Shown here: piece by piece, positions 1 through 64,000 of the stretch
How the letters are laid out: each line of letters opens with the position of its first letter
How positions within the stretch are numbered: the stretch's first letter is position 1
Notes under the pieces: model-generated
The model's input: the letters and a program-made list of their open reading frames with translations, nothing else
Told to the model about the DNA's origin: nothing
Database searches by the model: none
Translations under genes and position numbers: made by a program
Source: Candidatus Woesearchaeota archaeon
GTDB lineage: Archaea > Nanobdellota > Nanobdellia > Woesearchaeales > JACPBO01
Length of the DNA: 64,000 nt
NCBI GenBank assembly: GCA_030651135.1
Contig: JAUSCS010000006.1
Coordinates: 586,160 to 650,159 of the forward strand
Direction of reading: 5' to 3'

Positions 1-24
1 CTCCCAGCCTAGTCTTCCCAAGCA
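1..24 (-). tRNA. possible 5' end of a tRNA or small RNA running off the window
   Basis: On the minus strand a GCTTGGG-like acceptor start and a D-arm-like GACTAGGCTGGGAG lie about 20-25 nt downstream of a TTTATAA box at about 43-49, the spacing expected for an archaeal tRNA promoter. Position 8 is not the usual T and the rest is outside the window, so this is only a suspicion. Confidence 0.25.
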
Positions 25-129
25 TAAGAATGAAAAATCAGTTATAAATCTTTTTGTTTTTCCCTCTAAAATGCGTAATATTTATAAACAAAGGCATTTT
101 ATTAGATTCAAGAAATAACAGGGGGTTAC

Positions 130-408
130 ATGGGACGAATTAAAACGCAGTTAATCAAGAGAACTTCGAAGAAGCTTGTTGTTGATCATAAGCAGGATTT
201 CAAGAAAGATTTCAATGAAAATAAGCAGTTAGTGGCTAAATACATAGATGTAACCGGCAAAAAAATGAAGAACATCATAGCAGGCTATGTTACAAGAATG
301 ATGAAAGCAGGGGAGCGCAGGAGAAGAAGCGTCAGGATAGAGGAAGAGAATTATGGCGGGGGCGATAAAAATGACAGAAGACAGCAACAACATATTTATA
401 GGAAGTAA
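130..408 (+). CDS. ribosomal protein eS17
   Basis: Small-subunit protein eS17, a compact basic helical protein found only in archaeal and eukaryotic ribosomes. The N-terminus (MGRIKTQLIKRTSK) and the central NIIAGYVTRMMK segment are the family signature. At 92 residues it is slightly longer than usual because the tail continues into a low-complexity stretch. A TATA-like TATTTATAAAC lies near 78-88, and GGGGG just before the ATG can act as a ribosome site. Its 3' end overlaps the start of the Alba gene, so the two are probably co-transcribed and translationally coupled. Confidence 0.95.
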   Translation: MGRIKTQLIKRTSKKLVVDHKQDFKKDFNENKQLVAKYIDVTGKKMKNIIAGYVTRMMKAGERRRRSVRIEEENYGGGDKNDRRQQQHIYRK

Positions 409-655
409 GCCGTTTATGAATTATGTGACCGGCGTGGTGATGCAGTTTACAACCAAGGACGCGCGGCAGGTCGCTATAAAGGCAAGGGGAAAATTTATAT
501 CAAGAGCAGTGGATGTGGCGCAGGTCGCGGCAAAAAGGTTTTTGGTAGGTCAGGTTGATCTAAGTGACATAAAGATTGACAGCGAAGAGTTCACAAACAA
601 GGAAGGAAGGCAAGTAAGGGTTTCAACAATAGAGATCGTTCTGGCAAAGAAGTAA
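371..655 (+). CDS. albA: Alba chromatin / RNA-binding protein
   Basis: Alba is a small dimeric DNA- and RNA-binding protein of archaeal chromatin. The sequence shows the conserved N-terminal strand with IFIGSKPFMNYV, where the lysine corresponds to the acetylatable DNA-contacting lysine, then a helix with A-KARGKFISRAVDVAQ and a C-terminal strand ending in EIVLAKK. I prefer the ATG at 371 (MTEDSNN) because GGCGGGGGCG precedes it. An in-frame ATG at 353 would add six residues. The gene overlaps the end of eS17 in another frame. Confidence 0.93.
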   Translation: MTEDSNNIFIGSKPFMNYVTGVVMQFTTKDARQVAIKARGKFISRAVDVAQVAAKRFLVGQVDLSDIKIDSEEFTNKEGRQVRVSTIEIVLAKK

Positions 656-702
656 TTCTTTTCAATTAATTTTATATACTGATTGCATTTTAATCAGGAT
701 AA

Positions 703-740
703 GGGCCTATAGTCTAAGTTCATTAGATTTTTGTCTTCAC
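703..740 (+). repeat. partial 5' copy of tRNA-Arg with its own promoter
   Basis: GGGCCTATA at 703-711, continuing as GTCTAA, repeats the first 15 nt of the intact tRNA-Arg gene at 1650 with two differences, and the flanking ATAAGGGCC is shared too. After this the sequence diverges from the tRNA, although TCTAAGTTCATTAGA can still form a D-arm-like hairpin. A TTTATATA box at about 671-678 is correctly spaced for transcription from 703. The copy looks like the original tRNA promoter and 5' end, left behind when the endonuclease gene inserted. Confidence 0.75.
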
Positions 741-793
741 CAACTATTTTAAATCGCCTCAAGTAATTCTCAACTATCAAATTATGATTTTCT

Positions 794-819
794 CCACTGG
801 ACACATTGGACAAGTGCGG
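794..819 (+). promoter_or_regulatory. 26-nt motif shared with the recombinase promoter
   Basis: CCACTGGACACATTGGAC, continuing as AAGTGCGG, is followed 9 nt later by a TATTTAAATA box at 828-837. The same motif with two changes is found at 30263-30288, just upstream of the TATA box of the tyrosine recombinase gene. Inside it TGGACA is repeated directly with a 3-nt gap. The position suggests an activator or operator site; its function is inferred. Confidence 0.6.
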
Positions 820-882
820 TAGAGAGGTATTTAAATACAAATCATTTACGTAGTTTCAACTAAGAAGAATTGGTGATTTAAA

Positions 883-1659
883 ATGAATTCAACAAAAATT
901 AATTCAAATAATATTAACATTGACTTACAGTTAGCAGAAATATGCGGAATCCATGCAGGTGATGGTTATTTGAGAAATGATGGAAGAAGAAAGGAATGGG
1001 ATATAAGTGGTAACGTCGAAGAAAAAGACTACTATGACAAACATTTAATTCCCCTGTTTAATAAGACATTTAAGTTAAACATCGAAGGAAGGTTCTTTAG
1101 AAGCAGAAACACTTATGGATTTGTGATAAGAGACCCAAAGATCATAGAATTTGCACATAATGTCTTAGGATTTCCTTACGGAAATAAATCGTTAAAAATA
1201 AAAGCTCCCGAGTTTATTTTTAAAAATTCTTCTTTAATGGTTCATTTTTTGCGAGGTTACTTTGATACAGATGGGCATTTCAGTTGTGTTAAAAGATACG
1301 GCAATTGCTGCGAATTCAAAAATAAGGTTAATTGTTACCCTAGATTAATATTTACCACAGTTGCACATCATCTTTCAGATAATTTAAGAGATTTACTCAA
1401 AGCATTTGGATTAAGATTTTTCTTTCATAATTATCGTTCTTTAATAAAAACAGAAAGTTTAAAATACATCTATGAACTTAATGGTATTGAGAGAGTTAAA
1501 AAATTCATGAATTTGGTTAAGCCACAAAATATAATTAAAAAATCCAGGTATTTAATTTGGGTAAAATTTGGATTTTGCCCTACGAATATAACATACCAAC
1601 AAAGACTAAATATTTTAGAAGGAAAAATATCACCTTATATTTTTTATAAGGGCCTATAA
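883..1659 (+). CDS. free-standing LAGLIDADG homing endonuclease
   Basis: A 258-residue two-motif LAGLIDADG endonuclease. The first dodecapeptide is at about residues 18-28 (AEICGIHAGDG) and the second at about 123-131 (LRGYFDTDG); each ends in the metal-binding acidic residue. Such enzymes cut a long specific target and cause copying of their own gene into it. The ORF ends inside the downstream tRNA-Arg: its stop codon is TAA at 1657-1659, formed by tRNA bases 8-10. Upstream lies a partial copy of the same tRNA 5' end. The gene is AT-rich, unlike its neighbours. It has its own TATA box near 828-837. Confidence 0.9.
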   Translation: MNSTKINSNNINIDLQLAEICGIHAGDGYLRNDGRRKEWDISGNVEEKDYYDKHLIPLFNKTFKLNIEGRFFRSRNTYGFVIRDPKIIEFAHNVLGFPYGNKSLKIKAPEFIFKNSSLMVHFLRGYFDTDGHFSCVKRYGNCCEFKNKVNCYPRLIFTTVAHHLSDNLRDLLKAFGLRFFFHNYRSLIKTESLKYIYELNGIERVKKFMNLVKPQNIIKKSRYLIWVKFGFCPTNITYQQRLNILEGKISPYIFYKGL

Positions 1660-1738
1660 GCTAATGGACAGACTATCTGGCTTCGGTAAAAAAACTTGGC
1701 GATACCAGAATATCGGGGTTCGAATCCCTGTAGGCCCG
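1650..1738 (+). tRNA. tRNA-Arg(UCG) with a 17-nt intron
   Basis: The acceptor stem GGGCCTA (1650-1656) pairs perfectly with TAGGCCC (1731-1737), and the discriminator is G at 1738. The anticodon stem is TCTGG/CCAGA with loop CT-TCG-G and an intron at 1687-1703 between positions 37 and 38, the canonical archaeal site. The T-arm is CGGGG-TTCGAAT-CCCTG. The D-stem (AGCT/GACT) pairs poorly, possibly because the 5' end was replaced when the endonuclease gene inserted. The first ten bases are shared with the 3' end of the endonuclease ORF. Confidence 0.93.
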
Positions 1739-1797
1739 CTAATTATTTTGTGTTCTATTGAGTTTTTTCAGAGAATATGTATTCGGGGATATGGCCA

Positions 1798-2016
1798 TCA
1801 TAAAATAGATTTGACAATGTTGCCAAAAATGAGGCTCTTTATTCTTCGCATAAATGAAAGATGCAGTAGTTTTCTTGTTTTTTCATATTCGTTTATATGT
1901 GTAATCGCTGTACCGCACTTAACACAGCTTAAGACATTCTGAGGTATGGTTTTACCATTGTGCACAATCAATTCTACGTGTTGCTCTAATTTTCCACCGC
2001 ACTTATAGCATTTCAT
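1798..2016 (-). CDS. small zinc-ribbon protein
   Basis: A 72-residue protein with two CxxC knuckles (CYKCGG near residue 3 and CVKCG near residue 31), giving a four-cysteine zinc ribbon followed by a basic C-terminal helix. The layout resembles the zinc-binding N-terminal domain of MqsA/YgiT-type antitoxins, but the helix-turn-helix domain and a toxin partner are missing, so a function cannot be assigned. The promoter region at 2017-2060 is almost pure AT and contains two tandem ATATATTAATA units. Confidence 0.6.
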   Translation of the reverse strand: MKCYKCGGKLEQHVELIVHNGKTIPQNVLSCVKCGTAITHINEYEKTRKLLHLSFMRRIKSLIFGNIVKSIL

Positions 2017-2087
2017 AATATATTAATAATATATTAATAATATAGCATAATATATAAATATTACTGATTTCTACTGATTTGTTCATT

Positions 2088-2160
2088 GGGGCTGTAGTAT
2101 AGCTTGGTAGAATCCGAGGTTCGGGACCTTGTGGCCTGAGTTCAAATCTCAGCAGCCCCA
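2088..2160 (+). tRNA. tRNA-Pro(CGG)
   Basis: Acceptor GGGGCTG (2088-2094) pairs with CAGCCCC (2153-2159), and A2160 is the discriminator. The anticodon arm CGAGG-TTCGGGA-CCTTG gives anticodon CGG, and the T-arm is TGAG-TTCAAAT-CTCA. There is no intron and no encoded CCA. A TATATAAATA box lies about 30 nt upstream. Confidence 0.95.
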
Positions 2161-2163
2161 TCT

Positions 2164-2739
2164 TCAGAATAATAAGGTGAATAATCCGAACAGAATAAAC
2201 AGGATATAGCTCGCTGTTCTTATGGTATTTCTCGGTAGCTTTTCTGCCAGCTTTCTCCCGACAAAAACATTCAGGCCTATGGTTATGGCCAATCCCACAA
2301 TAACACCCAGGATTATTGGAATCGGCTGGAGATATTTCGCAGCCAGCAAGCCAGATGCAATCTGAGTCTTGTCTCCTATCTCAACAACCAAAATTGTCAG
2401 GAATGTTGCGATTAAAGGCATGCTGTGCCTGACTTTATTTTCTTTTTCCTTCCTGCTTTTTATGATGTACCTTTTTAACAGGCCCCACAGCCCGAATAAG
2501 ATAAACAATGACCCGACTATTTCATCCAGTATTGACATGTTTGAAGAAAAAACAAACCCAAAATAATATCCTATAATTATCGCTATGCCGTCCATTACAG
2601 CGTGCCCTGCCAGAGCCCCTAAAAACACCTTGAATGGCGCCTTGTATTTCAGCGATAAGCCCAGAATGATCAATTGCGTCTTGTCAGCTATCTCTCCCAA
2701 TACTGAAAACACCACTGCGCTGATAAAGGCTTCGAGCAT
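2164..2739 (-). CDS. GDT1/UPF0016 family membrane cation transporter
   Basis: A 191-residue integral membrane protein with six predicted helices arranged as two homologous halves. Each half carries the family motif E-x-[GA]-D-K-T: EIADKTQ near residue 16 and EIGDKTQ near residue 120. Family members (yeast Gdt1, human TMEM165, bacterial MneA) export Mn2+ or exchange Ca2+/Mn2+ for H+. A basic loop (KSRKEKENK) separates the halves. The gene ends 3 nt from tRNA-Pro, convergently, and lies just downstream of the phosphatase gene on the same strand. The metal specificity is inferred from the family. Confidence 0.85.
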   Translation of the reverse strand: MLEAFISAVVFSVLGEIADKTQLIILGLSLKYKAPFKVFLGALAGHAVMDGIAIIIGYYFGFVFSSNMSILDEIVGSLFILFGLWGLLKRYIIKSRKEKENKVRHSMPLIATFLTILVVEIGDKTQIASGLLAAKYLQPIPIILGVIVGLAITIGLNVFVGRKLAEKLPRNTIRTASYILFILFGLFTLLF

Positions 2740-2788
2740 TTCTAAGAATGAACAGCGCTATTATTAAAATGTTTTGTTTACTGCAGAT

Positions 2789-3379
2789 TTAAAGATGTTT
2801 AATGCAGTTTATCGCATGCACTTTATGCTTTGAATTCTCCTTGATCTCGATAATATTCACGCACGCATTGGATTGCCCAAGTTTAAACGCCTCTTCAATG
2901 GATTTATTCAGGATAATCCCCAGCAGCATCATGATAAAAGCAGCATGCGATGAGATAAGGATTGTTTCTTTTGTATGCATTTTAAACAGCATATTGAGGA
3001 ATCTTTGCGCCCTCTCTTTTAATTCTGCAAGACTTTCCCCGCCCTTTGGCTTGAATTCTGTTACTAACAATCCCCTTTTTCCCCGGGTTTTGCGAAGCTC
3101 GTCTTTTGGCTTTCCTTCAAAAATACCTAAATGCTGCTCCCTTAATTCAGAAGTATAATGAATCGGAACTTTATGAAATTTTGCTATTTCTTCAGTTGTA
3201 TCTTTTGCTCTTTGCAAATCACTTGAATAAATAGCATCAATTTCTTCATCTTTCAGCCTAAATGCCAATTTTCTTGCCTGCTCAATTCCTGTTTTTGTTA
3301 ATTTCCCATGCTTATGGCCCTGCAACAATCCTTTAACATTGTCTTCAGTTTCACCATGCCTGATTATTATCAATTTCAT
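2789..3379 (-). CDS. histidine phosphatase (phosphoglycerate mutase superfamily)
   Basis: The N-terminus MKLIIIRHGETEDN contains the RHGE catalytic motif with the nucleophilic histidine at about residue 8. IYSSDLQRAKDT carries the second phosphate-binding arginine, and LISSHAAF supplies the late conserved histidine. I chose the start at 3379 because the RHG strand normally lies at the extreme N-terminus and a TATTTAAAT box is about 25 nt upstream, which suggests leaderless translation; an in-frame start at 3397 is less likely. Such enzymes act on small phosphate esters or cobalamin precursors, and the substrate cannot be told from the sequence. Confidence 0.85.
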   Translation of the reverse strand: MKLIIIRHGETEDNVKGLLQGHKHGKLTKTGIEQARKLAFRLKDEEIDAIYSSDLQRAKDTTEEIAKFHKVPIHYTSELREQHLGIFEGKPKDELRKTRGKRGLLVTEFKPKGGESLAELKERAQRFLNMLFKMHTKETILISSHAAFIMMLLGIILNKSIEEAFKLGQSNACVNIIEIKENSKHKVHAINCIKHL

Positions 3380-3429
3380 GACAGCATTGCACAGCATCTG
3401 ATTTAAATAATTATTGATTAAAAATAAAG

Positions 3430-3575
3430 AAAATTGTCGCCCGTAGCACTAACCCCTTTATTCATTGCTTGGCGTTCGCCGTAAGCTCCAAAAGGTACTC
3501 TCGTGACGGGCTGTTTATGCAAGAACGTCCTTTATTCAACGCTACAGTGAGCTCGTAAAGGTGTTTGATTGCACG
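3430..3575 (-). ncRNA. candidate structured RNA with two related hairpins
   Basis: This lies between two minus-strand genes, with a strong GCTTTTAAATAA box at about 3594-3604 reading leftwards. On the minus strand two successive stem-loops share a plan. The first is CCTTTA-CGA-GCT...AGC-GTTGAA-TAAAGG. The second is ACCTTTT-GGA-GCTT..GGCG-AA-CGCC..AAGC-AATGAAT-AAAGGGGT. Both have an internal loop with GA on the 5' side and TGAA on the 3' side, resembling a kink-turn or a pseudouridylation pocket. No open reading frame fits. I cannot name the family; an H/ACA-like guide RNA is one possibility, but no clear ACA box was found. Confidence 0.4.
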
Positions 3576-3620
3576 ATAAGGAGAATATCTCTGTTATTTA
3601 AAAGCCTATCGGAATAAAAA

Positions 3621-3845
3621 TCAGTCTTCAGGCCAATTTGAAGAATATACATCAACTTCAACATCTTCTTTCGGCAGGATCTTCAGGGATTTATAAGAGC
3701 AGCCAAGCGTTTCATTCAGTTTCTTATGCTCGCCATCGCAGAAAGGCAGATGTTTGCTCTTGCCGCAGGTGCATAAGCTGCATTTCGTTCCTTTCTTCAG
3801 CATAATCTTCTTTGCATTATCCGGGAGCTTATCTTCGTCTGCCAT
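3621..3845 (-). CDS. CDGSH-type iron-sulfur protein
   Basis: A 74-residue protein containing the CDGSH signature CSLCTCGKSKHLPFCDGEH at about residues 22-40. The three cysteines and one histidine bind a labile 2Fe-2S cluster (C-x-C-...-P-x-C-D-G-x-H). Proteins of this family act in redox sensing or cluster transfer. It is a single small-domain version. It is monocistronic, with a candidate RNA gene behind it. Confidence 0.88.
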   Translation of the reverse strand: MADEDKLPDNAKKIMLKKGTKCSLCTCGKSKHLPFCDGEHKKLNETLGCSYKSLKILPKEDVEVDVYSSNWPED

Positions 3846-3962
3846 AAAGTTAAGAGCAGATAGAGATATATAAAGTTAACTCCAAAAAAATTATCCGCAA
3901 TAAAAAACCAAAGATTTATATACGAGTGTTACTACCCATTAGTCAATCTTTTTAAGATAAAA

Positions 3963-4628
3963 ATGAAAAATCTCCAAGTCGTTAAAATCGGCGCAAGCTC
4001 AATAATAAAGAACGGAAAAGCTGATCAGTATATTTTAAAGAGCATTGCTTACGATGTAAATAAATTGATGGAAGAAGGCACACGTTCAATATTAGTTGTT
4101 TCCGGAGCGATTAAGCTCGGAATGCATATTATGGGTGATAAAAAACAGCCAGAAAAAGAGGATCTGGTTGGATTGCAAATGCGGTCTGGTGTAGGCCAAA
4201 AAGAGCTCATGATAGAATACGGCAAGGCATTTGAAGGGTATGCGACAACATCTCAGCTTTTGCTAACCTTCGATGACTTGAATAATCCAAAGAAAGAAAA
4301 AAATATTGAGAATCTGATAAAAAGCTATATTAAACATGGGATTGTGCCGTTAATCAATTACAATGACGGGTCTGATTTTGATGGTGTGGCTTATGATAAT
4401 GATGTTCTGGCCGGAAAAATTGCAAAATATGCTCATGCATCGAGGCTGATAATGCTGACTAATTCTAACGGAAAAGGAACAAGGGGCAACAGGGAAACAA
4501 AAGAAGATGCTGTAAAATCAGCAGAAGCAGAAGGGATTGAAGTTATAGTTGGTGAATGCGCTAAAGGCCTTTACGATATGGTAACTGGCAAGGAAAGGCC
4601 AAATTACAGAACATGCCGAAACGTTTAA
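3963..4628 (+). CDS. amino acid kinase family protein, ProB-like
   Basis: A 221-residue kinase of the amino-acid-kinase fold. The N-terminal VVKIGASSI gives the phosphate-binding K-x-G-[AGS]-S motif, ILVVSGAIKLG is the second glycine-rich loop, and the SGVGQKELMIEYGKAF segment matches glutamate 5-kinase. PLINYNDG and YDNDVLAGKIAKYAHASRLIMLTN form the acceptor and ATP-binding region. It lacks a PUA domain. Glutamate 5-kinase makes gamma-glutamyl phosphate, but no proA or proC is present, so another substrate is possible. A TATA element (TTTATATAC) at 3914-3922 precedes the gene. ProRS follows after 26 nt, possibly in the same operon. Confidence 0.7.
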   Translation: MKNLQVVKIGASSIIKNGKADQYILKSIAYDVNKLMEEGTRSILVVSGAIKLGMHIMGDKKQPEKEDLVGLQMRSGVGQKELMIEYGKAFEGYATTSQLLLTFDDLNNPKKEKNIENLIKSYIKHGIVPLINYNDGSDFDGVAYDNDVLAGKIAKYAHASRLIMLTNSNGKGTRGNRETKEDAVKSAEAEGIEVIVGECAKGLYDMVTGKERPNYRTCRNV

Positions 4629-4654
4629 ATATAATATAGCAGAAAAGACATTAA

Positions 4655-6103
4655 ATGGAAGAATCAAAAAAAGAGATTGGCATCACTGTAACGAAAGACA
4701 AGGATTTTTCAGAGTGGTATCAGCAGGTTATTCTGAAGTCTGATCTTGCAGACTACAGCGCAGTAGGCGGCTGCATTGTTTTCAGGCCCTATTCTTATGC
4801 AATATGGGAAAAGGTTGTCAAGGCAGTTGATGACCGCTTGAAAGCAATGGGTGTCAAAAACGCTTACTTCCCATTACTCATTCCCGAAAGGCTGTTGAAA
4901 AAAGAAGCAGAGCATCTCAAAGGATTCTCCCCCGAAGTTGCATGGGTTGATTATGCAGGCGACACAAAATTAGAGGAAAGGCTCGCAGTAAGGCCGACAT
5001 CAGAAACAATAATGTACGATTCCTATGCAAAGTGGATACGCTCGTGGAGAGATCTGCCATTAAAGATAAACCAATGGAACTCAGTTGTAAGATGGGAGTT
5101 CAAGCATGCTGTTCCATTTTTAAGAACAAGGGAATTTCTATGGAATGAAGGCCATACAGTTTTCGCAGATAAAAAAGAAGCTGAAAAGGAATGCATTGAC
5201 ATCCTGAACATGTACAGGGAGATCTTGGAAGAATATTTTGCGTTATACAATCTGCCTGGAAAGAAAACAGACAGGGAAAAATTTGCAGGCGCTGAATACA
5301 CATTCTCTTTGGAGATCTACATGCCTAACGGCAGGGCAATACAGGGCCCGGATTCGCATCATGACGGGGAAAACTTTGCAAAGGCATTCAATATAAAATT
5401 CCTTGACAAGGACGGAAAAGAAAAATTTGCAATCCAGAATACATGGGCTATAACAACAAGGATGCTCGGAGTTTTATTTGCAGTGCATGGCGACGATAAA
5501 GGATTGGTCCTTCCGCCAAAACTGGCTCCAATACAGATTGTCATTGTTCCGATCTTCTTCAAGGAATCTGAAAAAGAAAAGATAATGAAAAAAGCAGAAG
5601 AACTAAAATCAAAGCTTAAGGATTATTCAGTTGAGCTTGATGCAAGGGAAGAATTCACCCCGGGCTACAAGTTCAATGAATGGGAGCTGAAAGGCATTCC
5701 GATAAGGATCGAAATAGGCCCGAAAGACATTGAAAAGGATCAAGCTGTTTTAGTAAGAAGGGACAGCGGCAAAAAAGAAGCAGTAAGAATAGCTGATTTG
5801 GCTAAAAAAATAAAAGAAACATTAGATGATATTCAGGATTCATTATTCCAGAAATCAAAAAAACTGACAGAAGACAATATTGTAAAAACAGGCAATTGGA
5901 ATGAATTAACAAAAGCAATTGAAAACAAAAAATTGGTATTGGCGCCGTCCTGCGGCACTCCGGAATGCGAAGACCTGATCAAAGACAAAACAGGCGGCGC
6001 AAAGGCATTGAACATTCCGTTTGACCAGCCAAAGAGCATAGGCAAGTGCGTCCACTGCGGCAAGGAAGGAAAGTACTTGGTTTATTTAGGGAAGAGCTAT
6101 TAA
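4655..6103 (+). CDS. proS: prolyl-tRNA synthetase, archaeal/eukaryotic type
   Basis: Charges tRNA-Pro. This 482-residue enzyme has the class II core: motif 1 around AIWEKVVKAVDDRLK, motif 2 VVRWEFKH, and the proline-binding TRTREF-like segment with FLWNEGHT. An anticodon-binding domain follows (QIVIVPIFFKE). The C-terminal zinc domain, typical of archaeal and eukaryotic ProRS and absent from the long bacterial form, carries cysteines in CGTPECED and CVHCGK. There is no editing insertion. Two tRNA-Pro genes lie in the same window at 2088 and 11409. Confidence 0.97.
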   Translation: MEESKKEIGITVTKDKDFSEWYQQVILKSDLADYSAVGGCIVFRPYSYAIWEKVVKAVDDRLKAMGVKNAYFPLLIPERLLKKEAEHLKGFSPEVAWVDYAGDTKLEERLAVRPTSETIMYDSYAKWIRSWRDLPLKINQWNSVVRWEFKHAVPFLRTREFLWNEGHTVFADKKEAEKECIDILNMYREILEEYFALYNLPGKKTDREKFAGAEYTFSLEIYMPNGRAIQGPDSHHDGENFAKAFNIKFLDKDGKEKFAIQNTWAITTRMLGVLFAVHGDDKGLVLPPKLAPIQIVIVPIFFKESEKEKIMKKAEELKSKLKDYSVELDAREEFTPGYKFNEWELKGIPIRIEIGPKDIEKDQAVLVRRDSGKKEAVRIADLAKKIKETLDDIQDSLFQKSKKLTEDNIVKTGNWNELTKAIENKKLVLAPSCGTPECEDLIKDKTGGAKALNIPFDQPKSIGKCVHCGKEGKYLVYLGKSY

Positions 6104-6142
6104 ACAGAAAATAATTTAAATCAGTCTCGACTTTCTTGTAAT

Positions 6143-6514
6143 ATGACAGCAACCTTTAAGATCGGCAGCAAGGAATTCAGCGCAGACAACAGAGCATTGC
6201 CTCAGCCTCATGATGTAATGTTCAGCTTGTTTGAGCCTTCAAATGATCACAGCATGTTTGCAGGCGAAAACAGGGATTTCCTCATAAAAGGCGCATTCTT
6301 CATTTTTTTCATCTTTATTTTAAGGTTCATCTTCACCGAATCTGTTCCGCAGCCGCTCGATATTTTATTTTTGATAATAGGCATAGTAATTGCAGTTGTT
6401 TTTTTAGTGCAGTATTTTGATTTAATAGAAAAATTATCGAAGAAATTCGGCGCCTTTAGGGCAACAATGCTCGGCATATTGCTTTTAACTGTAATGATAT
6501 TTGTGGTGGTTTGA
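6143..6514 (+). CDS. membrane protein of unknown function
   Basis: A 123-residue protein with a polar N-terminal half (about residues 1-48) and three hydrophobic segments at about 50-66, 70-93 and 104-122. I do not recognise the family. Its stop codon TGA overlaps the ATG of the next membrane-protein gene, so the two are translationally coupled and likely function together. Confidence 0.7.
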   Translation: MTATFKIGSKEFSADNRALPQPHDVMFSLFEPSNDHSMFAGENRDFLIKGAFFIFFIFILRFIFTESVPQPLDILFLIIGIVIAVVFLVQYFDLIEKLSKKFGAFRATMLGILLLTVMIFVVV

Positions 6515-6784
6515 ATGATATTAAGGGTATTGGGGATTTTGGACCTGATTTCAGCAGCGATCATACTTCTTGCAGCCACTATGCCGCACAAGATGGTGTG
6601 GGCAGTTGGCGTCTATCTTATTGCAAAAGGCGGTCTATTCGCATTCTCAGGCGACTTCATAAGCTTTGTTGACGTCGGAATAGGCTTCTACGTCTTAGCT
6701 CTCTCATATGGCTTTGCAGTGACAATAGTCACAGTCCTGATTCTGGTCTACATGGCCCAGAAGAGCGTTATGAGCCTGGTTTAG
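6515..6784 (+). CDS. small four-helix membrane protein of unknown function
   Basis: An 89-residue, almost entirely hydrophobic protein with about three to four transmembrane helices. Conserved-looking glycine and proline residues (TMPHKMVW, YLIAKGGLFAF) recall small membrane proteins conserved among DPANN archaea, but I cannot name the family. The start codon is next to the stop of the preceding membrane protein. It converges on the hydrolase gene, with no gap between their ends. Confidence 0.7.
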   Translation: MILRVLGILDLISAAIILLAATMPHKMVWAVGVYLIAKGGLFAFSGDFISFVDVGIGFYVLALSYGFAVTIVTVLILVYMAQKSVMSLV

Positions 6785-7723
6785 CTATAGAAGATATTTA
6801 TAAAAATGCTCAATTATTTTCTGTTTAACAAACTGATACTCTGGCGCTTGATTAAAGCAATCATCCATTTTAGTGGCTTTGTTTAACCCATGATCTGCAC
6901 CATCAGCAATAAAAAGTTCTTTTATTCCGCTGCCTAACTCATCATACATCTTCTTTATTTGATCGGGCAGCTTCCCTCCCTTAATTCCAAGAAGCCTGTC
7001 TTCTCCGCCGTATACTAAAAGAGCCGGTTGTTTGATTTGCCCAGCCGCATCATCTAATCGTGGAGCATTAGTTACCCATTGCATGAGCTTTTTTATGCTT
7101 TCTATCTTTAAAGCGCCAAATTGCGCATATGGCTGATGGCCTTTTTCTGTTAAAAATTGGGCATGCGATTTGTTTTGGTAATTTACATTGCATCTGGATT
7201 CGATCTCATCAAAGACAATTGTTCCAAATCTGATAAATGATTGAGGAACGTAGCTTAAGAATTCTCGTGTATGTGGAGGAACAATATCCTGAAGCCCGGC
7301 TGGAGTTGAAGTCATGCAAATGCAGTCTAAGATCTTTTCATCCTGCGCAGCAGTTAAGCCCACAGCCATGCCCCCAATCGAGTTTCCATGAGCTCCTAGA
7401 TAAGCTAATCCATGCCTTTTTCTTATGATGTCTTGGATAGCATATACACTTTTCTGCATCTGCCTTAAATCCCAATTGCCAGAAGACTCTCCTTGGGAGT
7501 TTATGTCAAAAGTCCAGGTTTTAAAATCTTTATTCAACTTTTTTGCAATTTCTTCTAAAGATGATCTGTGCTCTGTAAACCCCGGAAATAAAATCACTCC
7601 GTTTTTTGCTGAAGGATTATCGTAATAAGTGCCTACTATTTTTATTCCATCTTCCATATTGATCTCTACTCTTTCAACACTCTCACCCATATATTCCTTC
7701 ATACCCAAGATGTCTAAGACCAT
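6785..7723 (-). CDS. alpha/beta hydrolase
   Basis: A 312-residue alpha/beta-hydrolase-fold enzyme. The nucleophile elbow is GAHGNSIGGMA at about residue 117, which fits G-x-S-x-G-G. The oxyanion region is ILFPGFTEHRSS, the acid is in VYGGEDRLLG, and the catalytic histidine is in ADGADHGLNK near the end. FDINSQGES matches serine aminopeptidase or monoglyceride lipase-like members. It lacks a signal peptide, so it is cytosolic. The substrate is unknown. Confidence 0.85.
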   Translation of the reverse strand: MVLDILGMKEYMGESVERVEINMEDGIKIVGTYYDNPSAKNGVILFPGFTEHRSSLEEIAKKLNKDFKTWTFDINSQGESSGNWDLRQMQKSVYAIQDIIRKRHGLAYLGAHGNSIGGMAVGLTAAQDEKILDCICMTSTPAGLQDIVPPHTREFLSYVPQSFIRFGTIVFDEIESRCNVNYQNKSHAQFLTEKGHQPYAQFGALKIESIKKLMQWVTNAPRLDDAAGQIKQPALLVYGGEDRLLGIKGGKLPDQIKKMYDELGSGIKELFIADGADHGLNKATKMDDCFNQAPEYQFVKQKIIEHFYKYLL

Positions 7724-7828
7724 ACGATGTGTTATAAAGAGGTAGTTTTTAAACTTTACTATTAATCTATCACTTTCAAGTGGTTAAAAATAGAAAGGTT
7801 TATAAACCCCGGATTTTTATTAATTTAA

Positions 7829-8338
7829 ATGAAAGAATTCGGCATAGAAAAAGGCTTGGAAAGAATCTTAGATCTTGCTAAAACCAAAGAGCAAAAGCCG
7901 GTATTGATCGCTGTTTGCGGATATGCAGACAGCGGTAAAACTTTCTTATGCACAAGAGCAAGGGAAAAGTTTACTGATGAAAAGATCAGCATGAGCTCAT
8001 CTTATGATGGAAAAAGCAACTACCGATGTGCTTCTCATTATGATTACTTTTTTATCCACGTTCCGCTCGATAAAATAGAAATAAGCGAAGTTTCAAAACA
8101 CACTCAAAAACATTTAGGTAAGCCAGTTGACATTTCAGTGCACATTTACAATCCAGATGACCTGCGTTTTGAAAAACCAGACTTAGAGCATTTAAAAAAG
8201 TATGATGTTGTAATTAAAAACACCGGTGCATTATATAAAGACATAGATGCAGCTATAGGCGTCATAGCAGCCCAATTAGCTTCATCAGCAGTTCAAGCCA
8301 GGGTCGAAAAATACCTTTCAAAAAGAATGAGAATATGA
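7829..8338 (+). CDS. P-loop nucleoside-kinase-like protein
   Basis: A 169-residue P-loop NTPase. Walker A is GYADSGKT at about residues 31-38, preceded by hydrophobic strand PVLIAVC as in uridine kinase. There is no obvious LID or Walker B signature beyond DYFFIHVPLD. A TTTATAAAC box about 28 nt upstream points to leaderless translation from this ATG. The physiological substrate is not apparent. Confidence 0.6.
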   Translation: MKEFGIEKGLERILDLAKTKEQKPVLIAVCGYADSGKTFLCTRAREKFTDEKISMSSSYDGKSNYRCASHYDYFFIHVPLDKIEISEVSKHTQKHLGKPVDISVHIYNPDDLRFEKPDLEHLKKYDVVIKNTGALYKDIDAAIGVIAAQLASSAVQARVEKYLSKRMRI

Positions 8339-8368
8339 ACCCCAAAATAATACCTTTAGGAGAATACA

Positions 8369-8611
8369 ATGGCAGCAATATTTGGATATCCTTCGAATTC
8401 GAAAAGGTATACTGGTAATTCCTGCACTTTGTCAATAGGGCCTCTGACAAAAGAGGCAAGGGCAAAAAGAGCAATATGCGATCTCGTAGATGCTGAGAAG
8501 GAATTCAATGCAAGTTTAGAAGCCAGAAGCGGCCAACCAAACCCGCCATTTAATGAAAGCACATACTATAAACATGTTTTTGAAAAATACAGCCTTTCTT
8601 TGCCAAAATAA
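8369..8611 (+). CDS. small protein of unknown function
   Basis: An 80-residue soluble protein with no motif I recognise. The AGGAG at 8359-8363, about 5 nt before the ATG, is a clear ribosome-binding site and supports it as a real gene. It follows the kinase-like gene by 30 nt in the same direction and is likely in one operon. Its stop abuts the end of the convergent DRG gene. Confidence 0.6.
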   Translation: MAAIFGYPSNSKRYTGNSCTLSIGPLTKEARAKRAICDLVDAEKEFNASLEARSGQPNPPFNESTYYKHVFEKYSLSLPK

Positions 8612-9724
8612 TCACCTTAAATGTATCTCTACAACATCTTCATCTTTCAATGCATAGTTCAGTGAAAGCTTCTGGCCCGGGAATTTTGATGATCCCCACA
8701 CTCTTGCAAACTTAAATTTATCGGCAAAATCCCTGTGCAGCCTGTTGCACATATCCCTTATTGTTGAATCTTTTTTGACGATCATCGGCACATCCAGATC
8801 AGCCATCTTCCCGATTTCCTTGCAGTAAACCCTCATCAAATTCAGTTTTTTAAAAATCAAAGCTTTCAGCTCTTCTGTATTTATCTTTCTCTCAGCAGAA
8901 ATGCACAAGTCTGGTTTTACGTCTCTGATTATCGCATTAAGCTCTTCTTTATCAACAATATCTACTTTATTTACAATTGTAATTGCCGGAACATATTTTT
9001 TATTGCTCTCTATCGCGTCTATAAGTTGGTCTGCATCTATATTCTCCCTTATGACAATCATTGCATTAACCAGCCCAAGCGCATTTGCAATGGATTTTAT
9101 TGTTTGATCCTGCAGTTTGCTCAGCTTTACTGTCCTGCCTATTTCAATTCCGCCTCTCTCAGTTTTTGTTAGTTTAACATCAGGAGGCTGCTGGTTGATC
9201 CTGATGCCTGTATCATAAACTTCTTTCAGCAATGCTATATGCTGCTCTGGCTTTAGCGCATCAACAACAATCAAGACAAGGTCAGCGCTTCTCAGCATTG
9301 TAAGCACTTCTTTTCCTCTTCCCGTGCCTACAGCAGCCCCTCTGACAACTCCAGGAACATCAAGGACCTGTATCTTTGCATGATTGTATTCAAGCAATCC
9401 TGGGATGACTGTAAGCGTTGTAAAGTCATAAGAGCCGACAGGCGAATTTGCATTTGTTATGGCATTCAGCAAAGTGGATTTTCCAACAGAAGGGTAACCG
9501 ACCAGAACAACTGTCGCATCTCCGGTTTTCCTTACAGCAAACCCCTCTTTTCCTTTCCCTATGCCTGCCCTGGATTCCCGCTTTTCCTTCAGCTTTGCAA
9601 GCTGCGCTTTGTACAGGCCGATGGCATGCTGCGTCTTCTTGTTGTATTTTGTATTCTTTATTCTATCTTCCAGCTCTTTTATCTTGTCATGGAGAACATT
9701 TTTGGCAGACTCTTTTTCAGGCAT
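8612..9724 (-). CDS. DRG-family GTPase with TGS domain
   Basis: A 370-residue developmentally regulated GTP-binding protein. G1 is GYPSVGKST at about residues 76-84, G3 is DVPG at 122-125, and G4 is NKVD near 248. An N-terminal helical region is followed by the G domain and a C-terminal TGS domain (about 300-370) ending in DEDVVEIHLR. DRG GTPases bind ribosomes and act in translation under stress. Length and domain order match archaeal members. Confidence 0.95.
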   Translation of the reverse strand: MPEKESAKNVLHDKIKELEDRIKNTKYNKKTQHAIGLYKAQLAKLKEKRESRAGIGKGKEGFAVRKTGDATVVLVGYPSVGKSTLLNAITNANSPVGSYDFTTLTVIPGLLEYNHAKIQVLDVPGVVRGAAVGTGRGKEVLTMLRSADLVLIVVDALKPEQHIALLKEVYDTGIRINQQPPDVKLTKTERGGIEIGRTVKLSKLQDQTIKSIANALGLVNAMIVIRENIDADQLIDAIESNKKYVPAITIVNKVDIVDKEELNAIIRDVKPDLCISAERKINTEELKALIFKKLNLMRVYCKEIGKMADLDVPMIVKKDSTIRDMCNRLHRDFADKFKFARVWGSSKFPGQKLSLNYALKDEDVVEIHLR

Positions 9725-9807
9725 ATCTGCCTGTTATTGGCTCTGATTTAAATTATTTATGGAAATTGAGGAAAACTATTTAAATCAAAAACAAAAACCT
9801 ATGATCT

Positions 9808-10368
9808 ATGCTTAATGCAGCAATGGTATCAGTTGATTACTGGCAGAAGTTTGTATCTGGCCTTTGGGCTAAGCTTACATTAGCAGTGATTATCCTTTTG
9901 ATCGGATTCATAATCGGCAAATTGGCTGGCAGGCTGATACAGAAGATTCTGCACCAGTTTGAAGTCGATGTCGCATTCAAAAAAGCCGCTGGCATCAAAG
10001 TGACAATTGAAGGGATCATTGGCAGCATTATAACGTATTTTATTTATTTTATAGCAGTCATTATGGCACTTAACCAGTTCGGCTTGACAACACAGGTGCT
10101 TTACATTGTTTCAATCAGCGTAATCGTATTTGTGATAGTTGCCCTTCTGCTAGCTATAAAGGATTTCATGCCTAATTTTTTCGCAGGGTTTTTCATCTTC
10201 AGGAAAGGCATAATAAATGTCGGCGACAGGATAAAGCTCAAGAACATAGAAGGCAAAGTTATCGAAGTCGGATTGGTTGAGACAAAGGTAGAGACAAAAA
10301 ACAAAGACCACATATTCATCCCGCATTCAGAGATGATAAAAAGCGAGCTTACAATCAAGAAGCGCTGA
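9808..10368 (+). CDS. small MscS-type mechanosensitive channel
   Basis: A 186-residue MscS-superfamily protein. Three hydrophobic segments (about 17-42, 68-90 and 94-116) are followed by the pore-lining TM3-like helix with small residues and the beta domain, GFFIFRKGIINVGDRIKL, matching the MscS signature P-F-x-V-G-D-x-I. It is shorter than MscS, lacking the large alpha/beta cage. It opens under membrane tension to release solutes. Its 3' end overlaps the convergent UPF0147 gene by 14 nt. Confidence 0.85.
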   Translation: MLNAAMVSVDYWQKFVSGLWAKLTLAVIILLIGFIIGKLAGRLIQKILHQFEVDVAFKKAAGIKVTIEGIIGSIITYFIYFIAVIMALNQFGLTTQVLYIVSISVIVFVIVALLLAIKDFMPNFFAGFFIFRKGIINVGDRIKLKNIEGKVIEVGLVETKVETKNKDHIFIPHSEMIKSELTIKKR

Positions 10369-10618
10369 CTTTTTCCAGCACAGAGACAATGTTCCATATC
10401 TGGGTTCTAGCATAAGACTGAAGATTTGCATCATTCGCTATCTCATCAAGCGCATGCAGTGCCTTGTTTAATTTTATAGATGTATCGGAATCGCCATTAA
10501 GAACTTCTATAATCGAATCTATTTTTATTTTTACGTTCTTTGGAACAGCAGCATCATCTTTCAATTCTTCCAGCATGCCAGTTATCTTGCCGAAATCGAA
10601 CTCTTGCACCATTTTCAC
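10355..10618 (-). CDS. UPF0147 family protein
   Basis: An 87-residue all-helical protein matching the archaeal UPF0147 family, with conserved DDAAVPKNVK and ALDEIANDAN-like segments. It starts with GTG at 10618 or ATG at 10612. The start overlaps the stop of prefoldin beta (GTGAAAATG), so it is the last gene of the eL43-rpo12-prefoldin operon. The function is unknown, but the operon links it to protein synthesis and folding. Confidence 0.85.
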   Translation of the reverse strand: MKMVQEFDFGKITGMLEELKDDAAVPKNVKIKIDSIIEVLNGDSDTSIKLNKALHALDEIANDANLQSYARTQIWNIVSVLEKVSAS

Positions 10619-10941
10619 TTTTCTTTCATCTCGCCGAGAACTTCTTCCTGCAGTTTTTTTGCCCTGTCTTTTATGCTGTTTTCCTGCTTTTCTATTGATC
10701 TTATTCTTATTTCGAATGTTTCCTGCTTTTCCTTTAGTTCCTTCTCAAGCGCATCTTTGTCAGAGCTTACCATAATGTTGCCGACGATCTTATAGGCTTC
10801 TTTTGCCTTGCCAAGCTCGCTCAATGCAGATTCTATCTCAACCAACTGGGACTGAAACTGCTGTTTTTGCATTAAGAAATTCTGCAGATTCTGCTCTAAA
10901 AGCTGCAATGTCTGTATTTTCTCCTGAGTTTTTTTCTCCAT
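10615..10941 (-). CDS. pfdB: prefoldin beta subunit
   Basis: A 108-residue coiled-coil chaperone subunit. Two long helices (about residues 1-45 and 70-105) flank a beta-hairpin region with IVGNIMVSSDKD, the prefoldin beta signature. Together with prefoldin alpha it forms a hexamer that delivers unfolded proteins to the thermosome. The order eL43-rpo12-prefoldin beta is conserved in many archaea. Confidence 0.93.
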   Translation of the reverse strand: MEKKTQEKIQTLQLLEQNLQNFLMQKQQFQSQLVEIESALSELGKAKEAYKIVGNIMVSSDKDALEKELKEKQETFEIRIRSIEKQENSIKDRAKKLQEEVLGEMKEK

Positions 10942-10942
10942 T

Positions 10943-11080
10943 TTATCTTGCCTTTATCTTTGTTACAACTGAGCGCGGCTTGAAAAGTATCTTTGATCCG
11001 CAATAAGGGCATCTGACTCTCTTTCTCATCATCTCATCGCCTATTTTTTTATCGCAGCTAAAGCATTTGTATTCTACCAT
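10943..11080 (-). CDS. rpo12: RNA polymerase subunit Rpo12 (RpoP)
   Basis: A 45-residue protein starting MVEYKCFSCDKKI and containing RCPYCGSKILFKPR. The two CxxC pairs make the zinc ribbon of Rpo12/Rpb12, an assembly subunit of archaeal RNA polymerase. The ATG lies inside the last codons of eL43 (7-nt overlap) and the stop is 1 nt before the prefoldin gene. The length and sequence fit the family fully. Confidence 0.95.
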   Translation of the reverse strand: MVEYKCFSCDKKIGDEMMRKRVRCPYCGSKILFKPRSVVTKIKAR

Positions 11081-11400
11081 CTTTTTTCCTCTTTCTTTTT
11101 CTTCGAGCTTCTATCCTCAGCTTCCTCCGTTTCTTCTTTCTGGCCTTCTTTCGCTTCTTCAGGCATAAGCTCTTCAAATACTACTCTCTTTGCAATAGAA
11201 TAAGACTTTCCTGTAAATTTTGCGCCGCATTTACTGCATCCCCATATTCCCGTTGCAATTCTCTTTGCTCTTAAGCTGCTGCAATAAGGGCATTTGTGCT
11301 TTTTCTTCAGCTCTTCCTCTATTTTAGCAACCTTGTACCTTATCCTTCTTCCATATCTCGCGCCAAAGCGCTTTACCGTCATTAATTTTTTTTCTGCCAT
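11074..11400 (-). CDS. ribosomal protein eL43 (L37Ae)
   Basis: Large-subunit zinc-ribbon protein eL43. RFGARYGRRIRYKVAKIEE is the family signature, followed by two zinc knuckles CPYCSS and CSKCGAKF. The charged C-terminal tail after about residue 80, rich in E and K, is longer than usual. The start at 11400 is chosen because the upstream extension would overlap tRNA-Pro. The gene begins 8 nt after the tRNA 3' end, so tRNA processing may create the mRNA 5' end. Confidence 0.94.
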   Translation of the reverse strand: MAEKKLMTVKRFGARYGRRIRYKVAKIEEELKKKHKCPYCSSLRAKRIATGIWGCSKCGAKFTGKSYSIAKRVVFEELMPEEAKEGQKEETEEAEDRSSKKKKEEKRW

Positions 11401-11408
11401 TTTGTAAA

Positions 11409-11539
11409 TGGGGCTGCCCGGACTGTCGGAGCCCATTTAATAAGCTAAATGGAGCCTTTTCGAACCGGGGTCTTCTGGTGCCCTTTGCAGCCATTTGCAA
11501 CCCAAGCCAGAAAGGATAACCAAGCTACCCCACAGCCCC
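11409..11539 (-). tRNA. tRNA-Pro(UGG) with two introns
   Basis: The acceptor GGGGCTG pairs with CAGCCCC. The anticodon stem TCTGG/CCAGA encloses CT-TGG-G, then a 21-nt intron (11480-11500) at the canonical 37/38 site. The T-stem CCCGG/CCGGG holds TTCGAA and then a second insertion of about 36 nt (11423-11458) before the last T-loop base. That insertion folds as CCATTTA-GCTTAT-TAAATGG, compatible with a bulge-helix-bulge splice site. Removing both gives a normal tRNA. Exact intron ends could shift by a base or two. Confidence 0.9.
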
Positions 11540-11651
11540 AATTGATAAGTTGTGAAAACGCAGTTTGTTTATAAAGCTTTCGCATGGGATTTTACAAAAT
11601 AACTTTACAAAACCAACAATTTTTTATACTAACTGCCTTCTATCCATCATT

Positions 11652-12848
11652 ATGTTCGAAGATGTAGTAAAAGAAAACAAGGTTGAAAATGAGAAGGAAG
11701 TTTTTAGTAAAATAATCTCCTTTATCGATAAAATAAAAAAAAGCATTAAAAAAAACAGGATAAAGGCAATTGCCCAGCTCGGAGGAAGCGCTGCAAAAGG
11801 AACTTTTCTGAGAGATTTTGATGTTGATATTTTTGTAAAGTTTGCTTTAAGCTATAAAAATGAAGCCCTTTCTGATATATTAGAAAGAATTTTAAAAATT
11901 TTTAACAATGCCAGAAGAGTCCATGGCAGCCGCGATTATTTTGAAGTCATTGAAAACAGCATAAACTATGAAATTATCCCTGTTTTGAACATAAAAAAGC
12001 CAGGCGATGCAAAGAATGTTACTGACTTCTCCCCCTTGCATGTCAAATGGGTCAAAAAGAATATAGGAAACTTCCAGAATGATATTTTATTGGCTAAATT
12101 GTTCTGCAAAGCTCAGGGAGTTTATGGCGCAGAGAGCTACATCGGAGGCTTCAGCGGCCACATAATTGACATTCTTGTGATATATTATAAGGGATTTTTG
12201 AATTTATTAAAAAATTCCCTCAAATGGGGAGATGGTGAAATAATCGATGTAATGCATTATTATAAAAATAAAAGGCTCGACATAAACAAGTCAAAGCTTT
12301 CGCCTTTGATCATAATCGATCCTCTGCAGAAAGGCAGGAATGCAGCCGCCGCATTAAGAAAAGAAAAGATAGAAAAATTCAGGGAAGCTGCTGTTTTGTT
12401 TTTAAAATCACCTTCAAGGGATTTCTTTGTCAAAAAGAAAATGGAGATTAAGGAAGGAGCAGCGATTATTGAAGCTACGCCATTAGATGGAAAAGAAGAT
12501 GTTGTTGGAAGCAAATTATTGAAGGTTTTTGATTTCATTAAAACAGAAATTGCGCTCAATGATTTTCAATTGGAAGATTCGGGTTGGGAATTCAACGATA
12601 AAAAAACCATCATGTGGTTTTTAGTGAAAAACAAGATTTTAAGCAAAACAAAGATCCATGAAGGCCCTCCATTAAAGGCAGCAAAGCATGTTGAAAATTT
12701 TAAAAATAAATATAAGAAAACCTTTATAAAAAACAACAGGATTTATGCAGAAGTCAGCAGGGAATTTATTAATATAGATGAGTTAATAAAAAATTCAATA
12801 AAAGCCGATTATGTAACAGAAAAGATTAAAAAAATAAACCTCAAATAA
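11652..12848 (+). CDS. cca: CCA-adding enzyme, archaeal class I
   Basis: Adds or repairs the 3' CCA of tRNAs, needed here because none of the tRNA genes encodes CCA. Residues 44-46 (GGS) and 57-59 (DVD) form the nucleotidyltransferase active site. The central domain (VHGSRDYFEVIENSINYEIIPV) and tRNA-binding C-terminal region follow. The 398-residue length from the ATG at 11652 is somewhat short of the usual 430-450. A longer in-frame start at 11565 would run into the promoter TTTTTATAC. Confidence 0.93.
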   Translation: MFEDVVKENKVENEKEVFSKIISFIDKIKKSIKKNRIKAIAQLGGSAAKGTFLRDFDVDIFVKFALSYKNEALSDILERILKIFNNARRVHGSRDYFEVIENSINYEIIPVLNIKKPGDAKNVTDFSPLHVKWVKKNIGNFQNDILLAKLFCKAQGVYGAESYIGGFSGHIIDILVIYYKGFLNLLKNSLKWGDGEIIDVMHYYKNKRLDINKSKLSPLIIIDPLQKGRNAAAALRKEKIEKFREAAVLFLKSPSRDFFVKKKMEIKEGAAIIEATPLDGKEDVVGSKLLKVFDFIKTEIALNDFQLEDSGWEFNDKKTIMWFLVKNKILSKTKIHEGPPLKAAKHVENFKNKYKKTFIKNNRIYAEVSREFINIDELIKNSIKADYVTEKIKKINLK

Positions 12849-12849
12849 A

Positions 12850-13317
12850 ATGGACGCATTAATCAAAGCAATGATCTGGAGCTTCCTGCCGATATCAGAG
12901 TTAAGAGGCGGAATTCCTATTGGCTTATATGCCGGGCTTAACATCTTCCTGGTTTATTTTGCCTGCGTCATCGCCAATATACTTGTTGTTCCTGTTGTTT
13001 ATTTCTTTTTAGAGTATATACATGGTCATTTCATGAAATCCAGGCTCTACAAAAAAACATTTGATGGCTTTCTGGAAAGGACAAGAAGAAAAGCGCATAA
13101 AAGCATTGAGAAGTGGGGTTATGTCGGATTAATGATCTTTGTTGCAATACCATTTCCAGCAACAGGAGCATATACAGGAGCTTTGGCTGCATGGTTCTTC
13201 AAGCTTGACAAGTGGAAGTCATTTCTAGCGATCTCTCTGGGAGTTGCAATTGCAGGGATTATAGTTACCTTGATCGTCTCAGGCGGGTTTACTGCATTTA
13301 AGTTTTTGGTTAAATAA
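12850..13317 (+). CDS. COG2426-type putative small multidrug export protein
   Basis: A 155-residue membrane protein with four to five helices. The conserved LPISELRGGIPIG near the N-terminus and AIPFPATGAYTGALAAWFF in the middle are hallmarks of the COG2426/Sm_multidrug_ex family. Transport of drugs is only a family label. The start codon follows the stop of the CCA enzyme by 1 nt, so the two are co-transcribed. Confidence 0.83.
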   Translation: MDALIKAMIWSFLPISELRGGIPIGLYAGLNIFLVYFACVIANILVVPVVYFFLEYIHGHFMKSRLYKKTFDGFLERTRRKAHKSIEKWGYVGLMIFVAIPFPATGAYTGALAAWFFKLDKWKSFLAISLGVAIAGIIVTLIVSGGFTAFKFLVK

Positions 13318-13322
13318 TAAAA

Positions 13323-13556
13323 ATGAAAAAAAGATGCATTGTTTGCGGAAAAAAGCTCAATATAATTCTAAACAAAGATAAAACTTACAAGGGCGGATAC
13401 TATTTTGGTAAAATGAGAGTCCAAATTGGAAAAGGCAAACTGGTTAAAGTTGGAACAACAAAACTTCTAGGCAAAAAGATTGATATTGTTAAATGGACTG
13501 GAAAATCAAAGAAAGCAGAATATTGGGAATGCAAGAAGTGTTTTAATGAAGAATAG
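13323..13556 (+). CDS. small zinc-ribbon protein
   Basis: A 77-residue basic protein with CIVCGKKL at the N-terminus and CKKC near the C-terminus (about residues 70-73), forming one four-cysteine zinc site that closes a basic middle section with many K and G residues. I do not recognise a named family. It is 5 nt downstream of the export-protein gene and probably part of the same transcript. Confidence 0.65.
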   Translation: MKKRCIVCGKKLNIILNKDKTYKGGYYFGKMRVQIGKGKLVKVGTTKLLGKKIDIVKWTGKSKKAEYWECKKCFNEE

Positions 13557-13613
13557 CATTTTTTACGGTTTCTTTCAGTTACTTTTTTAAATCAAACTTC
13601 ATTCTCGAGCTAT

Positions 13614-14204
13614 ATGAACAACTTCGAACTAAGAAGGCAGATCTTCCACCTCGCATTTGGCCTTGCTGTTGTATATCTTATTTACATGGGCATATTGACA
13701 GACATGGCAATGTTCCTGCTCATCATTGTTGGGTTTTTGATCTCCTTGATAAGCAAATACGCAAGGCTGCCATTAGTAGGATGGTTCTTGGACAAGTTTG
13801 AAAGGGAAGAAAATGCAAAAACATTCCCTGGCAGCGGCATGCTTTTCTTCATGATCGGAGCATTACTCACCCTTAAGCTATTCAATGAAAACATCGCGCT
13901 GGCTTCAATAATGATCTTGGCTGTGGGCGACTCTGTGAGTCACATCATTGGCGCAGAGTTTGGCGCTATACAAAATCCCTTCAGCAACAACGGCAAAAAG
14001 CTTGAGGGAACGCTTGTAGGAGTTCTGGTCGGATTTGTAGCGGCATTAGTCTTTGTAAGGCCTTTGGAAGCTTTATTGGCATCTGTAGGTGCAATGATCG
14101 CAGAAGTGATTGAGCTGGAATTCAATAAAAGGCCGGTTGATGACAACATTGTTGTTCCATTGGTTGCAGGGACGATAATTCTGCTTGTGAGAAAATATTT
14201 GTGA
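13614..14204 (+). CDS. CTP-dependent polyprenol/dolichol-kinase-like membrane protein
   Basis: A 196-residue polytopic membrane protein. The N-terminal ELRRQIFHLAFGL and the cytosolic-loop motif GDSVSHIIG with KLEGTLVG are typical of the phosphatidate cytidylyltransferase / dolichol-phytol kinase superfamily (cf. archaeal geranylgeraniol or dolichol kinase-like proteins). D in GDS is expected to bind metal and CTP. Six to seven helices are predicted. A TTTTTAAATCA TATA-like box at about 13583 precedes the gene. Confidence 0.75.
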   Translation: MNNFELRRQIFHLAFGLAVVYLIYMGILTDMAMFLLIIVGFLISLISKYARLPLVGWFLDKFEREENAKTFPGSGMLFFMIGALLTLKLFNENIALASIMILAVGDSVSHIIGAEFGAIQNPFSNNGKKLEGTLVGVLVGFVAALVFVRPLEALLASVGAMIAEVIELEFNKRPVDDNIVVPLVAGTIILLVRKYL

Positions 14205-14309
14205 TGGTTTCTTTATTAAAAAATATGCCTATATGGCTGATAAAAAGTCTTATCAAATACCGATTTAAAAGTAGTTACGAAGAAAAAATTTATAAAGTTA
14301 GCTGTTTCT

Positions 14310-14705
14310 TTGGCTGATATGATTGAGGTCGGGGTGGATGAGAAGTGTTGCTGCTGCTGTATTAGCTTGGCTTTAGGCTATCTGTTGCTGCATGATTCTG
14401 CAGGCGGAACAGTCTTGGCTGAATACAGCCGTGCTGGCAGGCCAGCCGCAATAGATGATGCTGTTAAATCTGCGCAACCAGATGCCTTTTTATTGAGGCA
14501 GATTGAAAATTATCAAAAAAATATCTCCCCAAAAATTAAAGAAACATTAGGAAAAGACAGGTTATGTAAATTTGAGCCATCCTGCTCGGAATATTCAAAA
14601 CAGGCAATAGAAAAATATGGCTCAATGAAGGGTGCTTTGATATCGATCAACAGGCTGCTAAGATGCAATCCTATAAGCAAGGGGGGCGCAGATCCTCTCA
14701 AATAA
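14310..14705 (+). CDS. yidD: YidD-like membrane protein insertion factor
   Basis: Residues about 60-131 match YidD (DUF37): the IENYQKNISP start, CKFEPSCSEYSKQAI with paired cysteines, KYGSMKGALISINRLLRCNP, and terminal GGADP. YidD acts with YidC in bacterial membrane protein insertion. The N-terminal 58 residues are unusual, with a run of five cysteines (EKCCCCCIS) and a hydrophobic stretch that may be a signal or membrane anchor. A YidD homologue in an archaeon suggests transfer from bacteria. A TTTATAAAG box lies 20 nt upstream. Confidence 0.8.
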   Translation: MADMIEVGVDEKCCCCCISLALGYLLLHDSAGGTVLAEYSRAGRPAAIDDAVKSAQPDAFLLRQIENYQKNISPKIKETLGKDRLCKFEPSCSEYSKQAIEKYGSMKGALISINRLLRCNPISKGGADPLK

Positions 14706-14756
14706 ATCATTTCTTGCACAATCTTTATAAATCCTCTTCAACAACACCCTATTTCT

Positions 14757-15785
14757 ATGCAAACTTTAACCGAAACTTTAAAGAAAATTTTCATTGAGAA
14801 CAAAGACCCATTCACAGATATTCTTGGGCAGGAAGCTGTAAAGAAGCAAATAAAGTCAGCTCTGCTAATGGACCGCCACATCATAATTGTCGGGCCGCCA
14901 GGAATTGGAAAAACAACACTGGCAAAAAACATTTCAAAATTATTGCCGGTAATCGAGATTAATGACTGCGGCTTCAGCTGCACAAAAGACACTCCACTCT
15001 GCCCAAAGTGCAAAGCAGGCGATAAAACAAAAACCAAGAAAATAAAAGGAGAAGACCGGTTCATAAGAATACAGGGATCTCCTGACCTGACAGCAGAAGA
15101 CTTATTGGGTGACATAGATCCGATCAAAGCATTGAAATTCGGGCCATTGAGCATTGAAGCCTTTACCCCGGGAAAAATATTCAAGGCAAACAATGGAATT
15201 CTCTTTTTTGACGAAGTTAACAGATGCCCTGAAAAGCTGCAGAACGCCTTATTGCAGGTCCTCTCTGAAAAAAAAGCAACCATCGGCAGCTACGATGTCG
15301 ATTTTCCGGCTGATTTTATTTTCATCGGCACAATGAATCCTGAAGATGCAAGCACAGAAAAGCTGAGCGATGTCTTTGTTGACCGCTTTGACTTCGTCTA
15401 CATGTCATATCCTGAAAATTTAGAAATAGAAACGAGAATTGTAAAAGAAAAAGGAAAATCTTTGGTTGAATTCCCGGAAGAATTATTGGAGCTAGTCATC
15501 CGGTTTGTAAGAATTCTTAGAGAAAGCGAAAAGCTTGAAAAACATCCGTCTGTAAGAGCTTCCATCGGCCTTTACGAGAGAGCGCAGAGCAATGCATTCC
15601 TGGCTAAAAAGAAAAAAGTAGATTTTGACGATGTAAAGGAAGCAGTTGTTTCTGTATTGAGCCACAGGATAGAATTAAAGCCAAGCGTCAAATATCTGCA
15701 AAGCCCGAAAGAATACATTGAAGAGCAATTCAGCAGCTTTTCCGACCGAAATCTGGAAGAGATTGAAAAAGGTGGTTACCGGTAA
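14757..15785 (+). CDS. MoxR/ChlI-type AAA+ ATPase
   Basis: A 342-residue AAA+ ATPase. Walker A is GPPGIGKT at residues 46-53, Walker B is LFFDEVN near 156, and sensor 1 is GTMNPED near 195. An inserted cysteine-rich loop (CGFSCTKDTPLCPKCKAGDKT, about 72-92) may bind zinc, as in magnesium-chelatase subunit I-like proteins. It overlaps the VWA gene that follows; MoxR-VWA pairs act as metal-insertion or protein-remodelling chaperones. No bacteriochlorophyll or cobalt-chelatase genes are near, so the client is unknown. Confidence 0.85.
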   Translation: MQTLTETLKKIFIENKDPFTDILGQEAVKKQIKSALLMDRHIIIVGPPGIGKTTLAKNISKLLPVIEINDCGFSCTKDTPLCPKCKAGDKTKTKKIKGEDRFIRIQGSPDLTAEDLLGDIDPIKALKFGPLSIEAFTPGKIFKANNGILFFDEVNRCPEKLQNALLQVLSEKKATIGSYDVDFPADFIFIGTMNPEDASTEKLSDVFVDRFDFVYMSYPENLEIETRIVKEKGKSLVEFPEELLELVIRFVRILRESEKLEKHPSVRASIGLYERAQSNAFLAKKKKVDFDDVKEAVVSVLSHRIELKPSVKYLQSPKEYIEEQFSSFSDRNLEEIEKGGYR

Positions 15786-16959
15786 TGTAGATATTTCCGT
15801 TAAGGAGTTTTCTAAAGCAGAGGAATTAAGCGGCGGCCTGGAAAAACAAAGCGAAGAAGACAAATTAATGCATTCTGTTCTTCAGGCAGATAAAGACGCA
15901 ATAGACGACGGAAAAATAATATCCGATTCAATAAACCAGGGATTAAATTCTTTCACCCCTGACTTGATGTTCGACAAAATAGTCAGCAATTATTCTTTGG
16001 CAAAGCAGCTTTTCGGCGAGAGCATAATAAGGGCAATAGCAGGCTATGATCCGAGATACATTGAAAGGAACATAAAAATCCCGGAATTCCAAAGGGAATT
16101 AAAGGAAAAAATAAAGGAAAACATTGAAAAATTAAAAGAAAAAAAGCTCATTGATGATGAAGGAATAATAAGCGACAAAGGAATTGAACTAGCATCTTTA
16201 GTTTTATACACAGAAGAATTAGACACTCTGATGCCGAAAGGAATTTTGGGTGAAAAAATTCATAAAAAGCGATTCATTTACGGAGATGCAGAAGATATAG
16301 AATCTTACAAAAGAGGCACCCGCTACCGCGATTTATCAATTAAAAAAACAGTAAAAACAGCGATAAGAAGAAGCCACGATTCTATCGATAAAAAAGATCT
16401 CAAAGTTTTCGAAAGAAAAGCAAGAGGCAGCGTTTATATCATTTACGGCCTTGACAGTTCTGGCAGCATGAAAGGAAAAAAAATAGAAACTGCAAAGAAA
16501 GCAGGCATTGCCCTCGCTTACAAGGCAATCAATGAAAAAGACAAAGTAGGCTTAATAGCTTTCGGAACAGAATTAAAGGCAGTTGTAGCCCCGACATCTG
16601 ATTTTCTGATGCTGATAAAAGAAATAACCAAAGTAAGGGCATCAATGGAAACAAACATCACAGCAACAATAAAAAAAGCTGTTGAGCTGTTTTCAGTTAA
16701 AAATGCAACAAAGCATTTGATATTATTGACAGATGCTTTGCCGACAGTTGGAAAAAATCCAGAGGAAGAAGTTTTAGAGGCAGTTTCATTTGCAAGAAGC
16801 AGCAATATAACTGTATCCATAATAGGCATAGGCCTGGACAATAAAGGCAAAGAGCTCGCAGGCAAGATTGCAGAGATCGGAGAAGGAAGGGTGTATATTG
16901 TGAAAGATCTCGAAAAGCTCGACAAAATCGTTCTTGAGGAATATTACAGCGTGGTTTAA
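15772..16959 (+). CDS. von Willebrand factor A domain protein
   Basis: Partner of the upstream AAA+ ATPase. A charged N-terminal helical region (about 1-215) leads to a VWA domain with the MIDAS motif DSSGS at about residue 228 and a matching threonine/aspartate in LLTDALPTVG. The GTG at 15772 overlaps the last codons of the ATPase and is preferred, because the in-frame ATG at 15718 would give a 68-nt overlap. In MoxR-VWA systems the VWA protein recruits the client through a metal-dependent acidic side chain. Confidence 0.85.
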   Translation: MVTGNVDISVKEFSKAEELSGGLEKQSEEDKLMHSVLQADKDAIDDGKIISDSINQGLNSFTPDLMFDKIVSNYSLAKQLFGESIIRAIAGYDPRYIERNIKIPEFQRELKEKIKENIEKLKEKKLIDDEGIISDKGIELASLVLYTEELDTLMPKGILGEKIHKKRFIYGDAEDIESYKRGTRYRDLSIKKTVKTAIRRSHDSIDKKDLKVFERKARGSVYIIYGLDSSGSMKGKKIETAKKAGIALAYKAINEKDKVGLIAFGTELKAVVAPTSDFLMLIKEITKVRASMETNITATIKKAVELFSVKNATKHLILLTDALPTVGKNPEEEVLEAVSFARSSNITVSIIGIGLDNKGKELAGKIAEIGEGRVYIVKDLEKLDKIVLEEYYSVV

Positions 16960-17033
16960 TCACAATCAAAATAGAAAGATTTAAATACATGCACTAATTA
17001 TCGTATAAACATCAAATATATTGAATAAACAAA

Positions 17034-17189
17034 ATGACAACTTTTACTGTCTCAATACCTGAAGCCTTAAAGAAAAAGATAGATCAGCATCCTGAAATAA
17101 ACTGGGCGGAATATCTTAAGCAAAGGTTTGAAGTCAGGATCAAAGAATTTAAAAAATTTGAAGAATTAAAAAATTCAGGGAGAATATAA
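17034..17189 (+). CDS. short antitoxin-like protein
   Basis: A 51-residue protein beginning MTTFTVSIPEALKKKI and containing INWAEYLKQRFE. This is the ribbon-helix-helix N-terminal pattern of archaeal VapB/RelB-type antitoxins. It resembles the start of the next protein (VNWSEIAREE), so it may be a duplicated antitoxin. Its stop overlaps that gene's ATG by one base. A TTTAAATAC box at about 16980-16988 serves the three-gene unit. Confidence 0.65.
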   Translation: MTTFTVSIPEALKKKIDQHPEINWAEYLKQRFEVRIKEFKKFEELKNSGRI

Positions 17190-17485
17190 TGGCATCTCTA
17201 ACTTTATCCGTGTCAGATGAATTTAAGAGCCAATTGAAAGCTCTTCAGTGGGTGAACTGGAGTGAAATAGCAAGAGAAGAAGCCATGAAAAAATTAATAC
17301 TTGAAAATTACATGAAAACTGGAAAGGTAACTGATGAGGAATGGGAATTCTGCGAGAAAATAGACTGGCATCCGGTTGATGAGCTGCCTTTGAAAGAGGA
17401 GCATATGAGAAAATTAGAAAGAATAAGGCAGGAAAAATCCATAAAGGTTAAGTCCGTTTCTCATATATTTAAGAACATCAAATAG
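17189..17485 (+). CDS. RHH antitoxin of a RelE-type pair
   Basis: A 98-residue protein with an N-terminal strand and helix (LTLSVSDEFKSQLK then VNWSEIAREE), typical of archaeal ribbon-helix-helix antitoxins, and a flexible charged C-terminus that would wrap the toxin. It lies 13 nt upstream of a RelE-like toxin gene. GAGAATATAATGG around the start gives weak ribosome-site support. It probably autoregulates the operon. Confidence 0.75.
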   Translation: MASLTLSVSDEFKSQLKALQWVNWSEIAREEAMKKLILENYMKTGKVTDEEWEFCEKIDWHPVDELPLKEEHMRKLERIRQEKSIKVKSVSHIFKNIK

Positions 17486-17498
17486 AAAGGGGTGAGAG

Positions 17499-17765
17499 AT
17501 GTATAATATAGAGATAAAGCCTTCTTGCCAGGAAAGTATAGGGAAGCACTGCAAAAAGGACCCTGTTCTGAGGGAAGCCTTGGAAAATAAGATGAACGAA
17601 ATTGTCCAGAACCCGCAGCATTACAAGCCATTAAGATATGGTCTGGCAGGAAAAAGAAGAGTGCATATTATGAAAAGCTTTGTTCTTAAGTTTGAAATCA
17701 ATGAATCAGCAAAAACAGTCGAGTTCGTTGCTTTTGACCACCATGACGATGCTTACAAGAGATGA
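17499..17765 (+). CDS. RelE/ParE-family toxin
   Basis: An 88-residue protein with the RelE fold. The C-terminal half contains LAGKRRVHIMKSFVLKFEI and ends in VEFVAFDHHDDAYKR, the basic and histidine/aspartate pattern of archaeal RelE ribosome-dependent mRNA interferases. The strong AGGGGTGAGAG site sits before the ATG. The gene converges on an AbrB-like gene, 4 nt apart. Confidence 0.85.
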   Translation: MYNIEIKPSCQESIGKHCKKDPVLREALENKMNEIVQNPQHYKPLRYGLAGKRRVHIMKSFVLKFEINESAKTVEFVAFDHHDDAYKR

Positions 17766-17769
17766 TTAC

Positions 17770-18126
17770 TCATGTCAAAGGCCATATTTCCAGCAATCCT
17801 TTTCTGATTCTCAGCTCAATATTCTCTGCCCCAAGATGCTTAATTGACTCATCGGGCAATTTTATTGCGTTATTTTTTATTGTGGCTGTTTTTATATTCC
17901 GGCAAAAAAGCCTTTTGTAATATCTGGCTAACGCTTTTGGCATAATTCTTGAAAATGCCTCTTCTCTTACATACTGCTCATAACCATCTAAAATGGCAAG
18001 ATAATTAGTTTCTCGTTCCCTGTGCCAGATATACAGCATAGTGCCATCACAAGGAAGATAATTGTACCTGATAATTTCAGGAATTACTAACCTGTTTCCA
18101 TTGGTTATTTTTAAACCATGCTCCAT
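17770..18126 (-). CDS. AbrB/MraZ-like swapped-hairpin protein
   Basis: A 118-residue protein with two beta-rich repeats: LKITNGNRLVIPEIIRYNYL at the N-terminus and NAIKLPDESIKHLGAENIELR in the second half. This resembles the double SpoVT/AbrB-type domains of MraZ-like DNA-binding proteins. The start at 18126 is chosen because the TTTATAAA box at about 18150-18158 would put transcription onset there, leaderless. The same AT-rich box also serves the divergent phosphoesterase gene. Confidence 0.55.
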   Translation of the reverse strand: MEHGLKITNGNRLVIPEIIRYNYLPCDGTMLYIWHRERETNYLAILDGYEQYVREEAFSRIMPKALARYYKRLFCRNIKTATIKNNAIKLPDESIKHLGAENIELRIRKGLLEIWPLT

Positions 18127-18147
18127 TTTATTTGAGAATATCAATAG

Positions 18148-18162
18148 ATTTATAAAATTTTA
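18148..18162. promoter_or_regulatory. shared bidirectional TATA region
   Basis: GATTTATAAAATTTTAC reads as a good TATA box in both directions. Its distance to the ATG of the phosphoesterase (18179) and to that of the AbrB-like gene (18126) is about 25 nt each, which fits two divergent leaderless transcripts from a single element. Confidence 0.5.
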
Positions 18163-18178
18163 CATAAAAATACTGCTC

Positions 18179-18772
18179 ATGAAGCTTTTTGCATTCGGTG
18201 ACACGCATGGAAACAGCAGGTTCATGCATATTGTAGTCAGCAAAATAAAAAAAGAAAAGCCAAACTTGATTCTTTGTGCGGGTGACCTCTCCGTTTTTGA
18301 AAATGGTTTGGAAAAAACTCTAAAAGCACTAGACGAGCTCAAAATATTGACTTTGGTCATTCACGGCAATCACGAAAGCGAGAATGCATTGGGGCATTTG
18401 TGCTCAAAACTAAAGCATGTAAAATTCTTCCACAAGAGGGGGCTGAAGATGGGCAATTACTTTTTCTTCGGCTTCGGCGGAGGCGGATTTTCAATGGTTG
18501 ATAAGGAATTTGAAAGGACTGCAAAAAAATTCAAAAAAACAATAAAAGATGAAAAAGTTGTTTTAATGACACATGCTCCTCCTTACAGGACAAAATTAGA
18601 CAGAATATCGGGCATGCATCACGGCAGCAAGTCAATAAGCCATTTCATCCGTGAAATTAAGCCTGTTTTGGTCATCTGCGGCCATCTGCATGAGAACTCA
18701 GGAAAGCATGACAGGATCGGGAAAACATTTGTTATTAATCCTGGGCCGATGGGGAAAGTAATAAAGATTTAA
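18179..18772 (+). CDS. metallophosphoesterase
   Basis: A 197-residue calcineurin-like phosphoesterase. The metal-binding motifs are in order: FGDTHGN, CAGDLS, VIHGNHES, THAPP and CGHLHEN. These give the dinuclear metal site. The compact length matches archaeal MPE proteins that act on nucleotides or unknown phosphodiesters. The start at 18179 (MKLFAFGD) is favoured by the TATA position; upstream in-frame codons would lie within the promoter. Confidence 0.88.
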   Translation: MKLFAFGDTHGNSRFMHIVVSKIKKEKPNLILCAGDLSVFENGLEKTLKALDELKILTLVIHGNHESENALGHLCSKLKHVKFFHKRGLKMGNYFFFGFGGGGFSMVDKEFERTAKKFKKTIKDEKVVLMTHAPPYRTKLDRISGMHHGSKSISHFIREIKPVLVICGHLHENSGKHDRIGKTFVINPGPMGKVIKI

Positions 18773-19620
18773 GGAGTGTAATTTCCACCAGCATCCTTAT
18801 CTGACCTCTTTTTAAGAACTAAGTACAGATCCAAAATTTCTTTCATTTTCTCTTCAAAATATTTCTTATCAACTACGGTTTTGTTTAACTCAATTATTTT
18901 AGCATTGAATTTTGCAACTTCATCAATTAAAGGAGCATATTTTTGCCTGTCTTCTCCAGCTGTGTTTTCCAACGATGCCAATTCGTCGTTCAGCGATTTA
19001 GTAGATGCTGCAAGCGAGTTATAACCCTCAATTAAAAATTCTTGTTCACATTCTATGTCCTGGGACATTGCATAAAGTTCGTTAATTCTTGCTTCAAGTC
19101 TTGCCTCAAGCGGAGCAGTTGCTTCAGCTATTTTTGAAGCAATAGACGCATTTGCAGTATCTAATGCAACCCTTGCTGTAACAACCTCATTTCTTGATTT
19201 AACAACCTCATTTTTGAGACTAGTTGCTTCCTGCTTGGCTGCCTTTAAATCTGATCTATATTCGTTAGTTTTCTTACCCATATACCACCCAACTACAGCC
19301 AGCGTTAATAAAGCCGCGCCCGTTATTCCAATCAAGATTATCCCCGCATTTGATGCGACATACAACTTAAACCTTTTATACTTATTAATCCCCCTTGCGC
19401 CATAAATTTCAACTTGTTGCCTTATCCACCAGAATCTTTTATCAGTCTGAGGTTTTGTAAGTTTTATGTGCGGGTCTAATTCCCTTATTTTCTTTGATAA
19501 ATCATCAAACGACTTAAGAAGTTCTTCACTGGGCTCTTTTTTGTAAGCAATAGATAGTGCTGAATAGCTACCTAGAAGTTCAGCTTCCATTCTTAAATTA
19601 TCAAGAGTTCCCCCATCCAT
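18769..19620 (-). CDS. membrane-anchored coiled-coil protein
   Basis: A 283-residue protein with a helical N-terminal domain (about 1-85), one transmembrane helix (about 90-115, AGIILIGITGAALLTLAVVGWYM), and a long coiled coil (about 118-270) containing DLKAAKQEATSLKNEV-type heptads. I do not recognise the family. The layout, with a single anchor and a rod, suggests a structural or tethering role at the membrane. The stop overlaps that of the convergent phosphoesterase gene. Confidence 0.6.
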   Translation of the reverse strand: MDGGTLDNLRMEAELLGSYSALSIAYKKEPSEELLKSFDDLSKKIRELDPHIKLTKPQTDKRFWWIRQQVEIYGARGINKYKRFKLYVASNAGIILIGITGAALLTLAVVGWYMGKKTNEYRSDLKAAKQEATSLKNEVVKSRNEVVTARVALDTANASIASKIAEATAPLEARLEARINELYAMSQDIECEQEFLIEGYNSLAASTKSLNDELASLENTAGEDRQKYAPLIDEVAKFNAKIIELNKTVVDKKYFEEKMKEILDLYLVLKKRSDKDAGGNYTP

Positions 19621-19717
19621 AATCCAAGGTATTCTTTCCTCGCTTATTAATTTTTTCTATTTTGCAGTAAAGAAAACTTTAAATATAAGCGTAAGATTTA
19701 CGGTTAAAACAAGATGG

Positions 19718-20854
19718 GTGGTTAAAATATCTACAATGGATGTCAAAAAACCGTATGATCCTAAACTAATAGCGGACAATATCAGGCCCCTTTATGAAAC
19801 AATAAGAAGGTATAATATAAAAGTACTCCAAAAGAACCCCGACTTAGCTAAAGAGGCCGGAACTGTTTTCCATCGTTTAAAGGAACTTATAAAACAATAC
19901 CAAAACCTGCCTCAACATCATAAAACTCCTAAGATGGATGGGCTTTTTAAAAGATATGATGCAGATTACACCAACATCGAGAAGAAGCTATCTCGATTTG
20001 TGCAATATCCACAAGAAGAAATAAAATCAACACAATCTGCCAAAGGAATAGAAAGGAAAATCGAAATCGTACCCAAACCGCTTCCCAAAATATCCGTCCC
20101 TGATTATATCCTGAATGGGATAAATGAAGATGCGGCTAAAAGAGACCCATTGCCGCTGTGTTATATACTTGGAATTGAAAGCGGCGGAGGGTGTACTGCT
20201 GATTCTTTTTCTGCAGTTAGTGAAGCTATTGACCATTACAACAAGATCGATACAAGCAAAGGTATAACGATGGTTATACTGAAAACTGAAAAAAAGGATG
20301 AAAAAATAAACTCATACCCTGTAAGTTTAGAAGAATTAAAGAACATAGCTTTACCAAAAATCTCAGCAGCAGAAGAAGCGGAAACAAAAACAGAAACAGG
20401 GCTTTCAATAGACCAACTTATACAAGCAGAAATTGACAAGAGAGGAGATAAAAAGCCTTTTTATAAATTTAAATTATTTGAAAACCAAATAAAAGAGCTC
20501 ACGCCGGTTGAAGATCCAGTCAACTTGACAAAAATGATACTTCCTCCAGGAGATCATATTGCTTATGACCCTGTAGGTAAAGGCAAATATGCACAATCAA
20601 ATATGAAATTTGATATTGATGCTGCTGTTAAAAAATATTCGGAAAAAATAAATCCACCGCAAACACTTCAACAAGATATTAAAAAAGAAGTTAAACTAAA
20701 AGAAACACTTAATAAGCCCTTTGGAACAAGCATAAAAATCTCTGAAGAAGATCTGAAAGCTACAATGAAATCAGTCAAACAAGCAAGCCAGGAACGAATA
20801 AGCGAGGATAAAGCAGCCAGAGATAACCCGCTTAATGCAGATAGACAAAAATAA
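19718..20854 (+). CDS. hypothetical protein, 378 residues
   Basis: A hydrophilic protein without transmembrane segments and without a motif I recognise. The middle (about 140-175) contains PLCYILGIESGGGCTADSF, which looks like a compact folded region. The rest is lysine- and glutamate-rich and partly low complexity. It starts at GTG 19718 or ATG 19736 (MDVKKPYD). It faces the coiled-coil gene divergently across about 100 nt with a TTTAAATATAA box at about 19678-19688. Confidence 0.5.
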   Translation: MVKISTMDVKKPYDPKLIADNIRPLYETIRRYNIKVLQKNPDLAKEAGTVFHRLKELIKQYQNLPQHHKTPKMDGLFKRYDADYTNIEKKLSRFVQYPQEEIKSTQSAKGIERKIEIVPKPLPKISVPDYILNGINEDAAKRDPLPLCYILGIESGGGCTADSFSAVSEAIDHYNKIDTSKGITMVILKTEKKDEKINSYPVSLEELKNIALPKISAAEEAETKTETGLSIDQLIQAEIDKRGDKKPFYKFKLFENQIKELTPVEDPVNLTKMILPPGDHIAYDPVGKGKYAQSNMKFDIDAAVKKYSEKINPPQTLQQDIKKEVKLKETLNKPFGTSIKISEEDLKATMKSVKQASQERISEDKAARDNPLNADRQK

Positions 20855-20858
20855 CCAA

Positions 20859-21797
20859 TCAAAACTTTAATTTTCTTTCCTTGAAATCCTTTTTCATCAG
20901 CAAAACAACCCTGCTGTTCTTTTTCTCATCAATTATCTTATAGCCTGAATGCCTTGCAACCTTCTTGGCGAAATCCTTTATCTCATCATGCAAAGGCATA
21001 TTCTTGATCTCCAATCTCTGCTGCGAATAGCCGACAAACATATACGCCTTGCACTCAACAAACATTGGCCTGTATTTTTTTATTAATTCAGCATATTTTT
21101 CAGGCTCAATCATATTAATTCCTTTAACCAATGTCAGCCTTATTGTTGATCTTCTGAATTTTTTCAATAAAGACAGCGATTCATTAATCTTTTCCCAGCC
21201 GTTTTTTATTAATGGATTACATGCCTTCTCATAAGTTTCCTCATCAGGAGCAGGCAATGTTATGTAAAGCTGAGTTGGCTGCATTTTTAACAATTTTTTA
21301 AGCATTTCAGGATTTGTCCCGTTTGTTACCAGAAAGCTTGTAATCTTTCTTTTCCTAAGCTCTTTTATCAATTCAGGCAGTTTAGGATACAAAGTCGGCT
21401 CTCCGCTAAGCGATATTGCAAAATGCAATGGCCTTTTTGATTCGTAATACCTTAAAGCATCTGTTTTCTTGTTCCCGCCAAAGCCTTCTGAATATTTTAT
21501 ATGCGCTTTAATGCAGTTTTCAATTATGAACCTGGGATCATCTGCCTTACCTTTAAACTTCGGCTCTGTAAATCCTATATCCCTCCAGCACCATTGGCAG
21601 CGGTGATTGCACATTGTCAGGGCAGGAGTCATCTGAACGCATCTCCAGGACTTTATACCATAAAATGTATTTTTATAGCAGACATCCTCGCAGACAATCG
21701 CCTGTTTAGCCCATTCGCATACTTTTATTGCAGAATGATTACCTATTAATCTGTAGCCCTGCTTTTCAAGATCCTTTATTTTCTCTTTTGACAGCAT
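20859..21797 (-). CDS. taw1: tRNA 4-demethylwyosine synthase (TYW1/Taw1)
   Basis: A 312-residue radical SAM enzyme that condenses pyruvate carbons onto N1-methylguanosine-37 of tRNA-Phe in wyosine biosynthesis. The radical SAM motif is CNHRCQWCW at about residue 63. Upstream cysteines in VCEDVCYKNTFYG and WRCVQ fit the second 4Fe-4S cluster typical of TYW1. LSGEPTLYP and VTNGTNPEML are conserved cofactor- and substrate-binding loops. Its length equals archaeal Taw1; no flavodoxin domain is present, as expected. Confidence 0.95.
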   Translation of the reverse strand: MLSKEKIKDLEKQGYRLIGNHSAIKVCEWAKQAIVCEDVCYKNTFYGIKSWRCVQMTPALTMCNHRCQWCWRDIGFTEPKFKGKADDPRFIIENCIKAHIKYSEGFGGNKKTDALRYYESKRPLHFAISLSGEPTLYPKLPELIKELRKRKITSFLVTNGTNPEMLKKLLKMQPTQLYITLPAPDEETYEKACNPLIKNGWEKINESLSLLKKFRRSTIRLTLVKGINMIEPEKYAELIKKYRPMFVECKAYMFVGYSQQRLEIKNMPLHDEIKDFAKKVARHSGYKIIDEKKNSRVVLLMKKDFKERKLKF

Positions 21798-21849
21798 ATT
21801 TTTCTTAAAAACAACAATCTATTTAAATGTTTAAGTTTTTTTATCTTTA

Positions 21850-22347
21850 ATGAAGCTAAAAGACGCCATCACGAAAATAACAGAATGCGATGAGCTGAAA
21901 GAATGGAAGCTCAAAAACAAAGAGAGCTATCTGTCAACGATATTTGTCATGATGGATGAAAAGCAGAAATCAGAATGGCAGTTCGGCTATTACAACCCTA
22001 AAAACGACAAGATGACAAGTTTCTTTGTGTTTGAAGACAGCATAAAGCAAGCCGAGGAATCTGAAGTTTTTAAAGAGCCAGGCGCAGCAGTTAAAGAGCT
22101 GGATTTAAGCAAAGTCACTGTATGGGTTGATAAGGCATTGGAAACGGCAAACAATCTACAGGAAAAAAAATATCCGAAGGAAACACCTGAAAAAGTTATT
22201 GTTATACTGCAGAACATTGAAGAAGGCACACTCTGGAACATAACTTACGTTACAAGGGCATTCAACACATTAAACATAAAGGTCGATGCAGCAACAGGAA
22301 AGATAATATCTGACAAGCTGACTAATCTGATGCAGTTCAGGGCCTGA
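21850..22347 (+). CDS. hypothetical protein, possible PepSY-like fold
   Basis: A 165-residue soluble protein with several strand-helix elements and a C-terminal NTLNIKVDAATGKIISDKL, resembling the last strand pair of PepSY-like domains. No signal peptide or catalytic motif is visible. A TTTAAATG box at about 21821 suggests leaderless translation. Unassigned. Confidence 0.6.
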   Translation: MKLKDAITKITECDELKEWKLKNKESYLSTIFVMMDEKQKSEWQFGYYNPKNDKMTSFFVFEDSIKQAEESEVFKEPGAAVKELDLSKVTVWVDKALETANNLQEKKYPKETPEKVIVILQNIEEGTLWNITYVTRAFNTLNIKVDAATGKIISDKLTNLMQFRA

Positions 22348-22418
22348 TATTCTGAATGCGCCTTATTTTCAAAACCTTTAAATACAGATAAAAACAGAGC
22401 AATAAAAAAAGAGGCAAA

Positions 22419-23609
22419 ATGGATATAGTCACGTTCTATCTTACATCAATAGGCGTTCTTCTCTTCATAGGCCTGTTGTTTTCCTTGCTTTCACAAAAGA
22501 TCAAAGTGGCAAATATAATCTTTCTCATCTTTGTGGGCATTCTGTTTAATCATATATCTTATGATGGGAAGCCGCTGATACAGTTTCCGCCTGTCTTTCT
22601 TACAGCAATGGCAATCTTTACTTTAATCATGATAATCTTTGATTCAAGCTCTAATTTCAAGTTCCGCGACATAGACAAATTCTCATTAAATGCCTTCAAA
22701 TTAGTGGGCGTCTTCTTAATGCTGAATCTTGTCTTTTTGACAGTAGCATCTGTTATAATAGGTGATGTTGGAAACATATTTGTCGGGCTTATATTTGCAA
22801 CATTGATGACTGCAACAGCTCCAGACGCCATCATGGTATTTTTTGAAAATTCAAAAAACAAAATAGTGAAGCTGATGGAAATAGAATCCATAGTCAATAC
22901 GCCATTGACAGTGCTGTTCCCGTTCATACTTCTTGATTTGATGAACAATGTAAAAAGCTTCAACATAACTTACTTTATTGATCAAATAACCCCTTTCCTG
23001 CAGCAATTCATCACAGGCATTGGTACAGGGGTTATCGTTGCCTTGATACTTTTCAAAGCGATGAAAAAAGGATATTCTGAAAAGCTAAGCCCTCTTGCAT
23101 TGATAGTTGCAGCCCTCCTTGCATATGCACTGGCTGAAAATCTCAAGGGAAACGGCGTTTTAGCTGTTACAACACTCGGGCTCATCTTCGGCAATGTTTA
23201 CATAAAAGAAAAAGCAACATTAAGGGAGTTTTCAGGCATACTGTCCAATGCATTGGAGGTGCTGGTGTTTATTCTGATCGGGTTTATTGTAGATGTTCCT
23301 TTAACAAAAGAATTTTTTATAAAATCAATAAGCATATTTGTGATTTACCTGCTTGTCAGGTTCTTTGCAGTCCAAATATGCCTCAAACAGTATGGATTAA
23401 GAGAGAAAATATTCATGACACTTGTTTCTCCTAAAGGAATAGCAGTTGCAGCGATCATATTTGCATTTGCAACATTCCAGGGATTTGAAAGAATGCTTGA
23501 TTTTACCCTGGCAATAATGGTTTACACGCTTCTTGTGTCCACAATAGTTGTCAGGTTCTCTGATTATTTCTTACATGAAAAAATCCAGCCAGTTAAAAAT
23601 GAAAGTTAA
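22419..23609 (+). CDS. CPA-type Na+(K+)/H+ antiporter
   Basis: A 396-residue integral membrane protein with about 12 helices. MTATAPDAIMVFFENSKNK in helix 5 resembles the [ST]-x-P-[DN] ion-binding region of cation:proton antiporters of the CPA1/NhaP group. TLREFSGILSNALEVLVFILIGF and SPKGIAVAAIIFA match later helices. It lacks a cytosolic regulatory domain. The last codons overlap the start of the endonuclease IV gene by 11 nt. Confidence 0.85.
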   Translation: MDIVTFYLTSIGVLLFIGLLFSLLSQKIKVANIIFLIFVGILFNHISYDGKPLIQFPPVFLTAMAIFTLIMIIFDSSSNFKFRDIDKFSLNAFKLVGVFLMLNLVFLTVASVIIGDVGNIFVGLIFATLMTATAPDAIMVFFENSKNKIVKLMEIESIVNTPLTVLFPFILLDLMNNVKSFNITYFIDQITPFLQQFITGIGTGVIVALILFKAMKKGYSEKLSPLALIVAALLAYALAENLKGNGVLAVTTLGLIFGNVYIKEKATLREFSGILSNALEVLVFILIGFIVDVPLTKEFFIKSISIFVIYLLVRFFAVQICLKQYGLREKIFMTLVSPKGIAVAAIIFAFATFQGFERMLDFTLAIMVYTLLVSTIVVRFSDYFLHEKIQPVKNES

Positions 23610-24375
23610 ACTCGGCCCCGGCGGAACAGCAGGATTAGGCAGTATTGAAGGGATAAAGTATGCAAAAGATCATGGCCTGACAGCATTAGAAGTTGAATTC
23701 ACATACGGCGTCAGCATGACAAATGAGACTGCAAAGCAGACTGGCGCATTAGCAAATCAATTAAACATTGACCTAAGCGTCCATGCCCCTTATTACATTA
23801 ATCTTGTTTCTGAAGAAAAAAAGAAAATTGAAGCCTCAAAGAAAAGAATATTGGATAGCTGCGAGCGAGCTCATTTTCTCAATGCAAAATACGTTGTTTT
23901 TCATGCAGCATTTTATGGAAAGCATTCAAAAGAAGAAACTTTTGCTTTAGTAAAGAAAGAAATTGAAGAAATGCAGAAAACAATAAGGCAGAATAAATGG
24001 AATGTTGCTCTGGCTCCTGAATTGACAGGCAAGCACTCTGCATTTGGCGATCCGGATGAATTAATAAAGCTGTCAAAAGAAACAGGCTGCGCATTCTGCA
24101 TTGACTTTTCGCATTGGAAGGCAAGAAACAACGGAGATCCAAAATACGATGAGTTATTCAAAAAATTAAAAGGCATTAAGCACATTCATTCACATTTCTC
24201 AGGCATTGATTACACACCAAAAGGAGAAAGGAAACATAAACTAACAGAAGAAAAGGACATAAAGGAGCTTATAACTTACATCAAGAAATACAATGTAGAT
24301 ATAACTATAATAAATGAAAGCCCGGATCCTTTTGGAGATTCTATTAAGACGAAAAGGATTTTGGAAAAAATTTAG
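23599..24375 (+). CDS. nfo: endonuclease IV (AP endonuclease)
   Basis: A 258-residue TIM-barrel AP endonuclease of the Nfo/xylose-isomerase-like superfamily. The zinc-ligand segments are VHAPYYINL, VFHAAFYG, APELTGK (Glu), CIDFSHWKA (Asp/His) and HIHSHFSG, with INESPDPFGD supplying the last glutamate. It cleaves DNA 5' of abasic sites in base-excision repair. The ATG at 23599 (MKVKLGPG) is the family start; the further upstream frame overlaps the antiporter. Confidence 0.88.
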   Translation: MKVKLGPGGTAGLGSIEGIKYAKDHGLTALEVEFTYGVSMTNETAKQTGALANQLNIDLSVHAPYYINLVSEEKKKIEASKKRILDSCERAHFLNAKYVVFHAAFYGKHSKEETFALVKKEIEEMQKTIRQNKWNVALAPELTGKHSAFGDPDELIKLSKETGCAFCIDFSHWKARNNGDPKYDELFKKLKGIKHIHSHFSGIDYTPKGERKHKLTEEKDIKELITYIKKYNVDITIINESPDPFGDSIKTKRILEKI

Positions 24376-24390
24376 TTTTCTCTCTCTTCA

Positions 24391-24546
24391 TCATGTGGTT
24401 CTATTAATTTTTCCAAACCGGCAGTAGGGCAAGTTATCTTTCATGCTTTCCTGTTCTAACTTCTTAACTAAGTTATCAACATACTCGGGATTGTTGCCCA
24501 GCGCTTTATACCAATTTTCCCATTCAAGCTCTTCTTTTTTATCCAT
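24391..24546 (-). CDS. short protein translationally coupled to pheA
   Basis: A 51-residue acidic protein starting MDKKEELEWENWYKAL. Its ATG lies inside the last codons of the prephenate dehydratase gene (8-nt overlap, ATGGATAA), with GGAGGT upstream (AGGTAAAA on the minus strand), so expression by coupling is plausible. No domain is recognised. Confidence 0.5.
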   Translation of the reverse strand: MDKKEELEWENWYKALGNNPEYVDNLVKKLEQESMKDNLPYCRFGKINRTT

Positions 24547-25411
24547 TTTTACCTCCACCATTTTCTTCAATTATTGGTTTTTTATAGCTGCCCAATATTC
24601 TTAATTCTCCGGGTTTTTTCTTAAGGTAATGTTTGATCAAATCTATTGCGCCTGCAACATGGCAGTCACTTTCATGGCCCTCAATGTCCATGTAAAGTAT
24701 CACGCCCCACATGCCATCGGCCCTGGGGTATATTGTAGTCTTTATATTGCCGCCGTGCAAAATCCTTTTTATTCCATTCAGAAATTCCGGCTCGTCATTT
24801 TCAGGATGTAGTGCGAGGCATGTTATGTCGTTGCCTGTTGGCTCTGTTTTGCAAATTTTTGAGATCACTGCGAATACTGTTTTATTTTTCTTAACCACGT
24901 CTCTGTCAATAATTTCAAGGCCATATTCCTTCAAAGCAGCTTCAGAGCCAATTGCCGCCGCATAGCGCATTTTTTTCATCGCAATTAATTCAGCTGCCTG
25001 CGCAGTGCTTGATGCCTCTTCTCTTTCAGCACCAGGATAATGCTTATCAAGGTAGCGGGAGCATTGCCTCAGCGCTTGGTCGCAGGATATTATCTTCTCA
25101 ATTTTTGATGCATTATGTATTGTCCCGATGCAATGCACTATGTCTAATACAATTGTATCTGTAATTCTCACATTATCTGTGTTTCTCAAATGCATTTTGC
25201 TGTTGTATTGCCACAGGCAATCTAATGTTTCATTAACAGGCCCCCCAATCTTATTGAATGTTGGCGCAATTCCGACATTTTCCCTCATTTCATTTATTGA
25301 CCTGAATACCTGTGTTATTGAGTTATACGGAATAATTTCAGCATTCCGATCATATTTTTCTGCTGCCTTTTCAGTATAGGTGCCTTTCGGCCCCAGCGTT
25401 GCGATTTTCAT
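24539..25411 (-). CDS. pheA: prephenate dehydratase
   Basis: A 290-residue enzyme converting prephenate to phenylpyruvate. The N-terminal MKIATLGPKGTYTEKAA matches the periplasmic-binding-like catalytic domain. SSTAQAAELIA near residue 135 carries the catalytic threonine neighbourhood, and a C-terminal ACT-like regulatory domain (about 195-275) includes GMWGVILYMDIEGH. A strong GGAGG lies before the ATG. Other aromatic-pathway genes are not nearby; single pheA-like genes in small genomes may be salvaged or have another substrate. Confidence 0.85.
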   Translation of the reverse strand: MKIATLGPKGTYTEKAAEKYDRNAEIIPYNSITQVFRSINEMRENVGIAPTFNKIGGPVNETLDCLWQYNSKMHLRNTDNVRITDTIVLDIVHCIGTIHNASKIEKIISCDQALRQCSRYLDKHYPGAEREEASSTAQAAELIAMKKMRYAAAIGSEAALKEYGLEIIDRDVVKKNKTVFAVISKICKTEPTGNDITCLALHPENDEPEFLNGIKRILHGGNIKTTIYPRADGMWGVILYMDIEGHESDCHVAGAIDLIKHYLKKKPGELRILGSYKKPIIEENGGGKNG

Positions 25412-25661
25412 GATTATGACCTCCGATTAGTTTTATTTGATGATGTATTATTTTGATCTATTTGCCAGAATTCCCTTGTTTTTGCCCCAAACATATGGCT
25501 TTTCAGACCAAAAGAAATTGAAGCATTATATCAAGAGATGCGACTAATAAAAGAATTTAAATGTAAAAGTTATAATATCGCGCATCATATTCCTTGGAAA
25601 ACAAAGCTTGTTAATAAAGTTTTCTTTTTTTAAGCCAAAAAATCTGAGAGTATTTATTGAA
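25412..25661. other. intergenic stretch with an orphan ORF tail
   Basis: About 250 nt between pheA and the first array repeat. On the plus strand a frame without an ATG start stays open at about 25462-25637 (...APNIWLFRPKEIEALYQ...), which could be the 3' remnant of a lost cassette gene. It ends with AAAAAATCTGAGAG, some 12 nt before the first repeat core. I see no tRNA and no further gene. Confidence 0.4.
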
Positions 25662-25770
25662 CATAACGATGTTATACACCTTTTCCCTCGTGAGCACCCT
25701 CGAAAATGGGAACCATTTTCAGAGATGGGGCGAACAGAGTGGAAAAGTTCGAAGAAAACGAAGTTTTCTG
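25662..25770 (+). repeat. array repeat site 1
   Basis: The core is CATAAC-GAT-GTTATAC (25662-25677). CTTTTCC (25680-25686) pairs with GGAAAAG (25741-25747). Inside lies GAAAATGG-GAA-CCATTTTC (25702-25720), bracketed by CTC and AGAG. A further GAAAAC-GAA-GTTTTC hairpin (25754-25768) follows. The cassette arm TTGGTGTGGG (25777-25786) pairs with CCCACACCAA at 26141-26150. Confidence 0.8.
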
Positions 25771-25795
25771 AGAAAGTTGGTGTGGGTGAGAAAGA

Positions 25796-26101
25796 CTATT
25801 TTTTCTTTTTAGATTTTATTTTTCCGATGATATAACCAACCAACATTCCAATTAAAATATAAAATAATAGACCGACTGAATATATAACAATTACATCCCT
25901 TAAACTGCACCATTTAAAACATATAAAAATAGTTGCTAATAATATTGGAAGACCTAATACTAAAGCAATAACACTTTGAATTATTCGTATGGAACTTAGG
26001 ACATCATTATAGGGTATTATACCATTTAAACCCACAATTATATAGACGATTAGTCCAATTATTCCCCCTTTCAACCATGTCGGTAACTTTTTCCATCCCA
26101 T
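25796..26101 (-). CDS. cassette 1: small membrane protein
   Basis: A 101-residue protein with three hydrophobic segments (about 10-30, 40-60 and 70-92) and a lysine-rich C-terminal tail (KIKSKKKK). No family is recognised. The gene points opposite to the recombinase. It is enclosed by the inverted arms TTGGTGTGGG / CCCACACCAA, with a second GAAAG / CTTTC pair next to them. Confidence 0.6.
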   Translation of the reverse strand: MGWKKLPTWLKGGIIGLIVYIIVGLNGIIPYNDVLSSIRIIQSVIALVLGLPILLATIFICFKWCSLRDVIVIYSVGLLFYILIGMLVGYIIGKIKSKKKK

Positions 26102-26153
26102 AAAGAAAAATAAAATCTTTAGCTATATAAAACTTTCGAGCCCACACCAATTG

Positions 26154-26283
26154 TATATAACGATGTTATATACCCCGACCTCGAGGCTTTCCTCCAACGA
26201 ACGAAAGTGAGTTGAGAGCTGAAAGCCTCAGAGCTGGAGGGTTGAGTACCGCAGTCCCGAAGGGACGAGGAACGGAAAAGTTC
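26154..26283 (+). repeat. array repeat site 2
   Basis: Has the longest core: TATATAAC-GAT-GTTATATA, with 8-bp perfect arms (26154-26172). The folded region contains GAGGCTTTC (26183-26191) pairing with GAAAGCCTC (26221-26229), AGAG after the stem, and GTCCC-GAA-GGGAC near 26254-26266. It ends with GGAAAAGTTC, as in sites 1 and 3. The next arms are AAAAGTCCGC (26284-26293) and AAGTTGGGGCAAAT (26323-26336). Confidence 0.8.
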
Positions 26284-26420
26284 AAAAGTCCGCGAGCTAA
26301 AATTTAGTTTAAGAATAAGTCAAAGTTGGGGCAAATAGTAAATTTATTAAACTTCAGGTTCGTTAGAAGTTATAAATAGGTTTTTAAATACTAATATATT
26401 CCTAAAAGAGGTGAATTAGA

Positions 26421-27308
26421 ATGAAAGTTATAAAAAATATTGTATGTCTTTTAATGATTCTGCTACTAATAGGTTTTACCTATGCTCAAGATGATTCAGA
26501 AATTGGGCCAGAAGGACATTCTTCAAATCTTTGTTTAGAAGATTCTGAATGTAGCCCTATATGTGTAAATCAAGATGAGTGTTATGTAAAAAGTTGCACA
26601 CCAAGATGTGTAGAAATTGGTCAATATAATGGTGGAAAGGGTAAATGTAAGGGGGAATTGGAATACTACACAAAAGACTTTAATGAGCAAGAAATAATAA
26701 AAGTAGCAGAAGAATTTTTGGTGTCAAGATTAGGAAGACAATATTTTGAAACACATTATGAATTTTCTTCAAGTAGAGCTATGGCAAATGGAAGGGGTTT
26801 AGAATTATTCTTTACATATGAAACTGAATTTCCTCCACAGGAAGCATTAATTCCACTTGAAATTCAGATGAGTATAGGGCATTGTAAAAATAAAGATTAT
26901 TACATCATAACCGGAAATGGTATTGTAGAACCTTTAAAAACAGAGGTTACGTATGATAAAGCTCTTGAAATTGCTAAATCAGAAGGATTTGAAAAAGATT
27001 TAATTATAACAAATGGTCTAATGGGTATTAAAATGGATGAACAATTTCAATCAAGATCGGGTTTACACTTCTTTGTGCAAAGACCTGCTTATATTATAAC
27101 CAAAAGAGGAGATGTAGGATGCGATGAATTTAAAACAATCTATATAGACGCATTTGAAGGTAAATACATAGAAAAGGTTTATGATAATGAATGTTATTTG
27201 GAGAGTGAGAAAAAGACCAGTGATTTAGACACCATAATAGAACCTGAAGTTGAAACAAAGAATATATTTCAGAAATTGTGGGAGTGGTTAAAAAACTTAT
27301 TTAAATAA
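26421..27308 (+). CDS. cassette 2: secreted cysteine-rich protein
   Basis: A 295-residue protein with a clear signal peptide (about residues 1-22, basic start then LLMILLLIGFTYA). A mature cysteine-rich segment follows (CLEDSECSPIC, then CYVKSCTPRC, with seven or more cysteines) and two PepSY-like alpha/beta repeats. The amphipathic tail is FQKLWEWLKNLFK. Probably exported and disulfide-bonded. AAAAGAGGTG before the ATG is a good ribosome site. The ends are enclosed by 14-bp perfect arms AAGTTGGGGCAAAT and ATTTGCCCCAACTT (27309-27322), the latter starting right after the stop codon. Confidence 0.7.
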   Translation: MKVIKNIVCLLMILLLIGFTYAQDDSEIGPEGHSSNLCLEDSECSPICVNQDECYVKSCTPRCVEIGQYNGGKGKCKGELEYYTKDFNEQEIIKVAEEFLVSRLGRQYFETHYEFSSSRAMANGRGLELFFTYETEFPPQEALIPLEIQMSIGHCKNKDYYIITGNGIVEPLKTEVTYDKALEIAKSEGFEKDLIITNGLMGIKMDEQFQSRSGLHFFVQRPAYIITKRGDVGCDEFKTIYIDAFEGKYIEKVYDNECYLESEKKTSDLDTIIEPEVETKNIFQKLWEWLKNLFK

Positions 27309-27369
27309 ATTTGCCCCAACTTACTAATTGCCATAAGGTAATATTTTGCGAGCGGACTTTTGAATTGTA

Positions 27370-27480
27370 TATAACGATGTTATACACCTTTTCCCTCGTG
27401 AGCCCCCCGAAAATTTGGGACAAATTTTCTGGCTGGGGCGAACAGAGTGGAAAAGTTCGACGAACGAAGTGAGGAGAAAG
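27370..27480 (+). repeat. array repeat site 3
   Basis: Core TATAAC-GAT-GTTATA (27370-27384). CTTTTCC (27388-27394) pairs with GGAAAAG (27449-27455). The inner hairpin is GAAAATTTG-GGA-CAAATTTTC (27409-27429). It differs from site 1 in both arms but stays perfectly paired. The preceding arm GCGGACTTTT (27352-27361) pairs back to 26284-26293. Confidence 0.82.
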
Positions 27481-27562
27481 TCACGAGGACACCGTCAAAA
27501 AGAAGTAAGGGGCTGGGCTTTCATAGAAATGTATTTATATCAGGGATTTAATTAAAGATAGC

Positions 27563-28009
27563 ATGAACAAGCCAAACTGTTTTATTTGTAATAAAGAAAT
27601 ATCATCTCCCAACTATAAGGATGACGAAGGGTTAGTGGTAAGTTATGATATATTCGCATTTCCACGAGCATACCATCGAAAATGTGCAATTTTCAGAGGT
27701 AAGTTTTTTCTGTGGGCCTTGAGTAGACTCATAAGGAGAGATTTCGAAAAGCGAAAAGGATGGCGTTCAACTGCATTAATTCCAATAGTTAATAATGAAG
27801 AGGCCTTTGGATGGACCATCATAAACTCTCCTTCTTTTAAATTCATTTCTATCTTTCTTACAGTAATTTATCTAGTTTTCTCAGGCATAGTGATTATTTT
27901 TGCAACTCAAGGGAGGAGTTTAACTCTAATTTTATTTTTCCCTATGCTTTTTCCAGGAATTGTAAAGTTGATATCTTACTTCAGATATGAAAGACTGTTT
28001 AAATCCTAA
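27563..28009 (+). CDS. cassette 3: zinc-knuckle membrane protein
   Basis: A 148-residue protein. Its N-terminus has CFICNKEI and, further on, YHRKC, which together could bind one zinc. Two transmembrane helices follow (about 92-112 and 117-138). I do not recognise the family. The gene is enclosed by 12-bp perfect arms CACGAGGACACC and GGTGTCCTCGTG and by an inner 11-bp pair GGGCTGGGCTT and AAGCCCAGCCC. Confidence 0.65.
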   Translation: MNKPNCFICNKEISSPNYKDDEGLVVSYDIFAFPRAYHRKCAIFRGKFFLWALSRLIRRDFEKRKGWRSTALIPIVNNEEAFGWTIINSPSFKFISIFLTVIYLVFSGIVIIFATQGRSLTLILFFPMLFPGIVKLISYFRYERLFKS

Positions 28010-28095
28010 TCTGAAATCGTATAAGCAAGTTAAGCCCAGCCCTAATCAATAAAATAGTTTTCCTTTTGACATTTAAAGGTGTCCTCGTGATTGTG

Positions 28096-28211
28096 TATAA
28101 CAATGTTATGTTCTCGTTCCCTCGAAACGAGCCCTCGCAAAATGGGACATTTTGCAGAGTGGCGAGTTTCAGAGATGGAACGACGAGGAAAACGAAGTTT
28201 TCCGAAGAGTC
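28096..28211 (+). repeat. array repeat site 4
   Basis: Variant core TATAAC-AAT-GTTATG (28096-28110). Nested stems follow: CTCGTTCC (28113-28120) against GGAACG..GAG (28177-28187), GAAAC (28124-28128) against GTTTC (28166-28170) followed by AGAG, and GCAAAATG-GGA-CATTTTGC (28137-28155). The last hairpin is GAAAAC-GAA-GTTTTC as in site 1. Next cassette arms: AGATTTTCTTTTC (28212-28224) and AAGTCGGGGGCAC (28259-28271). Confidence 0.8.
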
Positions 28212-28317
28212 AGATTTTCTTTTCAAAAGTTATGCAATAGCATAGAATATCAATAGTAAAGTCGGGGGCACCTACTATTCCAAAAGGTTTTTATAGATAT
28301 TAACTTACGGTTAAATT

Positions 28318-29277
28318 ATGATGGGGAAAAAGAGATTTTTTATTGGACCAGTAACATGGATTTTAGTTATAATAATTCTTTTTGTAAGTTATATTCTTGC
28401 ATACGCATTATTTAGTGGTTTGTATAAAGATACCAAAGTTATAGTTTATGGTAGTTTGGCTTTAATCTTCGGTTTGATTTGGCTAATTTATGTATTAACG
28501 AGTTCTTATATCCTAATCAAAGATAATCAAATATTATTCCCAAAGCAATATAAGATGAATCTTCAATTTATATTTGGATTAACATTCTTAATAGCCCTTT
28601 TTAAAAGAAGAAAAAGGATTAATATTAAGGATATTAGTAGTGTTGATTTGGTTGTAGGTTATACAGACTCTTTGGAATCATTACATCAACCATTAACCAT
28701 AACTCTTAAAGATGGGACAAAAGAAGTTTTCTTTATGAAATTCTATTCTAAAAAAACTGTAATGAATATTCTTAAGAATATGAAACAACTAAATCCTAAA
28801 ATAAATTTTTTAAAAAGTTGTAAAGAAATGATTGAATTAAAAAGTCCATTTAAGATGACTGAAACTGAAAAACAGGATTTCCGTAGAAAAAGAGGACTTC
28901 TTTTCTTTTGTTTAGGAATTATAGTAGTTATGTTTTTATTTATATTCTTTGTAAATGCGTTCGCTAAGTATGGAGGTGGAAATTTTGATATAAATAATAT
29001 CTCTATTCGGGATGATTTTCGAGAAGGGCATTATAATGAAAAAAGAATTCTGGTGTCCACAGAACAAGGACCATCCTTTGTAATCACTTACAAAAAAGGT
29101 TATGTTAATTATGGCGAAGTTACTAAATTTCTTGATGCTTTGAATACTAATAAGTCACTATATGCGAAGACCAGTATAAGTTATAAACAACTTTTTGGCG
29201 AAAGGTCTATGAAAGCAATAAAAGCAATGAATATAACTCTTTCTGATGGTAGAACATTTAATGTAGGTCTTCATTAG
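28318..29277 (+). CDS. cassette 4: membrane protein with a PH-like cytoplasmic domain
   Basis: A 319-residue protein with two N-terminal helices (about 12-32 and 41-62), then a strand-rich domain (about 65-165: IKDNQILFPKQ, ISSVDLVVGY, LTITLKDGTKEVFF) resembling bacterial PH-like domains. A third helix is at about 198-220, and the C-terminal domain lies on the outside or the opposite face. The arms AAGTCGGGGGCAC / GTGCCCCCGACTT (29290-29302) and AGATTTTCTTTTC / GAAAAGAAAATCT (29313-29325) are perfect over 13 bp each. Function unknown. Confidence 0.65.
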   Translation: MMGKKRFFIGPVTWILVIIILFVSYILAYALFSGLYKDTKVIVYGSLALIFGLIWLIYVLTSSYILIKDNQILFPKQYKMNLQFIFGLTFLIALFKRRKRINIKDISSVDLVVGYTDSLESLHQPLTITLKDGTKEVFFMKFYSKKTVMNILKNMKQLNPKINFLKSCKEMIELKSPFKMTETEKQDFRRKRGLLFFCLGIIVVMFLFIFFVNAFAKYGGGNFDINNISIRDDFREGHYNEKRILVSTEQGPSFVITYKKGYVNYGEVTKFLDALNTNKSLYAKTSISYKQLFGERSMKAIKAMNITLSDGRTFNVGLH

Positions 29278-29332
29278 GTTTTCAGTCTTGTGCCCCCGAC
29301 TTTTGTTTCTAAGAAAAGAAAATCTGATTGAA

Positions 29333-29437
29333 CATAACGATGTTATACACCCAAGCCTCGAATTTCCCCTTCACGAAGGGAACCTAAGTGAGAGTGGGAA
29401 ATTCAGAGGTGCGAGGCAAAACCCGAAGGGTTTTGAG
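29333..29437 (+). repeat. array repeat site 5
   Basis: Core CATAAC-GAT-GTTATAC (29333-29348), preceded by GATTGAA. Stems: GCCTCG (29355-29360) with CGAGGC (29412-29417), GAATTTCCC (29360-29368) with GGGAAATTC (29396-29404) followed by AGAG, CCTTC-ACG-AAGG inside, and AAAACCC-GAA-GGGTTTT (29418-29434). Next arms: TTGTCGGCAC (29438-29447) and AGAGGTCGGC (29464-29473). Confidence 0.8.
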
Positions 29438-29476
29438 TTGTCGGCACACTAAAATAAAAGAATAGAGGTCGGCGAG

Positions 29477-30043
29477 CTAAATTATTTCGTATTCACCAAT
29501 TGTTAAAACTTTAATTCCACTATAACCATACCAACCAGTTGTTTTAAATTTAGAGCCTTCTTCTAATCCTGGAAGAGTTATTTCTGTTTCTTCAGTAATT
29601 GTCCCGCTTTTGGTTGAATATACAAAATAACCATTTTCTTTTGTAAAAGAAAGTGTGGCACTTACTGCACTCTCATTTCCAGAACTTGCTGGAGCTTCTG
29701 GATCAAAAACTTTTCTAATCTTGGTTGGTCTTGCACTATATTGAAGTTGGATTGTAATTTCTTTACCTTCTTCAATTCCTGCTGAAACCCAATCAAAATC
29801 ACCGCTTATGGAATTAATTTTATCAATTCTTACAACTGTTGTATCTCTTGGACGAGTAATATCTCCTCCCTCTTCTTCTCCACCAACTAAAGATAACGAG
29901 AGGACAGTGCCTTCGAAATTTACATTTGGTAAAAATACTGCTTGGGGTAGGGGTTTGCTTCTCTCTTGATTCATAACTAAAAAAAGTCCAGCTATAATTA
30001 TTAATGCAATAATTCCAACAATCAAATAATATTTCTGTTTCAT
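29477..30043 (-). CDS. cassette 5: membrane-anchored extracytoplasmic protein
   Basis: A 188-residue protein with an N-terminal hydrophobic anchor or signal (about 5-24, YYLIVGIIALIIIAGLFLV) and a strand-rich exported domain. No lipobox cysteine is seen. No named family. The gene reads against the recombinase. Its arms AGAGGTCGGC / GCCGACCTCT (30114-30123) and TTGTCGGCAC / GTGCCGACAA (30136-30145) are perfect over 10 bp each. The distance from the second arm to the start codon is longer than in other cassettes. Confidence 0.62.
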   Translation of the reverse strand: MKQKYYLIVGIIALIIIAGLFLVMNQERSKPLPQAVFLPNVNFEGTVLSLSLVGGEEEGGDITRPRDTTVVRIDKINSISGDFDWVSAGIEEGKEITIQLQYSARPTKIRKVFDPEAPASSGNESAVSATLSFTKENGYFVYSTKSGTITEETEITLPGLEEGSKFKTTGWYGYSGIKVLTIGEYEII

Positions 30044-30149
30044 AATTCATTGATAGTTTAAGTTCTATTTAAACTTACCGAAAACTTCTGATTGAATTGA
30101 AGCTATCGTACGAGCCGACCTCTAATAATAAATAAGTGCCGACAATTGT

Positions 30150-30230
30150 GCATAACTCAATATATGCAAACTCCCTTATCTTTGGCCGTTATGAGCCCTG
30201 AAATGGCAAAATTTGGAGGATCATAACACG
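30150..30230 (+). repeat. divergent terminal site next to the recombinase
   Basis: GCATAAC (30150-30156) replaces the usual core, and the matching GTTATG appears only 32 nt later (30188-30193), followed by CATAAC again at 30222-30227. The folded region seen in sites 1-5 is absent. Its place between the last cassette and the recombinase promoter is that of an attI-like primary site. Confidence 0.5.
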
Positions 30231-30262
30231 TTTTTCCGTCTCTATTCTGAAGTTGTATAAAG

Positions 30263-30288
30263 CCACTGGACACATTGGACACCTGCGG
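30263..30288 (+). promoter_or_regulatory. 26-nt motif shared with the homing endonuclease promoter
   Basis: CCACTGGACACATTGGAC, then ACCTGCGG, matches 24 of 26 positions of 794-819. A CATATATAAATAA box follows at 30294-30306, and the recombinase ATG is at 30344. Both downstream genes encode mobility enzymes. Confidence 0.6.
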
Positions 30289-30343
30289 CTGGAACATATA
30301 TAAATAAGCCGCAACACCCATTATTGACAAAGAAGTGATCAGC

Positions 30344-31183
30344 ATGGACATTCCCGAATTGATACGGAAGATCGGCCTGAGAAGAGGCCTTAGCATAAGG
30401 ACAATAAATACATACAGGCAGTGCGTAAAGCTCTTTTTCAGGCAGTGCAGTAAAGATCCTAAAGAAGTTAAAAAATCAGACATAGAAGGCTATCTCGACA
30501 GGCTGATAGAGAAAGGCAAAGCAGGCAACACAGTAAATGTTTATCTTAATGCCTTGAAATTCTTTTATAACGAAATTCTGCACAAGCGGCTTTTGTTAAA
30601 TATGCGGTTTTCAAAAACCCCAAAAGAAATGCCTGTTGTGCTTACGAAAGAAGAGACAAAAAGATTGATCGAAGCAATAGAAAATCCAAAGCACAGGCTT
30701 ATGGTAAAGCTGCTGTATTCTGCAGGCTTAAGGGTGAGTGAGCTTGTTAATCTGAAGCCCGAGCATTTTGAATTCTCAAAAAATTACGGTTGGGTGAGAC
30801 GAGGCAAAGGCAACAAAGACAGGTTGTTTATAGTGGCAGAAAAACTCAAGGAAGAATTAATGAGCCACATAACAAACGAATGCCCTTGCCAGCATTCGTG
30901 GCTTTTTGAGGGTAAAAATGGCCATATAACCATAACAACGCTTCAGAAAATAATAAAGACTGCAGCAAAAAAAGCCAGAATTGAAAAGAATGTCCATCCA
31001 CATACATTGAGGCACAGCTTTGCAACGCATCTGATTGAAAACGGATATGATGTCGCTTCTGTCCAGTCCTTGCTGGGCCATGGAAGCGCAGCTACAACAA
31101 TGGTCTACGTGCATATGGCTTCTCCGAGAATGATCAATGTAACAAGCCCGATAGAAGGATTATGGGCATCTGGGATGCAATAA
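30344..31183 (+). CDS. Xer/IntI-like tyrosine recombinase beside the cassette array
   Basis: A 279-residue tyrosine recombinase. The N-terminal core-binding domain (about 1-85) has the ISIRTINTYRQCVKLFF-type SAM-like helices. The catalytic domain has R in SAGLRVSEL (about 131), K in GKGNKDR, H-x-x-R in HTLRHSFATHL, H in LLGHGS and the nucleophile Y in TMVYVHM. It ends in INVTSPIEGL, like the tail of integron integrases (VRSPLDAL), but it lacks the extra IntI helix insertion before HTLRH. So it is Xer-like rather than a standard IntI. It starts at ATG 30344, with GTG 30335 as an alternative. Confidence 0.9.
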   Translation: MDIPELIRKIGLRRGLSIRTINTYRQCVKLFFRQCSKDPKEVKKSDIEGYLDRLIEKGKAGNTVNVYLNALKFFYNEILHKRLLLNMRFSKTPKEMPVVLTKEETKRLIEAIENPKHRLMVKLLYSAGLRVSELVNLKPEHFEFSKNYGWVRRGKGNKDRLFIVAEKLKEELMSHITNECPCQHSWLFEGKNGHITITTLQKIIKTAAKKARIEKNVHPHTLRHSFATHLIENGYDVASVQSLLGHGSAATTMVYVHMASPRMINVTSPIEGLWASGMQ

Positions 31184-31213
31184 TTTAAAAACAACAAAAA
31201 AATCCTCTTTCCA

Positions 31214-31600
31214 ATGAAGGCCATAATCCTTGACACAAACTTTCTGACCATTCCGGCAGAGTTCAAAGTAGACATTTTCTCAGAGATAGACAGAATATGC
31301 AATTTCAATTATTCGCTTTTTGTTTTGGATAAATCAGTTGAAGAGCTAAAAAAGATGATTGAAACCCAAAAAGGAAAAGAAAAGGCAAAAGCCAGGCTGG
31401 CGCTTCAGTTGATCGAAAACAAGGAAATAAGCATAATAAAGACAAACTCAGGCAAGACAGTTGACGATCTCCTTGTTGATCTGTCAGAAGACAGGAACAA
31501 TATCATCGCAACCCAGGACAGGGAGCTGAGAAAGCAGCTGAAGGGAAAAACCACCATATTTTTGAGAAATAAGAAATATCTTGAAATGTCAACAGGCTAA
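31214..31600 (+). CDS. PIN-domain ribonuclease, Fcf1-like
   Basis: A 128-residue PIN domain. LDTNFL supplies the first catalytic aspartate, KSVEELKKM the glutamate, and DLSEDRNNIIATQDRELRKQLKG the remaining acidic residues. No antitoxin lies upstream, and the order PIN-Rpo7-Spt4 is common in archaea. So an rRNA-processing role like Fcf1/Utp24 is more likely than a VapC toxin. The ribosome-site region is weak; the start lies 30 nt after the recombinase stop. Confidence 0.82.
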   Translation: MKAIILDTNFLTIPAEFKVDIFSEIDRICNFNYSLFVLDKSVEELKKMIETQKGKEKAKARLALQLIENKEISIIKTNSGKTVDDLLVDLSEDRNNIIATQDRELRKQLKGKTTIFLRNKKYLEMSTG

Positions 31601-31601
31601 A

Positions 31602-32012
31602 ATGGATAATATGCCCAAAATAGGGGTCGGAGTTATTGTAATCAAGGATAACAAGGTTCTTTTAGGCAGAAGAAAAAATGCCCATGGCCAGGGCTCATGG
31701 TGTTTTCCCGGAGGGCATCTGGAGTTTAACGAACAAATAGAAGACTGCGCCAGGCGGGAAGTTCAGGAGGAAACAGGCATTAATATCAAAAACATAAGAA
31801 TCGGAACAGTTACCGATGACATTTTTAAAAAAGAGGGAAAGCACTATGTTACAGTATTTGTAGTTTCTGAATATGCTTTTGGCGAAGTCAGGATTATGGA
31901 GCCTGAAAACCTTGAAAAATGGGGATGGTTTGAATGGGGCAAGCTGCCTCAGCCGCTTTTCATGCCAATACAGAACCTGCTGAAGCAGAACTTTGATCCG
32001 TTTAAGCAATGA
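31602..32012 (+). CDS. NUDIX hydrolase
   Basis: A 136-residue NUDIX protein. The NUDIX box GGHLEFNEQIEDCARREVQEETGI is complete (G-x5-E-x7-REVxEExG) at about residues 36-58. A nucleoside-diphosphate derivative is hydrolysed, perhaps an oxidised nucleotide. The start at ATG 31602 overlaps nothing; the PIN gene ends just before it. Confidence 0.9.
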   Translation: MDNMPKIGVGVIVIKDNKVLLGRRKNAHGQGSWCFPGGHLEFNEQIEDCARREVQEETGINIKNIRIGTVTDDIFKKEGKHYVTVFVVSEYAFGEVRIMEPENLEKWGWFEWGKLPQPLFMPIQNLLKQNFDPFKQ

Positions 32013-32163
32013 AAAAACCGCAAGCAATGAAAACCTCTGGGTTTCAAGCTTTTGGCTTTCCCCTCTGAAAAACCAAAAGCAAAGAAAAGTTTCACTTTTA
32101 GAACTTTGTTTTTTGTGCAAAAAACGTAAGCTTTAAAAACATCTCCTTAATATCTATTCTAAA

Positions 32164-32760
32164 ATGTTTTACAAACTAGAGCTAGCAGACCATATAAGAG
32201 TTCCGCCTGACTTATTTGGATTGCCGCTGAAGGAAGCAATCACAAAGAGAGTGAAGAAGAAGTACGAGGGCTTTATAGACAAAGATCTGGGTGTTATAAT
32301 AGATGTCTTCGACATAGGCGACGTAAAGGAAGGCACAATCATCCCAGGCGATGGCGCTGCTTATTATGAAACATCATTCAGCCTTATAGCATTCAAGCCC
32401 GAGCTGCAGGAAGTTGTTCTGGGCAAAATAAAGGATGTAGCGGATTTCGGCGCTTTCATAACCATCGGCCCGATAGAGGGCATGATTCACGTTTCACAGA
32501 CAATGGACGATTTCGTAAGCTTCAGCAAGGACAAAGTCCTGCAGGGCAAGGATTCAAAAAGAACATTGAAAGTAGGCGATAACTGCAGGGCAAGGATAAT
32601 AGCAGTTTCATTTAAGGATGTTACAAACCCTAAAATCGGGCTTACCATGAGGCAGCCTGGATTGGGAAAAATTGAATGGCTGGCAGAAGAATTGAAAAAA
32701 GCTCCGGCAGAAGAGCCAGAAAAAGAGAAAAAACCAGCAGAAAAGAAGAAGGCAAAATGA
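32164..32760 (+). CDS. rpo7: RNA polymerase subunit Rpo7 (RpoE')
   Basis: A 198-residue stalk subunit of archaeal RNA polymerase. The N-terminal tip domain (MFYKLELADHIRVPP) and the S1/OB domain (VLGKIKDVADFGAFITIGPIEGMIHVSQ) are clear. The C-terminus is a lysine/glutamate-rich extension beyond the usual end at about residue 180. Rpo7 pairs with Rpo4 in promoter opening and termination. The stop overlaps the Spt4 ATG (ATGA). Confidence 0.96.
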   Translation: MFYKLELADHIRVPPDLFGLPLKEAITKRVKKKYEGFIDKDLGVIIDVFDIGDVKEGTIIPGDGAAYYETSFSLIAFKPELQEVVLGKIKDVADFGAFITIGPIEGMIHVSQTMDDFVSFSKDKVLQGKDSKRTLKVGDNCRARIIAVSFKDVTNPKIGLTMRQPGLGKIEWLAEELKKAPAEEPEKEKKPAEKKKAK

Positions 32761-32942
32761 AAAAAAAAGCATGCAGGCAATGCAAGATATTTGTTGAAGA
32801 CAGCACTTGCCCAATATGCAAGGGCAGCCAGTTTTCAAATACATGGCAGGGCAGGATCTACATTCTTGACCCAAAAAAATCATCAATAGCAAAGAAAATC
32901 GGCCTTGAAGCAAAAGGCGAATACGCAATCAAGTTAAGGTGA
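32757..32942 (+). CDS. spt4: transcription elongation factor Spt4 (RpoE'')
   Basis: A 61-residue zinc-binding Spt4 with CRQC and CPIC knuckles and the family segment NTWQGRIYILDPKKSSIAKKIG. It binds Spt5 and keeps RNA polymerase processive. The start at 32757 (MKKKACRQC) gives the family length; it is coupled to Rpo7 through the ATGA overlap. Confidence 0.95.
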   Translation: MKKKACRQCKIFVEDSTCPICKGSQFSNTWQGRIYILDPKKSSIAKKIGLEAKGEYAIKLR

Positions 32943-32947
32943 AATCA

Positions 32948-33361
32948 ATGGAACTTAAGATAACAGAGCAGAAGCAAAATACGTTTTTTTCAAGAACAGA
33001 AATAAAAGCGCAGCTTTTATACGAGGGCAAAACACCTTCAATCCCTGAAATCAGGAAAGCGCTTGCATCACAATTAAAAAAAGAAGAATCGCTTGTAATA
33101 GTAAAAAATATCCTTACAAAATTCGGCTTTAATCGCGCAGTTGTTGAAGCAACAGCATACAGCAAAAAAGAAGATTTGGAAAAAGCAGAGCCAAAATATA
33201 TTCTGAACAGGCAGACAGGAAAGAAAGCAGATAAAGCAGAAGAAAAGACAGCAGAGCAAGAACCAAAAGAAAAAACTAAAGAGAAACAACCAGAAAAGCC
33301 AAAAGAAGAAACAAAAAAACCAGAACTTAAAGAAAAACCTGCAGAAGAGGCAAAGAAATAA
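32948..33361 (+). CDS. ribosomal protein eS24
   Basis: A 137-residue S24e. Residues about 1-90 form the family domain, including LLYEGKTPSIPEIRKALA and FGFNRAVVEATAY. The remaining C-terminal tail is a low-complexity run of K, E and P, longer than the archaeal norm. The ATG at 32948 follows a GGTGAAATCA site. Confidence 0.94.
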   Translation: MELKITEQKQNTFFSRTEIKAQLLYEGKTPSIPEIRKALASQLKKEESLVIVKNILTKFGFNRAVVEATAYSKKEDLEKAEPKYILNRQTGKKADKAEEKTAEQEPKEKTKEKQPEKPKEETKKPELKEKPAEEAKK

Positions 33362-33370
33362 GGCAACAAA

Positions 33371-33595
33371 ATGGCAGAAGAAAAGAAAGAAGTCAAAAAA
33401 GAACCCAAAGTCAGATCAGAAGGGAAAAAGCAAAAGGCTAAAAATAAAGTTCCCTCAAAGGCATGGAAATATTACGAATCCGGAAAAAGAAAAAACAAGT
33501 TCTGCCCTAAATGCGGATCAGGCTATTTCATGGCGATTCATAAAGACAGGACAACATGCGGCAGCTGCGGGTATACTGAGTTTACAAAGAAATAA
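33371..33595 (+). CDS. ribosomal protein eS31 (S27ae)
   Basis: A 74-residue zinc-binding protein with [24 protein letters not shown] at its end, the family's four-cysteine site. There is a lysine-rich N-terminal extension. It closes the Rpo7-Spt4-eS24-eS31 operon. Confidence 0.94.
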
Positions 33596-33829
33596 AACAA
33601 ATTCTATTCTGTTTTAGCCAGCTTCCATGAGCCTTCAAAGTAACTCCTATAGGAATCTGCTACTTCCTTGCTATCCATTGCAATGCATTAGCAGAGCCTG
33701 TCTTTTATTGTGTCAATAAAGCTCTCAAAAATTATTCAATACAAGAAGGTCTTATGGGAGGTGAAAACTCCGGTGAAGATAAAAATCTGAAAATAACTCC
33801 TGAGTACTGGAAAGAAGCAGTTAATATGT
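33596..33829. other. intergenic stretch with an ORF relic
   Basis: No recognised gene. On the plus strand a frame without a start codon stays open from about 33627 to 33862 (...VFYCVNKALKNYS..., then ...KITPEYWKEAVNMSEIYHQSMTDG, stop). It runs into the first hairpin of the structured element that follows, as a TnpB-type 3' end overlapping its guide RNA would. I cannot identify the protein. Confidence 0.35.
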
Positions 33830-34025
33830 CGGAAATATACCATCAGTCTATGACTGATGGATAACACCATGCTGTGTATTTCGCTATGCGGTATATTTCC
33901 GAGCATGCTCAAATGTCAAAAATGTTTGCATTTTTGAGCAAATTGGAAATGTGAACATTTCCAATTAACCACCTGATGCATGTAACTGCAGCGACATGCC
34001 ACCCATCTGTGATGGGTGGTTTTTG
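33830..34025 (+). mobile_element. structured element A, IS200/IS605-end-like
   Basis: CGGAAATATACC (33830-33841) pairs perfectly with GGTATATTTCCG (33890-33901) around an ATCAGT-CTATG-ACTGAT hairpin. Then come the palindrome GAGCATGCTC, two more hairpins (CAAAAATG..CATTTTTG and AATTGGAAATG..CATTTCCAATT), ACATG, and a terminal CCACCCATC-TGT-GATGGGTGG stem followed by TTTTTGAC. Element B at 55728 has the same plan with compensating changes in the long stem. No transposase gene is present in the window. Confidence 0.6.
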
Positions 34026-34124
34026 ACAAGTTAGAAGAAAAAATCAAAAAATAAAATCAATTACTCTTTTATCCCCTTGGAACAAAATCAGATAATCGGT
34101 GATTGATTTCTCACTTTTCTAATA

Positions 34125-34182
34125 GTTACCAAATAGGTAACCAAAAACAAAAGATTTATATATAAGTTACCAAATAGGTATC
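34125..34182 (+). promoter_or_regulatory. paired operators of the AbiE-like operon
   Basis: GTTACC-AAATA-GGTAAC (34125-34141) is a perfect dyad. A near copy, GTTACC-AAATA-GGTATC, covers 34166-34182, ending 5 nt before the ATG. Between them is the TATA box TTTATATATA. Repressor binding at both would block transcription and suggests autoregulation by the first protein. Confidence 0.75.
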
Positions 34183-34186
34183 TAAT

Positions 34187-34828
34187 ATGACAAAAGAAAT
34201 ACCAAAATATGCCTTAAGGGCATACGGCTTGTTATACACAAGGTATGGCGCAGAAGAAGAGTTTAGCCAGGATAATTTAAATTGGATAGTCAGCTTTTCA
34301 ATGAGAAAAAAGATTTTCTCAGTTTTATTAAATTCAGGATGGATAATAAAAAAGTCAAGAAGAACATATGTTTGCACAGATCCAAAAACAATATTCAACT
34401 CATTATTTTCGTTTAAAGTGCCGGGCATATTAAAAACCTCTAAAAAAGAATATTGCTATGGCAGGATGAGCGCTGTAGAGATCTGGACTGATTTTTCCTA
34501 CATCCAGAGAAGCTGGGAGCACAGCCCTTATTTTATAAAAATAAAAGAACAAGATTTAAATTATTGGAAAGAATTCTTGTCAAAAGAGGGAATTCCCTTC
34601 TTTATTAAAGAAGGCAGCTTTATTGGGGAATTCATCATATTAGAGCCGCAAAAAAAATTAAGATGTTCTGTGCATAATGGATTTCCAGTCGAGAATTTAG
34701 ATGCTGCAGTTAAATTCTGCCAGGGCAACTCATTGTTTGAGTATCCTTTGGCTTATTTAAAGCAAAAATTTAATCTAAAAATTAAAGTAAAAAAAGAATT
34801 GCTTGAAAAAGCAAGGGAGGCAATGTGA
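34187..34828 (+). CDS. AbiEi-like antitoxin/regulator
   Basis: A 213-residue protein. The N-terminal third resembles a winged helix (WIVSFSMRKKIFSVLLNSGWIIKKSRR), followed by AbiEi-like segments (EIWTDFSYIQRSW). Upstream of a nucleotidyltransferase gene and overlapping it by 4 nt (GTGATG), it fits the antitoxin of a type IV AbiE-like system, which autoregulates by binding promoter repeats. Confidence 0.65.
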   Translation: MTKEIPKYALRAYGLLYTRYGAEEEFSQDNLNWIVSFSMRKKIFSVLLNSGWIIKKSRRTYVCTDPKTIFNSLFSFKVPGILKTSKKEYCYGRMSAVEIWTDFSYIQRSWEHSPYFIKIKEQDLNYWKEFLSKEGIPFFIKEGSFIGEFIILEPQKKLRCSVHNGFPVENLDAAVKFCQGNSLFEYPLAYLKQKFNLKIKVKKELLEKAREAM

Positions 34829-35508
34829 TGCTGGAGCTAAGAGAAAAAGAAATATTAAGGATGTTAGAAAAATTAAAGGGCCTTAATTTCGTGCTTATAG
34901 GCGGTTATGCCATAAATACCTACGCGCAGCCAAGATTTTCAGTTGATTGTGATTTGGTTGTTTTGAATAAAGAAGATGCTGGAAAAATAAAGAAAGTATT
35001 GGAGCAAGAAGGCTATAAAGAGAAAGAGATTAACCCTGATATTACTTATAGCGGAGATTTTTTATGCCTTGCAAAGAACATAGAAGCTTACGCCATACCA
35101 TTTGATGTAATGATTGGAAATGTAATGATTGGAAATGTAATCGATAGAGATACCAAACTTAAATTCCCGGCAGAATGGATTTTTAATAATTCAAAAATAA
35201 GAGTATTAGTTGGAAAAGCAAATCCTGTAAAGATTGAGCTAAGGATTGCTGATCCTGAAATTTTAGTCATAATGAAATTGGCTGCAAGCAGAAAATCAGA
35301 TTTGAGGGACATTTTTATGCTCTTGGAAAGAGACATTAATATGGGGTTTATTTTATCTGAACTTAAAAAATATAGATTGCAAAACAAATTAGCTGAATTT
35401 AAAGAATATGCAATCAGTAAAGAGTTTAGAGACAGCCTTCAAGGAGTTTTTGGAAAGGTTGATGACAAAACATTTAAAAAAATAGTTGAGAAAATAAGAA
35501 ACTTGTAA
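34825..35508 (+). CDS. AbiEii-like nucleotidyltransferase toxin
   Basis: A 227-residue DNA polymerase-beta-like nucleotidyltransferase. LIGGYAINTYAQPRFSVDCDLVVL has the G-G and D-x-D metal-binding pattern at about residues 23-46. LVIMKLAASRKSDLRDIFMLL matches AbiEii/MNT proteins. A small internal duplication, VMIGNVMIGNV at about 94-104, is encoded by an exact 15-nt tandem repeat at about 35109-35138. Such toxins transfer nucleotides, often to tRNA. Confidence 0.75.
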   Translation: MMLELREKEILRMLEKLKGLNFVLIGGYAINTYAQPRFSVDCDLVVLNKEDAGKIKKVLEQEGYKEKEINPDITYSGDFLCLAKNIEAYAIPFDVMIGNVMIGNVIDRDTKLKFPAEWIFNNSKIRVLVGKANPVKIELRIADPEILVIMKLAASRKSDLRDIFMLLERDINMGFILSELKKYRLQNKLAEFKEYAISKEFRDSLQGVFGKVDDKTFKKIVEKIRNL

Positions 35509-35539
35509 ACAAATTAACCCTGCATGAAACTTTATTCCT

Positions 35540-36421
35540 TTACTCTTTCATCCCCTGGAACACGATCAAATCCTCTGTGGTTAATTTCCCACCTTTCCTG
35601 ATCTTGTCCATGACATCTTCTTCTTTGCTCCTCAGTATATTCTCTTCCCTGCCTCTTCTCTCTGACCTTCCCCTTTCTTTCTCAACGCCAAGCTTTTGCG
35701 CTGCTTCATTCAGTTTCCCAAGCTTTTCTTTCAGGGAATTATTGACTTCAGAAAATTTCTGCTTCAATTCAAAGAAGTTCTTATAAGCATCCTCTTCCTT
35801 TGGCTTTAATTCATCTACTTTCTTGCTTAATTCAAGCATCTCTTCATGGCTCCTCTGGCTTTCAGCAGCATCCTTCTGCACTTTTTGATGCACTTCCTCA
35901 GCTTCATCCTTCAGCTTGTCAATCTCTTTTGACATGCTTCTTGACTTTTCAAACAGGGCATTTATCTCTTTTGTTTCATCATACCTCTTTTTCAGGTTCT
36001 TTATCACCTTCATAGTCTCTTTTTCTTTTTCAAAGGACATCCCGCTGGTTTCAATGCTCATCTCCAGTCTGTCAATCTCCTCTTTTACTCTTGAAGGAGC
36101 TTCCTTTAATCCGAATTTTTTTAAAAAAGATTCTTTCTCAGAATTTACTTTTTTAACATCCTCTATCTTTTTGACAATTACATCATTTAGCTCTTTTCTC
36201 TTCTCTTTAGAAGACTTAACCTGCTTTGTCAGGTCATCTCTTTTTATCTTCAGCTCTTTTACCTTTTTAATAAGATCAGAAATCTCTTTTGTTACGGCAC
36301 CCTTTTTGCCAAAGGCGGCTTCTTTTTCAGCGTCAATGCTGTTCAATTGAAGCCTTAATGCCATTATTTCTTTTTTCAGCTCGTCATATTCTTTAAATAA
36401 TTTATTATTATCTTCTTGCAT
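35540..36421 (-). CDS. archaeal coiled-coil protein (COG1340-like)
   Basis: A 293-residue protein, almost entirely coiled coil with heptads throughout, and a small C-terminal helical region (KGGKLTTEDLIVFQGMKE). This matches the COG1340 family, widely conserved in archaea and encoded near translation genes; the function is unknown. It follows the P1 gene in the same direction. The ATG at 36421 (MQEDNNKLF) is preferred over an in-frame start five codons earlier. Confidence 0.8.
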   Translation of the reverse strand: MQEDNNKLFKEYDELKKEIMALRLQLNSIDAEKEAAFGKKGAVTKEISDLIKKVKELKIKRDDLTKQVKSSKEKRKELNDVIVKKIEDVKKVNSEKESFLKKFGLKEAPSRVKEEIDRLEMSIETSGMSFEKEKETMKVIKNLKKRYDETKEINALFEKSRSMSKEIDKLKDEAEEVHQKVQKDAAESQRSHEEMLELSKKVDELKPKEEDAYKNFFELKQKFSEVNNSLKEKLGKLNEAAQKLGVEKERGRSERRGREENILRSKEEDVMDKIRKGGKLTTEDLIVFQGMKE

Positions 36422-36474
36422 TCCACTCACGCACACTATTTGTTGTTATTATTGAAATAAAAAAAACAAAAAAT

Positions 36475-36774
36475 TTAGCCGAACAAGGCGCCTAAACCGG
36501 CAGCAGCTTGCTCTTCGCTTTTCTTCTCATCTTCTGCTGATTTCTCTTCCTTCTTCTCAGCTTTTGCTTCCACAGCAGCAGGAGCTGCACTCTGCATAAC
36601 AGCAGATTTCTTGATTGCCTCGTCTATATTTACTCCTTCAAGAGCAGCCACTAATGCCCTTACGCGAGTTTCATCTGCTTTTACACCAGCAGCTTCCAGC
36701 ACTTTCTTCAAGCTGGCTTCATTAATTTTGCCTCCCGCTTTATGGATCAGCATTGCCGCATACACATATTCCAT
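36475..36774 (-). CDS. ribosomal stalk protein P1 (L12e)
   Basis: A 99-residue acidic stalk protein. The N-terminal dimerisation domain ([19 protein letters not shown]), an alanine/glutamate-rich hinge, and the C-terminal factor-binding tail are present. The usual archaeal ending (GLGALFG) is intact. Multiple dimers bind P0 and recruit elongation factors. Confidence 0.95.
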
Positions 36775-36800
36775 TTTACCTTCCTCCGTATTTTTGTTTT

Positions 36801-36888
36801 ATTGGAAATTAAGTAACAAATTTCTTATTGAACTCTCAATTTCCAATATACCAAAAAAGTTGAAAAATTTCTATTTTTCAACTTTTTT
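36801..36888 (-). terminator. two strong hairpins between the P0 and P1 genes
   Basis: ATTGGAAATT (36801-36810) pairs with AATTTCCAAT (36838-36847). A perfect 15-bp stem covers 36853-36867 and 36874-36888 (AAAAAAGTTGAAAAA with its complement), with a 6-nt loop. They lie in the P0-P1 intergenic region of the minus-strand operon and could attenuate, process or protect the transcript and so set the higher P1 stoichiometry. Confidence 0.6.
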
Positions 36889-36905
36889 CAGTTTAAATTT
36901 AAAGC

Positions 36906-37940
36906 TTAAGCATATTTTTTGCTTCTGTCAAATTCGCCTTTTTTTAATTTTTCTACAATATCTGCAACCTCTTTTTGATCTTTCTTTTCCTTGTAATCTT
37001 TATCTTTTACTTCTTCGGTTTTCAGTACCTCGTCAGAGGTTTTTTCGTCTTTAACTTCCTGTTTAGTTTCTATTTTTTCTTCTTTGGCTTCCTTCACTTC
37101 CTCGTGTTTTTTTGTTTCTTCTGCTTCCTCAATTTTCTCTTTCTTTTCACTTGGTTTTGCATCAACTTCTATTTTCTGCTCAGCAGCCAAAGCCTTGCTT
37201 TCCAGATACGCCTTGCTTATCATTATCTCAATAGTTTCTTTTGTCGGGAATCCAATCTCAATCGCAAGATTAATTGCATACCTTGCTCCTTCGCTGACAT
37301 CAATCATAAACTTCTCTTCATCAAAATTCAGCACATCTTTATTGAACACAATTCCGTTTTCATAAGCAGCAACCAGATCCAAGCCGATCTCCATTGGCTC
37401 TTTTCCAAACTTTGAAAGCAGGCTTGCCATCTTTGCATCTATAACCTGGCCTTTCTTTACAACAACCTTTTCCAGCTTTATTGCTACCTTTCCGCCTTCA
37501 ACTCCAGTCTTCAATCCCGCCATAGTCAGCTCGCTTATTATCGGACCTGGTGAAAATGGTGTTGGCCCGGCTTCAATCACAATATCTGCTGGTGCAGTCT
37601 GCCCCGGCTTTGCTGCTGCCTTTGATTTGTTCTTCTTCAGATTTCCGAATAATGAAAAAGGATTGTCTTTTGTGAAAAGCAGTGCAGGCATTCCGATGAG
37701 CTGCTGCTCTAATGCTTCAATGCCTTTTTTTTCAGTTTTAACCTTTTCAATTGCCAGCTTTATCAGCCTTCTTTTTGCAATTCTTAAGACAACATTGCCT
37801 CTCATCTGGCCTCTCATTTTCTGCAGCTGCGCAGTTGGAAGGTTCTCTACATTTACAGCCCCAATTATAGGATATTCCAAAATAAGCTTCGCTAGCTCAT
37901 CAACAATTTTCTTTTTATCATCTGAAACATGCGCTTCCAT
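36906..37940 (-). CDS. ribosomal protein uL10 (P0)
   Basis: A 344-residue P0. The N-terminal rRNA-binding domain contains LPTAQLQKMRGQMRG and ALLFTKDNPFSLF. The archaeal extension (IVIEAGPTPFSPGPIISEL) and P1-binding spine helices follow. The C-terminal third is an E/K-rich low-complexity linker, ending in FDRSKKYA and lacking the GLGALFG-type tail usually present. It starts at ATG 37940, overlapping the L1 stop (TGATG). Confidence 0.93.
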   Translation of the reverse strand: MEAHVSDDKKKIVDELAKLILEYPIIGAVNVENLPTAQLQKMRGQMRGNVVLRIAKRRLIKLAIEKVKTEKKGIEALEQQLIGMPALLFTKDNPFSLFGNLKKNKSKAAAKPGQTAPADIVIEAGPTPFSPGPIISELTMAGLKTGVEGGKVAIKLEKVVVKKGQVIDAKMASLLSKFGKEPMEIGLDLVAAYENGIVFNKDVLNFDEEKFMIDVSEGARYAINLAIEIGFPTKETIEIMISKAYLESKALAAEQKIEVDAKPSEKKEKIEEAEETKKHEEVKEAKEEKIETKQEVKDEKTSDEVLKTEEVKDKDYKEKKDQKEVADIVEKLKKGEFDRSKKYA

Positions 37941-38593
37941 CACGCCACCTTAACAGCTTTTCCCATAGTCAGCTTTAGGTAAACTGCTTTTAAGTTATTC
38001 TTTTGATTAGGCAGATGCTGCAATAATTGGTCATAAACACTGACAACATTATCCGCAATTTCCTCGTCTTTCATATCTTCCTTTCCAACTGCAATCTGCA
38101 TCATCGGGTCCTTTTTAATGCTAATCCTGAACATAGTCTGCAGATTCGCATACAATGGCTTTAAATTTGTCTTTGGCGGAACAACACATCCTGCTTTAGG
38201 ATTAGGCATCTTGTTTTTTGGACCTAAAATACGTCCAAAAGCCGATGCAACTTGTGTCATTATATTTGCCTGGGCAATGAAAAAATCAAATTCATCCGCT
38301 AGTTTTTTTGTTAATTTCTTGTCCTGTGCATATTTTGGGAACTCAAGAATATCCACAACATTGTCGCACACTGCTTTAGCTTCATCTTTCAGCTCAGGCG
38401 CTGCAAAAGCGCATACTTTGATCTTCTTCCCTCTGCTATGATGCAGATTCCCAAAGAAATCAACATGGTTTTCCTGCTTCTTAAGATCAATGTCCTTTAA
38501 AGTTATGACTAAATCATAAGTCTGGTTGAAATTACGCTTGGTAGAAATTTCTTTTATCTTCTTTAATGCTTCCAATACATCTTTTTGATCCAT
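37940..38593 (-). CDS. ribosomal protein uL1
   Basis: A 217-residue L1, the mobile stalk protein that helps tRNA leave the E site and often represses its own mRNA. RNFNQTYDLVITLKDIDLKK and the GRILGPKNKMPNPKAG loop are typical. It is the first gene of the L1-P0-P1 cluster here; uL11 is not adjacent. Confidence 0.95.
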   Translation of the reverse strand: MDQKDVLEALKKIKEISTKRNFNQTYDLVITLKDIDLKKQENHVDFFGNLHHSRGKKIKVCAFAAPELKDEAKAVCDNVVDILEFPKYAQDKKLTKKLADEFDFFIAQANIMTQVASAFGRILGPKNKMPNPKAGCVVPPKTNLKPLYANLQTMFRISIKKDPMMQIAVGKEDMKDEEIADNVVSVYDQLLQHLPNQKNNLKAVYLKLTMGKAVKVA

Positions 38594-38660
38594 TCTTGAC
38601 CTCTGCCCTGCTATTGTCCATTGCGGACAACTAGTTGACGGGCATCCTTGAGCAGAAGAA
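38594..38660 (-). promoter_or_regulatory. structured leader of the L1 operon
   Basis: On the minus strand, before the L1 start, TTGTCC-GCAAT-GGACAA forms a hairpin (38614-38630), followed by GCAGGGCAGA that can pair with TCTGC upstream. GGATGCCC lies in the same leader. Archaeal L1 proteins bind such leader structures that mimic the 23S site. The autoregulation is inferred. Confidence 0.45.
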
Positions 38661-38777
38661 ATTGCAGGTTATTTATAAAGCTTTATGTTTTCATATTGTC
38701 ACCTTTAATTAGTAGTGAATAACCGAAAGATTTAAATAGTAGCATAGATTAACTAATTGATAGGAGGCTTAAACGAA

Positions 38778-39074
38778 ATGACTCGAACAATTGATGATAG
38801 GGTATATGTAGACAAAAAATGGAGACTAAAAGTTAAAGACATAGCTAAAGGTTTTATTGTTGAAAAACAGTTTATGAATGAAGAACTTTTTGAATATACA
38901 TGGAAAATAGTAAATAAGAATTATAATAGAATAGAACAATTAAGAAAAATATACGGCCCTAAAAAAGCGATTGAAATCTTGGGCGAGTACGTGGCATGGA
39001 AAAGGGAGCAAAAACCAACAATAAAAACTTCTTTTGAAGGATATTTAAGAAAATATCATCATTCTCCAGAATAA
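38778..39074 (+). CDS. hypothetical basic protein
   Basis: A 98-residue soluble helical protein (MTRTIDDRVYVDKKWRLKV...). GGAGG at 38762-38766, about 12 nt before the ATG at 38778, supports that start over the in-frame one at 38757. A TTTAAATAG box is about 45 nt upstream. No family recognised. Confidence 0.55.
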   Translation: MTRTIDDRVYVDKKWRLKVKDIAKGFIVEKQFMNEELFEYTWKIVNKNYNRIEQLRKIYGPKKAIEILGEYVAWKREQKPTIKTSFEGYLRKYHHSPE

Positions 39075-39206
39075 AACTACTTTTTTGTAATATTGTTAAT
39101 CATTTCTTTATTTTTTATAAGCCTTTTTAAAAATGCGCTGCAAATATAAACTTTTTAGTGGTAAAGTAATCAAAAGATTTATAAATTTCAGTAAAATTGT
39201 ATCTTT

Positions 39207-39974
39207 ATGGTAAGATTTAAGCCGCCAAAAATAAGCACAGCTTCTTATAACGCGCTTAATGGTCCTGAGTTTGATGATTTATGCAAGAAAGTTGCAAAAG
39301 AAAACAGGCCGTGGATGAAGGAAATTATGCCAGACCCAAATACGAGTTGGGTATTGGTAATCGGCAATAAAGCTGCAGCTTTCGGGCAGAGTGATCTTAT
39401 CCCTTCACTATCTCAGGTTAGGGAAAAGTGTGGAGCAGGCCAAAGGGGCTATCTTCTCATGAGGCCAAATGCAAGATATTGCGACCTTGTGTTATACTTT
39501 CAAAGTTCTCAGGCAAAAAAAATTGCAGGTATTTTAAAAAGAAACCCCGCTGACATAAAAACATATTTGGAGCCTACAGAGAACATTTCATATGTTAACG
39601 CGCCGTCAGGAGTGCTTAATAAATTAGATGATGCTTTTGCTTTGGGAGAAATAAAGTACGAACGCCCTTTGTTATATCCTGATACTGAAAGTAAAGAGAA
39701 GCATGCGCAAGGCGCTTATGTTGCAGCAATAAAGCACAAAACTTTTGGCAAACCCATAAGACTTACATCACAATCGCTAATAGAAGTCAACTTAAGAGGA
39801 AGTAAAACTTTAGACCAGAGATACCCTGAAAAATGGGTGCGAATGGAGAGATTACACAGATTTCATGACGAGATTGTTGACATGCTTAATACATATGAAG
39901 TGAAAAAACAGGAAAACTGGCCTCCGTTAGTGCTTCATAGGTCGAGGAATTCAGTCGAGTCAAAAGTTTTATAA
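39207..39974 (+). CDS. hypothetical protein, 255 residues
   Basis: A soluble alpha/beta protein without recognisable motif. The stretch GQSDLIPSLSQVREKCGAG may be a loop-rich active region. A TTTATAAAT box at 39179-39187, about 25 nt before the ATG, indicates leaderless translation. Unassigned. Confidence 0.55.
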   Translation: MVRFKPPKISTASYNALNGPEFDDLCKKVAKENRPWMKEIMPDPNTSWVLVIGNKAAAFGQSDLIPSLSQVREKCGAGQRGYLLMRPNARYCDLVLYFQSSQAKKIAGILKRNPADIKTYLEPTENISYVNAPSGVLNKLDDAFALGEIKYERPLLYPDTESKEKHAQGAYVAAIKHKTFGKPIRLTSQSLIEVNLRGSKTLDQRYPEKWVRMERLHRFHDEIVDMLNTYEVKKQENWPPLVLHRSRNSVESKVL

Positions 39975-39986
39975 CGATAATTTTAC

Positions 39987-40490
39987 TTATTTCTCATAAA
40001 CCTTTTCAAAGCACTCTACAAAAACATCCTTCGGCACATCAATCCCTGCTTCTACAAAGCATTTTGCCAGCTTCAGTCCGACTTCTTTTTCACTGCCTTT
40101 TTCATTGAAATCCAGTAGCCTTTTAATTGTGAAATCGCACAAAAAGCCTTCATTGAAAGCCAGAACACATCTTATCTTTTTATTTGCCTGTTTTTTATAG
40201 ATTTCATTATTTTCAAAAAAAATGCCGTTTGAAGCAAAAACCTCCTCTTTTTCATCAAACCCGTGTTTTCTTAATTCCCACTTTGCAAGCACTTTAATAA
40301 GCTCTTTATATCCAATATTCTTGGTATTGCCATTAAACATCAGCTCCTTTTTGTCAAAAAAACAAACCTTTCCCAAATATCCCCTTACCGTTTGCCTTGG
40401 CCCTTTAGAAGTCCATTTGTTCTCAACAAGATACGCATAAGAAAGCTCCTCTCCTGCTTTGTTTTTCCTTTTCTTGACCCTTATGATCAT
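39987..40490 (-). CDS. hypothetical protein, 167 residues
   Basis: Begins MIIRVKKRKNKAGEELSYAYLVENKW and includes GPRQTVRGYLGKV, a beta-rich N-terminal part resembling the start of IS1634-like transposases or a small OB-like domain. The helical C-terminus ends EKVYEK. The family is not identified. The start at ATG 40490 is preferred to the longer frame, which begins inside an AT-rich promoter. Confidence 0.55.
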   Translation of the reverse strand: MIIRVKKRKNKAGEELSYAYLVENKWTSKGPRQTVRGYLGKVCFFDKKELMFNGNTKNIGYKELIKVLAKWELRKHGFDEKEEVFASNGIFFENNEIYKKQANKKIRCVLAFNEGFLCDFTIKRLLDFNEKGSEKEVGLKLAKCFVEAGIDVPKDVFVECFEKVYEK

Positions 40491-40563
40491 AAGGCATATG
40501 GGCACTATGCAATATATATGTTTTTCGCTTTATTTTTACATTACTTTTATCGTCGATAAAACC

Positions 40564-41154
40564 TTAAATCTTTTTCTCCACAACTTTCCCGTCTTCTTCT
40601 GCAAAAATCTGCGCCTGGAACTTGAAAACTTTCACATCAAGATTCCGCCACGCATCAGAGCTTAATCCTGCTTTCTGGCAGGTCATAGAAAGAGCCATCT
40701 CAGGATCAGCCTCGTACTCAGTAAACACCTGAGGCAATAACAATCCCCTATTATGAAAACCAGCCTGCGCAATCAAGCCGTCTTCTCCTATCTTCACATA
40801 CTTCAAATAATCATCAGCCTTCAGCACTTTTATCTGCTCCGGCTTTGTCAAAACACTGATTTCAATTGTAATGCTCTCAAACTCCTCTTTAGTCAATGAT
40901 GCAAATCTTGGGTCATGAAAAGCAGCGCTTTTGGCAGCTTCAACTATTGCCTCGTAAAGCGGCAGAACAGGCTCAGGATAGCCAATGCATCCCCTTAACT
41001 CGCCGTGCATATTCAGCGTTACAAACACTCCCTGTTTTTCAGAAAACTTCTTCTTTGTAATGTCGCTGATCTTAACATCTTCATTATAGAACTGAGAACG
41101 AATGCTTTTCCTTGCAAGCATTACTAATTTTTCACCATCTTTTAAGCTTAACAT
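40564..41154 (-). CDS. AMMECR1-domain protein
   Basis: A 196-residue AMMECR1 protein. The hallmark LRGCIGYPEP is at about residues 54-63, with SAAFHDPRFASLTKEEF downstream and GLLLPQVF later in the domain. The family is universal in archaea and present in humans; the biochemical role is unsettled. It follows Rpo11 by 13 nt in the same direction. Confidence 0.92.
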   Translation of the reverse strand: MLSLKDGEKLVMLARKSIRSQFYNEDVKISDITKKKFSEKQGVFVTLNMHGELRGCIGYPEPVLPLYEAIVEAAKSAAFHDPRFASLTKEEFESITIEISVLTKPEQIKVLKADDYLKYVKIGEDGLIAQAGFHNRGLLLPQVFTEYEADPEMALSMTCQKAGLSSDAWRNLDVKVFKFQAQIFAEEDGKVVEKKI

Positions 41155-41167
41155 GCTGGGCTTTATT

Positions 41168-41446
41168 TCACTTTAATTCTTTATCAACAGCATTCCTGAA
41201 TTTATCCGCTTCTTTCTTCAACCTTTTGGCAGCTTCCTCTAGTGCTTCCCTTGCAGTTTCTCTTCCTTCAGTCTCGACAATAAACTTCGGTTTTCCGACC
41301 ATAGGGTGCCTTATGTTATATCCTGCTATCTTCACGCTTTTATCATTCTGCAGCTCTTCCCTAAGGGCATTTGAAAGCGTATGGCCTTCTCCAGAAATCT
41401 CGATCATTAATTTGTTTTTATTCTCTTCAAGAACTTTTATTTCCAT
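41168..41446 (-). CDS. rpo11: RNA polymerase subunit Rpo11 (RpoL)
   Basis: A 92-residue Rpo11. EISGEGHTLSNALREEL and GYNIRHPMVGKPKFIVET are the subunit signature for dimerisation with Rpo3, which is also in this window. The length is typical. Confidence 0.95.
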   Translation of the reverse strand: MEIKVLEENKNKLMIEISGEGHTLSNALREELQNDKSVKIAGYNIRHPMVGKPKFIVETEGRETAREALEEAAKRLKKEADKFRNAVDKELK

Positions 41447-41495
41447 GATTTCACCATATAAAAAGAATTGCCATTTGTTTAAATAGTTAACTGTT

Positions 41496-42140
41496 TTAGA
41501 TTTTTTGCTTTTCCAGCCTGAACAAGCTCACTTTTACCCTGTAGATCCTCTTTTCATGCATTTTCATGGTAGCTTTCAGTGGCATCTCGAAATCAAGCAC
41601 ATTCGTAACCCTGAAGCCATGATCCCTTGCAAGGGCATCTACAAAGCCTTTGCTCTCACTTTTATGCAAAGAATATACAACAGGAGCCAATTCCATAGCT
41701 TTCTCCAAAAAAACCCTGTCTGCATGCCTCTCTTTTGTTCCAAAAGGCGGGTTTTCAAACACCACATCCACTCTATCATTAAAATCCGCAATATCCTGGC
41801 GCAAAAAGACCGCTCTGCCACTCAGCGAACTCTCACTTTTAGCCATTTTTGCCGCATTTTTAAGGTTTTTTTGAGCAATTCCCACACTTTCAGCATCAGA
41901 GTCCACAAAATACACCTTTTTGGCCCCCAGCAGCAAGGCGCCAATGCCCAAAATACCTGTTCCACAGCCCAGATCAACACTCACTTTCTGCTTTAAATCC
42001 CCTTTCATAGCTGAAAACCACAGGAATTCAGCTGCAACCTCGCTGTCTGTGGCATACTGTTCAACCATCACTTTCGGCTGTTTAAAGCCCTCAAGCTTGG
42101 AAAGCACTATTGCCAGCCCTGATTTCGATCTTACTTCCAT
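41496..42140 (-). CDS. METTL5-like N6-adenine RNA methyltransferase
   Basis: A 214-residue Rossmann methyltransferase. The SAM-binding loop is VDLGCGTGILGIG at about residue 58 and the catalytic NPPFG is at about 130. The N-terminal KPKVMVEQYATDSEVAAEFLW is typical of archaeal COG2263/METTL5-like enzymes that modify rRNA. Upstream is the phased TCCCA repeat tract. Confidence 0.87.
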   Translation of the reverse strand: MEVRSKSGLAIVLSKLEGFKQPKVMVEQYATDSEVAAEFLWFSAMKGDLKQKVSVDLGCGTGILGIGALLLGAKKVYFVDSDAESVGIAQKNLKNAAKMAKSESSLSGRAVFLRQDIADFNDRVDVVFENPPFGTKERHADRVFLEKAMELAPVVYSLHKSESKGFVDALARDHGFRVTNVLDFEMPLKATMKMHEKRIYRVKVSLFRLEKQKI

Positions 42141-42266
42141 TTCAAAAACAATCAGCCAGCACTATTTAATCTTTTTTATTTTTTCAATCATCTGCTCTTC
42201 AGATTTTTAAAACAGCTCAAACAAAAATACCATAAAAAACATCTAAAAACTCATTATCAATCATAT

Positions 42267-42478
42267 TCCCAGGACAGTCCCAGTATATTCCCAGCATATT
42301 CCCAGATAGTCCCAGTTTTGACCACTTTATCGTCGAGAGATATTCCCAGCATATTCCCAGATAGTCCCAGAATAGTCCCAATATATTCCCAGTTCAGTCC
42401 CAGATAGTCCCAATTTTGGCCATTTTTAGTCGAGAAACATTCCCACACAATCCCAGATAGTCCCAACACATATTCCCA
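42267..42478. repeat. helically phased TCCCA array
   Basis: Sixteen TCCCA pentamers on one strand lie 10-11 bp apart (starts at 42267, 42278, 42289, 42300, 42310, then 42344, 42355, 42365, 42376, 42387, 42398, 42408, then 42441, 42451, 42461, 42474). The two gaps are about 33 bp and hold similar TTTTG-CCA-TTT-GTCGAGA sequence. The usual unit is ATATTCCCAG or ATAGTCCCAG. All sites face the same side of the helix. A minus-strand ORF over the tract is a by-product, because the unit length is not a multiple of three. Confidence 0.85.
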
Positions 42479-42527
42479 GAAAATAAGGCCTGGAATGAGA
42501 AAAATCCACTAAGAACAACTAAAACTT

Positions 42528-43106
42528 TTAAGCTTTGACACTAATCTTTGACAAGTACAATTTCTCCTTGCCATCCTTCATAAATCCAATTTCCCTGCCT
42601 CTCTCAACCTCTTCCAGAATCCTGTAAAACGAGCTCTTGCTGCACAGCTTTTGCTCATCAACAACAATCTCCCTCAACTGCAAAGCGCTCACTTTCTCAT
42701 ATTTCTGTATCAAAGAAACAATGACAGACTTGACATAATCCTTGGAATTCTTTGTGAGCTTTTTGACAACCTTTTCCTTGAAGCTCTGTTTATAGCCGCT
42801 ATGTGCAACTTCTTTTCTGACTTCCAACGAGGCTATTTTTTCGTCCAATTCCCTTATCTTGTCAATCAGCGCCTTTTGATTGTTATGCAGGCCATAATAT
42901 GCATCAATTATCTTGCCCTGCTCAACCTTTTGCTGCGTTATGGAGCTCCTCAAGTCATTTATCTCAAGATCATGCGCATTCCCTTTCTCATTCAGATGCC
43001 TTACCCATGCCCAGACATTGACCACATCGCGCTTTACGCTTAAAAAAGAATTCTTTACAGCCTCTTTTATGCTGTTATCCTCTTTTTTCCTGAAAAAATT
43101 GAACAT
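42528..43106 (-). CDS. coiled-coil protein with C-terminal winged-helix-like domain
   Basis: A 192-residue protein. A conserved N-terminus MFNFFRKKEDN leads to a coiled coil (about 40-100) with LRSSITQQKVEQGK heptads. The C-terminal domain (about 125-185: YVKSVIVSLIQKYEKVSALQLREIVVDEQ, CSKSSFYRILEEVE) resembles a helix-turn-helix. The start at 43106 follows a hairpin-embedded GGAGG. It could bind the dyad that overlaps its own promoter; that is inference. Confidence 0.65.
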   Translation of the reverse strand: MFNFFRKKEDNSIKEAVKNSFLSVKRDVVNVWAWVRHLNEKGNAHDLEINDLRSSITQQKVEQGKIIDAYYGLHNNQKALIDKIRELDEKIASLEVRKEVAHSGYKQSFKEKVVKKLTKNSKDYVKSVIVSLIQKYEKVSALQLREIVVDEQKLCSKSSFYRILEEVERGREIGFMKDGKEKLYLSKISVKA

Positions 43107-43160
43107 TTTAGACAAACCTCCAGTTTGGATAAATGGTTTGAAAATCTTGATTTTCAAAAC
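43103..43160 (-). promoter_or_regulatory. operator dyad and ribosome-site hairpin (copy 1)
   Basis: A perfect 10-bp dyad TTTGAAAATC-TT-GATTTTCAAA (43137-43158) sits just downstream of the minus-strand TATA region. Closer to the gene, CAAAC-TGGAG-GTTTG (43113-43127 on the complement) puts the GGAGG ribosome site in a hairpin loop, followed by TCTAAAATG. A second copy with compensating changes precedes the aNAC gene at 54789-54845. Confidence 0.7.
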
Positions 43161-43280
43161 ATTTTTATTTTATTGAGCATCGCAACTATATATATTTTTT
43201 GGAAAATTGCTTTTCCTTGTACTATCGAAAACTATTTAAATGACCGCCCTCCCATTTTTATGATTCGGGGGTGTTAGACA

Positions 43281-43847
43281 GTGTTTGAAAAGAGGGAATT
43301 ATTGTTAGATATGGACAAGAAGCTGAAAGCAGCTTTTAAGTCGATAAAAGAAGAGTTTGAAGATCACCTTGAATCCATAAACGACAACACAAACGAAATA
43401 CAGTCCAATTACGAGTACATCTGCAAGCTCGATTCTCGCATGGACAAGGTTGAAGAAAAGCTTGAAGAATTTGCTCTTTTCTTAAAACAATTAAGCAAGG
43501 AAAACAAGGAGATTTCCCAGAAAATAGAGTTCAAAATAACGCCTCTTACAGAAAAAGAGAAAGAAGTGTTCCTGGCGTTATATATATTGGAAGAAGCCAC
43601 TCCGGTAAGCTATAAGGCGCTTGCCCAAAAACTCGCAATTTCAGAAGCTTTAGTCCAAAATTACACCGGCAATCTGATCGAAAAAGGCATACCGATTATT
43701 AAGAAATACATGAACAATGAAACATTCCTTAAGCTGAATCTGGATTTCAGGCAGCTTCAGACAAAAGAAAACATTGTTGGCATAAACACAGAAATTTCAA
43801 AAATTATGGTAAAAACTATGGATAAAAATTCTGTTGAAAACATTTAA
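43281..43847 (+). CDS. coiled-coil HTH protein
   Basis: A 188-residue protein with an N-terminal coiled coil (about 8-75) and a helix-turn-helix (about 88-140: LTEKEKEVFLALYILEEATPVSYKALAQKLAISEALVQNYTGNLIEKG) of sigma-like / LuxR-like form. It probably regulates transcription. The start is GTG at 43281 with GGGGGTG upstream. It is divergent from the other coiled-coil gene. Confidence 0.65.
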   Translation: MFEKRELLLDMDKKLKAAFKSIKEEFEDHLESINDNTNEIQSNYEYICKLDSRMDKVEEKLEEFALFLKQLSKENKEISQKIEFKITPLTEKEKEVFLALYILEEATPVSYKALAQKLAISEALVQNYTGNLIEKGIPIIKKYMNNETFLKLNLDFRQLQTKENIVGINTEISKIMVKTMDKNSVENI

Positions 43848-43959
43848 GCAAAGATTAAACTTTCTATCGTATATAATATTTGAGCATTGATTAAAAGTTT
43901 TATTCATAAACATTCTTGAATCATTTTCCCTCATAAAAACACAATTCATTCAAGAGAAC

Positions 43960-44007
43960 TTCGCCTAATACTGATTAGGCGAAAAGCTTAAAAACTTGTA
44001 GTTTTTA
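43960..44007 (+). promoter_or_regulatory. two dyads before the second recombinase gene
   Basis: TTCGCCTAAT-ACTG-ATTAGGCGAA (43960-43983) and TAAAAACT-TGT-AGTTTTTA (43989-44007) are perfect inverted repeats ending 11 nt before the ATG. The first could be a recombinase-binding or dif-like site; the second overlaps the promoter. Confidence 0.6.
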
Positions 44008-44018
44008 TACATAAAATT

Positions 44019-44846
44019 ATGCAAAAAGAGGAACTAGTCAAGTACATTGAAAAATTGAAAACAGAGCTTAAGCTTAGAGCTTGCAGCCAAAGAACAATAC
44101 AGTCTTACATCTTTTTTATAAAACCATTTTTGGAATCAGTTGAGTCTGTGGAATCTATAAGCCTAGATCAGTGCAAGGCCTTCTTGGCAAACCTCATTGA
44201 CAAGTACAGCAATAAATCCAGATCCCTGGCAGTTTCAAGCCTAAGGTTCTTTTTCAAAAGGGTTGTGGAAAGGCCAGATATTTTTGTAAAACTAGAGATC
44301 CCTAAAAAAGAGAAAAAGTTGCCAACTGTTCTTTCAGTTTCTGAGATTAAGGCGCTCATTAATGCGGCGGATTTTGCTAAAACAAGGTTGATTATAAAAT
44401 TACTTTATTCTTCTGGCTTAAGGGTGAGTGAGCTTGTTAATCTGACTCCAAAAGATCTTGATTTTGAGCAGAGCATAGGGTGGGTTAGAAAAGGCAAGGG
44501 AAGCAAAGACAGAATGTTTAAAATAGCAGACTCTATATCCAAACAACTTAAAAAACATCTAAGCAAGAATTCAAATAACAAATATGTGTTTTCAGAAGAA
44601 AAGCCAATGTCCGCCAGAAATATACAGCTTTTAATAAAAAAGGCCGCCCAAAAGGCAAAAATAAACAAAAAGGTAACTCCTCATACGATGAGGCACAGTT
44701 TTGCCACACATCTGCTTGAAAGCGGAGAGAATCTGCTCGTTATACAGCAGCTCCTAGGTCATGAAAATCTTGAAACCACAAGGATCTACACACATATCAG
44801 CCAGGATCAAATCAAGAATGTTAAAAGCCCCTTAGACAGGTTATGA
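44019..44846 (+). CDS. xerA: XerA-like tyrosine recombinase
   Basis: A 275-residue recombinase with the full catalytic set: SSGLRVSEL, GKGSKDR, HTMRHSFATHLL, LLGHENLETTRIYTHI. It ends in VKSPLDRL. The size and lack of extra domains match archaeal XerA, which resolves chromosome dimers at dif. It is a relative, not a copy, of the recombinase at 30344 (shared catalytic core, different N-terminus). Confidence 0.88.
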   Translation: MQKEELVKYIEKLKTELKLRACSQRTIQSYIFFIKPFLESVESVESISLDQCKAFLANLIDKYSNKSRSLAVSSLRFFFKRVVERPDIFVKLEIPKKEKKLPTVLSVSEIKALINAADFAKTRLIIKLLYSSGLRVSELVNLTPKDLDFEQSIGWVRKGKGSKDRMFKIADSISKQLKKHLSKNSNNKYVFSEEKPMSARNIQLLIKKAAQKAKINKKVTPHTMRHSFATHLLESGENLLVIQQLLGHENLETTRIYTHISQDQIKNVKSPLDRL

Positions 44847-44853
44847 ATTTAAA

Positions 44854-45432
44854 TCAAAACTTCTTCCCATTTTTCAAACTTTTAATCAGCTCTTCAGAAA
44901 TAAAAATCTTCCCATTCAAAACAACATATCTATAAGGCAATATCACTTCTTCATTCCTGCCGGTTTTAATTTTTATGTTGTCCTTGAACTTTATTTTCTC
45001 AAGCGGAACGCCATCAATGATCAATTTTACAGCCAAAACAGCATTATCCGTGCTCATCTGCTTTTTTCCGATATTGAAAGATTCAAATTTTAATTTTTCA
45101 GTCAACAATCTTTTTGTTCTTTTTTCAGGAGGATAATTTCCAAGTATGCCGCCAAAAATAAAATAATCAAATTTTCTTGCGATTGCAGGCGTTAATGTTT
45201 TCTTTGAGTTTGGATCAAGAACGCACGTTTTATTTTTATTAAATTTAAAATCAAAAACACTTTCTTTACAGGCATTACCGAGCTTTTTTAATTTTAAAAG
45301 CTCTTTTTTATTTTTTATATTTGTAAATATTATGTTGCCTTTTCCAACAATCTTTGCTATATTCCCGTATTCAAGAAAACACCACTTATACAGCTTTTTT
45401 TCCAGATGCTCGATGACAAATTTAGGTTGCAT
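44854..45432 (-). CDS. SPOUT-type methyltransferase, DUF431/COG2428
   Basis: A 192-residue protein. The N-terminal FVIEHLEKKLYKWCFLEY is highly characteristic of the DUF431 family, whose yeast member Sfm1 methylates ribosomal protein uS3. FDYFIFGGILGNYPPEKRTKRLL is the SPOUT knot region. It is the last gene of the S13 operon here, overlapping nothing. The methylation target is inferred. Confidence 0.85.
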   Translation of the reverse strand: MQPKFVIEHLEKKLYKWCFLEYGNIAKIVGKGNIIFTNIKNKKELLKLKKLGNACKESVFDFKFNKNKTCVLDPNSKKTLTPAIARKFDYFIFGGILGNYPPEKRTKRLLTEKLKFESFNIGKKQMSTDNAVLAVKLIIDGVPLEKIKFKDNIKIKTGRNEEVILPYRYVVLNGKIFISEELIKSLKNGKKF

Positions 45433-45630
45433 TTAAAATTTCTTAAACGGCGCGATCTTATCGATAAGATCGATATGCCCCAAGAACAATGCTCTGCAGC
45501 AGTATCTCTCCAATCCAAGATCATCAAGAACTTTTTTTCTGCTTTCTCCTTTTGAAACTCGCTCCTGGAAAGATTCCCACAATTGGGCAACCGGCTTTCC
45601 GCAGCTGAAACATCTTATTGGAATAATCAT
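45433..45630 (-). CDS. rpo10: RNA polymerase subunit Rpo10 (RpoN)
   Basis: A 65-residue zinc-bundle subunit. MIIPIRCFSCGKPVAQLW carries the CxxC and RYCCRALFLGHIDLID the paired cysteines typical of Rpb10. It sits in the classical order L13-S9-Rpo10. Confidence 0.97.
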   Translation of the reverse strand: MIIPIRCFSCGKPVAQLWESFQERVSKGESRKKVLDDLGLERYCCRALFLGHIDLIDKIAPFKKF

Positions 45631-45636
45631 TTTACA

Positions 45637-46032
45637 TCACCTGTAGCTTTTTTGAACTTTTGCACGCGCTTTTCCGTGCCTGTTTGGCTTTCTCGTTTCC
45701 TTTCTCCTGATATCTGCAACAAGCAATTGCCTGTCATAATCCAAAAAATCTTTCTCAAGCAGCTTATTAAACTGCACTAATGCCCTTCCTATTGCCAGTC
45801 TTGCAGCTTCTGCCTGGCTTGTAATTCCGCCTCCGTTGACATTTACATTAATATCTACCTTTGAGGCTGTATCGCCCGCCAATATCAATGGCTCCATAAT
45901 TTTCATCCTTGAAATCTCTGGCTGAATTAGCTCGATGGAAACATTGTTGACCTTTATTTTGCCGCTTCCCTGCTTTAATGTAACCCTTGCAACAGCCCTT
46001 TTTCTCTTCCCAGAGCAATTTATTGCTTTCAT
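45637..46032 (-). CDS. ribosomal protein uS9
   Basis: A 131-residue S9 with SGKRKRAVARVTLKQGSG at the start, NGGGITSQAEAARLAIGRAL in the middle and the C-terminal KARAKVQKSYR tail that reaches the decoding site. The start at 46032 overlaps the end of uL13 by four bases. Confidence 0.96.
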   Translation of the reverse strand: MKAINCSGKRKRAVARVTLKQGSGKIKVNNVSIELIQPEISRMKIMEPLILAGDTASKVDINVNVNGGGITSQAEAARLAIGRALVQFNKLLEKDFLDYDRQLLVADIRRKETRKPNRHGKARAKVQKSYR

Positions 46033-46448
46033 ACCTTTCCTCCAAGGAATCTGCATATATCCTTGACTTTAACGCGCTTTAAAATTGATAATCTTTCCGC
46101 TTTGGCCTTTTCAACGCTCTCAAATTTCTTATTCTTCAGCTCTTCAGGAACTCCGATATAGCATTTTATCCTTCTGAAAGCAGCCAGACCGCGATGCTGA
46201 TGAGGAAGCATGCCTCTTATTGTTCTTTTTACAAATCGGTCAGGCATTCTATACAAAAAAGGGCCTGTTGTATGCGTTCCCATATCCCTCAATCTTTTGT
46301 AATTTGCAAAAATCATATGCTTATCCCCTGAAATGACAGCATTCTCGCAGTTCACTATTGTTACAGTATCGCCTAATAATGCTGCTTTAGCTACAATTGT
46401 AGCCATTCTTCCCAAAATCAAATTAGTTGCATCTATTAGCCTTTCCAT
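46029..46448 (-). CDS. ribosomal protein uL13
   Basis: A 139-residue L13. The N-terminal IDATNLILGRMATIVAKAALLGD and RTIRGMLPHQHRGLAAFRRIKCYIG match the archaeal family. It is coupled to uS9. Confidence 0.96.
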   Translation of the reverse strand: MERLIDATNLILGRMATIVAKAALLGDTVTIVNCENAVISGDKHMIFANYKRLRDMGTHTTGPFLYRMPDRFVKRTIRGMLPHQHRGLAAFRRIKCYIGVPEELKNKKFESVEKAKAERLSILKRVKVKDICRFLGGKV

Positions 46449-46449
46449 T

Positions 46450-46809
46450 TTATCCTATTATCCTCAAATCCTTTCCCTTGGGATTTTTTTCCATTATTTC
46501 ATTTATTGTGAAAAATTTGTTTTTTGAAGCCTTTATTTTTTCAATTGCAGACTCTGAAAACTGCCATGCAGCAATATTTACCTTGTGCATTAGATCCCCT
46601 GAGCCAAGCACTTTTCCGGGAACAATAACAGTTTCATTATCATTCGAATAAAGATCTATCTTTGATAAATTAACTATTCTTCTTTTTCTTGCAGAGCTTT
46701 CCAGCTCTTCAGCTATTCTGTGCCATATCTTGGCTTTTTCTTTATAGCTCATTCTCTTTAGCTCTTCTATGAGCTTTTTCAATATTTGGTTTGTCGGTCC
46801 TGTTTTCAT
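46450..46809 (-). CDS. ribosomal protein eL18
   Basis: A 119-residue L18e, including IWHRIAEELESSARKRRIVNLSKI and VIVPGKVLGSGDL. The ATG at 46809 is 15 nt after the end of tRNA-Leu, so the tRNA maturation cut could form the mRNA 5' end. Confidence 0.95.
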   Translation of the reverse strand: MKTGPTNQILKKLIEELKRMSYKEKAKIWHRIAEELESSARKRRIVNLSKIDLYSNDNETVIVPGKVLGSGDLMHKVNIAAWQFSESAIEKIKASKNKFFTINEIMEKNPKGKDLRIIG

Positions 46810-46824
46810 TTTCTTTATCTTTAA

Positions 46825-46908
46825 TGCGGGAGACGAGATTCGAACTCGCGTAAGCACTAAGCTACTAGGCCCTCAACCTAGCCCGTTTGGCCGCTCCGGC
46901 ACTCCCGC
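46825..46908 (-). tRNA. tRNA-Leu(GAG) inside the ribosomal operon
   Basis: Acceptor GCGGGAG pairs with CTCCCGC, and the anticodon arm is CTAGG-TTGAGGG-CCTAG. The long class II variable arm is TAGCTTAGTGCTTA, and the T-arm is CGAG-TTCGAAT-CTCG. No intron is seen. It sits 23 nt after Rpo3 and 15 nt before eL18. A tRNA-Leu at the head of the L18e-L13-S9 unit is known from haloarchaea, so the placement may be ancient. Confidence 0.95.
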
Positions 46909-46931
46909 AAATTTACTGAGCAATGCGAGAG

Positions 46932-47732
46932 TCACTTTGCTTTTTTGAGTGCCTCTGTGAAACCGTCAAGTTGATCATCGAAACTGTCCAAAGATTGCTC
47001 GACAATTTCTTTCGCGCTTAACTGTCCCCATGATTCAACATAAAAAATAAAATCATTGCTTTTCTCGATTTTTATTGCCCCTTTTGGCCTGCATATATCA
47101 ATGCACGCTTCGCACAAGTGGCATTTAATCAAATTGTCTTTGTTGATTGTCAATTTTCCGTCCTTTAGATCAAATATTTTTAATGGGCAGGCCTTAAAAA
47201 CTTCGTCCTTGTTTTCACAATCCTTGATGATTTCAACAACAGGCTTGTTCTTGTAATAAACCAGGCCAGGGCTCCATTTGATATGATCTTCTCCTGATCC
47301 CAGAACAGCTGTTGCTTCTAATTCCAGCTCCTGGCCCTTTGTTAATTTTACAATCGGAGTTTCAGGATAAACCGGGATAACTTTCGGGTCTTTTGACTTG
47401 ATGTCAGAGGCATAAACAACAGCAGGCCCTTTTGCCTTTAATGTAAGCTTTAACTGGCAGTGAGCGCATCCCTTGCCCTCGCATTTGCACTTGCTTGGCA
47501 ATGTGTATGACTTCAAATCTGTCTTCAGTGGAATCAATCCCAGGCGGTGCGCAACAATTTCATCATACAAAACAGACGAGTTCTTTCTGAATTCCACATC
47601 CTCAATTGCCATTGTCAGAACTTTGCTTATGGCATTTCTTCTGACTGCATTGACAATCGCAGCTGTTGAATCCTTGATAACAAATGAAAGTTTAAAATTC
47701 TTCTTGTCATTTTCCAATAGCCTTATTTCCAT
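46932..47732 (-). CDS. rpo3: RNA polymerase subunit Rpo3 (RpoD) with ferredoxin-like domain
   Basis: A 266-residue Rpo3. The N-terminus is the alpha-like dimerisation domain (AIVNAVRRNAISKVLTMAIEDV). A zinc loop (CKCEGKGCAHC) follows. Domain 3 includes CHLCEACIDICRPKGAIKIE at about residues 202-221, the cysteine pattern for one 4Fe-4S cluster, with ACPLKIFD upstream contributing to a ferredoxin fold. It dimerises with Rpo11. Confidence 0.96.
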   Translation of the reverse strand: MEIRLLENDKKNFKLSFVIKDSTAAIVNAVRRNAISKVLTMAIEDVEFRKNSSVLYDEIVAHRLGLIPLKTDLKSYTLPSKCKCEGKGCAHCQLKLTLKAKGPAVVYASDIKSKDPKVIPVYPETPIVKLTKGQELELEATAVLGSGEDHIKWSPGLVYYKNKPVVEIIKDCENKDEVFKACPLKIFDLKDGKLTINKDNLIKCHLCEACIDICRPKGAIKIEKSNDFIFYVESWGQLSAKEIVEQSLDSFDDQLDGFTEALKKAK

Positions 47733-48239
47733 TTAAACCCGCCTCCCTCTTTTTCCGCCTTTTTTCCTGCATCCATCATGCGGAATAGGCGTGACGTCTT
47801 CTATTATGCCGATTCTTAGGCCCATTCTTGACAATGCCCTTATGGCAGCTTGCGCTCCTGGCCCGGGATTTGTAGGGCCGTTATGCCCGCCAGGCGCTTT
47901 TATTTTAACATTTATTCCTGTGATTCCTTTTTCAAATGCAGTCTCAGCAGCCTTCTTTGCGGCAATCATTGCAGCAGTCGGCGAACTTTCCATTCTGTCT
48001 GACTTGACCACCTGGCCGCCAGATGTAAGCGCAATTGTTTCCGTGCCAGTTATATCTGTGATATGGATTATTGTATTGTTGTAACTGGAATAAATATGGG
48101 CAATTCCCCATCTAGTTTCTTCTCTGTAATGCCTTTCTTCCTCTCTGCCTTGTGATCGAGAAGGCGCTTTTGCATTCTCAGCATCATTTTGCGGCGCTTG
48201 AGAGCGTTTATCCTCAGAATCGCTTTGTGGTTTTGTCAT
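47733..48239 (-). CDS. ribosomal protein uS11
   Basis: A 168-residue S11. The core (about 45-168) shows [39 protein letters not shown] and [21 protein letters not shown]. The N-terminal 40 residues are a hydrophilic extension rich in S, E, Q and A. The start at 48239 is preceded by GGAAAGAAG. It overlaps the end of uS4 by 26 nt. Confidence 0.95.
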
Positions 48240-48837
48240 TTTTATTTCTTCTTTCCTGCCTTCCTCGGCCGCCCCATTTTCTTTCACTTACTCTTCCTTT
48301 ATGAACTTTTTTCTTTTTCCCTTCTGTTTTTGCCCTTTCAGCATGCTCCTCGCTGATTAAAGGGCTTTTTGTTGAAAATGAAATTTTGTCTTCTTCTTCC
48401 CTCAGCACAAGATAAGATGGCGCGCTTATTTTTTTATCTCCGACAATGATGTGGCCGTGCGTTATAAACTGCTTTGCCTGCCTCATGCTTTTTGCCAATG
48501 CCTTTTTATGCACGAAAGTCTGAAGCCTTCTGTCTAGTATGTTGTTCAATGTGAGCGCCAGAACATCTTCCAGCCTGGCATTTTGCGCTATTAGGCCCAG
48601 TAAATGAAGCCTTTTGAGCAGCAGGCTTTTTTCTTTCTCAGATTGTTCGCTTGGATTCCCTGATATTTTCTTGGCTTGTGTAGCGAAATTGCTTAAAACA
48701 GATGACATTTTATAAATTTCTTTCTTGTTCTTCAGCCCATATTCTCCAACAATCTTATTCTCTTCATCTATTCTTGCGCCCTGCCATGGATGGCGCGGCG
48801 GATGATATTTCTTTCTTTGTTTTTTAGGGTCTCCCAT
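48214..48837 (-). CDS. ribosomal protein uS4
   Basis: A 207-residue S4. [42 protein letters not shown] is the family core with the S4 RNA-binding fold, and [22 protein letters not shown] completes it. The extra 40-residue basic C-terminal tail is longer than usual and overlaps the uS11 start. Confidence 0.95.
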
Positions 48838-48842
48838 TTTGC

Positions 48843-49331
48843 TTATACCTTTCCGGGCTTGGCACCCGATCTTTTAATGACGCCAAGCGTTCCCTTGCCC
48901 TTGCTTTTTGTTCTTCTGAAGTTTGATTTTGTTCTCTGTCCGCGCAAAGGCAATCCAGCAGTATGCCTTATTCCCCTTCTGCTCTTTATCTTCTTCAATA
49001 TTTTGATGTCATTGCCTTTTGCAAAGTCAAGATCAGCTGCAAATAAATGCATGTCGCTGCCAGTTTCATAGTCTTTTCTTCTGTTCAGCATCCATACAGG
49101 AATTTTGAATTTCAGGGGATCCCTGATCACAGTTTCCAATTTTAAAACATCCTCGTCAGAAAGATCTCCTGCTTTTTTTGTTTTTTCTACATTTGCCATC
49201 CTGCATATGGCATTGGAAAGCATGAAATTAACCCCTCTTATTTTTCTGATGGCCATGGCTATTGCCTTATTTCCGTCGAGATCAGTCTGCATGATTCTTA
49301 CAAGATACCTGAATTCGTGCTTTTCTTCCAT
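48843..49331 (-). CDS. ribosomal protein uS13
   Basis: A 162-residue S13, first gene of the operon: YLVRIMQTDLDGNKAIAMAIRKIRGV, then RGIRHTAGLPLRGQRTKSN near the end. The length matches archaea. A structured leader precedes it. Confidence 0.96.
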   Translation of the reverse strand: MEEKHEFRYLVRIMQTDLDGNKAIAMAIRKIRGVNFMLSNAICRMANVEKTKKAGDLSDEDVLKLETVIRDPLKFKIPVWMLNRRKDYETGSDMHLFAADLDFAKGNDIKILKKIKSRRGIRHTAGLPLRGQRTKSNFRRTKSKGKGTLGVIKRSGAKPGKV

Positions 49332-49371
49332 TTTGCATAAACCTTATGGCCGAGAATAATGTAAGCTAAAT

Positions 49372-49431
49372 TAAACCCTATGAACGCCTACACCAGTAAA
49401 CTCGGGCTTAATAGTGTAGAATAAGGGTTTA
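49372..49431 (-). promoter_or_regulatory. hairpin leader of the S13 operon
   Basis: On the minus strand TAAACCCT...TACAC pairs with GTGTA...AGGGTTTA, forming a long imperfect hairpin about 40 nt before the uS13 start. Its position suggests autoregulation by a ribosomal protein of the operon (S4 or S13 are candidates). Confidence 0.5.
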
Positions 49432-49455
49432 TTTAAAAACGTTTCGTAAAAAACA

Positions 49456-49527
49456 GGCGATCAGCGAGAATCGAACTCGCTTCCGAGGCTCCACAGGCCT
49501 CTATTCTGCCATTGAACTATGACCGCC
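49456..49527 (-). tRNA. tRNA-His(GTG)
   Basis: GCGGTCA pairs with TGATCGC (one G-U pair), and the gene encodes both G-1 and C73, the identity pair for HisRS. The anticodon arm is GAGGC-CTGTGGA-GCCTC, and the T-arm GCGAG-TTCGATT-CTCGC. There is no intron. Confidence 0.95.
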
Positions 49528-49574
49528 GTAAGAACTTAAAAACTGCTTTGCTTTAAATAATTTACTGAGAAACT

Positions 49575-50555
49575 CTATGCTGTTTCTTTCTCAATTGCCG
49601 GAAGCCAATTCTCGCGGTGTATTATAACCGTTTCATGGTTTCTTATAATTTCATGGAATTCCTTCCTCAGGTCATCTACGATTTTGTTTAATTCATGATA
49701 GTTATTCACAATCATTTCTAATTCTGCATCCCATGGCGCAATCATCTTTATATAATAAATGGACTGGGGAAGCCTTTTGATATATTCGAGAAGTTTTCTT
49801 TCTTCTTCAGGGCTTATTGACCTATAGTATAATATTATTTTAAAAAACTCCAGTCCTAATTTGTTTATATCGACACTTATCCTGTAGCCGATAATTATCC
49901 CTTTCTCCTCGAGATTTTTTATTCTGGTGCTGACGGTTTTTACGCTGGAGCTTGCCTCTTTTGCAAGATGCGCAATCGGGATTCTTGCATTGTTTGCTAG
50001 GATGTCTAATATTTTCTGGTCTAATTCATCTATTTCATTGCGAACAATCTCTCCTGCAAAGGATTTCACATCATATATTCCTCCAGTCAGATATTTCTTA
50101 ACATACTGCTTTGTTTCTACCATCAGCCCTATCTCTTTCTTAATGATAAGATGCTTGAACTTTGTAAAGATTTCATTTTTAATCCTGTCAAATTCCATAG
50201 AAGATTCTGCAGAAACACCAATAATGTAATCCCAAACACCGCTGCAAATTCCGTGCCAGGGTATTTTTTTGTGGTTTCCTATATAAGCAAATAGTTTTTC
50301 CTTTTCTTCAGGAATATTCTCTAATTGAAGGAATATCTTGTAATATGATATTCCCAGCTTGGCATGGTTTATCGAAGTAATGAATTTCTCAATAATTCCT
50401 TTTTCAATCAATTGCTTGATTCTGTATTTTACAGCTTCTCTCGACCTTCCCGCTTTCTTCGCCAGTTGCGTGTCTGAAATCCTGCAGTTCTTGTCCAGCT
50501 CAAGGAGTATTTTTCGGTCGATCTTGTCTAGCTTTATAGGTTCAGTATTGTCCAT
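49575..50555 (-). CDS. tandem Lrp/AsnC regulator
   Basis: A 326-residue protein made of two Lrp-type units. The HTH domains lie at about 10-58 (LDKIDRKILLELDKNCRISDTQLAKK) and about 182-232 (LDQKILDILANNARIPIAHLAKEA), each followed by a RAM-like sensor domain. Such covalent dimers bind asymmetrical sites. It is divergently transcribed from the radical SAM gene, whose promoter it probably controls. Confidence 0.87.
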   Translation of the reverse strand: MDNTEPIKLDKIDRKILLELDKNCRISDTQLAKKAGRSREAVKYRIKQLIEKGIIEKFITSINHAKLGISYYKIFLQLENIPEEKEKLFAYIGNHKKIPWHGICSGVWDYIIGVSAESSMEFDRIKNEIFTKFKHLIIKKEIGLMVETKQYVKKYLTGGIYDVKSFAGEIVRNEIDELDQKILDILANNARIPIAHLAKEASSSVKTVSTRIKNLEEKGIIIGYRISVDINKLGLEFFKIILYYRSISPEEERKLLEYIKRLPQSIYYIKMIAPWDAELEMIVNNYHELNKIVDDLRKEFHEIIRNHETVIIHRENWLPAIEKETA

Positions 50556-50687
50556 TTATTACCATTAATTCCCTTTTATATATAAATATTTCTATTTTTG
50601 GTCAAAATTTAAAGAAAAGTTTAATATATTTGGTTTAACATTATTACTACCATTAAGTGAGAATTAACAAAGAGGAGGTAATTCGAA
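50556..50687. promoter_or_regulatory. divergent promoter with two direct repeats
   Basis: TTATTACCATTAA (50556-50568) and TTACTACCATTAA (50644-50656) are direct repeats, one at each gene's 5' end. TTTTATATATAAATA (50573-50587) and TTTAATATATTTGG (50620-50633) are TATA-like elements. AGAGGAGGT (50672-50680) is a strong ribosome site for the radical SAM gene. The repeats are good candidates for sites of the adjacent regulator. Confidence 0.55.
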
Positions 50688-52193
50688 ATGACAAAAAAAA
50701 TAATGTTGATTAAACCGCCAGTGGAAACAGATGCAGTTTTTGACCCAATCAGAACTACGCAGCCAATAGGCTCGTGGTATATTGCAAGCTACCTTAAAGA
50801 GAGAGGTTATGATGTTAACATATTTGACACAGTAATTGAAGGAATAAGCCAAAGAGTAATGGTTAATTCTAGCCTAAGCTATGAAGACTTCCAAAAACAA
50901 AAAGCTACTGACTTGCAGACAATGGCTGCTGGGCAATTTGTTGAAAAATATTCTCCACAAATACTTGAAGGTGGGGTTTCAAGGCAAGTAGTCAGAACAG
51001 GATTGTCAAATGAAAAAATTTTAGATAGAATTAGAAAAGAGAATCCAGAGTATATAGGATTATCAATATTTGCTTCATGCAACCACGGCTCAGCCATAAA
51101 AATTGCAAAACTAATTAAGTCAGAATTTCCAGAAATAAAAATTGTTGCTGGAGGAGCTCATGCTACAGACATGGCTGAAAAAGTATTGCAAGATTCTGAA
51201 GGTGCTATAAGTTTTTGCGTGAAAGGTGACGGTCAGTTTGTGCTTGAAGAAATTATCGAAGGAAAAACTCCGGAAACTGGCGTTGCTTATATGGAAAATG
51301 GAAGGCTAGTTAATAAGGGAGAATATAGGAGAATGAGAATGGATGAGTTCTCAACCTTGGATCCAACACTGCTTGAAAACATAGTGCTTCCAATGCCAGC
51401 AACTCACACACAAGATACACAAGGAAGAAAATATGTTGATGTAATGTTTTCAAGAGGATGCAAAAAGAAATGCGAATATTGTGTGGCTGGAAGCAAAAAC
51501 TACGGTTACGACCCGCTAAGTTTAGACAAAGTTGACAAACAGCTTAAATCATTGAAACAAGCAGGATATGAAGAACTTGTAGTCCAAGATGATGACTTGC
51601 TTAGGAACAAAGAATACTTTTTTGAAGTTTTAAAACTTATAAACAAGTATGATTTTAAGTGGCAGGACAATGGAGGAATTGCAATAGAAGACCTTGATGT
51701 TAAAGTAGCAGATGCAATAATTGAGAACGGCAACTGCAATTCATTGTACGTGCCTTTCAATCCAAGAAACTACAAAGTCAAACAAGCAGCAAACTCAGCA
51801 ACAAAAACATATTCCGGAAATGTAGAACAGCTAAAAAGACTAAGAGAAGCAGGAATATATATCTACACCAGCGGAATATATGGGACAGATGTGCAAACCA
51901 AGGAAGATATAGACGGCGAGATAAACATCTACAAAAACCTCATACAAGACGGCTTCGTAGACCAAGCTTTAGTATTCGCTGTTTCACATTTGCCTGGAAC
52001 AAGAAACCACCAGTTATTTAGTCAAGACATTGTTGACCACCAAGATTGGATAGGCTACTCCATATTCGTTCCACATGCAAAAACATCCAGCATGAGCATA
52101 AGAGAAGTGGAAACAGCAGTAGTAAAGGCAAACCAAGAGTTTAATAGAATACAAGAGATTGCTGGTCCTTGGGGAAGCTCATTCCCAAAATGA
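50688..52193 (+). CDS. cobalamin-binding-type radical SAM protein
   Basis: A 501-residue class B-like radical SAM protein. The N-terminal Rossmann-like B12-binding domain starts KIMLIKPPVETDAV and includes PIGSWYIASYLKERGYDVNIFD. The radical SAM core motif is SRGCKKKCEYC at about residues 258-268. The partner enzyme and substrate are unknown; family members methylate or rearrange carbons. It sits alone, with a strong ribosome site, opposite its likely regulator. Confidence 0.85.
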   Translation: MTKKIMLIKPPVETDAVFDPIRTTQPIGSWYIASYLKERGYDVNIFDTVIEGISQRVMVNSSLSYEDFQKQKATDLQTMAAGQFVEKYSPQILEGGVSRQVVRTGLSNEKILDRIRKENPEYIGLSIFASCNHGSAIKIAKLIKSEFPEIKIVAGGAHATDMAEKVLQDSEGAISFCVKGDGQFVLEEIIEGKTPETGVAYMENGRLVNKGEYRRMRMDEFSTLDPTLLENIVLPMPATHTQDTQGRKYVDVMFSRGCKKKCEYCVAGSKNYGYDPLSLDKVDKQLKSLKQAGYEELVVQDDDLLRNKEYFFEVLKLINKYDFKWQDNGGIAIEDLDVKVADAIIENGNCNSLYVPFNPRNYKVKQAANSATKTYSGNVEQLKRLREAGIYIYTSGIYGTDVQTKEDIDGEINIYKNLIQDGFVDQALVFAVSHLPGTRNHQLFSQDIVDHQDWIGYSIFVPHAKTSSMSIREVETAVVKANQEFNRIQEIAGPWGSSFPK

Positions 52194-52227
52194 TTTTTTC
52201 TTTTTTTCTTTATTTTTCTAAACTTCA

Positions 52228-52761
52228 TCAGCTCTGAGAAATCGGCGGATAACTATAGCTAGTTCTAGGAACTTCTGATCTTTCCATCTGCCTTCTTGCC
52301 ATGGCTATTAAATAAGGTATGCTGAATGAGAATACATAAACAATGCTCACAAAAAAAGGATCCTGCAGCGGATTAGTCAGCTTAAGCAGCTTTATCAGGT
52401 AATTTGCCATATCGGTCATAAAATAAATGTTGATGATCGCAATGGCCGGGATAAAAACCCATGCAATTACATGCTGCTTTTCATCAGCTGTTTCAATATC
52501 CTTTAATAAAAGATTGAACAAAGAGCCGAAAGCAATGCCGATCATTATGATTATTGCATAAAGAAAAAAACCCTTTAAAGTCAGAAGAAAAGGAACAAGC
52601 ACAACTGACAAGATTCCATTGCCGACTATCGCAACAACTAAGGAGAACCAATAAACAAACTTTCCCCTTTTGAGCTCTTTTTTGCCGAATACATTTGAAA
52701 CTCTTGCTACCTCTGCATCAGACCATCCCTTTTGCTTTAATCTTTGCTGCAGTGTGCTCAT
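52228..52761 (-). CDS. four-helix membrane protein of the MinD operon
   Basis: A 177-residue protein with a cytosolic N-terminal helical part (LQQRLKQKGWSDAEVARVSNVF, resembling a UBA-like or cytosolic helical motif), four membrane helices (about 38-60, 65-88, 100-122, 138-158) and a cytosolic tail. The start overlaps the MinD stop (TGAGCACAC region, 4 nt). No family known. Confidence 0.6.
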   Translation of the reverse strand: MSTLQQRLKQKGWSDAEVARVSNVFGKKELKRGKFVYWFSLVVAIVGNGILSVVLVPFLLTLKGFFLYAIIIMIGIAFGSLFNLLLKDIETADEKQHVIAWVFIPAIAIINIYFMTDMANYLIKLLKLTNPLQDPFFVSIVYVFSFSIPYLIAMARRQMERSEVPRTSYSYPPISQS

Positions 52762-53465
52762 TTTCTCACCAAAAGTGCAGCAAGTTTTCTGAAAGCAGCT
52801 GAAGCCGGCGCATTCGGCTCAATATAGGCAACAGGATGCTTCAAAAAAAGAGCCTTTCTTACATTGTCATCATGGGGAATTATGCCAATTACAGTTTTCT
52901 CTAAAATTGATTCAACATTCTCAGCGCTCATCTCATTTTCATCATTCTTAACATTGTTCAATACAATGCCGATAGTTGAAATGCCATTCTCCTCAGCTAA
53001 TTTTATTGTTTTAAGCGCATCTGTCACAGACGGAAGATCCGGGTTTGTAACAATAATTAACTCATCCGCTGCTTTAATTGCGTCAGCAGCGTGCTTTCCC
53101 AAAGTTGCAGCTGTGTCGATAAGCGCAATTTCAGTTGTTCCATTCAGCTCCCTTAAAGCGCCTTTTAATCTTCCGCTTGCATTCTCGTCAATGTTTGAAA
53201 AAGAAAGCGAGCCAGTTACAAGCTTCAAGCCGCTGGGATGAAGATATGTTGCTTCAGAAATGTGCTTTTTTCCGATCAGAACATCGTGCAAAGTTGCCGC
53301 CAGAATCGGAACCCCGAGAAATAACCCGATATTTGGGTTGGTTAAATTGCCGTCAACAAGAGTTACATCCCTGCCATAACTGCTGAGCGCTACTCCGAGA
53401 TTAATAGCGGTAGTTGTTTTTCCCACTCCTCCTTTTGCTGAAGCAATTGCAACAAACTTAGTCAT
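52758..53465 (-). CDS. MinD/ParA-family ATPase
   Basis: A 235-residue deviant Walker A ATPase: ASAKGGVGKTTTAINLG at about residues 6-22, the signature lysine included, then DGNLTNPNIGLF and ALIDTAATLGK. It ends with AFRKLAALLVRK. It may position a membrane or surface complex, as MinD-like proteins do. The genes before and after overlap it. Confidence 0.88.
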   Translation of the reverse strand: MTKFVAIASAKGGVGKTTTAINLGVALSSYGRDVTLVDGNLTNPNIGLFLGVPILAATLHDVLIGKKHISEATYLHPSGLKLVTGSLSFSNIDENASGRLKGALRELNGTTEIALIDTAATLGKHAADAIKAADELIIVTNPDLPSVTDALKTIKLAEENGISTIGIVLNNVKNDENEMSAENVESILEKTVIGIIPHDDNVRKALFLKHPVAYIEPNAPASAAFRKLAALLVRK

Positions 53466-53943
53466 TTTCATCCTTGGGCGGATATATGATGCTTTCGATT
53501 ATGCTTATGAACTTTCTTATTTTATGATAGTATTCGGTTATTATGTCAATGTCAATCTCAATCTCTCCTTCTTCAAGAAAAGCAGTCATTGTGACGTGCC
53601 TTCTGAATTCTCTGGCCCTTTCAAAATGGGCCCTATCAATCTTCCTCAGTAAAATGTAAAAATCAACATAATCCTTCAGGCTTTCATACTCTTCTGACTT
53701 GAACAAATTTAGAAAAACATTGCATCGCTCAACAACGTTTGCCGGAATCGCCTTTATTTTCTTCTTCTCTTTTGCATATTCTAAGCCGGCTCTTATAGAA
53801 CAGTCAAAGGCATTGATCATCCTCTCCACTATGCTTTTTATGACATCAACTGTCCTTGTGTACTTCAGGCTTACGTATATTAAATGGTCAACCCTTTTAA
53901 GCTCCTCTTTTGCTTCAGCTAAAGATTCTAGGTATTCGCTCAT
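53458..53943 (-). CDS. helical protein of the MinD operon (second)
   Basis: A 161-residue all-helical protein (ALAEAKEELKRVDHLIYVSLKYTRTVDVIKSIVERMI) that resembles its upstream neighbour in length and helix pattern. The bundle recalls HEPN-like folds, but no RNase motif (R-x4-6-H) is convincingly placed. Overlaps its neighbours, so a four-gene coupled operon. Confidence 0.6.
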   Translation of the reverse strand: MSEYLESLAEAKEELKRVDHLIYVSLKYTRTVDVIKSIVERMINAFDCSIRAGLEYAKEKKKIKAIPANVVERCNVFLNLFKSEEYESLKDYVDFYILLRKIDRAHFERAREFRRHVTMTAFLEEGEIEIDIDIITEYYHKIRKFISIIESIIYPPKDEND

Positions 53944-54412
53944 CTTCGTTCTTTTTTAATATAGTATCAATAACTTGAATAAATAACTTTGTTTTTGTTA
54001 CGTATTTCTTTATGCTGTCCAGCGATATGGTGTTCATCCTGTAGTTGTCAGAGCATATGACAAACCTGTCCTTTCTTATGAATTCAACAGGGCTTTTTTT
54101 ATGGCTCACTATTATGTCTTTTACCTCTCTTATCATGGCAGTATAATCCTTGCTTATTCCATATTTCTGCATCCTTTCTGTGAATAGCATGAATTTTGGC
54201 CCGAATGTGTCGTTAAAAGCCGGAATTGCCTTGTAGAACCTCTCATAATAAAGCAGGGCAGACATTGAATAAGTCAATGCCAGGAAAACATTGTCCACGA
54301 TCGAAAGAAGCAGCCTTGGATCCTTCAATAAAGTATATGTAACCGATATCATATGATCAGCTACTGCAATGTTCTTTTTAGCCTTCTGGATGGCTTCCTC
54401 GTATTGCTCCAT
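53915..54412 (-). CDS. helical protein of the MinD operon (first)
   Basis: A 165-residue helical protein starting MEQYEEAIQKAKKNIAVADHMISVTYTLLKDPRLLLSIVDNVF. It is a distant paralogue of the following gene. The overlap of 29 nt with that gene implies translational coupling. It may be the partner or receptor of the MinD ATPase. Unassigned. Confidence 0.6.
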   Translation of the reverse strand: MEQYEEAIQKAKKNIAVADHMISVTYTLLKDPRLLLSIVDNVFLALTYSMSALLYYERFYKAIPAFNDTFGPKFMLFTERMQKYGISKDYTAMIREVKDIIVSHKKSPVEFIRKDRFVICSDNYRMNTISLDSIKKYVTKTKLFIQVIDTILKKNEDERIPRIFS

Positions 54413-54455
54413 TTTACATAGTTATTTTATAGAAGTATAAAAATGTTTAGAATTT

Positions 54456-54791
54456 TTACTGGCTTTTCAGCTTCAAGATAGCCTCTGCAATATCTCCATT
54501 TGAGTCTTTTAATGCCTTTCTTGCAGATTCTTGATCAACATTTGCCTGCTCCATCACAGTCTTGATGTCATCCTCTGAGATCTCTACGCTCTTTTCCCTT
54601 TCGTTTATAGTGCCGCTGATCTGAAACGATTCCTGGCCCATCATATTTACTTTCTGAACGCTGGGATTAGTTATTACAATGTCTTTATCTTCACACTTTA
54701 TTATGACTTCTGATGCTTCTATCTCTTCCTGCTTCATGCCAAGCTTTTTCATAGCCTGCTGCATCTGTCTTGGGTCAATTCCTGGAAACAT
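54456..54791 (-). CDS. nac: nascent polypeptide-associated complex protein (aNAC)
   Basis: A 111-residue archaeal NAC: a NAC beta-barrel (IKCEDKDIVITNPSVQKVNMMGQESFQISG) and a C-terminal UBA domain (DIKTVMEQANVDQESARKALKDSNGDIAEAILKLKS). It binds ribosomes and nascent chains. I favour the ATG at 54791; a TTG at 54800 is the other possibility. The leader is shared with the gene at 43106. Confidence 0.94.
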   Translation of the reverse strand: MFPGIDPRQMQQAMKKLGMKQEEIEASEVIIKCEDKDIVITNPSVQKVNMMGQESFQISGTINEREKSVEISEDDIKTVMEQANVDQESARKALKDSNGDIAEAILKLKSQ

Positions 54792-54845
54792 TTTAGACAA
54801 ATCTCCTGATTTGGATAAAATGGTTTGGAAATCTTGATTTCAAAA
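54789..54845 (-). promoter_or_regulatory. operator dyad and ribosome-site hairpin (copy 2)
   Basis: GAAATC-TT-GATTTC (54828-54841), CAAATC-TCCT-GATTTG (54798-54813) with the ribosome site in the loop, and ATTTTAGACAAA around the start are shared with 43103-43160. A TATATTC/TATAAAA-like box is just upstream (54849-54856). Confidence 0.7.
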
Positions 54846-54850
54846 ACATT

Positions 54851-55024
54851 TTATATTCCTAGCAACGCGCTGCCGTAAGCATGCAGAATAAGCATAACTA
54901 TAATGACAATTATAGAGAAAACAACAATCATGCCTGGCTTGAATTCTATCTTTGATTTGTAGTCGTCAAAATATCTCGTGATTCCTGCTGTGCTTGTCGG
55001 CATTGATACTTTTTCTTGCGCCAT
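54851..55024 (-). CDS. secG: protein translocase subunit Sec61 beta
   Basis: A 57-residue single-span protein. The cytosolic part contains STAGITRYFDD, followed by KIEFKPGMIVVFSIIVIIVMLILHAYG, matching archaeal Sec61 beta. It belongs to the SecYE-beta translocon. The start at 55024 (MAQEKVSM) is the family start; the longer frame overlaps RNase P RNA. Confidence 0.94.
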   Translation of the reverse strand: MAQEKVSMPTSTAGITRYFDDYKSKIEFKPGMIVVFSIIVIIVMLILHAYGSALLGI

Positions 55025-55040
55025 TTTTCCTTTTAAAATA

Positions 55041-55400
55041 AATGCAGGGTGAAAATAAGCCACCTTCTGTCGGATGCTTATTCAGACCATCCGCCTCAGT
55101 ATTTAACTAAGCGTTCTTTGCGAACTTGCACCAGCCAGGGCTGCCCGTTTCACCGCATCCTTTAAAGGCGTCAGCAGGTTAACTTACCTCTGTTGCCAGA
55201 AGCTTCACTGCATCATCCCATTTTAAAGGCCGTTTCGTTTCTGTGACGTTGCCGTCCATTGCTGGAACTCGCTGCCGCGAGTGGCTGCTTCCTCCACGAA
55301 TGGAGGGGTGGGTGGACTTTCCTCAGCTCCACTAAAGGTATCCTCACTTTCGTTCGGAAACCCCTCCGGGGAACCGTCAACTGAGTATTCACCCTGCAGA
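55041..55400 (-). ncRNA. rnpB: RNase P RNA
   Basis: On the minus strand GAGGAAAGTCC, the universally conserved CR-I sequence, is followed later by CR-V (CCGACAGAAGGTGGCTTA). Helix P1 is formed by TGCAGGGTGAA at the 5' end (about 55398-55388) and TTCACCCTGCA at the 3' end (55053-55043), a perfect 11-bp pair. The approximate length of 355 nt fits an archaeal type A RNA, which processes tRNA 5' ends. Confidence 0.95.
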
Positions 55401-55469
55401 ACATGGTAATTGGTTTTTATTTATAAAGATTGTGAAAATTTTTATATAAGTTTGATTTTTCCCATTTTG

Positions 55470-55964
55470 ATGGGCATCAAAGAAATTAAAAAGACGCTAT
55501 CCGAAAACCTGGAGTTTATTGTTGCAAGTGCAGCTTATGTTGCAGCAAATACTGCAGATTACATTTTGACATCGCAAGGAGTTGCGCATGAGCCTCACGA
55601 GGGGAACATTGTAATTCAGCAGTATATGAAATGTTTTGGGGTTAATGACGGGCTGTTGATCTATAAATTAATTGTATGCGGCAATTTGTTAGTGGGATTA
55701 AAGGCCATTGATTCCGCATATAAATGTCAGAATTTTCCATCCAGTCTTTGACTGGTGGCAGAACGCCAACCGTTTTCATATGTGGAAAATTCTGAGCATG
55801 CTCAAAAACCACCCGATGTGATGGAACGCAGCTACATGCCACCCATCTATGATGGGTGGTTTTTGACAAATAGCCAAACCAATGTCAAAGCAAAATACCT
55901 GCTCTATGGGGCTTCTGCATTGACAGCAATAGCAGGATATGTCTGGCTTTACTTGAATAAGTAA
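55470..55964 (+). pseudogene. membrane-protein gene split by structured element B
   Basis: The first part (MGIKEIKKTLSENLEFIVASAAY...) has two hydrophobic helices and ends near codon 86 at the element. The second part (NVKAKYLLYGASALTAIAGYVW) continues in the same frame and completes the helical pattern. Only the stop TGA at about 55749, within the element's inner hairpin, breaks the frame. A DUF5658-like four-helix membrane protein is the likely original. Confidence 0.65.
55728..55867 (+). mobile_element. structured element B, IS200/IS605-end-like
   Basis: CAGAATTTTCC (55728-55738) pairs with GGAAAATTCTG (55784-55794) around CCAGT-CTTTG-ACTGG. GAGCATGCTC, GCTACATG and the end stem CCACCCATC-TAT-GATGGGTGG plus TTTTTGAC match element A. 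Compared with A it lacks about 60 nt in the middle. No target duplication is seen, as expected of single-strand transposition. Confidence 0.65.
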
Positions 55965-56027
55965 TGCAATGCAGAATTGCAATAGAAAACCAACAATTTT
56001 ATATACCCTTTCTTAAATCCATATCGT

Positions 56028-58265
56028 ATGAAAAGAACCAACACCTGCGGAGAGCTTGCAAAGAAAGATATTGGGAAAAAGGTAACTTTGTGCGGCTGGA
56101 ACCACAGCAGAAGGGATCACGGCGGAATAATATTCATTGATCTCAGGGACAGATACGGCATTACGCAGATTGTTCTTGATCCAAAACATAACAAGAAACT
56201 CCATTCTGAAGCAGAGCATTTGTCAAGAGAAGATGTTCTGCAAGCCAAAGGAACTGTCAGATACAGGGGCAAAGGGCTGGAAAATCCAAAGCTGGCAACA
56301 GGCGAAATTGAAGTCCTGATTGATGAATTAAATGTGCTGAACAAAGCAGCAACCCCTCCTTTTGAAATAGAGGACAGGCTTCCTGTTAATGAAGATTTAA
56401 GGTTGAAGTACAGGTATCTCGACTTAAGAAGGCAGGTAATGCAGCAGAACATAATTCTGAGGCATAAGATGATCAAGGTTGTAAGGGATTACTTTAATGA
56501 ATTAGGATTTTTGGAGATTGAAACTCCGCTATTGGCAAAATCAACTCCTGAAGGCGCACGTGATTATCTGGTTCCGTCAAGAGTGCATGCCGGCAAGTTT
56601 TACGCATTGCCGCAAAGCCCGCAATTATTCAAGCAATTATTAATGGTTGCAGGATTTGACCGCTATCTGCAGATTGCAAAATGTTTAAGAGATGAAGATT
56701 TACGTGCAGACAGGCAGCCGGAATTTACGCAGATTGACATTGAAATGAGTTTTATTGATGAGGAAGATATTTACAGCATGATGGATGGCATGATAAAGAA
56801 AATCTGGAAAGATGTTTTAAACATTGACGTCAAAACACCTATAAAAAGAATAACATATGAAGAAGCAATGGGCAGGTACGGCTCAGACAAGCCCGATCTG
56901 AGATTTGGCTTAGAGCTAGTCAATGTGAGCGATATTGCAAAGGATTCTGATTTCGAAGTTTTCAAGAATGTAACAAAATCCGGTGGCTGTGTCAAGGCAA
57001 TCAATGTAAAATCTGCAGGAGATAAATTTTCAAGAAGCGACATTGACGGCTTTATCAGCTTTGTACAGATCTACGGAGCCAAAGGCCTTGCATGGGCAAA
57101 GATAACAGACAAGGGAATGGAAAGCTCTATTGTAAAATATTTCAATGAAAAAACTCAGAAGGAATTAATTAAAAAATTAAATGCTGAAAAAGGGGATTTG
57201 CTCTTATTTGTTGCAGACCACAAGCATTTTGTTGTAAATGCTGCATTGGGCGCCTTGAGATTGGAGATCGCAAAAAGATTAAGCTTAATAAATCCAAATA
57301 CATTTGATTTTACATGGGTTACTGATTTTCCATTGTTTGAGTTTGATGAAGACTTGCAGAAGCATATCGCTGTGCACCATCCCTTTACCTCACCAAAGGA
57401 CGCTGATATGCCCCTTCTTGATACGGATCCCTTAAAAGTTAAAGCCAAAGCTTATGATCTGACGCTTAACGGAGTTGAAATAGGGGGCGGATCAATAAGA
57501 ATACACAGAAGCGAGCTGCAGCAGAAAATGTTTGATATTCTGGGCATAACAAGGAAGGAAGCAGAGGGCAAGTTCGGATTTTTATTGGATGCGTTTAAAT
57601 ATGGAGCGCCTCCGCACGGAGGAATCGCTTTTGGCGTTGACAGATTAGCTGCGATAATGACCGGAAACGAGTCTATAAGGGAAGTTATTGCATTTCCAAA
57701 GAATAAAGCTGCTGAATCATTAATGGAAGGCTCTCCTTCTGAAGTTTCTGATGAGCAATTAAAGGACTTGAGTTTGAAGCTAGACATTGTGAAAGTTCCT
57801 GAAAAGAACGCATTGTTTGACAGGATAATTGAAACATTGAAGAATGAAAATATAACTTATGAATTAATGGAGCACAAGCCCGTTAATACATCAGAAGAAG
57901 CTGCAAAAGTCAGGGGAACTGAATTGAAGCAAGGCGCAAAGGCGCTTGTCTGCAAAGCAGGAAATAATTTTGTGCAATTGGTTATTTCTGCTGCTACTGA
58001 GCTTGATCTTGATAGGGCAAAAAGAGTGATTGGATCAGCAGTTTCACTTGCAAATGCAGATGATGTAAAAGTTTTGAGCGGCGTTTCAATCGGAGCAGTT
58101 CCTCCGTTTGGAAATTTGTTTGGCATAAAAGTTTACGTTGACAAAAGGCTGACAGAGAACGAGCAGATCGCCTTCAATGCAGGAATGCACACAAAATCAA
58201 TAAAGATGAGAGCAAAGGATCTTGTGAGGGTTACTGGGGCTAAGGTTGTGGAGATTAGCAAATAG
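56028..58265 (+). CDS. aspS: bacterial-type aspartyl-tRNA synthetase fused to a YbaK-like deacylase domain
   Basis: A 745-residue fusion. Residues about 1-100 are the OB anticodon-binding domain (CGWNHSRRDHGGIIFIDLRD). The class II core with the bacterial GAD insertion (YGAKGLAWAKI) follows. Motif 2 (FRDED-like CLRDEDLRADRQPEFTQ) and motif 3 (GIAFGVDRLAAIM) are intact. From about residue 590 to the end a YbaK/ProX-like domain is added (ENITYELMEHKPVNTSEEAAKVRG, KALVCK). Archaeal AspRS usually lacks the GAD domain, so this is probably acquired from bacteria. Confidence 0.93.
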   Translation: MKRTNTCGELAKKDIGKKVTLCGWNHSRRDHGGIIFIDLRDRYGITQIVLDPKHNKKLHSEAEHLSREDVLQAKGTVRYRGKGLENPKLATGEIEVLIDELNVLNKAATPPFEIEDRLPVNEDLRLKYRYLDLRRQVMQQNIILRHKMIKVVRDYFNELGFLEIETPLLAKSTPEGARDYLVPSRVHAGKFYALPQSPQLFKQLLMVAGFDRYLQIAKCLRDEDLRADRQPEFTQIDIEMSFIDEEDIYSMMDGMIKKIWKDVLNIDVKTPIKRITYEEAMGRYGSDKPDLRFGLELVNVSDIAKDSDFEVFKNVTKSGGCVKAINVKSAGDKFSRSDIDGFISFVQIYGAKGLAWAKITDKGMESSIVKYFNEKTQKELIKKLNAEKGDLLLFVADHKHFVVNAALGALRLEIAKRLSLINPNTFDFTWVTDFPLFEFDEDLQKHIAVHHPFTSPKDADMPLLDTDPLKVKAKAYDLTLNGVEIGGGSIRIHRSELQQKMFDILGITRKEAEGKFGFLLDAFKYGAPPHGGIAFGVDRLAAIMTGNESIREVIAFPKNKAAESLMEGSPSEVSDEQLKDLSLKLDIVKVPEKNALFDRIIETLKNENITYELMEHKPVNTSEEAAKVRGTELKQGAKALVCKAGNNFVQLVISAATELDLDRAKRVIGSAVSLANADDVKVLSGVSIGAVPPFGNLFGIKVYVDKRLTENEQIAFNAGMHTKSIKMRAKDLVRVTGAKVVEISK

Positions 58266-58267
58266 AT

Positions 58268-59266
58268 GTTATGCTCAATAATTTCATGGGCTTAAATTAG
58301 AAAGCGCAAGAATTATATGTGATTGTTTTCGATTAACGATTTAGCCCAATTTTCTACATTATCATTATCTTCAATTATAAACTCCTGACCAATATCTACT
58401 GATTTAAAATAGCCTTCCGATTTCCAAGATTTTTCAGAATGTCTGCTTATTCTAACATCCTTAAAGAATTTAGGCAAATCCCATTTTGAACGGGAAAGAC
58501 CTTCTTTTGTTAAAACCAACTCTTTATTAAATCTAAAAATTCCTGCACCAGATATACCATCGTCCCATGTTAAATTCTTTCTTGCAACATAGATTGTGTT
58601 TGTTGAAGTTTTTCTCCTATCTTCATCCATTGCGTGTGGATGGCACTTCATCCAATCAGGAATTTCAGATTTATCATTAACTTGAATTATCTTCTCTATT
58701 TGAAGATATCCAAAAAGAATATGTAAATCAGGGGCAGATTTATCAAAATAATATCTTCCATTCTTCAAAATAGTCTGTCTAAACCAACCAAAAAATAAAA
58801 ATAAATCACCCTCTTTTACTCCTTCATTTAGTAAATGCGATTGCGATTGATTAATTTGCCCAAAAACCGCTTTCCAATCTTTATCTCTTTTTATAATATC
58901 TGTATAAATGTCTGGATCTAAATGACATTCTGTGTCTTCTGTTAATTCGTGCCATTCTTCATCATATTTTATTTTTGGTTTTAATTCTTTCATTAAATCA
59001 AAATAGGATTTGTTTTCATTTAATTTTAAGTTAGAATATTTTATTACATCCCTTAATGGAATTGGTAAAGATATCAATCCACCATCTGGGAGAATTGGGC
59101 TTGGATAACCTCCATAAGCTGAATCAAAACCTTTACGGCTGAGTATAATCTTCATATTAGACCATATTTATCTACACTAATTTATAATTCTTGCCATTTA
59201 TTGTAGTTCTTTATTGCTCACTTTGTTCGCCTGATTGAACGCCCCTGAAATTACTTTTTGGACGAA
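58268..59266. mobile_element. candidate solo cassette carrying Nmad3
   Basis: GATGTTATGC (58265-58274) equals the right half of an array core. GCAAGAATTATA (58306-58317) pairs perfectly with TATAATTCTTGC (59183-59194), enclosing the Nmad3 gene as private arms do in the array. Beyond the right arm GATTGAAC (near 59231-59238) matches the flank of array sites 1 and 5 (GATTGAACATAAC). A complete TATAAC is not found on the right, so the call is tentative. Confidence 0.45.
58313..59155 (-). CDS. Nmad3 (nucleotide modification associated domain 3) protein
   Basis: A 280-residue protein starting MKIILSRKGFDSAYGGYPSPILPDGGLISLPIP, which is the Nmad3 signature, found near hypermodified-base pathways of phages and bacteria. 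Further motifs: FFGWFRQT, HPHAMDEDRRKTSTNTIYVA. It is AT-rich compared with its neighbours. Its exact role in DNA modification is unknown. No other base-modification gene is nearby. Confidence 0.82.
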   Translation of the reverse strand: MKIILSRKGFDSAYGGYPSPILPDGGLISLPIPLRDVIKYSNLKLNENKSYFDLMKELKPKIKYDEEWHELTEDTECHLDPDIYTDIIKRDKDWKAVFGQINQSQSHLLNEGVKEGDLFLFFGWFRQTILKNGRYYFDKSAPDLHILFGYLQIEKIIQVNDKSEIPDWMKCHPHAMDEDRRKTSTNTIYVARKNLTWDDGISGAGIFRFNKELVLTKEGLSRSKWDLPKFFKDVRISRHSEKSWKSEGYFKSVDIGQEFIIEDNDNVENWAKSLIENNHI

Positions 59267-59371
59267 ATTTTACCACACTTTGCAGAGCGAAAGAGCATAC
59301 AGGAATCCCCTGTTTTCTTTCAAGTCAAATTTTTCAATAAATATATAAAGAAAACAAAATAATCTCACACT

Positions 59372-60229
59372 ATGAACTATCCGCTTGGCGTGCTGTTCGG
59401 CATTATCGTCATGATCAGCTGGGGCCTTGACAAGATATGCTGGAAAAAGGTTTCATCTAAGTTAGATCATCACACAATGCTGCTGTTTAATTATTTCTTC
59501 ATGGTCTTGTTTCTGTTTATTTTTTCAGCCATAACAAACAACATAAAGTGGATCAGCCTGAATGATCTATTGCTGGCTGCATTTATGGGCTTCTTGGGAT
59601 TTATAGCAATTCTGATGTTTTTCATTTCATTCAGATTCACACAGATATCATTGATAACCGCTCTCACCACAGCTTATGTGCCAATTGCTGCAATTCTGGC
59701 CGTATTTATTTTTAAAGAAAGCATAACCCTGCTCTTGCTTATCGGCACAGCTCTTGTTTTCATGGGTATTTTTCTGTTAAGCTTAAAGGACGGCAAATTA
59801 AAAATAAAGAACTGGAAAATAACTTTGCTGCTTGCAGCAGCCATATCTGTTATATGGGGATTCACATATCCTTTCCTCAGGATTTTGGTAAACAGCATGG
59901 GCGCAGTAACAGCATCGCTTTATTTTGAGGGCTTTATAATGCTTTTCTGCCTGATTTATTTTTTGATCAGGAACAAAAACCATAAATTTATTGTAAAAAA
60001 AGAAAACACAAGATGGCTTATTTTAAGCGGCCTTTTAGGCGCAGTTGGAGCTGTGTTTTACAACTTCAGCCTTGATCATGGCCTTATTCTGATAGCCTCG
60101 CCAATGGCATCTGCTTCAATGATAATAACTGTTTTGGCTTCATGGCTTTTCTTAAAGGAAAGATTAACGAAGAAGCAATGGGTTTATATAATAGTTATAC
60201 TGTCAGGTTTAATCTTGATTTCTATATAA
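59372..60229 (+). CDS. EamA/DMT-family transporter
   Basis: A 285-residue protein with ten predicted transmembrane helices in two five-helix EamA repeats. Each repeat ends with the typical pattern (ESITLLLLIGTALVFMGIFLL; KERLTKKQWVYIIVILSGLILI). It exports or imports a metabolite; the substrate is unknown. A TATATAAAG box is about 30 nt upstream. Confidence 0.88.
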   Translation: MNYPLGVLFGIIVMISWGLDKICWKKVSSKLDHHTMLLFNYFFMVLFLFIFSAITNNIKWISLNDLLLAAFMGFLGFIAILMFFISFRFTQISLITALTTAYVPIAAILAVFIFKESITLLLLIGTALVFMGIFLLSLKDGKLKIKNWKITLLLAAAISVIWGFTYPFLRILVNSMGAVTASLYFEGFIMLFCLIYFLIRNKNHKFIVKKENTRWLILSGLLGAVGAVFYNFSLDHGLILIASPMASASMIITVLASWLFLKERLTKKQWVYIIVILSGLILISI

Positions 60230-60267
60230 AAAATCAATACATTGCCACTAAACATATTTCTATACAG

Positions 60268-60687
60268 CTATTTTTCTATTATTTCTATATTCTCGGGTGT
60301 TGTGTTATACCATTTTTGCATAATCCAATATATAGTCTCTTGTAGTTTGCTATGCATCTTTTTGTCCGCCGGAATTATTGCTCTCAATGGATCATCTTTA
60401 GGAATGCAAATTATGCCAAATGGAAGATTATCTGCGAGACAACCACGATTATGATAGTCACTGAATTGATTTAAATGCGCTTCCTGAAGTAAAAGATGAT
60501 CATCTATTGTTAATGCTTCAATAGAGATAAAGCGCACATCTTCAGGTTTATTTTTATAGTCTTTTCCTGCTTCAGGCAAAAATGCATCATAACCCCACCT
60601 CTCCGAATAATCCTTAGGAATGCACATTTTCCCTGCTCTTTTTACAAGTACATGGTATTTCTTTGCAGTTTGAGCAGTATCGGTCAT
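60268..60687 (-). CDS. hypothetical protein of a three-gene unit (third)
   Basis: A 139-residue soluble protein (KYHVLVKRAGKMCIPKDYSERWGYDAF...). No motif is recognised. Its start overlaps the end of the upstream gene (4 nt), so the pair is coupled. Confidence 0.55.
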   Translation of the reverse strand: MTDTAQTAKKYHVLVKRAGKMCIPKDYSERWGYDAFLPEAGKDYKNKPEDVRFISIEALTIDDHLLLQEAHLNQFSDYHNRGCLADNLPFGIICIPKDDPLRAIIPADKKMHSKLQETIYWIMQKWYNTTPENIEIIEK

Positions 60688-61034
60688 TTTTTATCCCAGC
60701 TGTTTTGCAATTCGCCTCGTTCATATAGCTTTATTAGACAATACGCAAAAAGCAATTTTTGAAAAGATATTGCTCCAGTGTAATGATTCTTGTATTCAAA
60801 AAATCCAGAAACAAGTTTGCCTACTATATTGTTGATGCCCTCCTCTCCTTTAATTTGCTTTGGTATTTTTGGGCAGTTTGCTTCCAAATACCTTTTTGCA
60901 CACATTACATCAACTTTGTATGTGGTTTTGTCTAATTTTTTTATTACACCTTCTCTTAATGCTTCATGTTGAATATCATCTATGGCAAGATCCAACATTC
61001 TACGAATATCGTTGATGATATATACCCCAAACAT
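60684..61034 (-). CDS. hypothetical protein of a three-gene unit (second)
   Basis: A 116-residue helical protein (MFGVYIINDIRRMLDLAIDDIQHEALREG...). No known domain. GGAGGGT precedes the ATG. It is 22 nt after the previous gene and overlaps the next. Confidence 0.55.
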   Translation of the reverse strand: MFGVYIINDIRRMLDLAIDDIQHEALREGVIKKLDKTTYKVDVMCAKRYLEANCPKIPKQIKGEEGINNIVGKLVSGFFEYKNHYTGAISFQKLLFAYCLIKLYERGELQNSWDKK

Positions 61035-61056
61035 TTTGACCCTCCTATTTTTATCA

Positions 61057-61482
61057 TTATATTATTTTTGGCTTTGATTCTTTCTTACACAGCTCTCTCA
61101 TAAGATATATGGCGTACACAAGGGCTCGGGTAAGGTTTTTATAGTTTAATGGATAATGATCTAAAGACTCTGCTATCTTGTCTGTTAATAATAAATGTAA
61201 CTCTTTTGGATCACGGTTAGAAGGTTCATAATGCTGCTTAATTGCCACATTTGCAAATGCGCAATAATTTTTGGTATCTGGAGTATTTTCTAATAAAGTT
61301 ATTAAGTTGTTCATCTTTTGTTTTTGCTTATTATAATAGGCATCATCATAATAACTGTTGTAATAAGTACTAAACAGGTCTTTTAAATTTGAAAATCCAC
61401 AATTCTCTGCAATTTTTCTAATTTTGTCCATTTCGTTCAGAGTTCTTCCATATGTAAACATTTCATGAATCTTCTTCAACAT
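61057..61482 (-). CDS. hypothetical protein of a three-gene unit (first)
   Basis: A 141-residue helical protein, tyrosine-rich (TYYNSYYDDAYYNKQKQ). GGAGGG precedes the ATG. The three proteins look like a small accessory module of unknown function, divergent from the TrmB gene. Confidence 0.55.
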   Translation of the reverse strand: MLKKIHEMFTYGRTLNEMDKIRKIAENCGFSNLKDLFSTYYNSYYDDAYYNKQKQKMNNLITLLENTPDTKNYCAFANVAIKQHYEPSNRDPKELHLLLTDKIAESLDHYPLNYKNLTRALVYAIYLMRELCKKESKPKII

Positions 61483-61607
61483 TTTTCCCTCCTCATGATG
61501 ATTAATAACTATGAAGTAGTATAATATATCAACTATTTAAATCCTTGTTGTCTTTTAAATAACAACAATAGAAAGATTTATAAAGCTCTGAATATCTTCA
61601 TTTAGAG

Positions 61608-62345
61608 ATGGAAACCGATTTTTTAAAGGATATCGGATTAACAGACAACGAAATAAGGGTTTATTTGGAACTGCTGAAATTAGGCGAAGCCTTGGCCAGT
61701 GAATTATCAGACAGAACTAATGTAAATAGAACCTTGACATATCAGATATTAAGCAATTTAATGAAAAGAGGGTTGATTAGTTATGTTATTAAAAATAATA
61801 TCAAATACTTCAAAGCTGCTAATCCATCTAAATTGCTGGATTTTCTTAAAGAGAAAGAGATTAATATTGAAAGGCTGATCCCGGAATTATTTAAATTAAC
61901 CCCGCCTAAAGAGAAAAAGTATTCTGTAGAGCTGTATGAAGGCAAAGAAGGGCTAAAGACCATAATGAATGATATAATAAGATCAAAGCCAAAAGAATGG
62001 CTGGATTTTACTTCTGGCTTAACAGTTGAAATTCTGCCTGAATTTTTCATGGATAAATGGAATAAATCAAGGATTAAAGAGAAAATAAAAGCGAGAATCT
62101 TGATTAACAACACTCCCGAAGGAAGAAAAAGGGGCAAGGATTTAGAAAAACTGAAATTTACAGAGATCAGATATTTGCCAGAAGATTTAAAATCTCCATC
62201 TCATATTTATATTTACGGAAATAAGGTTGGTATTGCCTTGTGGGTCAAAGAATTTCCATTCGGGGTTTTAATTGAAAGCGAAGAAATTGCCAACAGATTC
62301 AGGGAATTTTTTGAATGGTTTTGGAGGTTAAGTAAAAAATGCTAA
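61608..62345 (+). CDS. TrmB-family transcriptional regulator
   Basis: A 245-residue regulator. The N-terminal winged helix (TDNEIRVYLELLKLGEALASELSDRTNVNRTLTYQILSNLMKRGLI) is typical of TrmB. The C-terminal domain (SVELYEGKEGLKTIMNDIIRSKPKEWLDF) is PLD-like and may bind a sugar. It overlaps the HAD gene by 7 nt and may regulate its own unit. A TTTATAAAG box is about 30 nt upstream. Confidence 0.87.
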   Translation: METDFLKDIGLTDNEIRVYLELLKLGEALASELSDRTNVNRTLTYQILSNLMKRGLISYVIKNNIKYFKAANPSKLLDFLKEKEINIERLIPELFKLTPPKEKKYSVELYEGKEGLKTIMNDIIRSKPKEWLDFTSGLTVEILPEFFMDKWNKSRIKEKIKARILINNTPEGRKRGKDLEKLKFTEIRYLPEDLKSPSHIYIYGNKVGIALWVKEFPFGVLIESEEIANRFREFFEWFWRLSKKC

Positions 62346-62980
62346 AAGTAATCTCCTTTGACCTCGACGGGACATTATTGGACAAAGAAAGGTTTGACAA
62401 TGTCTTCTGGTTTGAGGAAGTTCCGAGGCTCTACTCAAGGAAAAATAAGATCAGCCTTGAAAAAGCAAAGAAATTTGTTTATGGGGAATACCATAAAGTC
62501 GGGAATAAGCGCCTTGACTGGTATTTTCCTTCATACTGGTTCAGGCATTTTAAATTGAAGGAAGATCATAGGGCTGTAATGAGGGATATGAAGCACAGGA
62601 TCAAGCTTCTCCCGGAAGTTAAAAAAGTTCTGAAAAAATTAAGCAAAAAATACAGATTGATTGTTGTGACAACATCAACGCATGAGATGAATGAATTGAA
62701 GCTTGAAACTGAAGGTTTAAGAGATTATTTTTCAAAGATCTTTTCAGTAACATCAGACTTCAAGATGATAAAAAAGAACCCGAATGTATTCTTAAAAATC
62801 ATAAAAAAGCTAAAAATAAAAAAGAACGAAATAGTTCATATCGGGGATGATTATGAAGATGATTATATCACACCAAGAAAAGCCGGGATCAAAGCAATTC
62901 TGATTGACAGAAAGAACAGGCACAAAGGAAAATTTATAATAAATACCCTTAAAAAATTAGAAAATCTTATAAATGCCTGA
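62339..62980 (+). CDS. HAD-family hydrolase
   Basis: A 213-residue HAD phosphatase. Motif I DLDGTLLD at residues 8-15, motif II VVTTSTHE, motif III KKNPNVF (Lys), motif IV HIGDDYEDDY. The cap is a helical C1 type. Probably a sugar-phosphate phosphatase, since it is coupled to a TrmB-type regulator. Confidence 0.88.
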   Translation: MLKVISFDLDGTLLDKERFDNVFWFEEVPRLYSRKNKISLEKAKKFVYGEYHKVGNKRLDWYFPSYWFRHFKLKEDHRAVMRDMKHRIKLLPEVKKVLKKLSKKYRLIVVTTSTHEMNELKLETEGLRDYFSKIFSVTSDFKMIKKNPNVFLKIIKKLKIKKNEIVHIGDDYEDDYITPRKAGIKAILIDRKNRHKGKFIINTLKKLENLINA

Positions 62981-63009
62981 ATTTGTTAATATGCACAAGG
63001 TGGTAGATC

Positions 63010-63294
63010 ATGAAAGTTGATAAAGAGCTTATTGAGCATGTTGCAGAGCTTGCAAGGTTAAAGCTTACAAATGAAGAGATTGATAAATTTCTGCCTCAGC
63101 TAAAGGAAATTCTGGATGCATTTTCAAAGCTTGATGAAATTGATGTAACAGATACAAAGCCTAGCTTCCAGCCGATTGATCTGAAAAATGTGATGCGCGA
63201 AGACAAAGTGGAAAAATGCCTTACGCAGGAAGAAGCTTTGTCATTGACAGAGCATAAGAAAGACGGTTATTTCAAAGGACCGAGGGCGGTGTGA
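63010..63294 (+). CDS. gatC: Asp/Glu-tRNA amidotransferase subunit C
   Basis: A 94-residue GatC with VAELARLKLTNEEI near the N-terminus and VMREDKVE further on. It stabilises the GatAB complex that converts Asp-tRNA-Asn and/or Glu-tRNA-Gln. The AAGGTGGT ribosome site is good. Confidence 0.94.
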   Translation: MKVDKELIEHVAELARLKLTNEEIDKFLPQLKEILDAFSKLDEIDVTDTKPSFQPIDLKNVMREDKVEKCLTQEEALSLTEHKKDGYFKGPRAV

Positions 63295-63295
63295 A

Positions 63296-63871
63296 ATGAG
63301 AAATGCATTACTCTTAATTTTAGTGTTCATTTTAATAGCGGGGTGCGCAAAAATGGCAGATGAAACAAAAAAAGAAATAGCAGTTATTGACACGTCAAAA
63401 GGCATTATAAAAGTTGAGCTTGACAGGCAAAATGCTCCTCTGACAGTCAATAATTTTGTGAACTATGCAAATAATAGATTTTATGACGGCCTTATTTTCC
63501 ACAGGGTAATACCTGGCTTTATGATACAGGGCGGCGGCATGGATGAGAATTTAACACAGAAAAACGCATATGCCCCTCTTGTCAAGAATGAGGCAAAAAA
63601 CGGCCTGAAAAATCTAAGGGGCACAATAGCAATGGCAAGGACAAGCATGATTGACAGCGCAACATCGCAGTTCTTCATAAATGTAATTGACAATTCTTTC
63701 CTGGATCACAGAGATGAAACTTCGGGAGGATACGGCTATGCTGTTTTTGGCAAGGTCACCGAGGGAATGGATGTTGTGGATGCCATCAGCCTGGCTGAAA
63801 CCGGCTCTAAAAACGGATTTGATGATGTTCCTATTGAAACTATAAAAATAAACTCAATCAGAATAGAATGA
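63296..63871 (+). CDS. cyclophilin-type peptidyl-prolyl isomerase, lipoprotein-like
   Basis: A 191-residue cyclophilin. The signal peptide ends with LIAGCAKM, a lipobox, so it may be membrane-anchored outside the cell. The core has FHRVIPGFMIQGGGMDENLT and TIAMARTSMIDSATSQFFIN (catalytic Arg and Phe). It is between gatC and gatA; the stop overlaps the gatA ATG. Confidence 0.9.
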   Translation: MRNALLLILVFILIAGCAKMADETKKEIAVIDTSKGIIKVELDRQNAPLTVNNFVNYANNRFYDGLIFHRVIPGFMIQGGGMDENLTQKNAYAPLVKNEAKNGLKNLRGTIAMARTSMIDSATSQFFINVIDNSFLDHRDETSGGYGYAVFGKVTEGMDVVDAISLAETGSKNGFDDVPIETIKINSIRIE

Positions 63872-64000
63872 ACACAGCAGATTTCATCAAAAAAATACAG
63901 AACAGGGAGATTGATGTAATTAAAAATACAGAAAAAGCCATTGATGAGATAAAAAAAATAAACAAAGATCACAATTATTTCAATACTATCTCCGAGAACT
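63868..64000 (+). CDS. gatA: Asp/Glu-tRNA amidotransferase subunit A, 5' part
   Basis: The first 44 codons only: MNTADFIKKIQNREIDVI, then the helical start typical of GatA. It is cut by the end of the window. The identity is supported by gatC just upstream; the amidase signature lies outside. Confidence 0.75.
   Translation, partial: MNTADFIKKIQNREIDVIKNTEKAIDEIKKINKDHNYFNTISEN

Follow-up and report, generated by a model that had tools for sequence, protein, structure and literature searches.

The array and its recombinase

The window, i.e. the entire 64,000-nucleotide stretch analysed here, holds five cassettes arranged head to tail between 25656 and 30150, with an attI-like half site and a Xer-type recombinase gene (30344-31183) to their right. 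An integron-like array of five cassettes had been proposed by a sequence-only reading of this DNA, and is borne out by a covariance model and by related genomes, its extent being larger than first noted; the half site at 30145-30171 had been overlooked. Core-like matches with no more than three mismatches number 19 in the window, against a chance expectation of 5.3. The sites, scored with covariance model R1, and the genes are as follows (P3 and P4 are described below).

25656..25776, + strand: site 1, core and P3/P4 fold, the right half being that of cassette 1; 106.9 bits
26150..26268, + strand: site 2, core and fold of cassette 2; 92.2 bits
27364..27477, + strand: site 3, core and fold of cassette 3; 93.0 bits
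28090..28210, + strand: site 4, core and fold of cassette 4; 99.6 bits
29327..29441, + strand: site 5, core and fold of cassette 5; 100.8 bits
30145..30171, + strand: attI-like site ATTGTGCATAACTCAATATATGCAAAC, a sixth half site; motif recurs upstream of most related recombinases
30344..31183, + strand: Xer-type tyrosine recombinase of the array clade (PF00589, 3e-39; NF040815; tree)
25796..26101, - strand: cassette 1 gene, 101 aa; no Pfam family above cut-off
26421..27308, + strand: cassette 2 gene, 295 aa, apparent signal-like N-terminus; no Pfam match
27563..28009, + strand: cassette 3 gene, 148 aa, hydrophobic stretches; no Pfam match
28318..29277, + strand: cassette 4 gene, 319 aa, hydrophobic stretches; no Pfam match
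29477..30043, - strand: cassette 5 gene, 188 aa, hydrophobic N-terminus; no Pfam family above cut-off

A shared core, given initially as TATAAC-GAT-GTTATA, is present in exact form in two of the five sites, while two others start with CATAAC and one carries TATAACAATGTTATG. The left half of the attI-like site closes cassette 5, and its right half, TATATGCAA, is the platform's own. Across arrays the GTT of the crossover motif is conserved; GTTAGGC, found in some, fits G/TTRRRY, and most have GTTATGC or GTTATAC. Between ATAA and TTAT most sites have 5 bp and some have 6 bp, the usual spacers of tyrosine recombinases being 6-8 bp.

Each cassette gene is enclosed by two nested pairs of inverted arms. 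The pairs listed at the outset are all present and exact, namely 26323/27309 (14 nt), 27481/28078 (13), 28210/29313 (15), 28258/29290 (14) and 29464/30114 (10). Second pairs had been missed in cassettes 2, 3 and 5 (26281/27352, 27510/28032 and 29438/30136), as had both pairs of cassette 1 (25777/26141 and 25811/26105), and it is because of these that the claim of two nested pairs per cassette holds for all five. The outer arms below are given on the + strand.

25777..25786 / 26141..26150, +: cassette 1, outer arms
25811-25824 / 26105-26118: cassette 1, inner pair
26281..26293 / 27352..27364, +: cassette 2, outer arms
26323-26336 / 27309-27322: cassette 2, inner pair
27481..27493 / 28078..28090, +: cassette 3, outer arms
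27510-27520 / 28032-28042: cassette 3, inner pair
28210..28224 / 29313..29327, +: cassette 4, outer arms
28258-28271 / 29290-29303: cassette 4, inner pair
29438..29447 / 30136..30145, +: cassette 5, outer arms
29464-29473 / 30114-30123: cassette 5, inner pair

The recombinase, starting at ATG 30344 or alternatively at GTG 30335, is XerA-like, with 234 bits for NF040815 (XerA_Arch; cut-off 220), and stays below the cut-off of the integron-integrase model TIGR02249 (208 versus 265 bits). The R-K-HxxR-H-Y residues of the XerA family are present according to the sequence and an alignment with 5hxy (R in GLRVSEL, K in GKGNKD, HTLR, LLGHG, YVHM). Congruent with the initial view, the IntI-specific domain is lacking: 16 residues lie between positions 176 and 193, as compared to 58 in IntI4 (2a3v, between 181 and 240). 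Furthermore, the array recombinases form a single clade (SH-aLRT 100) apart from other Xer paralogues. The attI motif is found upstream of most members, usually by 160-640 nt, and is not evident at the other paralogues; wherever sites and recombinase are linked (17 of 17 cases), the recombinase has the sites upstream of it and shares their strand.

Private pairing of cassette ends and their predicted fold

It had been suggested that the ends of each cassette recognise only their own partner. End pairing was assessed for 88 cassettes of 23 arrays using 20,000 within-array permutations, and arms as well as core halves indeed pair with each other and not with those of neighbours. Arm alignments score 12.0 within a cassette and 6.8 between cassettes; of the four outer nucleotides in the core halves, 3.33 match within and 1.65 between cassettes, with none of the 20,000 permutations as high in either case. 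This private pairing of the core halves, exemplified by GAACATAAC/GTTATGTTC of cassette 4, had gone unnoticed. For the core hairpin P2, the joined ends have 92.7% paired cells and a covariation of 0.526, as opposed to 0.210 in linear sites; its third position counts AT 46, GC 23, AC 3 and GT 1 in joined ends versus AT 40, GT 20, AC 20 and GC 8 in linear sites. The paired units span up to 2.7 kb end to end. Private palindromes could alternatively come from template-switch correction of the joined form, without need for folding.

The sequence-only reading had pictured the joined ends as arm'-core-fold-arm. Modelling predicts that a single strand of such ends adopts a conserved four-way junction in which a hairpin loop of 3-4 nt holds the crossover. 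P1 would be formed by the private arms and P2 by a private 8-9 bp core hairpin with the crossover loop at its tip. P3 would be a long stem bulged on one side only and of reduced length in some lineages, and P4 would be a GNA-loop hairpin. The DNA folding energy is -36.6 kcal/mol for joined ends and -26.3 with the 3' end of another cassette; the own 3' end folds better than the swapped one in 76 of 82 joined ends, and the + strand is more stable than the - strand in 67 of 82. Moreover, 36 GNA triloops were found and none of the complementary type, thus hinting at single-stranded DNA as the form of the site; the evidence for this is indirect only, consisting of the strand-biased fold and the GNA loops. 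Relative to the fold, 48 of 79 genes point in the + and 31 in the - direction, and the arms being merely transcription terminators, which would have refuted the proposal, is therefore disfavoured.

Arrays in related archaea

A search with the core pattern alone was too loose in most genomes, chance matches being about as frequent as in a reversed control, and a covariance model was for this reason used instead. It matched 80 of 353 genomes of the source's order, as well as 18 sampled genomes of the same class outside the order. The same arrays with different cargo were recovered in the related genomes where the earlier reading had proposed to look, and neither a stable cassette order nor a prevalence of lone sites, both of which would have spoken against it, was encountered: the cassettes of a congener (G001) match no window cassette, and sites mostly occur in arrays, lone ones (e.g. 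G000:C6:327541) being a minority among the loci examined. One array of twelve cassettes lies with attI and recombinase inside a single 209-kb contig.

Cassettes can be duplicated within an array; in L129 the duplicate has 93% identity core to core; in 48 other genomes of its family it was mostly the fold or core part that matched, not the gene. A HicBA-like cassette is common to two families, the arms being kept and both core halves changed together. In duplicated and shared cassettes alike, homology stops at the cores.

An array-type recombinase, scored nearly always by a best E <= 1e-70, was detected in 85 genomes of the order, 39 of which have no covariance model match, and 34 of the 80 matched genomes have no recombinase as strong as the array-type threshold. 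Arrays are often located at contig ends, where assemblies appear to break, and some weak model matches may be due to chance. Viral contigs contained only distant recombinases and no site patterns, and four bacterial genomes, a weak control, gave no matches.

A probable integron-like platform with a different site

By sequence comparison we could show the units, their core boundaries, the private end pairing, a constant order and orientation with respect to the recombinase, the duplication of cassettes and their sharing by different families. Circles, catalysis by the array recombinase, crossover within the core spacer and a folded single-stranded substrate are inferred; data on circles, junction reads or enzymatic assays were lacking. 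This lack, the incomplete overlap of model matches and array-type recombinases, the short core interval and the template-switch alternative weigh against the capture reading. The description as integron-like, yet not a textbook integron, is supported, every element having survived testing. In our view the array is likely to be an integron-like platform by which nanoarchaeal (Woesearchaeales-type) genomes capture genes, built on a Xer-type enzyme and on att sites of a new architecture, its circles and strand exchange being inferred. We also lean, with less assurance, towards a second class of integron that arose independently in nanoarchaea out of a XerA-type resolvase. Its site would be a four-way junction of single-stranded DNA that becomes complete only once the two ends of one and the same cassette meet, resulting in a private self-recognition code per cassette.

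In such a platform, a Xer-type tyrosine recombinase dedicated to the array would be closely preceded by an attI-like site, and the array would consist of mobile cassettes, most of them with one or two genes. Each cassette is ordered as right core half (GTTAT...), P3/P4 fold, arm P1, inner arm, gene, inner arm', arm P1' and left core half (...ATAAC). The ends may come together either once the cassette is excised as a circle or when the gene loops out of single-stranded DNA, and are then predicted to give the one-stranded junction; exchange between core and attI, or between two cores, would then insert or remove a cassette in fixed orientation.

Integrons are gene-capture systems best known from bacterial antibiotic resistance. 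The arrays resemble them in several respects: a recombinase gene adjoins attI, the mobile cassettes follow one another head to tail in one direction with one gene or a few each, the sites are structured imperfect palindromes, and the mixed cargo includes defence genes, among them toxin-antitoxin genes. A classical integron or CALIN with an IntI-type integrase and ordinary attC, merely mis-seen, would account for the order recombinase-attI-cassettes and for cores (GCCTAAC...GTTAGGC) that fit the R-box consensus, and IntI/attI/attC integrons do occur in some archaea (PMC9668308). However, the enzyme is XerA-like, without the IntI domain and below the TIGR02249 cut-off. Furthermore, 3-4 nt separate the core halves and the fold lies beyond them, unlike R''-L''-loop-L'-R', the crossover lies in the core-hairpin loop and not at the attC stem base, GNA triloops are present, and the private arms flank the gene, whereas attC is wholly at one gene end; we find this alternative very improbable. 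Duplex exchange of the Xer/dif type is unlikely too, though the least so of the alternatives. In this view the XerA relative next to the array would act on the cores as ordinary dif-like duplex sites, and the arms, P3 and P4 would have accessory roles, be it in protein binding, insulation or termination. The recombinase scores as XerA_Arch and the half site ATTGNNNATAA is similar to the arms of archaeal dif, which has 11-bp arms, a 6-bp spacer and flanking inverted repeats (PMC2958812). A duplex site nevertheless needs no cassette-private complementarity, yet the joined core halves covary, the GNA loops are confined to one strand and genes run in either direction round the fold. Archaeal dif is moreover a single 28-bp site (11-6-11) near the terminus, while the arrays have a separate recombinase clade, many sites per genome adjoining the recombinase, cassettes in between, a spacer of 5 (or 6) bp and an adjacent conserved fold. 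The dif modules of Acinetobacter plasmids (PMC6449649, PMC13141974) likewise hold genes between Xer-type sites, but rely on host XerC/XerD and have no attached fold, in contrast to the dedicated recombinase, attI-like site, single orientation, long fold and private arms of the arrays.

Own inverted repeats bounding each gene could also mark transposon- or MITE-like units inserted in tandem; there is however no common terminal repeat for a transposase and no transposase in the window array, and the units abut via one shared core in a single orientation beside one recombinase clade, rendering this reading extremely improbable. Equally, a conserved fold with compensatory changes might point to a structured RNA ahead of each gene, either cis-regulatory or resembling a ribozyme, a reading to which we give next to no credence: an Rfam scan of the array region returned nothing at gathering level, the loops are GNA triloops, the fold is downstream of minus-strand genes (31/79) and the pairing links two ends of units as far apart as 2.7 kb.

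For the gene-capture platform, no description of such a system was found in the open-access papers searched; subscription papers and preprints were outside the scope, and a prior description is not excluded. Folded single-stranded att sites have been regarded as belonging to IntI integrons. If the platform is real, the pairing of a Xer-type enzyme with a different folded site would mean that cassette capture had more than one origin, or a non-IntI one, and one could test directly whether folded single-stranded DNA is a substrate that a plain relative of XerA can recombine. Search tools based on IntI and attC may overlook these arrays. The platform would, if real, also explain gene gain and shuffling in the small genomes of DPANN archaea, including toxin-antitoxin pairs, restriction and regulators.

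Array layout and recombinase

Five single-gene cassettes divided by five sites extend from 25656 to about 30150, each site starting with the core ATTGNNYATAAC-GAT-GTTATR, followed by some 100 nt of strongly folding sequence. The inverted arms listed in the sequence-only reading are all exact, and each of the five cassettes holds two nested arm pairs, more than that reading had listed.

Features of the array (window coordinates)
25656, + strand, start of site 1, core then fold
26150, + strand, start of site 2, core then fold
27364, + strand, start of site 3, core then fold
28090, + strand, start of site 4, core then fold
29327, + strand, start of site 5, core then fold
30145-30171, attI-like sixth site, half-matching, ATTGTGCATAACTCAATATATGCAAAC, 173 nt left of the recombinase ATG
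30344, recombinase start codon

Along the minus strand the elements run recombinase, attI, [gene-fold-core]n, as in integrons. The array is flanked by a prephenate dehydratase gene on the left (24539-25411), a flank not the same in the congener G001, and by a PIN_9-domain gene on the right (31214-31600).

The recombinase matches XerA_Arch above cut-off and does not reach the integron-integrase model. Its alignment to IntI4 splits: it has 16 residues in place of 58 in IntI4, so it lacks the IntI-specific domain, as previously claimed. In our tree, the array-associated recombinases form one fully supported clade, with other Xer paralogues outside, including a second XerA-type recombinase of the window (44076-44843, 37% identical), perhaps the chromosomal XerA. 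The motif TAACNNNNTATATGCGAA (up to three mismatches) lies upstream of most clade members, in general with 160-640 nt between it and the start; for paralogues at 35-43% identity the best matches mostly carry 4-5 mismatches, the same as random stretches.

Predicted fold and private pairing of cassette ends

DNA folding of joined ends, the two ends of one cassette modelled as a single sequence, from five arrays, each in a different genome, predicted a near-uniform plan, congruent with the arm'-core-fold-arm cruciform proposed earlier; the exceptions are the L58 junction and one G001 junction.

Elements of the predicted fold
P1, arms
P2, hairpin formed by the core, its loop 3 nt long
P3, long stem with one-sided bulges, CTCG versus CAGAG; short in some lineages
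P4, hairpin, loop mostly C-GAA-G or C-GTA-G

GNA triloops, a stable motif of single-stranded DNA, number 36 in the fold regions, the complementary type none, and the + strand fold is the more stable in 67 of 82 cases. The fold precedes some genes and trails others (48 genes in + and 31 in - orientation relative to it), which makes a role as terminator or RNA leader improbable; no Rfam family matched it. Core spacers of 4 nt instead of 3 (GACT, GCCC, GCCT, GATT) occur in arrays L040, L123 and L038, uniformly inside L040, and may mark recombinase subtypes. Cassettes from different genera share an extra conserved element, GTTYAATCAAGCGAACAARGTGAG..., placed between their outer and inner arms:
L066 8320-8390
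L066 10785-10850
L044 3264-3310

When joined, the two core halves that a cassette carries at its ends (the left half on the right, the right half on the left) form a perfect or near-perfect 9-bp palindrome (for example GTATATAAC/GTTATATAC, GTGTATAAC/GTTATACAC, GAACATAAC/GTTATGTTC); linear sites combine halves of adjacent cassettes, with frequent mismatch. For P2, 59 distinct joined ends give a covariation score of 0.526 with 92.7% of cells paired, against 0.210 and 79.4% for 67 linear sites. None of 20,000 within-array permutations (88 cassettes, 23 arrays) matched the observed pairing, for core halves and arms alike, supporting the initial proposal that each end recognises only its own partner. 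Exchanging the 3' end of a joined pair for that of another cassette costs 10.3 kcal/mol in folding energy, the own 3' end being superior in 76 of 82.

Inferred cassette movement, and distribution

Two cassettes of L129, a twelve-cassette array, are 93% identical across their full length, with identity beginning and ending within the core. A HicBA-like cassette (labelled by eye, without family search) occurs in genomes from two families, its copies being 72% identical in DNA sequence (L120 5740-6380; L135 cassette 2). Its arms, GAGAAAACGGCA/TGCCGTTTTCTC, are kept in both, and its core halves changed together (GGTGA/TCACC versus GCTC/GAGC), which is a natural compensatory change. Nucleotide and protein comparison matched no G001 cassette to the window's, despite 88% identical recombinases. 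Among the cargo in relatives are ParE and PIN toxins, an EcoRV-type restriction enzyme with methyltransferases, Fic, regulators, deformylase and NUDIX; the window's five cassette genes reached no Pfam family above cut-off. Very short cassettes in L133 (G204:C11) and L135 are possibly empty, their sites standing only 81-107 nt apart, too close to accommodate a gene.

Of 353 genomes from the order Woesearchaeales, 80 were matched (E <= 0.01) by a covariance model built from 14 sites; in a phylum sample the model matched 51 of 371 (E <= 1e-4), 18 of these in the same class but outside the order; some weak matches may be chance. In all 17 cases where site and recombinase share a contig, the two are on one strand, with the site upstream. 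Co-occurrence across the order is strong yet incomplete (odds ratio 8, p = 7e-14); arrays frequently lie at contig ends. They are no assembly artefact, since the twelve cassettes, attI and recombinase of L129 all lie within a single contig, in a genome assembled into six. A lone site-like element without array stands elsewhere in the G000 genome (G000:C6:327541-327683, equal to L136 5542-5684); some 12.6 kb separate it from a further Xer paralogue (340245).

Relation to integrons

We infer that on exit a cassette's own two ends would pair and the recombinase exchange strands in the core spacer, and that on entry the cassette would insert either at attI or at a different core; the DNA acted on may be single- or double-stranded. 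Because the crossover would fall between the core halves, a cassette would never lose its own halves and arms, and the private code could therefore be maintained. In classical integrons the same logic is limited to the few bases of the R box, whereas here it spans arms and core.

We found no description of these arrays in the open-access papers searched, preprints and most subscription journals not being covered. The array, inferred to work like an integron, lacks two defining features of that family, the IntI domain and the attC layout, upholding the original 'integron-like, not textbook' label, and we class it on these grounds as a variant cassette-capture system, possibly a separate class.

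Follow-up and report, generated by a model that had tools for sequence, protein, structure and literature searches.

Within-cassette base pairing in a woesearchaeal gene-cassette array suggests a distinct form of folded-DNA gene shuffling

Why would repeated DNA sites keep their stems paired while the stem sequences vary? The question is raised by a woesearchaeal (DPANN) genome in which five sites lie between gene cassettes, with a XerA-type tyrosine recombinase (30335-31183) alongside. In the window, the whole stretch of 64,000 nucleotides analyzed here, the site cores start at 25656, 26150, 27364, 28090, and 29327. The sequence ATAACRATGTTAT has five copies in the 1.415-Mb genome, every one of them within the array, and similar cassette arrays are present in relatives. 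The features are listed below by window coordinates and strand.

25656-25679 (+): site 1 core, ATTGAACATAAC-GAT-GTTATACAC, dif-like
25680-25747 (+): site 1 long hairpin (hp1), inner arms 25702-25709 / 25713-25720
25753-25769 (+): site 1 short hairpin (hp2), C-GAA-G loop
25775-25786 (+): cassette 1 left inverted repeat, partner 26141-26152
25796-26101 (-): cassette 1 ORF, 101 aa, no Pfam match
26141-26152 (+): cassette 1 right inverted repeat
26150-26173 (+): site 2 core, ATTGTATATAAC-GAT-GTTATATAC
26174-26241 (+): site 2 long hairpin, arms 26183-26191 / 26221-26229
26254-26266 (+): site 2 short hairpin, GTCCC-GAA-GGGAC
26279-26336 (+): cassette 2 left inverted repeats, outer 26279-26293, inner 26325-26336
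26421-27308 (+): cassette 2 ORF, 295 aa, no Pfam match
27309-27366 (+): cassette 2 right inverted repeats, inner 27309-27320, outer 27352-27366
27364-27387 (+): site 3 core
27388-27455 (+): site 3 long hairpin, inner arms 27409-27417 / 27421-27429
27479-27520 (+): cassette 3 left inverted repeats, 27479-27493 and 27510-27520
27563-28009 (+): cassette 3 ORF, 148 aa, no Pfam match
28032-28092 (+): cassette 3 right inverted repeats, 28032-28042 and 28078-28092
28090-28113 (+): site 4 core, ATTGTGTATAAC-AAT-GTTATGTTC; halves mismatch each other and match cassettes 3 and 4
28112-28186 (+): site 4 long hairpin, inner arms 28137-28144 / 28148-28155
28187-28203 (+): site 4 short hairpin, C-GAA-G loop
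28208-28271 (+): cassette 4 left inverted repeats, 28208-28224 and 28258-28271
28318-29277 (+): cassette 4 ORF, 319 aa, no Pfam match
29290-29329 (+): cassette 4 right inverted repeats, 29290-29303 and 29313-29329
29327-29350 (+): site 5 core
29355-29410 (+): site 5 long hairpin, arms 29360-29368 / 29396-29404
29418-29434 (+): site 5 short hairpin, AAAACCC-GAA-GGGTTTT
29436-29473 (+): cassette 5 left inverted repeats, 29436-29447 and 29463-29473
29477-30043 (-): cassette 5 ORF, 188 aa, no Pfam match
30114-30147 (+): cassette 5 right inverted repeats, 30114-30124 and 30136-30147
30145-30167 (+): putative attI-like site (likeness by eye, role presumed), cassette-type left half-core ATTGTGCATAAC plus TATATGC
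30335-31183 (+): XerA-type tyrosine recombinase, 282 aa, catalytic R133 K158 H223 R226 H249 Y258 intact, no IntI-specific insert

Hairpins of the five sites

The cassette genes of the window point both ways (ORFs 1 and 5 on the - strand; ORFs 2, 3, and 4 on the + strand). An Rfam search over the window returned RNase P and three tRNAs only, the array itself being empty, and four of the relatives' loci (L047, L115, L042, and L089) gave no Rfam match. In another locus, L142, the last cassette had looked by eye to contain a tRNA, which the search did not find.

RNA folds of the five sites had z scores of -3.2 to -5.2, with 0, 0, 2, 0, and 0 shuffles per 200 folding equally well, and DNA folds of sites 1, 4, and 5 had z scores of -4.2 to -6.7, with both strands alike. 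The first-pass annotation of this DNA had proposed that stem sequences vary while pairing is kept. A matrix of inner-arm pairing bore this out and the proposal understated its extent: each arm matched its own partner at every position (8/8, 9/9, 9/9, 8/8, and 9/9 in sites 1 to 5) and a wrong one at no more than 6. The site 2 stem, GAGGCTTTC/GAAAGCCTC, was absent from the earlier list. The stem listed for site 5 is perfectly paired, with the order of its arms reversed (GAATTTCCC, 5', / GGGAAATTC, 3'), and is not the innermost one, as CTTCAC-GA-AGG-GAA-CCT-AA-GTGAGAG sits inside it. Of the described CTCG and AGAG flanks with an extra A, the form CTC-stem..stem-A-GAG occurs in sites 1, 2, 4, and 5, and site 3 departs from it with CCG..C-T-GG. 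The GAA-loop second hairpin reported for sites 1, 4, and 5 is present there and in site 2 as well, and in site 3 it is reduced to AC-GAA-GT. The unpaired A turned out to be a general feature: 3' extrahelical A's accounted for 35/115 single-base bulges in 116 sites compared with 31/232 in 253 control stretches (P = 0.0002 [by Fisher's test]).

Complementarity between the ends of one cassette

Sequence alignment of nine hairpins was useless, and comparisons of matched and mismatched arms therefore replaced alignment-based covariation; the term covariation here refers to these comparisons and not to alignment statistics. The strongest covariation linked the two ends of one cassette, where the right arm of one core (core i) pairs with the left arm of the next (core i+1). 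This pairing of core arms and flanking inverted repeats across each cassette had been missed at first pass. Own cassette ends were complementary at a mean of 4.18 of 5 positions (48/76 perfect), compared with 2.63 for mispaired ends of the same locus (5.6% perfect; n = 266) and 2.44 when the halves of a single array site were compared (perfect in 4/113), and the own-end value was reached in 0/20000 within-locus permutations. When only distinct arm pairs were counted, 29/54 were perfect versus 1.0% in the control. The arms were imperfect in 28/76 cassettes, 11 of which matched at 2 or fewer of 5 positions; some of these imperfect-arm cassettes are probably missed or false sites. This test used cassettes of up to 4 kb and 113 of the 116 sites, the remainder having an overlap or a missing left arm.

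Cassette-specific inverted repeats extended the core-arm pairing (score of 31.9 versus 20.1 when mispaired; 0/20000), and 56/73 lay above the 95th percentile of the mispairings. These 73 cassettes were at least 220 nt long, with five recombinase-proximal ones added. The first inverted-repeat comparison had used 27 cassettes hand-picked from the window and six relatives, and the later arm and inverted-repeat tests used pattern-picked sites. The arm and inverted-repeat tests, like the relaxed orientation and loop tests below, cover those fetched loci that have a detectable site. In held-out loci, which were fetched later and belong to other orders (L153 was removed because it shares a contig with L085), the arm signal was weaker (3.21 versus 1.75; 24/20000; 5/14 perfect), and the inverted repeats gave 7/11 (12/20000). 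Junctions formed from own ends were more stable than mispaired ones (-36.8 versus -23.5 kcal/mol with DNA parameters). They were better in 35/40 cassettes with a same-locus partner, out of 48 window-type cassettes of at least 450 nt.

The array sites are thus chimeric, their recombination arms being complementary within a cassette, both against the control and in the held-out loci. Because the strongest covariation joins two cassette ends and not one site, crossovers would fall inside the dif-like core. The earlier claim of selection on a folded single strand gains support from the matched/mismatched tests (inner stems, core arms, and cassette inverted repeats) and from the junction energies, but the selected unit seems to be mainly the excised-cassette junction, with its inverted-repeat stem, palindromic core, and two hairpins, rather than the array site.

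The proposed folded strand and the recombinase

The sites point the same way with respect to the recombinase (74 versus 4 with a strict pattern, which includes the two sites of L103 and omits L043, and 116 versus 11 with a relaxed pattern). In the relaxed count, forward sites were taken only from upstream of the recombinase wherever its position was known, and reverse sites from any position; L086, L103, and L082 had been removed as copies of L047, L120, and L044. The motifs are distributed unevenly between the strands and indicate the + strand (the bottom strand when reading outward from the recombinase): GA/GA mismatches numbered 14/152 versus 2/359 (TC/TC, 0), and C-GAA-G loops numbered 15/82 versus 0/44. 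Tandem GA and C-GAA-G loops are both known for their particular stability in DNA. Together with the 3' extrahelical A, these motifs suggest that it is the + strand that folds. The + strand preference of DNA-parameter energies was no greater than in controls (65/95 versus 83/141; P = 0.17), and G.T versus A.C pairs in the inverted repeats (11 versus 8) were uninformative on strand. RNA energies favored the + strand (77/96 versus 80/143 in controls). We favor DNA, not RNA, as the folded strand because covariation spans the gene to both cassette ends, crosses the recombination core, and occurs where the sites keep a fixed orientation and a gene for a recombinase is present.

The best-scoring family for the recombinase was NF040815 (XerA; score of 234.2, above the cutoff of 220). 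All 28 of 28 array-linked recombinases fall in one clade, and a second XerA homologue in the window (44019-44846) lies outside it. The recombinase was found at E ≤ 1e-72 in 79/352 genomes of the order and in 67/371 genomes sampled from the phylum, many of which are shared with the order set. In many loci, a half-core/TATAT site related to the attI-like site of the window adjoins the recombinase, as judged by eye from a listing. The best structural match was the integron integrase 2a3v, about 42 residues of which, around the IntI-specific region, are absent (2a3v 181-240 versus 179-196 here), and no extra helix (I2) was found in the structure model. As modeled, the recombinase is therefore one without the IntI-specific additional domain (I2) and does not qualify as an integron integrase. 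IntI is believed to hold single-stranded sites with the help of the helix that is missing here, a point against the explanation that we prefer.

Proposed mechanism and relation to known systems

We consider it probable that the five sites are cassette junctions in an integron-like array and that the XerA-type recombinase serves this array by recognizing a folded strand. A cassette unit would run from a GTTA right half-core through the long and then the short hairpin to the left inverted repeat and the gene, and on through the right inverted repeat to a TAAC left half-core. Crossover within the 3- to 4-nt core center would excise a cassette circle or insert a cassette, with the attI-like site as the likely entry point. 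At the excised junction, both cassette ends would meet, and the + strand could fold as an inverted-repeat stem from which three hairpins branch, one formed by the palindromic core and two at the side, to be recognized by the recombinase as IntI recognizes folded attC. Such recognition would keep the pairing while the sequence drifts. It is from the patterns above that we infer the circles, the single-stranded DNA substrate, and the attI role.

It is unlikely that the dif-like cores are instead used as duplexes, with complementary ends arising from cassette making or repair (hairpin-primed copying or cruciform-arm conversion) and hairpins that merely aid extrusion or end transcription. By eye, the window-type cores do resemble the dif of archaea (that of P. 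abyssi, as given in the cited part of PMC2958812), XerA is the best-scoring assignment for the recombinase, from which the IntI insert is absent, and DNA energies single out no strand. A duplex reading, however, needs a fit between arm and protein, not between arm and arm at variable positions, and 29 distinct arm pentamers matched. Furthermore, attC-like hairpins of ~65 to 165 nt within the core center would interrupt a duplex core if they were not extruded, and the strand-asymmetric loops and mismatches are left unexplained.

A canonical integron, with IntI and attC sites as reported for archaea, is improbable. The array with its adjacent attI-like site, the AAC/GTT half-cores, the within-cassette R arms, the attC-like sites in relatives, and the structural match to 2a3v would all fit. 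The integron integrase family TIGR02249, however, scored 207.6 against a cutoff of 265 with an alignment in two pieces, the missing IntI-specific residues refute strict membership, and the half-cores of window-type sites do not enclose a hairpin. That the hairpins are RNA elements (regulators or terminators) of array transcripts, with the recombinase a bystander, would agree with the strong RNA folds and the RNA-energy preference; it is very improbable given the lack of Rfam matches within the array, the one site orientation despite genes pointing both ways, and covariation that passes through the crossover point between neighboring sites. Transposons or MITEs in a row are scarcely credible: inverted repeats do end every window cassette, but they differ between cassettes and pair within and not between them (matched versus mismatched), a single core is common to neighboring cassettes, and the ORFs of the window, all five without a Pfam match, thus include no known transposase.

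With integrons, as described in the cited part of Ghaly et al. (2022, PMC9668308), the array shares tandem cassettes with AAC/GTT half-cores, one site orientation, a recombinase at one end together with a candidate attI-like site, extrahelical bases, and the keeping of structure over sequence. Core-arm complementarity within a cassette is likewise common to both according to the cited part of PMC5371416, where R' need not match R'' in integron arrays. In contrast to integrons, the array has a XerA-type recombinase without the IntI-specific domain, its window-form hairpins lie outside the core, complementarity runs into long cassette-specific inverted repeats flanking the gene, and the window genes, unlike those of most integron cassettes, point both ways. 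The likeness to attC proposed at first pass holds as an analogy, but the recombinase has no IntI insert and the window-type hairpin sits beside the core, not between its halves. The attC form, in which half-cores enclose the hairpin, is not seen in the five window sites and is present in sites of G037, L089, L126, and others. With archaeal XerA/dif, in the cited part of PMC2958812, the array shares the recombinase family and a 28-bp-like core (ATTG....TAAY....TTA); it differs in having many sites in an array (five cores here) beside a paralogous recombinase rather than one chromosomal dimer-resolution site, and in its hairpins and cassette-specific inverted repeats. The array is integron-like in working but departs from integrons in one defining feature, the IntI insert. 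In the pdif modules of Acinetobacter plasmids, genes are modules between Xer sites, as here; to our knowledge, these modules have no hairpins, no cassette-specific inverted repeats, and no dedicated recombinase beside the array.

A cassette array that keeps within-cassette base pairing and not a fixed sequence suggests a distinct form of folded-DNA gene shuffling. There is a slightly less than even chance that, in this DPANN system, a XerA-type recombinase lacking the I2 helix works on a single strand folded from one cassette's two ends, as an integron parallel or a living intermediate toward it; this reading stems from the presence, in the same arrays, of dif-like sites, whose hairpin lies outside the core, and attC-like sites, which carry it inside. 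Direct proof tying the I2 domain to the shift of integrases from double- to single-stranded DNA is described as lacking in the cited part of PMC7790495. I2-less arrays with within-cassette covariation and both core arrangements would make the question of this move directly testable, and the arrays would be a gene-shuffling platform for small-genome archaea.

Array sites and their predicted folds

The host genome (1.415 Mb) is archaeal, and an archaeal RNase P is present in the window. ATAACRATGTTAT is confined to the array cores and absent elsewhere in this genome. The cores are located at these window positions:

25656, core site 1
26150, core site 2
27364, core site 3
28090, core site 4
29327, core site 5

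A long hairpin directly follows each core, and four of the five sites add a second one, of at least 5 pairs and with a C-GAA-G loop. RNA fold z-scores of the window sites were -3.2 to -5.2, and DNA fold z-scores (three sites, both strands) were -4.2 to -6.7. The first-pass annotation had proposed that the hairpins conserve pairing rather than sequence. Its site description was correct overall, with some details wrong, and the inner-hairpin arms indeed differ in sequence yet pair fully, each matching perfectly with its own partner alone. Single ORFs lie between the sites, with no Pfam matches.

In window-type cores, 3 to 4 nt separate TAAY from GTTA, and the hairpins are external to the core. 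In the relative G037 and others, the same half-cores surround a hairpin of ~65 to 165 nt, placed between three centre nucleotides and one, and these sites look like integron attC. Both forms coexist in single arrays of two fetched loci (L089 and L126). CGAGTAATA often occurs 5' of the core and a motif near GTTATGACGCAGG 3' of the second hairpin (loci L109, L123, L142, L042, and others).

Cassette-end pairing and the marked strand

For each cassette, we compared the five variable bases 3' of GTTA with the five bases 5' of the next site's TAAY. Arms from a cassette's own ends were complementary at a mean of 4.18/5 positions (perfect in 48 of 76 cassettes), compared to 2.63/5 for arms from different cassettes of the same locus (5.6% perfect; n = 266) and 2.44/5 for the two halves of one array site (perfect in 4 of 113). 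None of 20,000 within-locus permutations was as high as the observed arm sum. With identical arm pairs collapsed, 29 of 54 were perfect, versus 1.0%. Outside the core, cassette-specific inverted repeats also paired within cassettes (31.9 versus 20.1 [SD, 3.4]; 56 of 73 over the 95th percentile; permutations, 0/20,000). Later-fetched loci outside the order showed the same direction more weakly, both in arms (14 cassettes; 3.21 versus 1.75; permutations, 24/20,000) and in inverted repeats (7 of 11; permutations, 12/20,000).

Joined in silico, the two ends of one cassette gave a DNA fold of -36.8 kcal/mol, versus -23.5 kcal/mol for same-locus mispairings, and the own-end junction folded better in 35 of 40 cases. 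For four window cassettes, the predicted junction is an inverted-repeat stem bearing the core hairpin and side hairpins.

The + strand is marked by GA/GA tandem mismatches (14/152 versus 2/359; TC/TC, 0), C-GAA-G loops (15/82 versus 0/44), and a 3' extrahelical A (35/115 versus 31/232), and RNA energies also favor it (77/96 versus 80/143). Its preference by DNA energies was not above controls (65/95 versus 83/141; P = 0.17), and G.T versus A.C within inverted repeats (11 versus 8) was uninformative on strand. Integrons use the bottom strand, which the + strand is here when read outward from the recombinase; we regard this agreement as a parallel, not proof.

The recombinase and its relatives

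The tyrosine recombinase (282 aa) starts ~170 nt beyond the last, attI-like site. It passes the XerA_Arch profile (234.2; cutoff, 220) and falls below the integron-integrase cutoff (207.6; cutoff, 265), aligning to that profile in two pieces. The closest solved structures by sequence are XerA (5hxy) and an integron integrase (2a3v). Since 2a3v residues 181 to 240 align with only recombinase residues 179 to 196, the recombinase lacks ~42 residues around the IntI-specific region. In the predicted model (mean pLDDT, 82.9), that region shows no additional helix, and despite this the model's best structural match is 2a3v. R133, K158, H223, R226, H249, and Y258 are near-invariant across 64 homologues. 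PMC9668308 describes IntI-bearing archaeal integrons and gives the additional domain as one defining trait of IntI, a domain that the window recombinase lacks. Within the open-access literature, no paper was found on Woesearchaeota integrons or on Nanoarchaeota tyrosine recombinases with inverted repeats and cassettes, and related titles and abstract openings report no arrays of this kind, a negative limited to that literature.

Of the order's 352 genomes, 79 encode homologues (E ≤ 1e-72), and relatives found through the recombinase are mostly labelled Woesearchaeota, Pacearchaeota, or Nanoarchaeota. All 28 array-linked members fall within one 50-member clade (support, 96/89; bootstrap not quite settled). 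Outside it, a second protein of the window, probably the chromosomal dimer-resolution enzyme, belongs to a 12-member group that has no arrays:

44019-44846, + strand, second XerA homologue, 275 aa

At window position 60321, GCATAATCCAATATATAG resembles the attI-like site TGCATAACTCAATATATGC and could be a chromosomal dif or a chance likeness.

Oriented by the recombinase, strict window-type sites were 74 forward and 4 reverse; a relaxed search including attC-like sites (36 loci) gave 116 and 11. The same-genus genome G001 carries other cassettes than the window: one contig has an array close to a gene resembling, by eye, the window's prephenate dehydratase, and its recombinase ends another contig. 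In several relatives, contigs break just upstream of the recombinase (G001:C5 end; G019:C44, G053:C33, and G156:C8 starts), so short-read assemblies probably conceal many such arrays.

Cassette traffic and working model

Cassette starts (the hairpin region) are 80 to 97% identical across distant genomes while the remainder differs, which fits exchange of cassettes or their ends. Two cassettes of one array, with others in between (L115:6131-7030 and L115:10088-10987; 93% identity over 886 nt), point to duplication or re-insertion. Some cassettes of ~100 to 260 nt are seemingly structured DNA without a gene (L109:4141-4399, L051:402-602, and L123:2470-2575). Pfam assigns three cassette genes in G037 (locus L047):

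9868-10113, DUF2683
13595-14041, cytidine-deaminase-like protein
14280-15125, NAD-dependent epimerase/RmlD-like protein

The following working model is probably correct. Crossover would occur in the core centre, where we place it because each cassette carries its half-cores along and the sites in the array are chimeric. The folded cassette junction would be the recombinase substrate, and structure would for that reason be kept rather than sequence.
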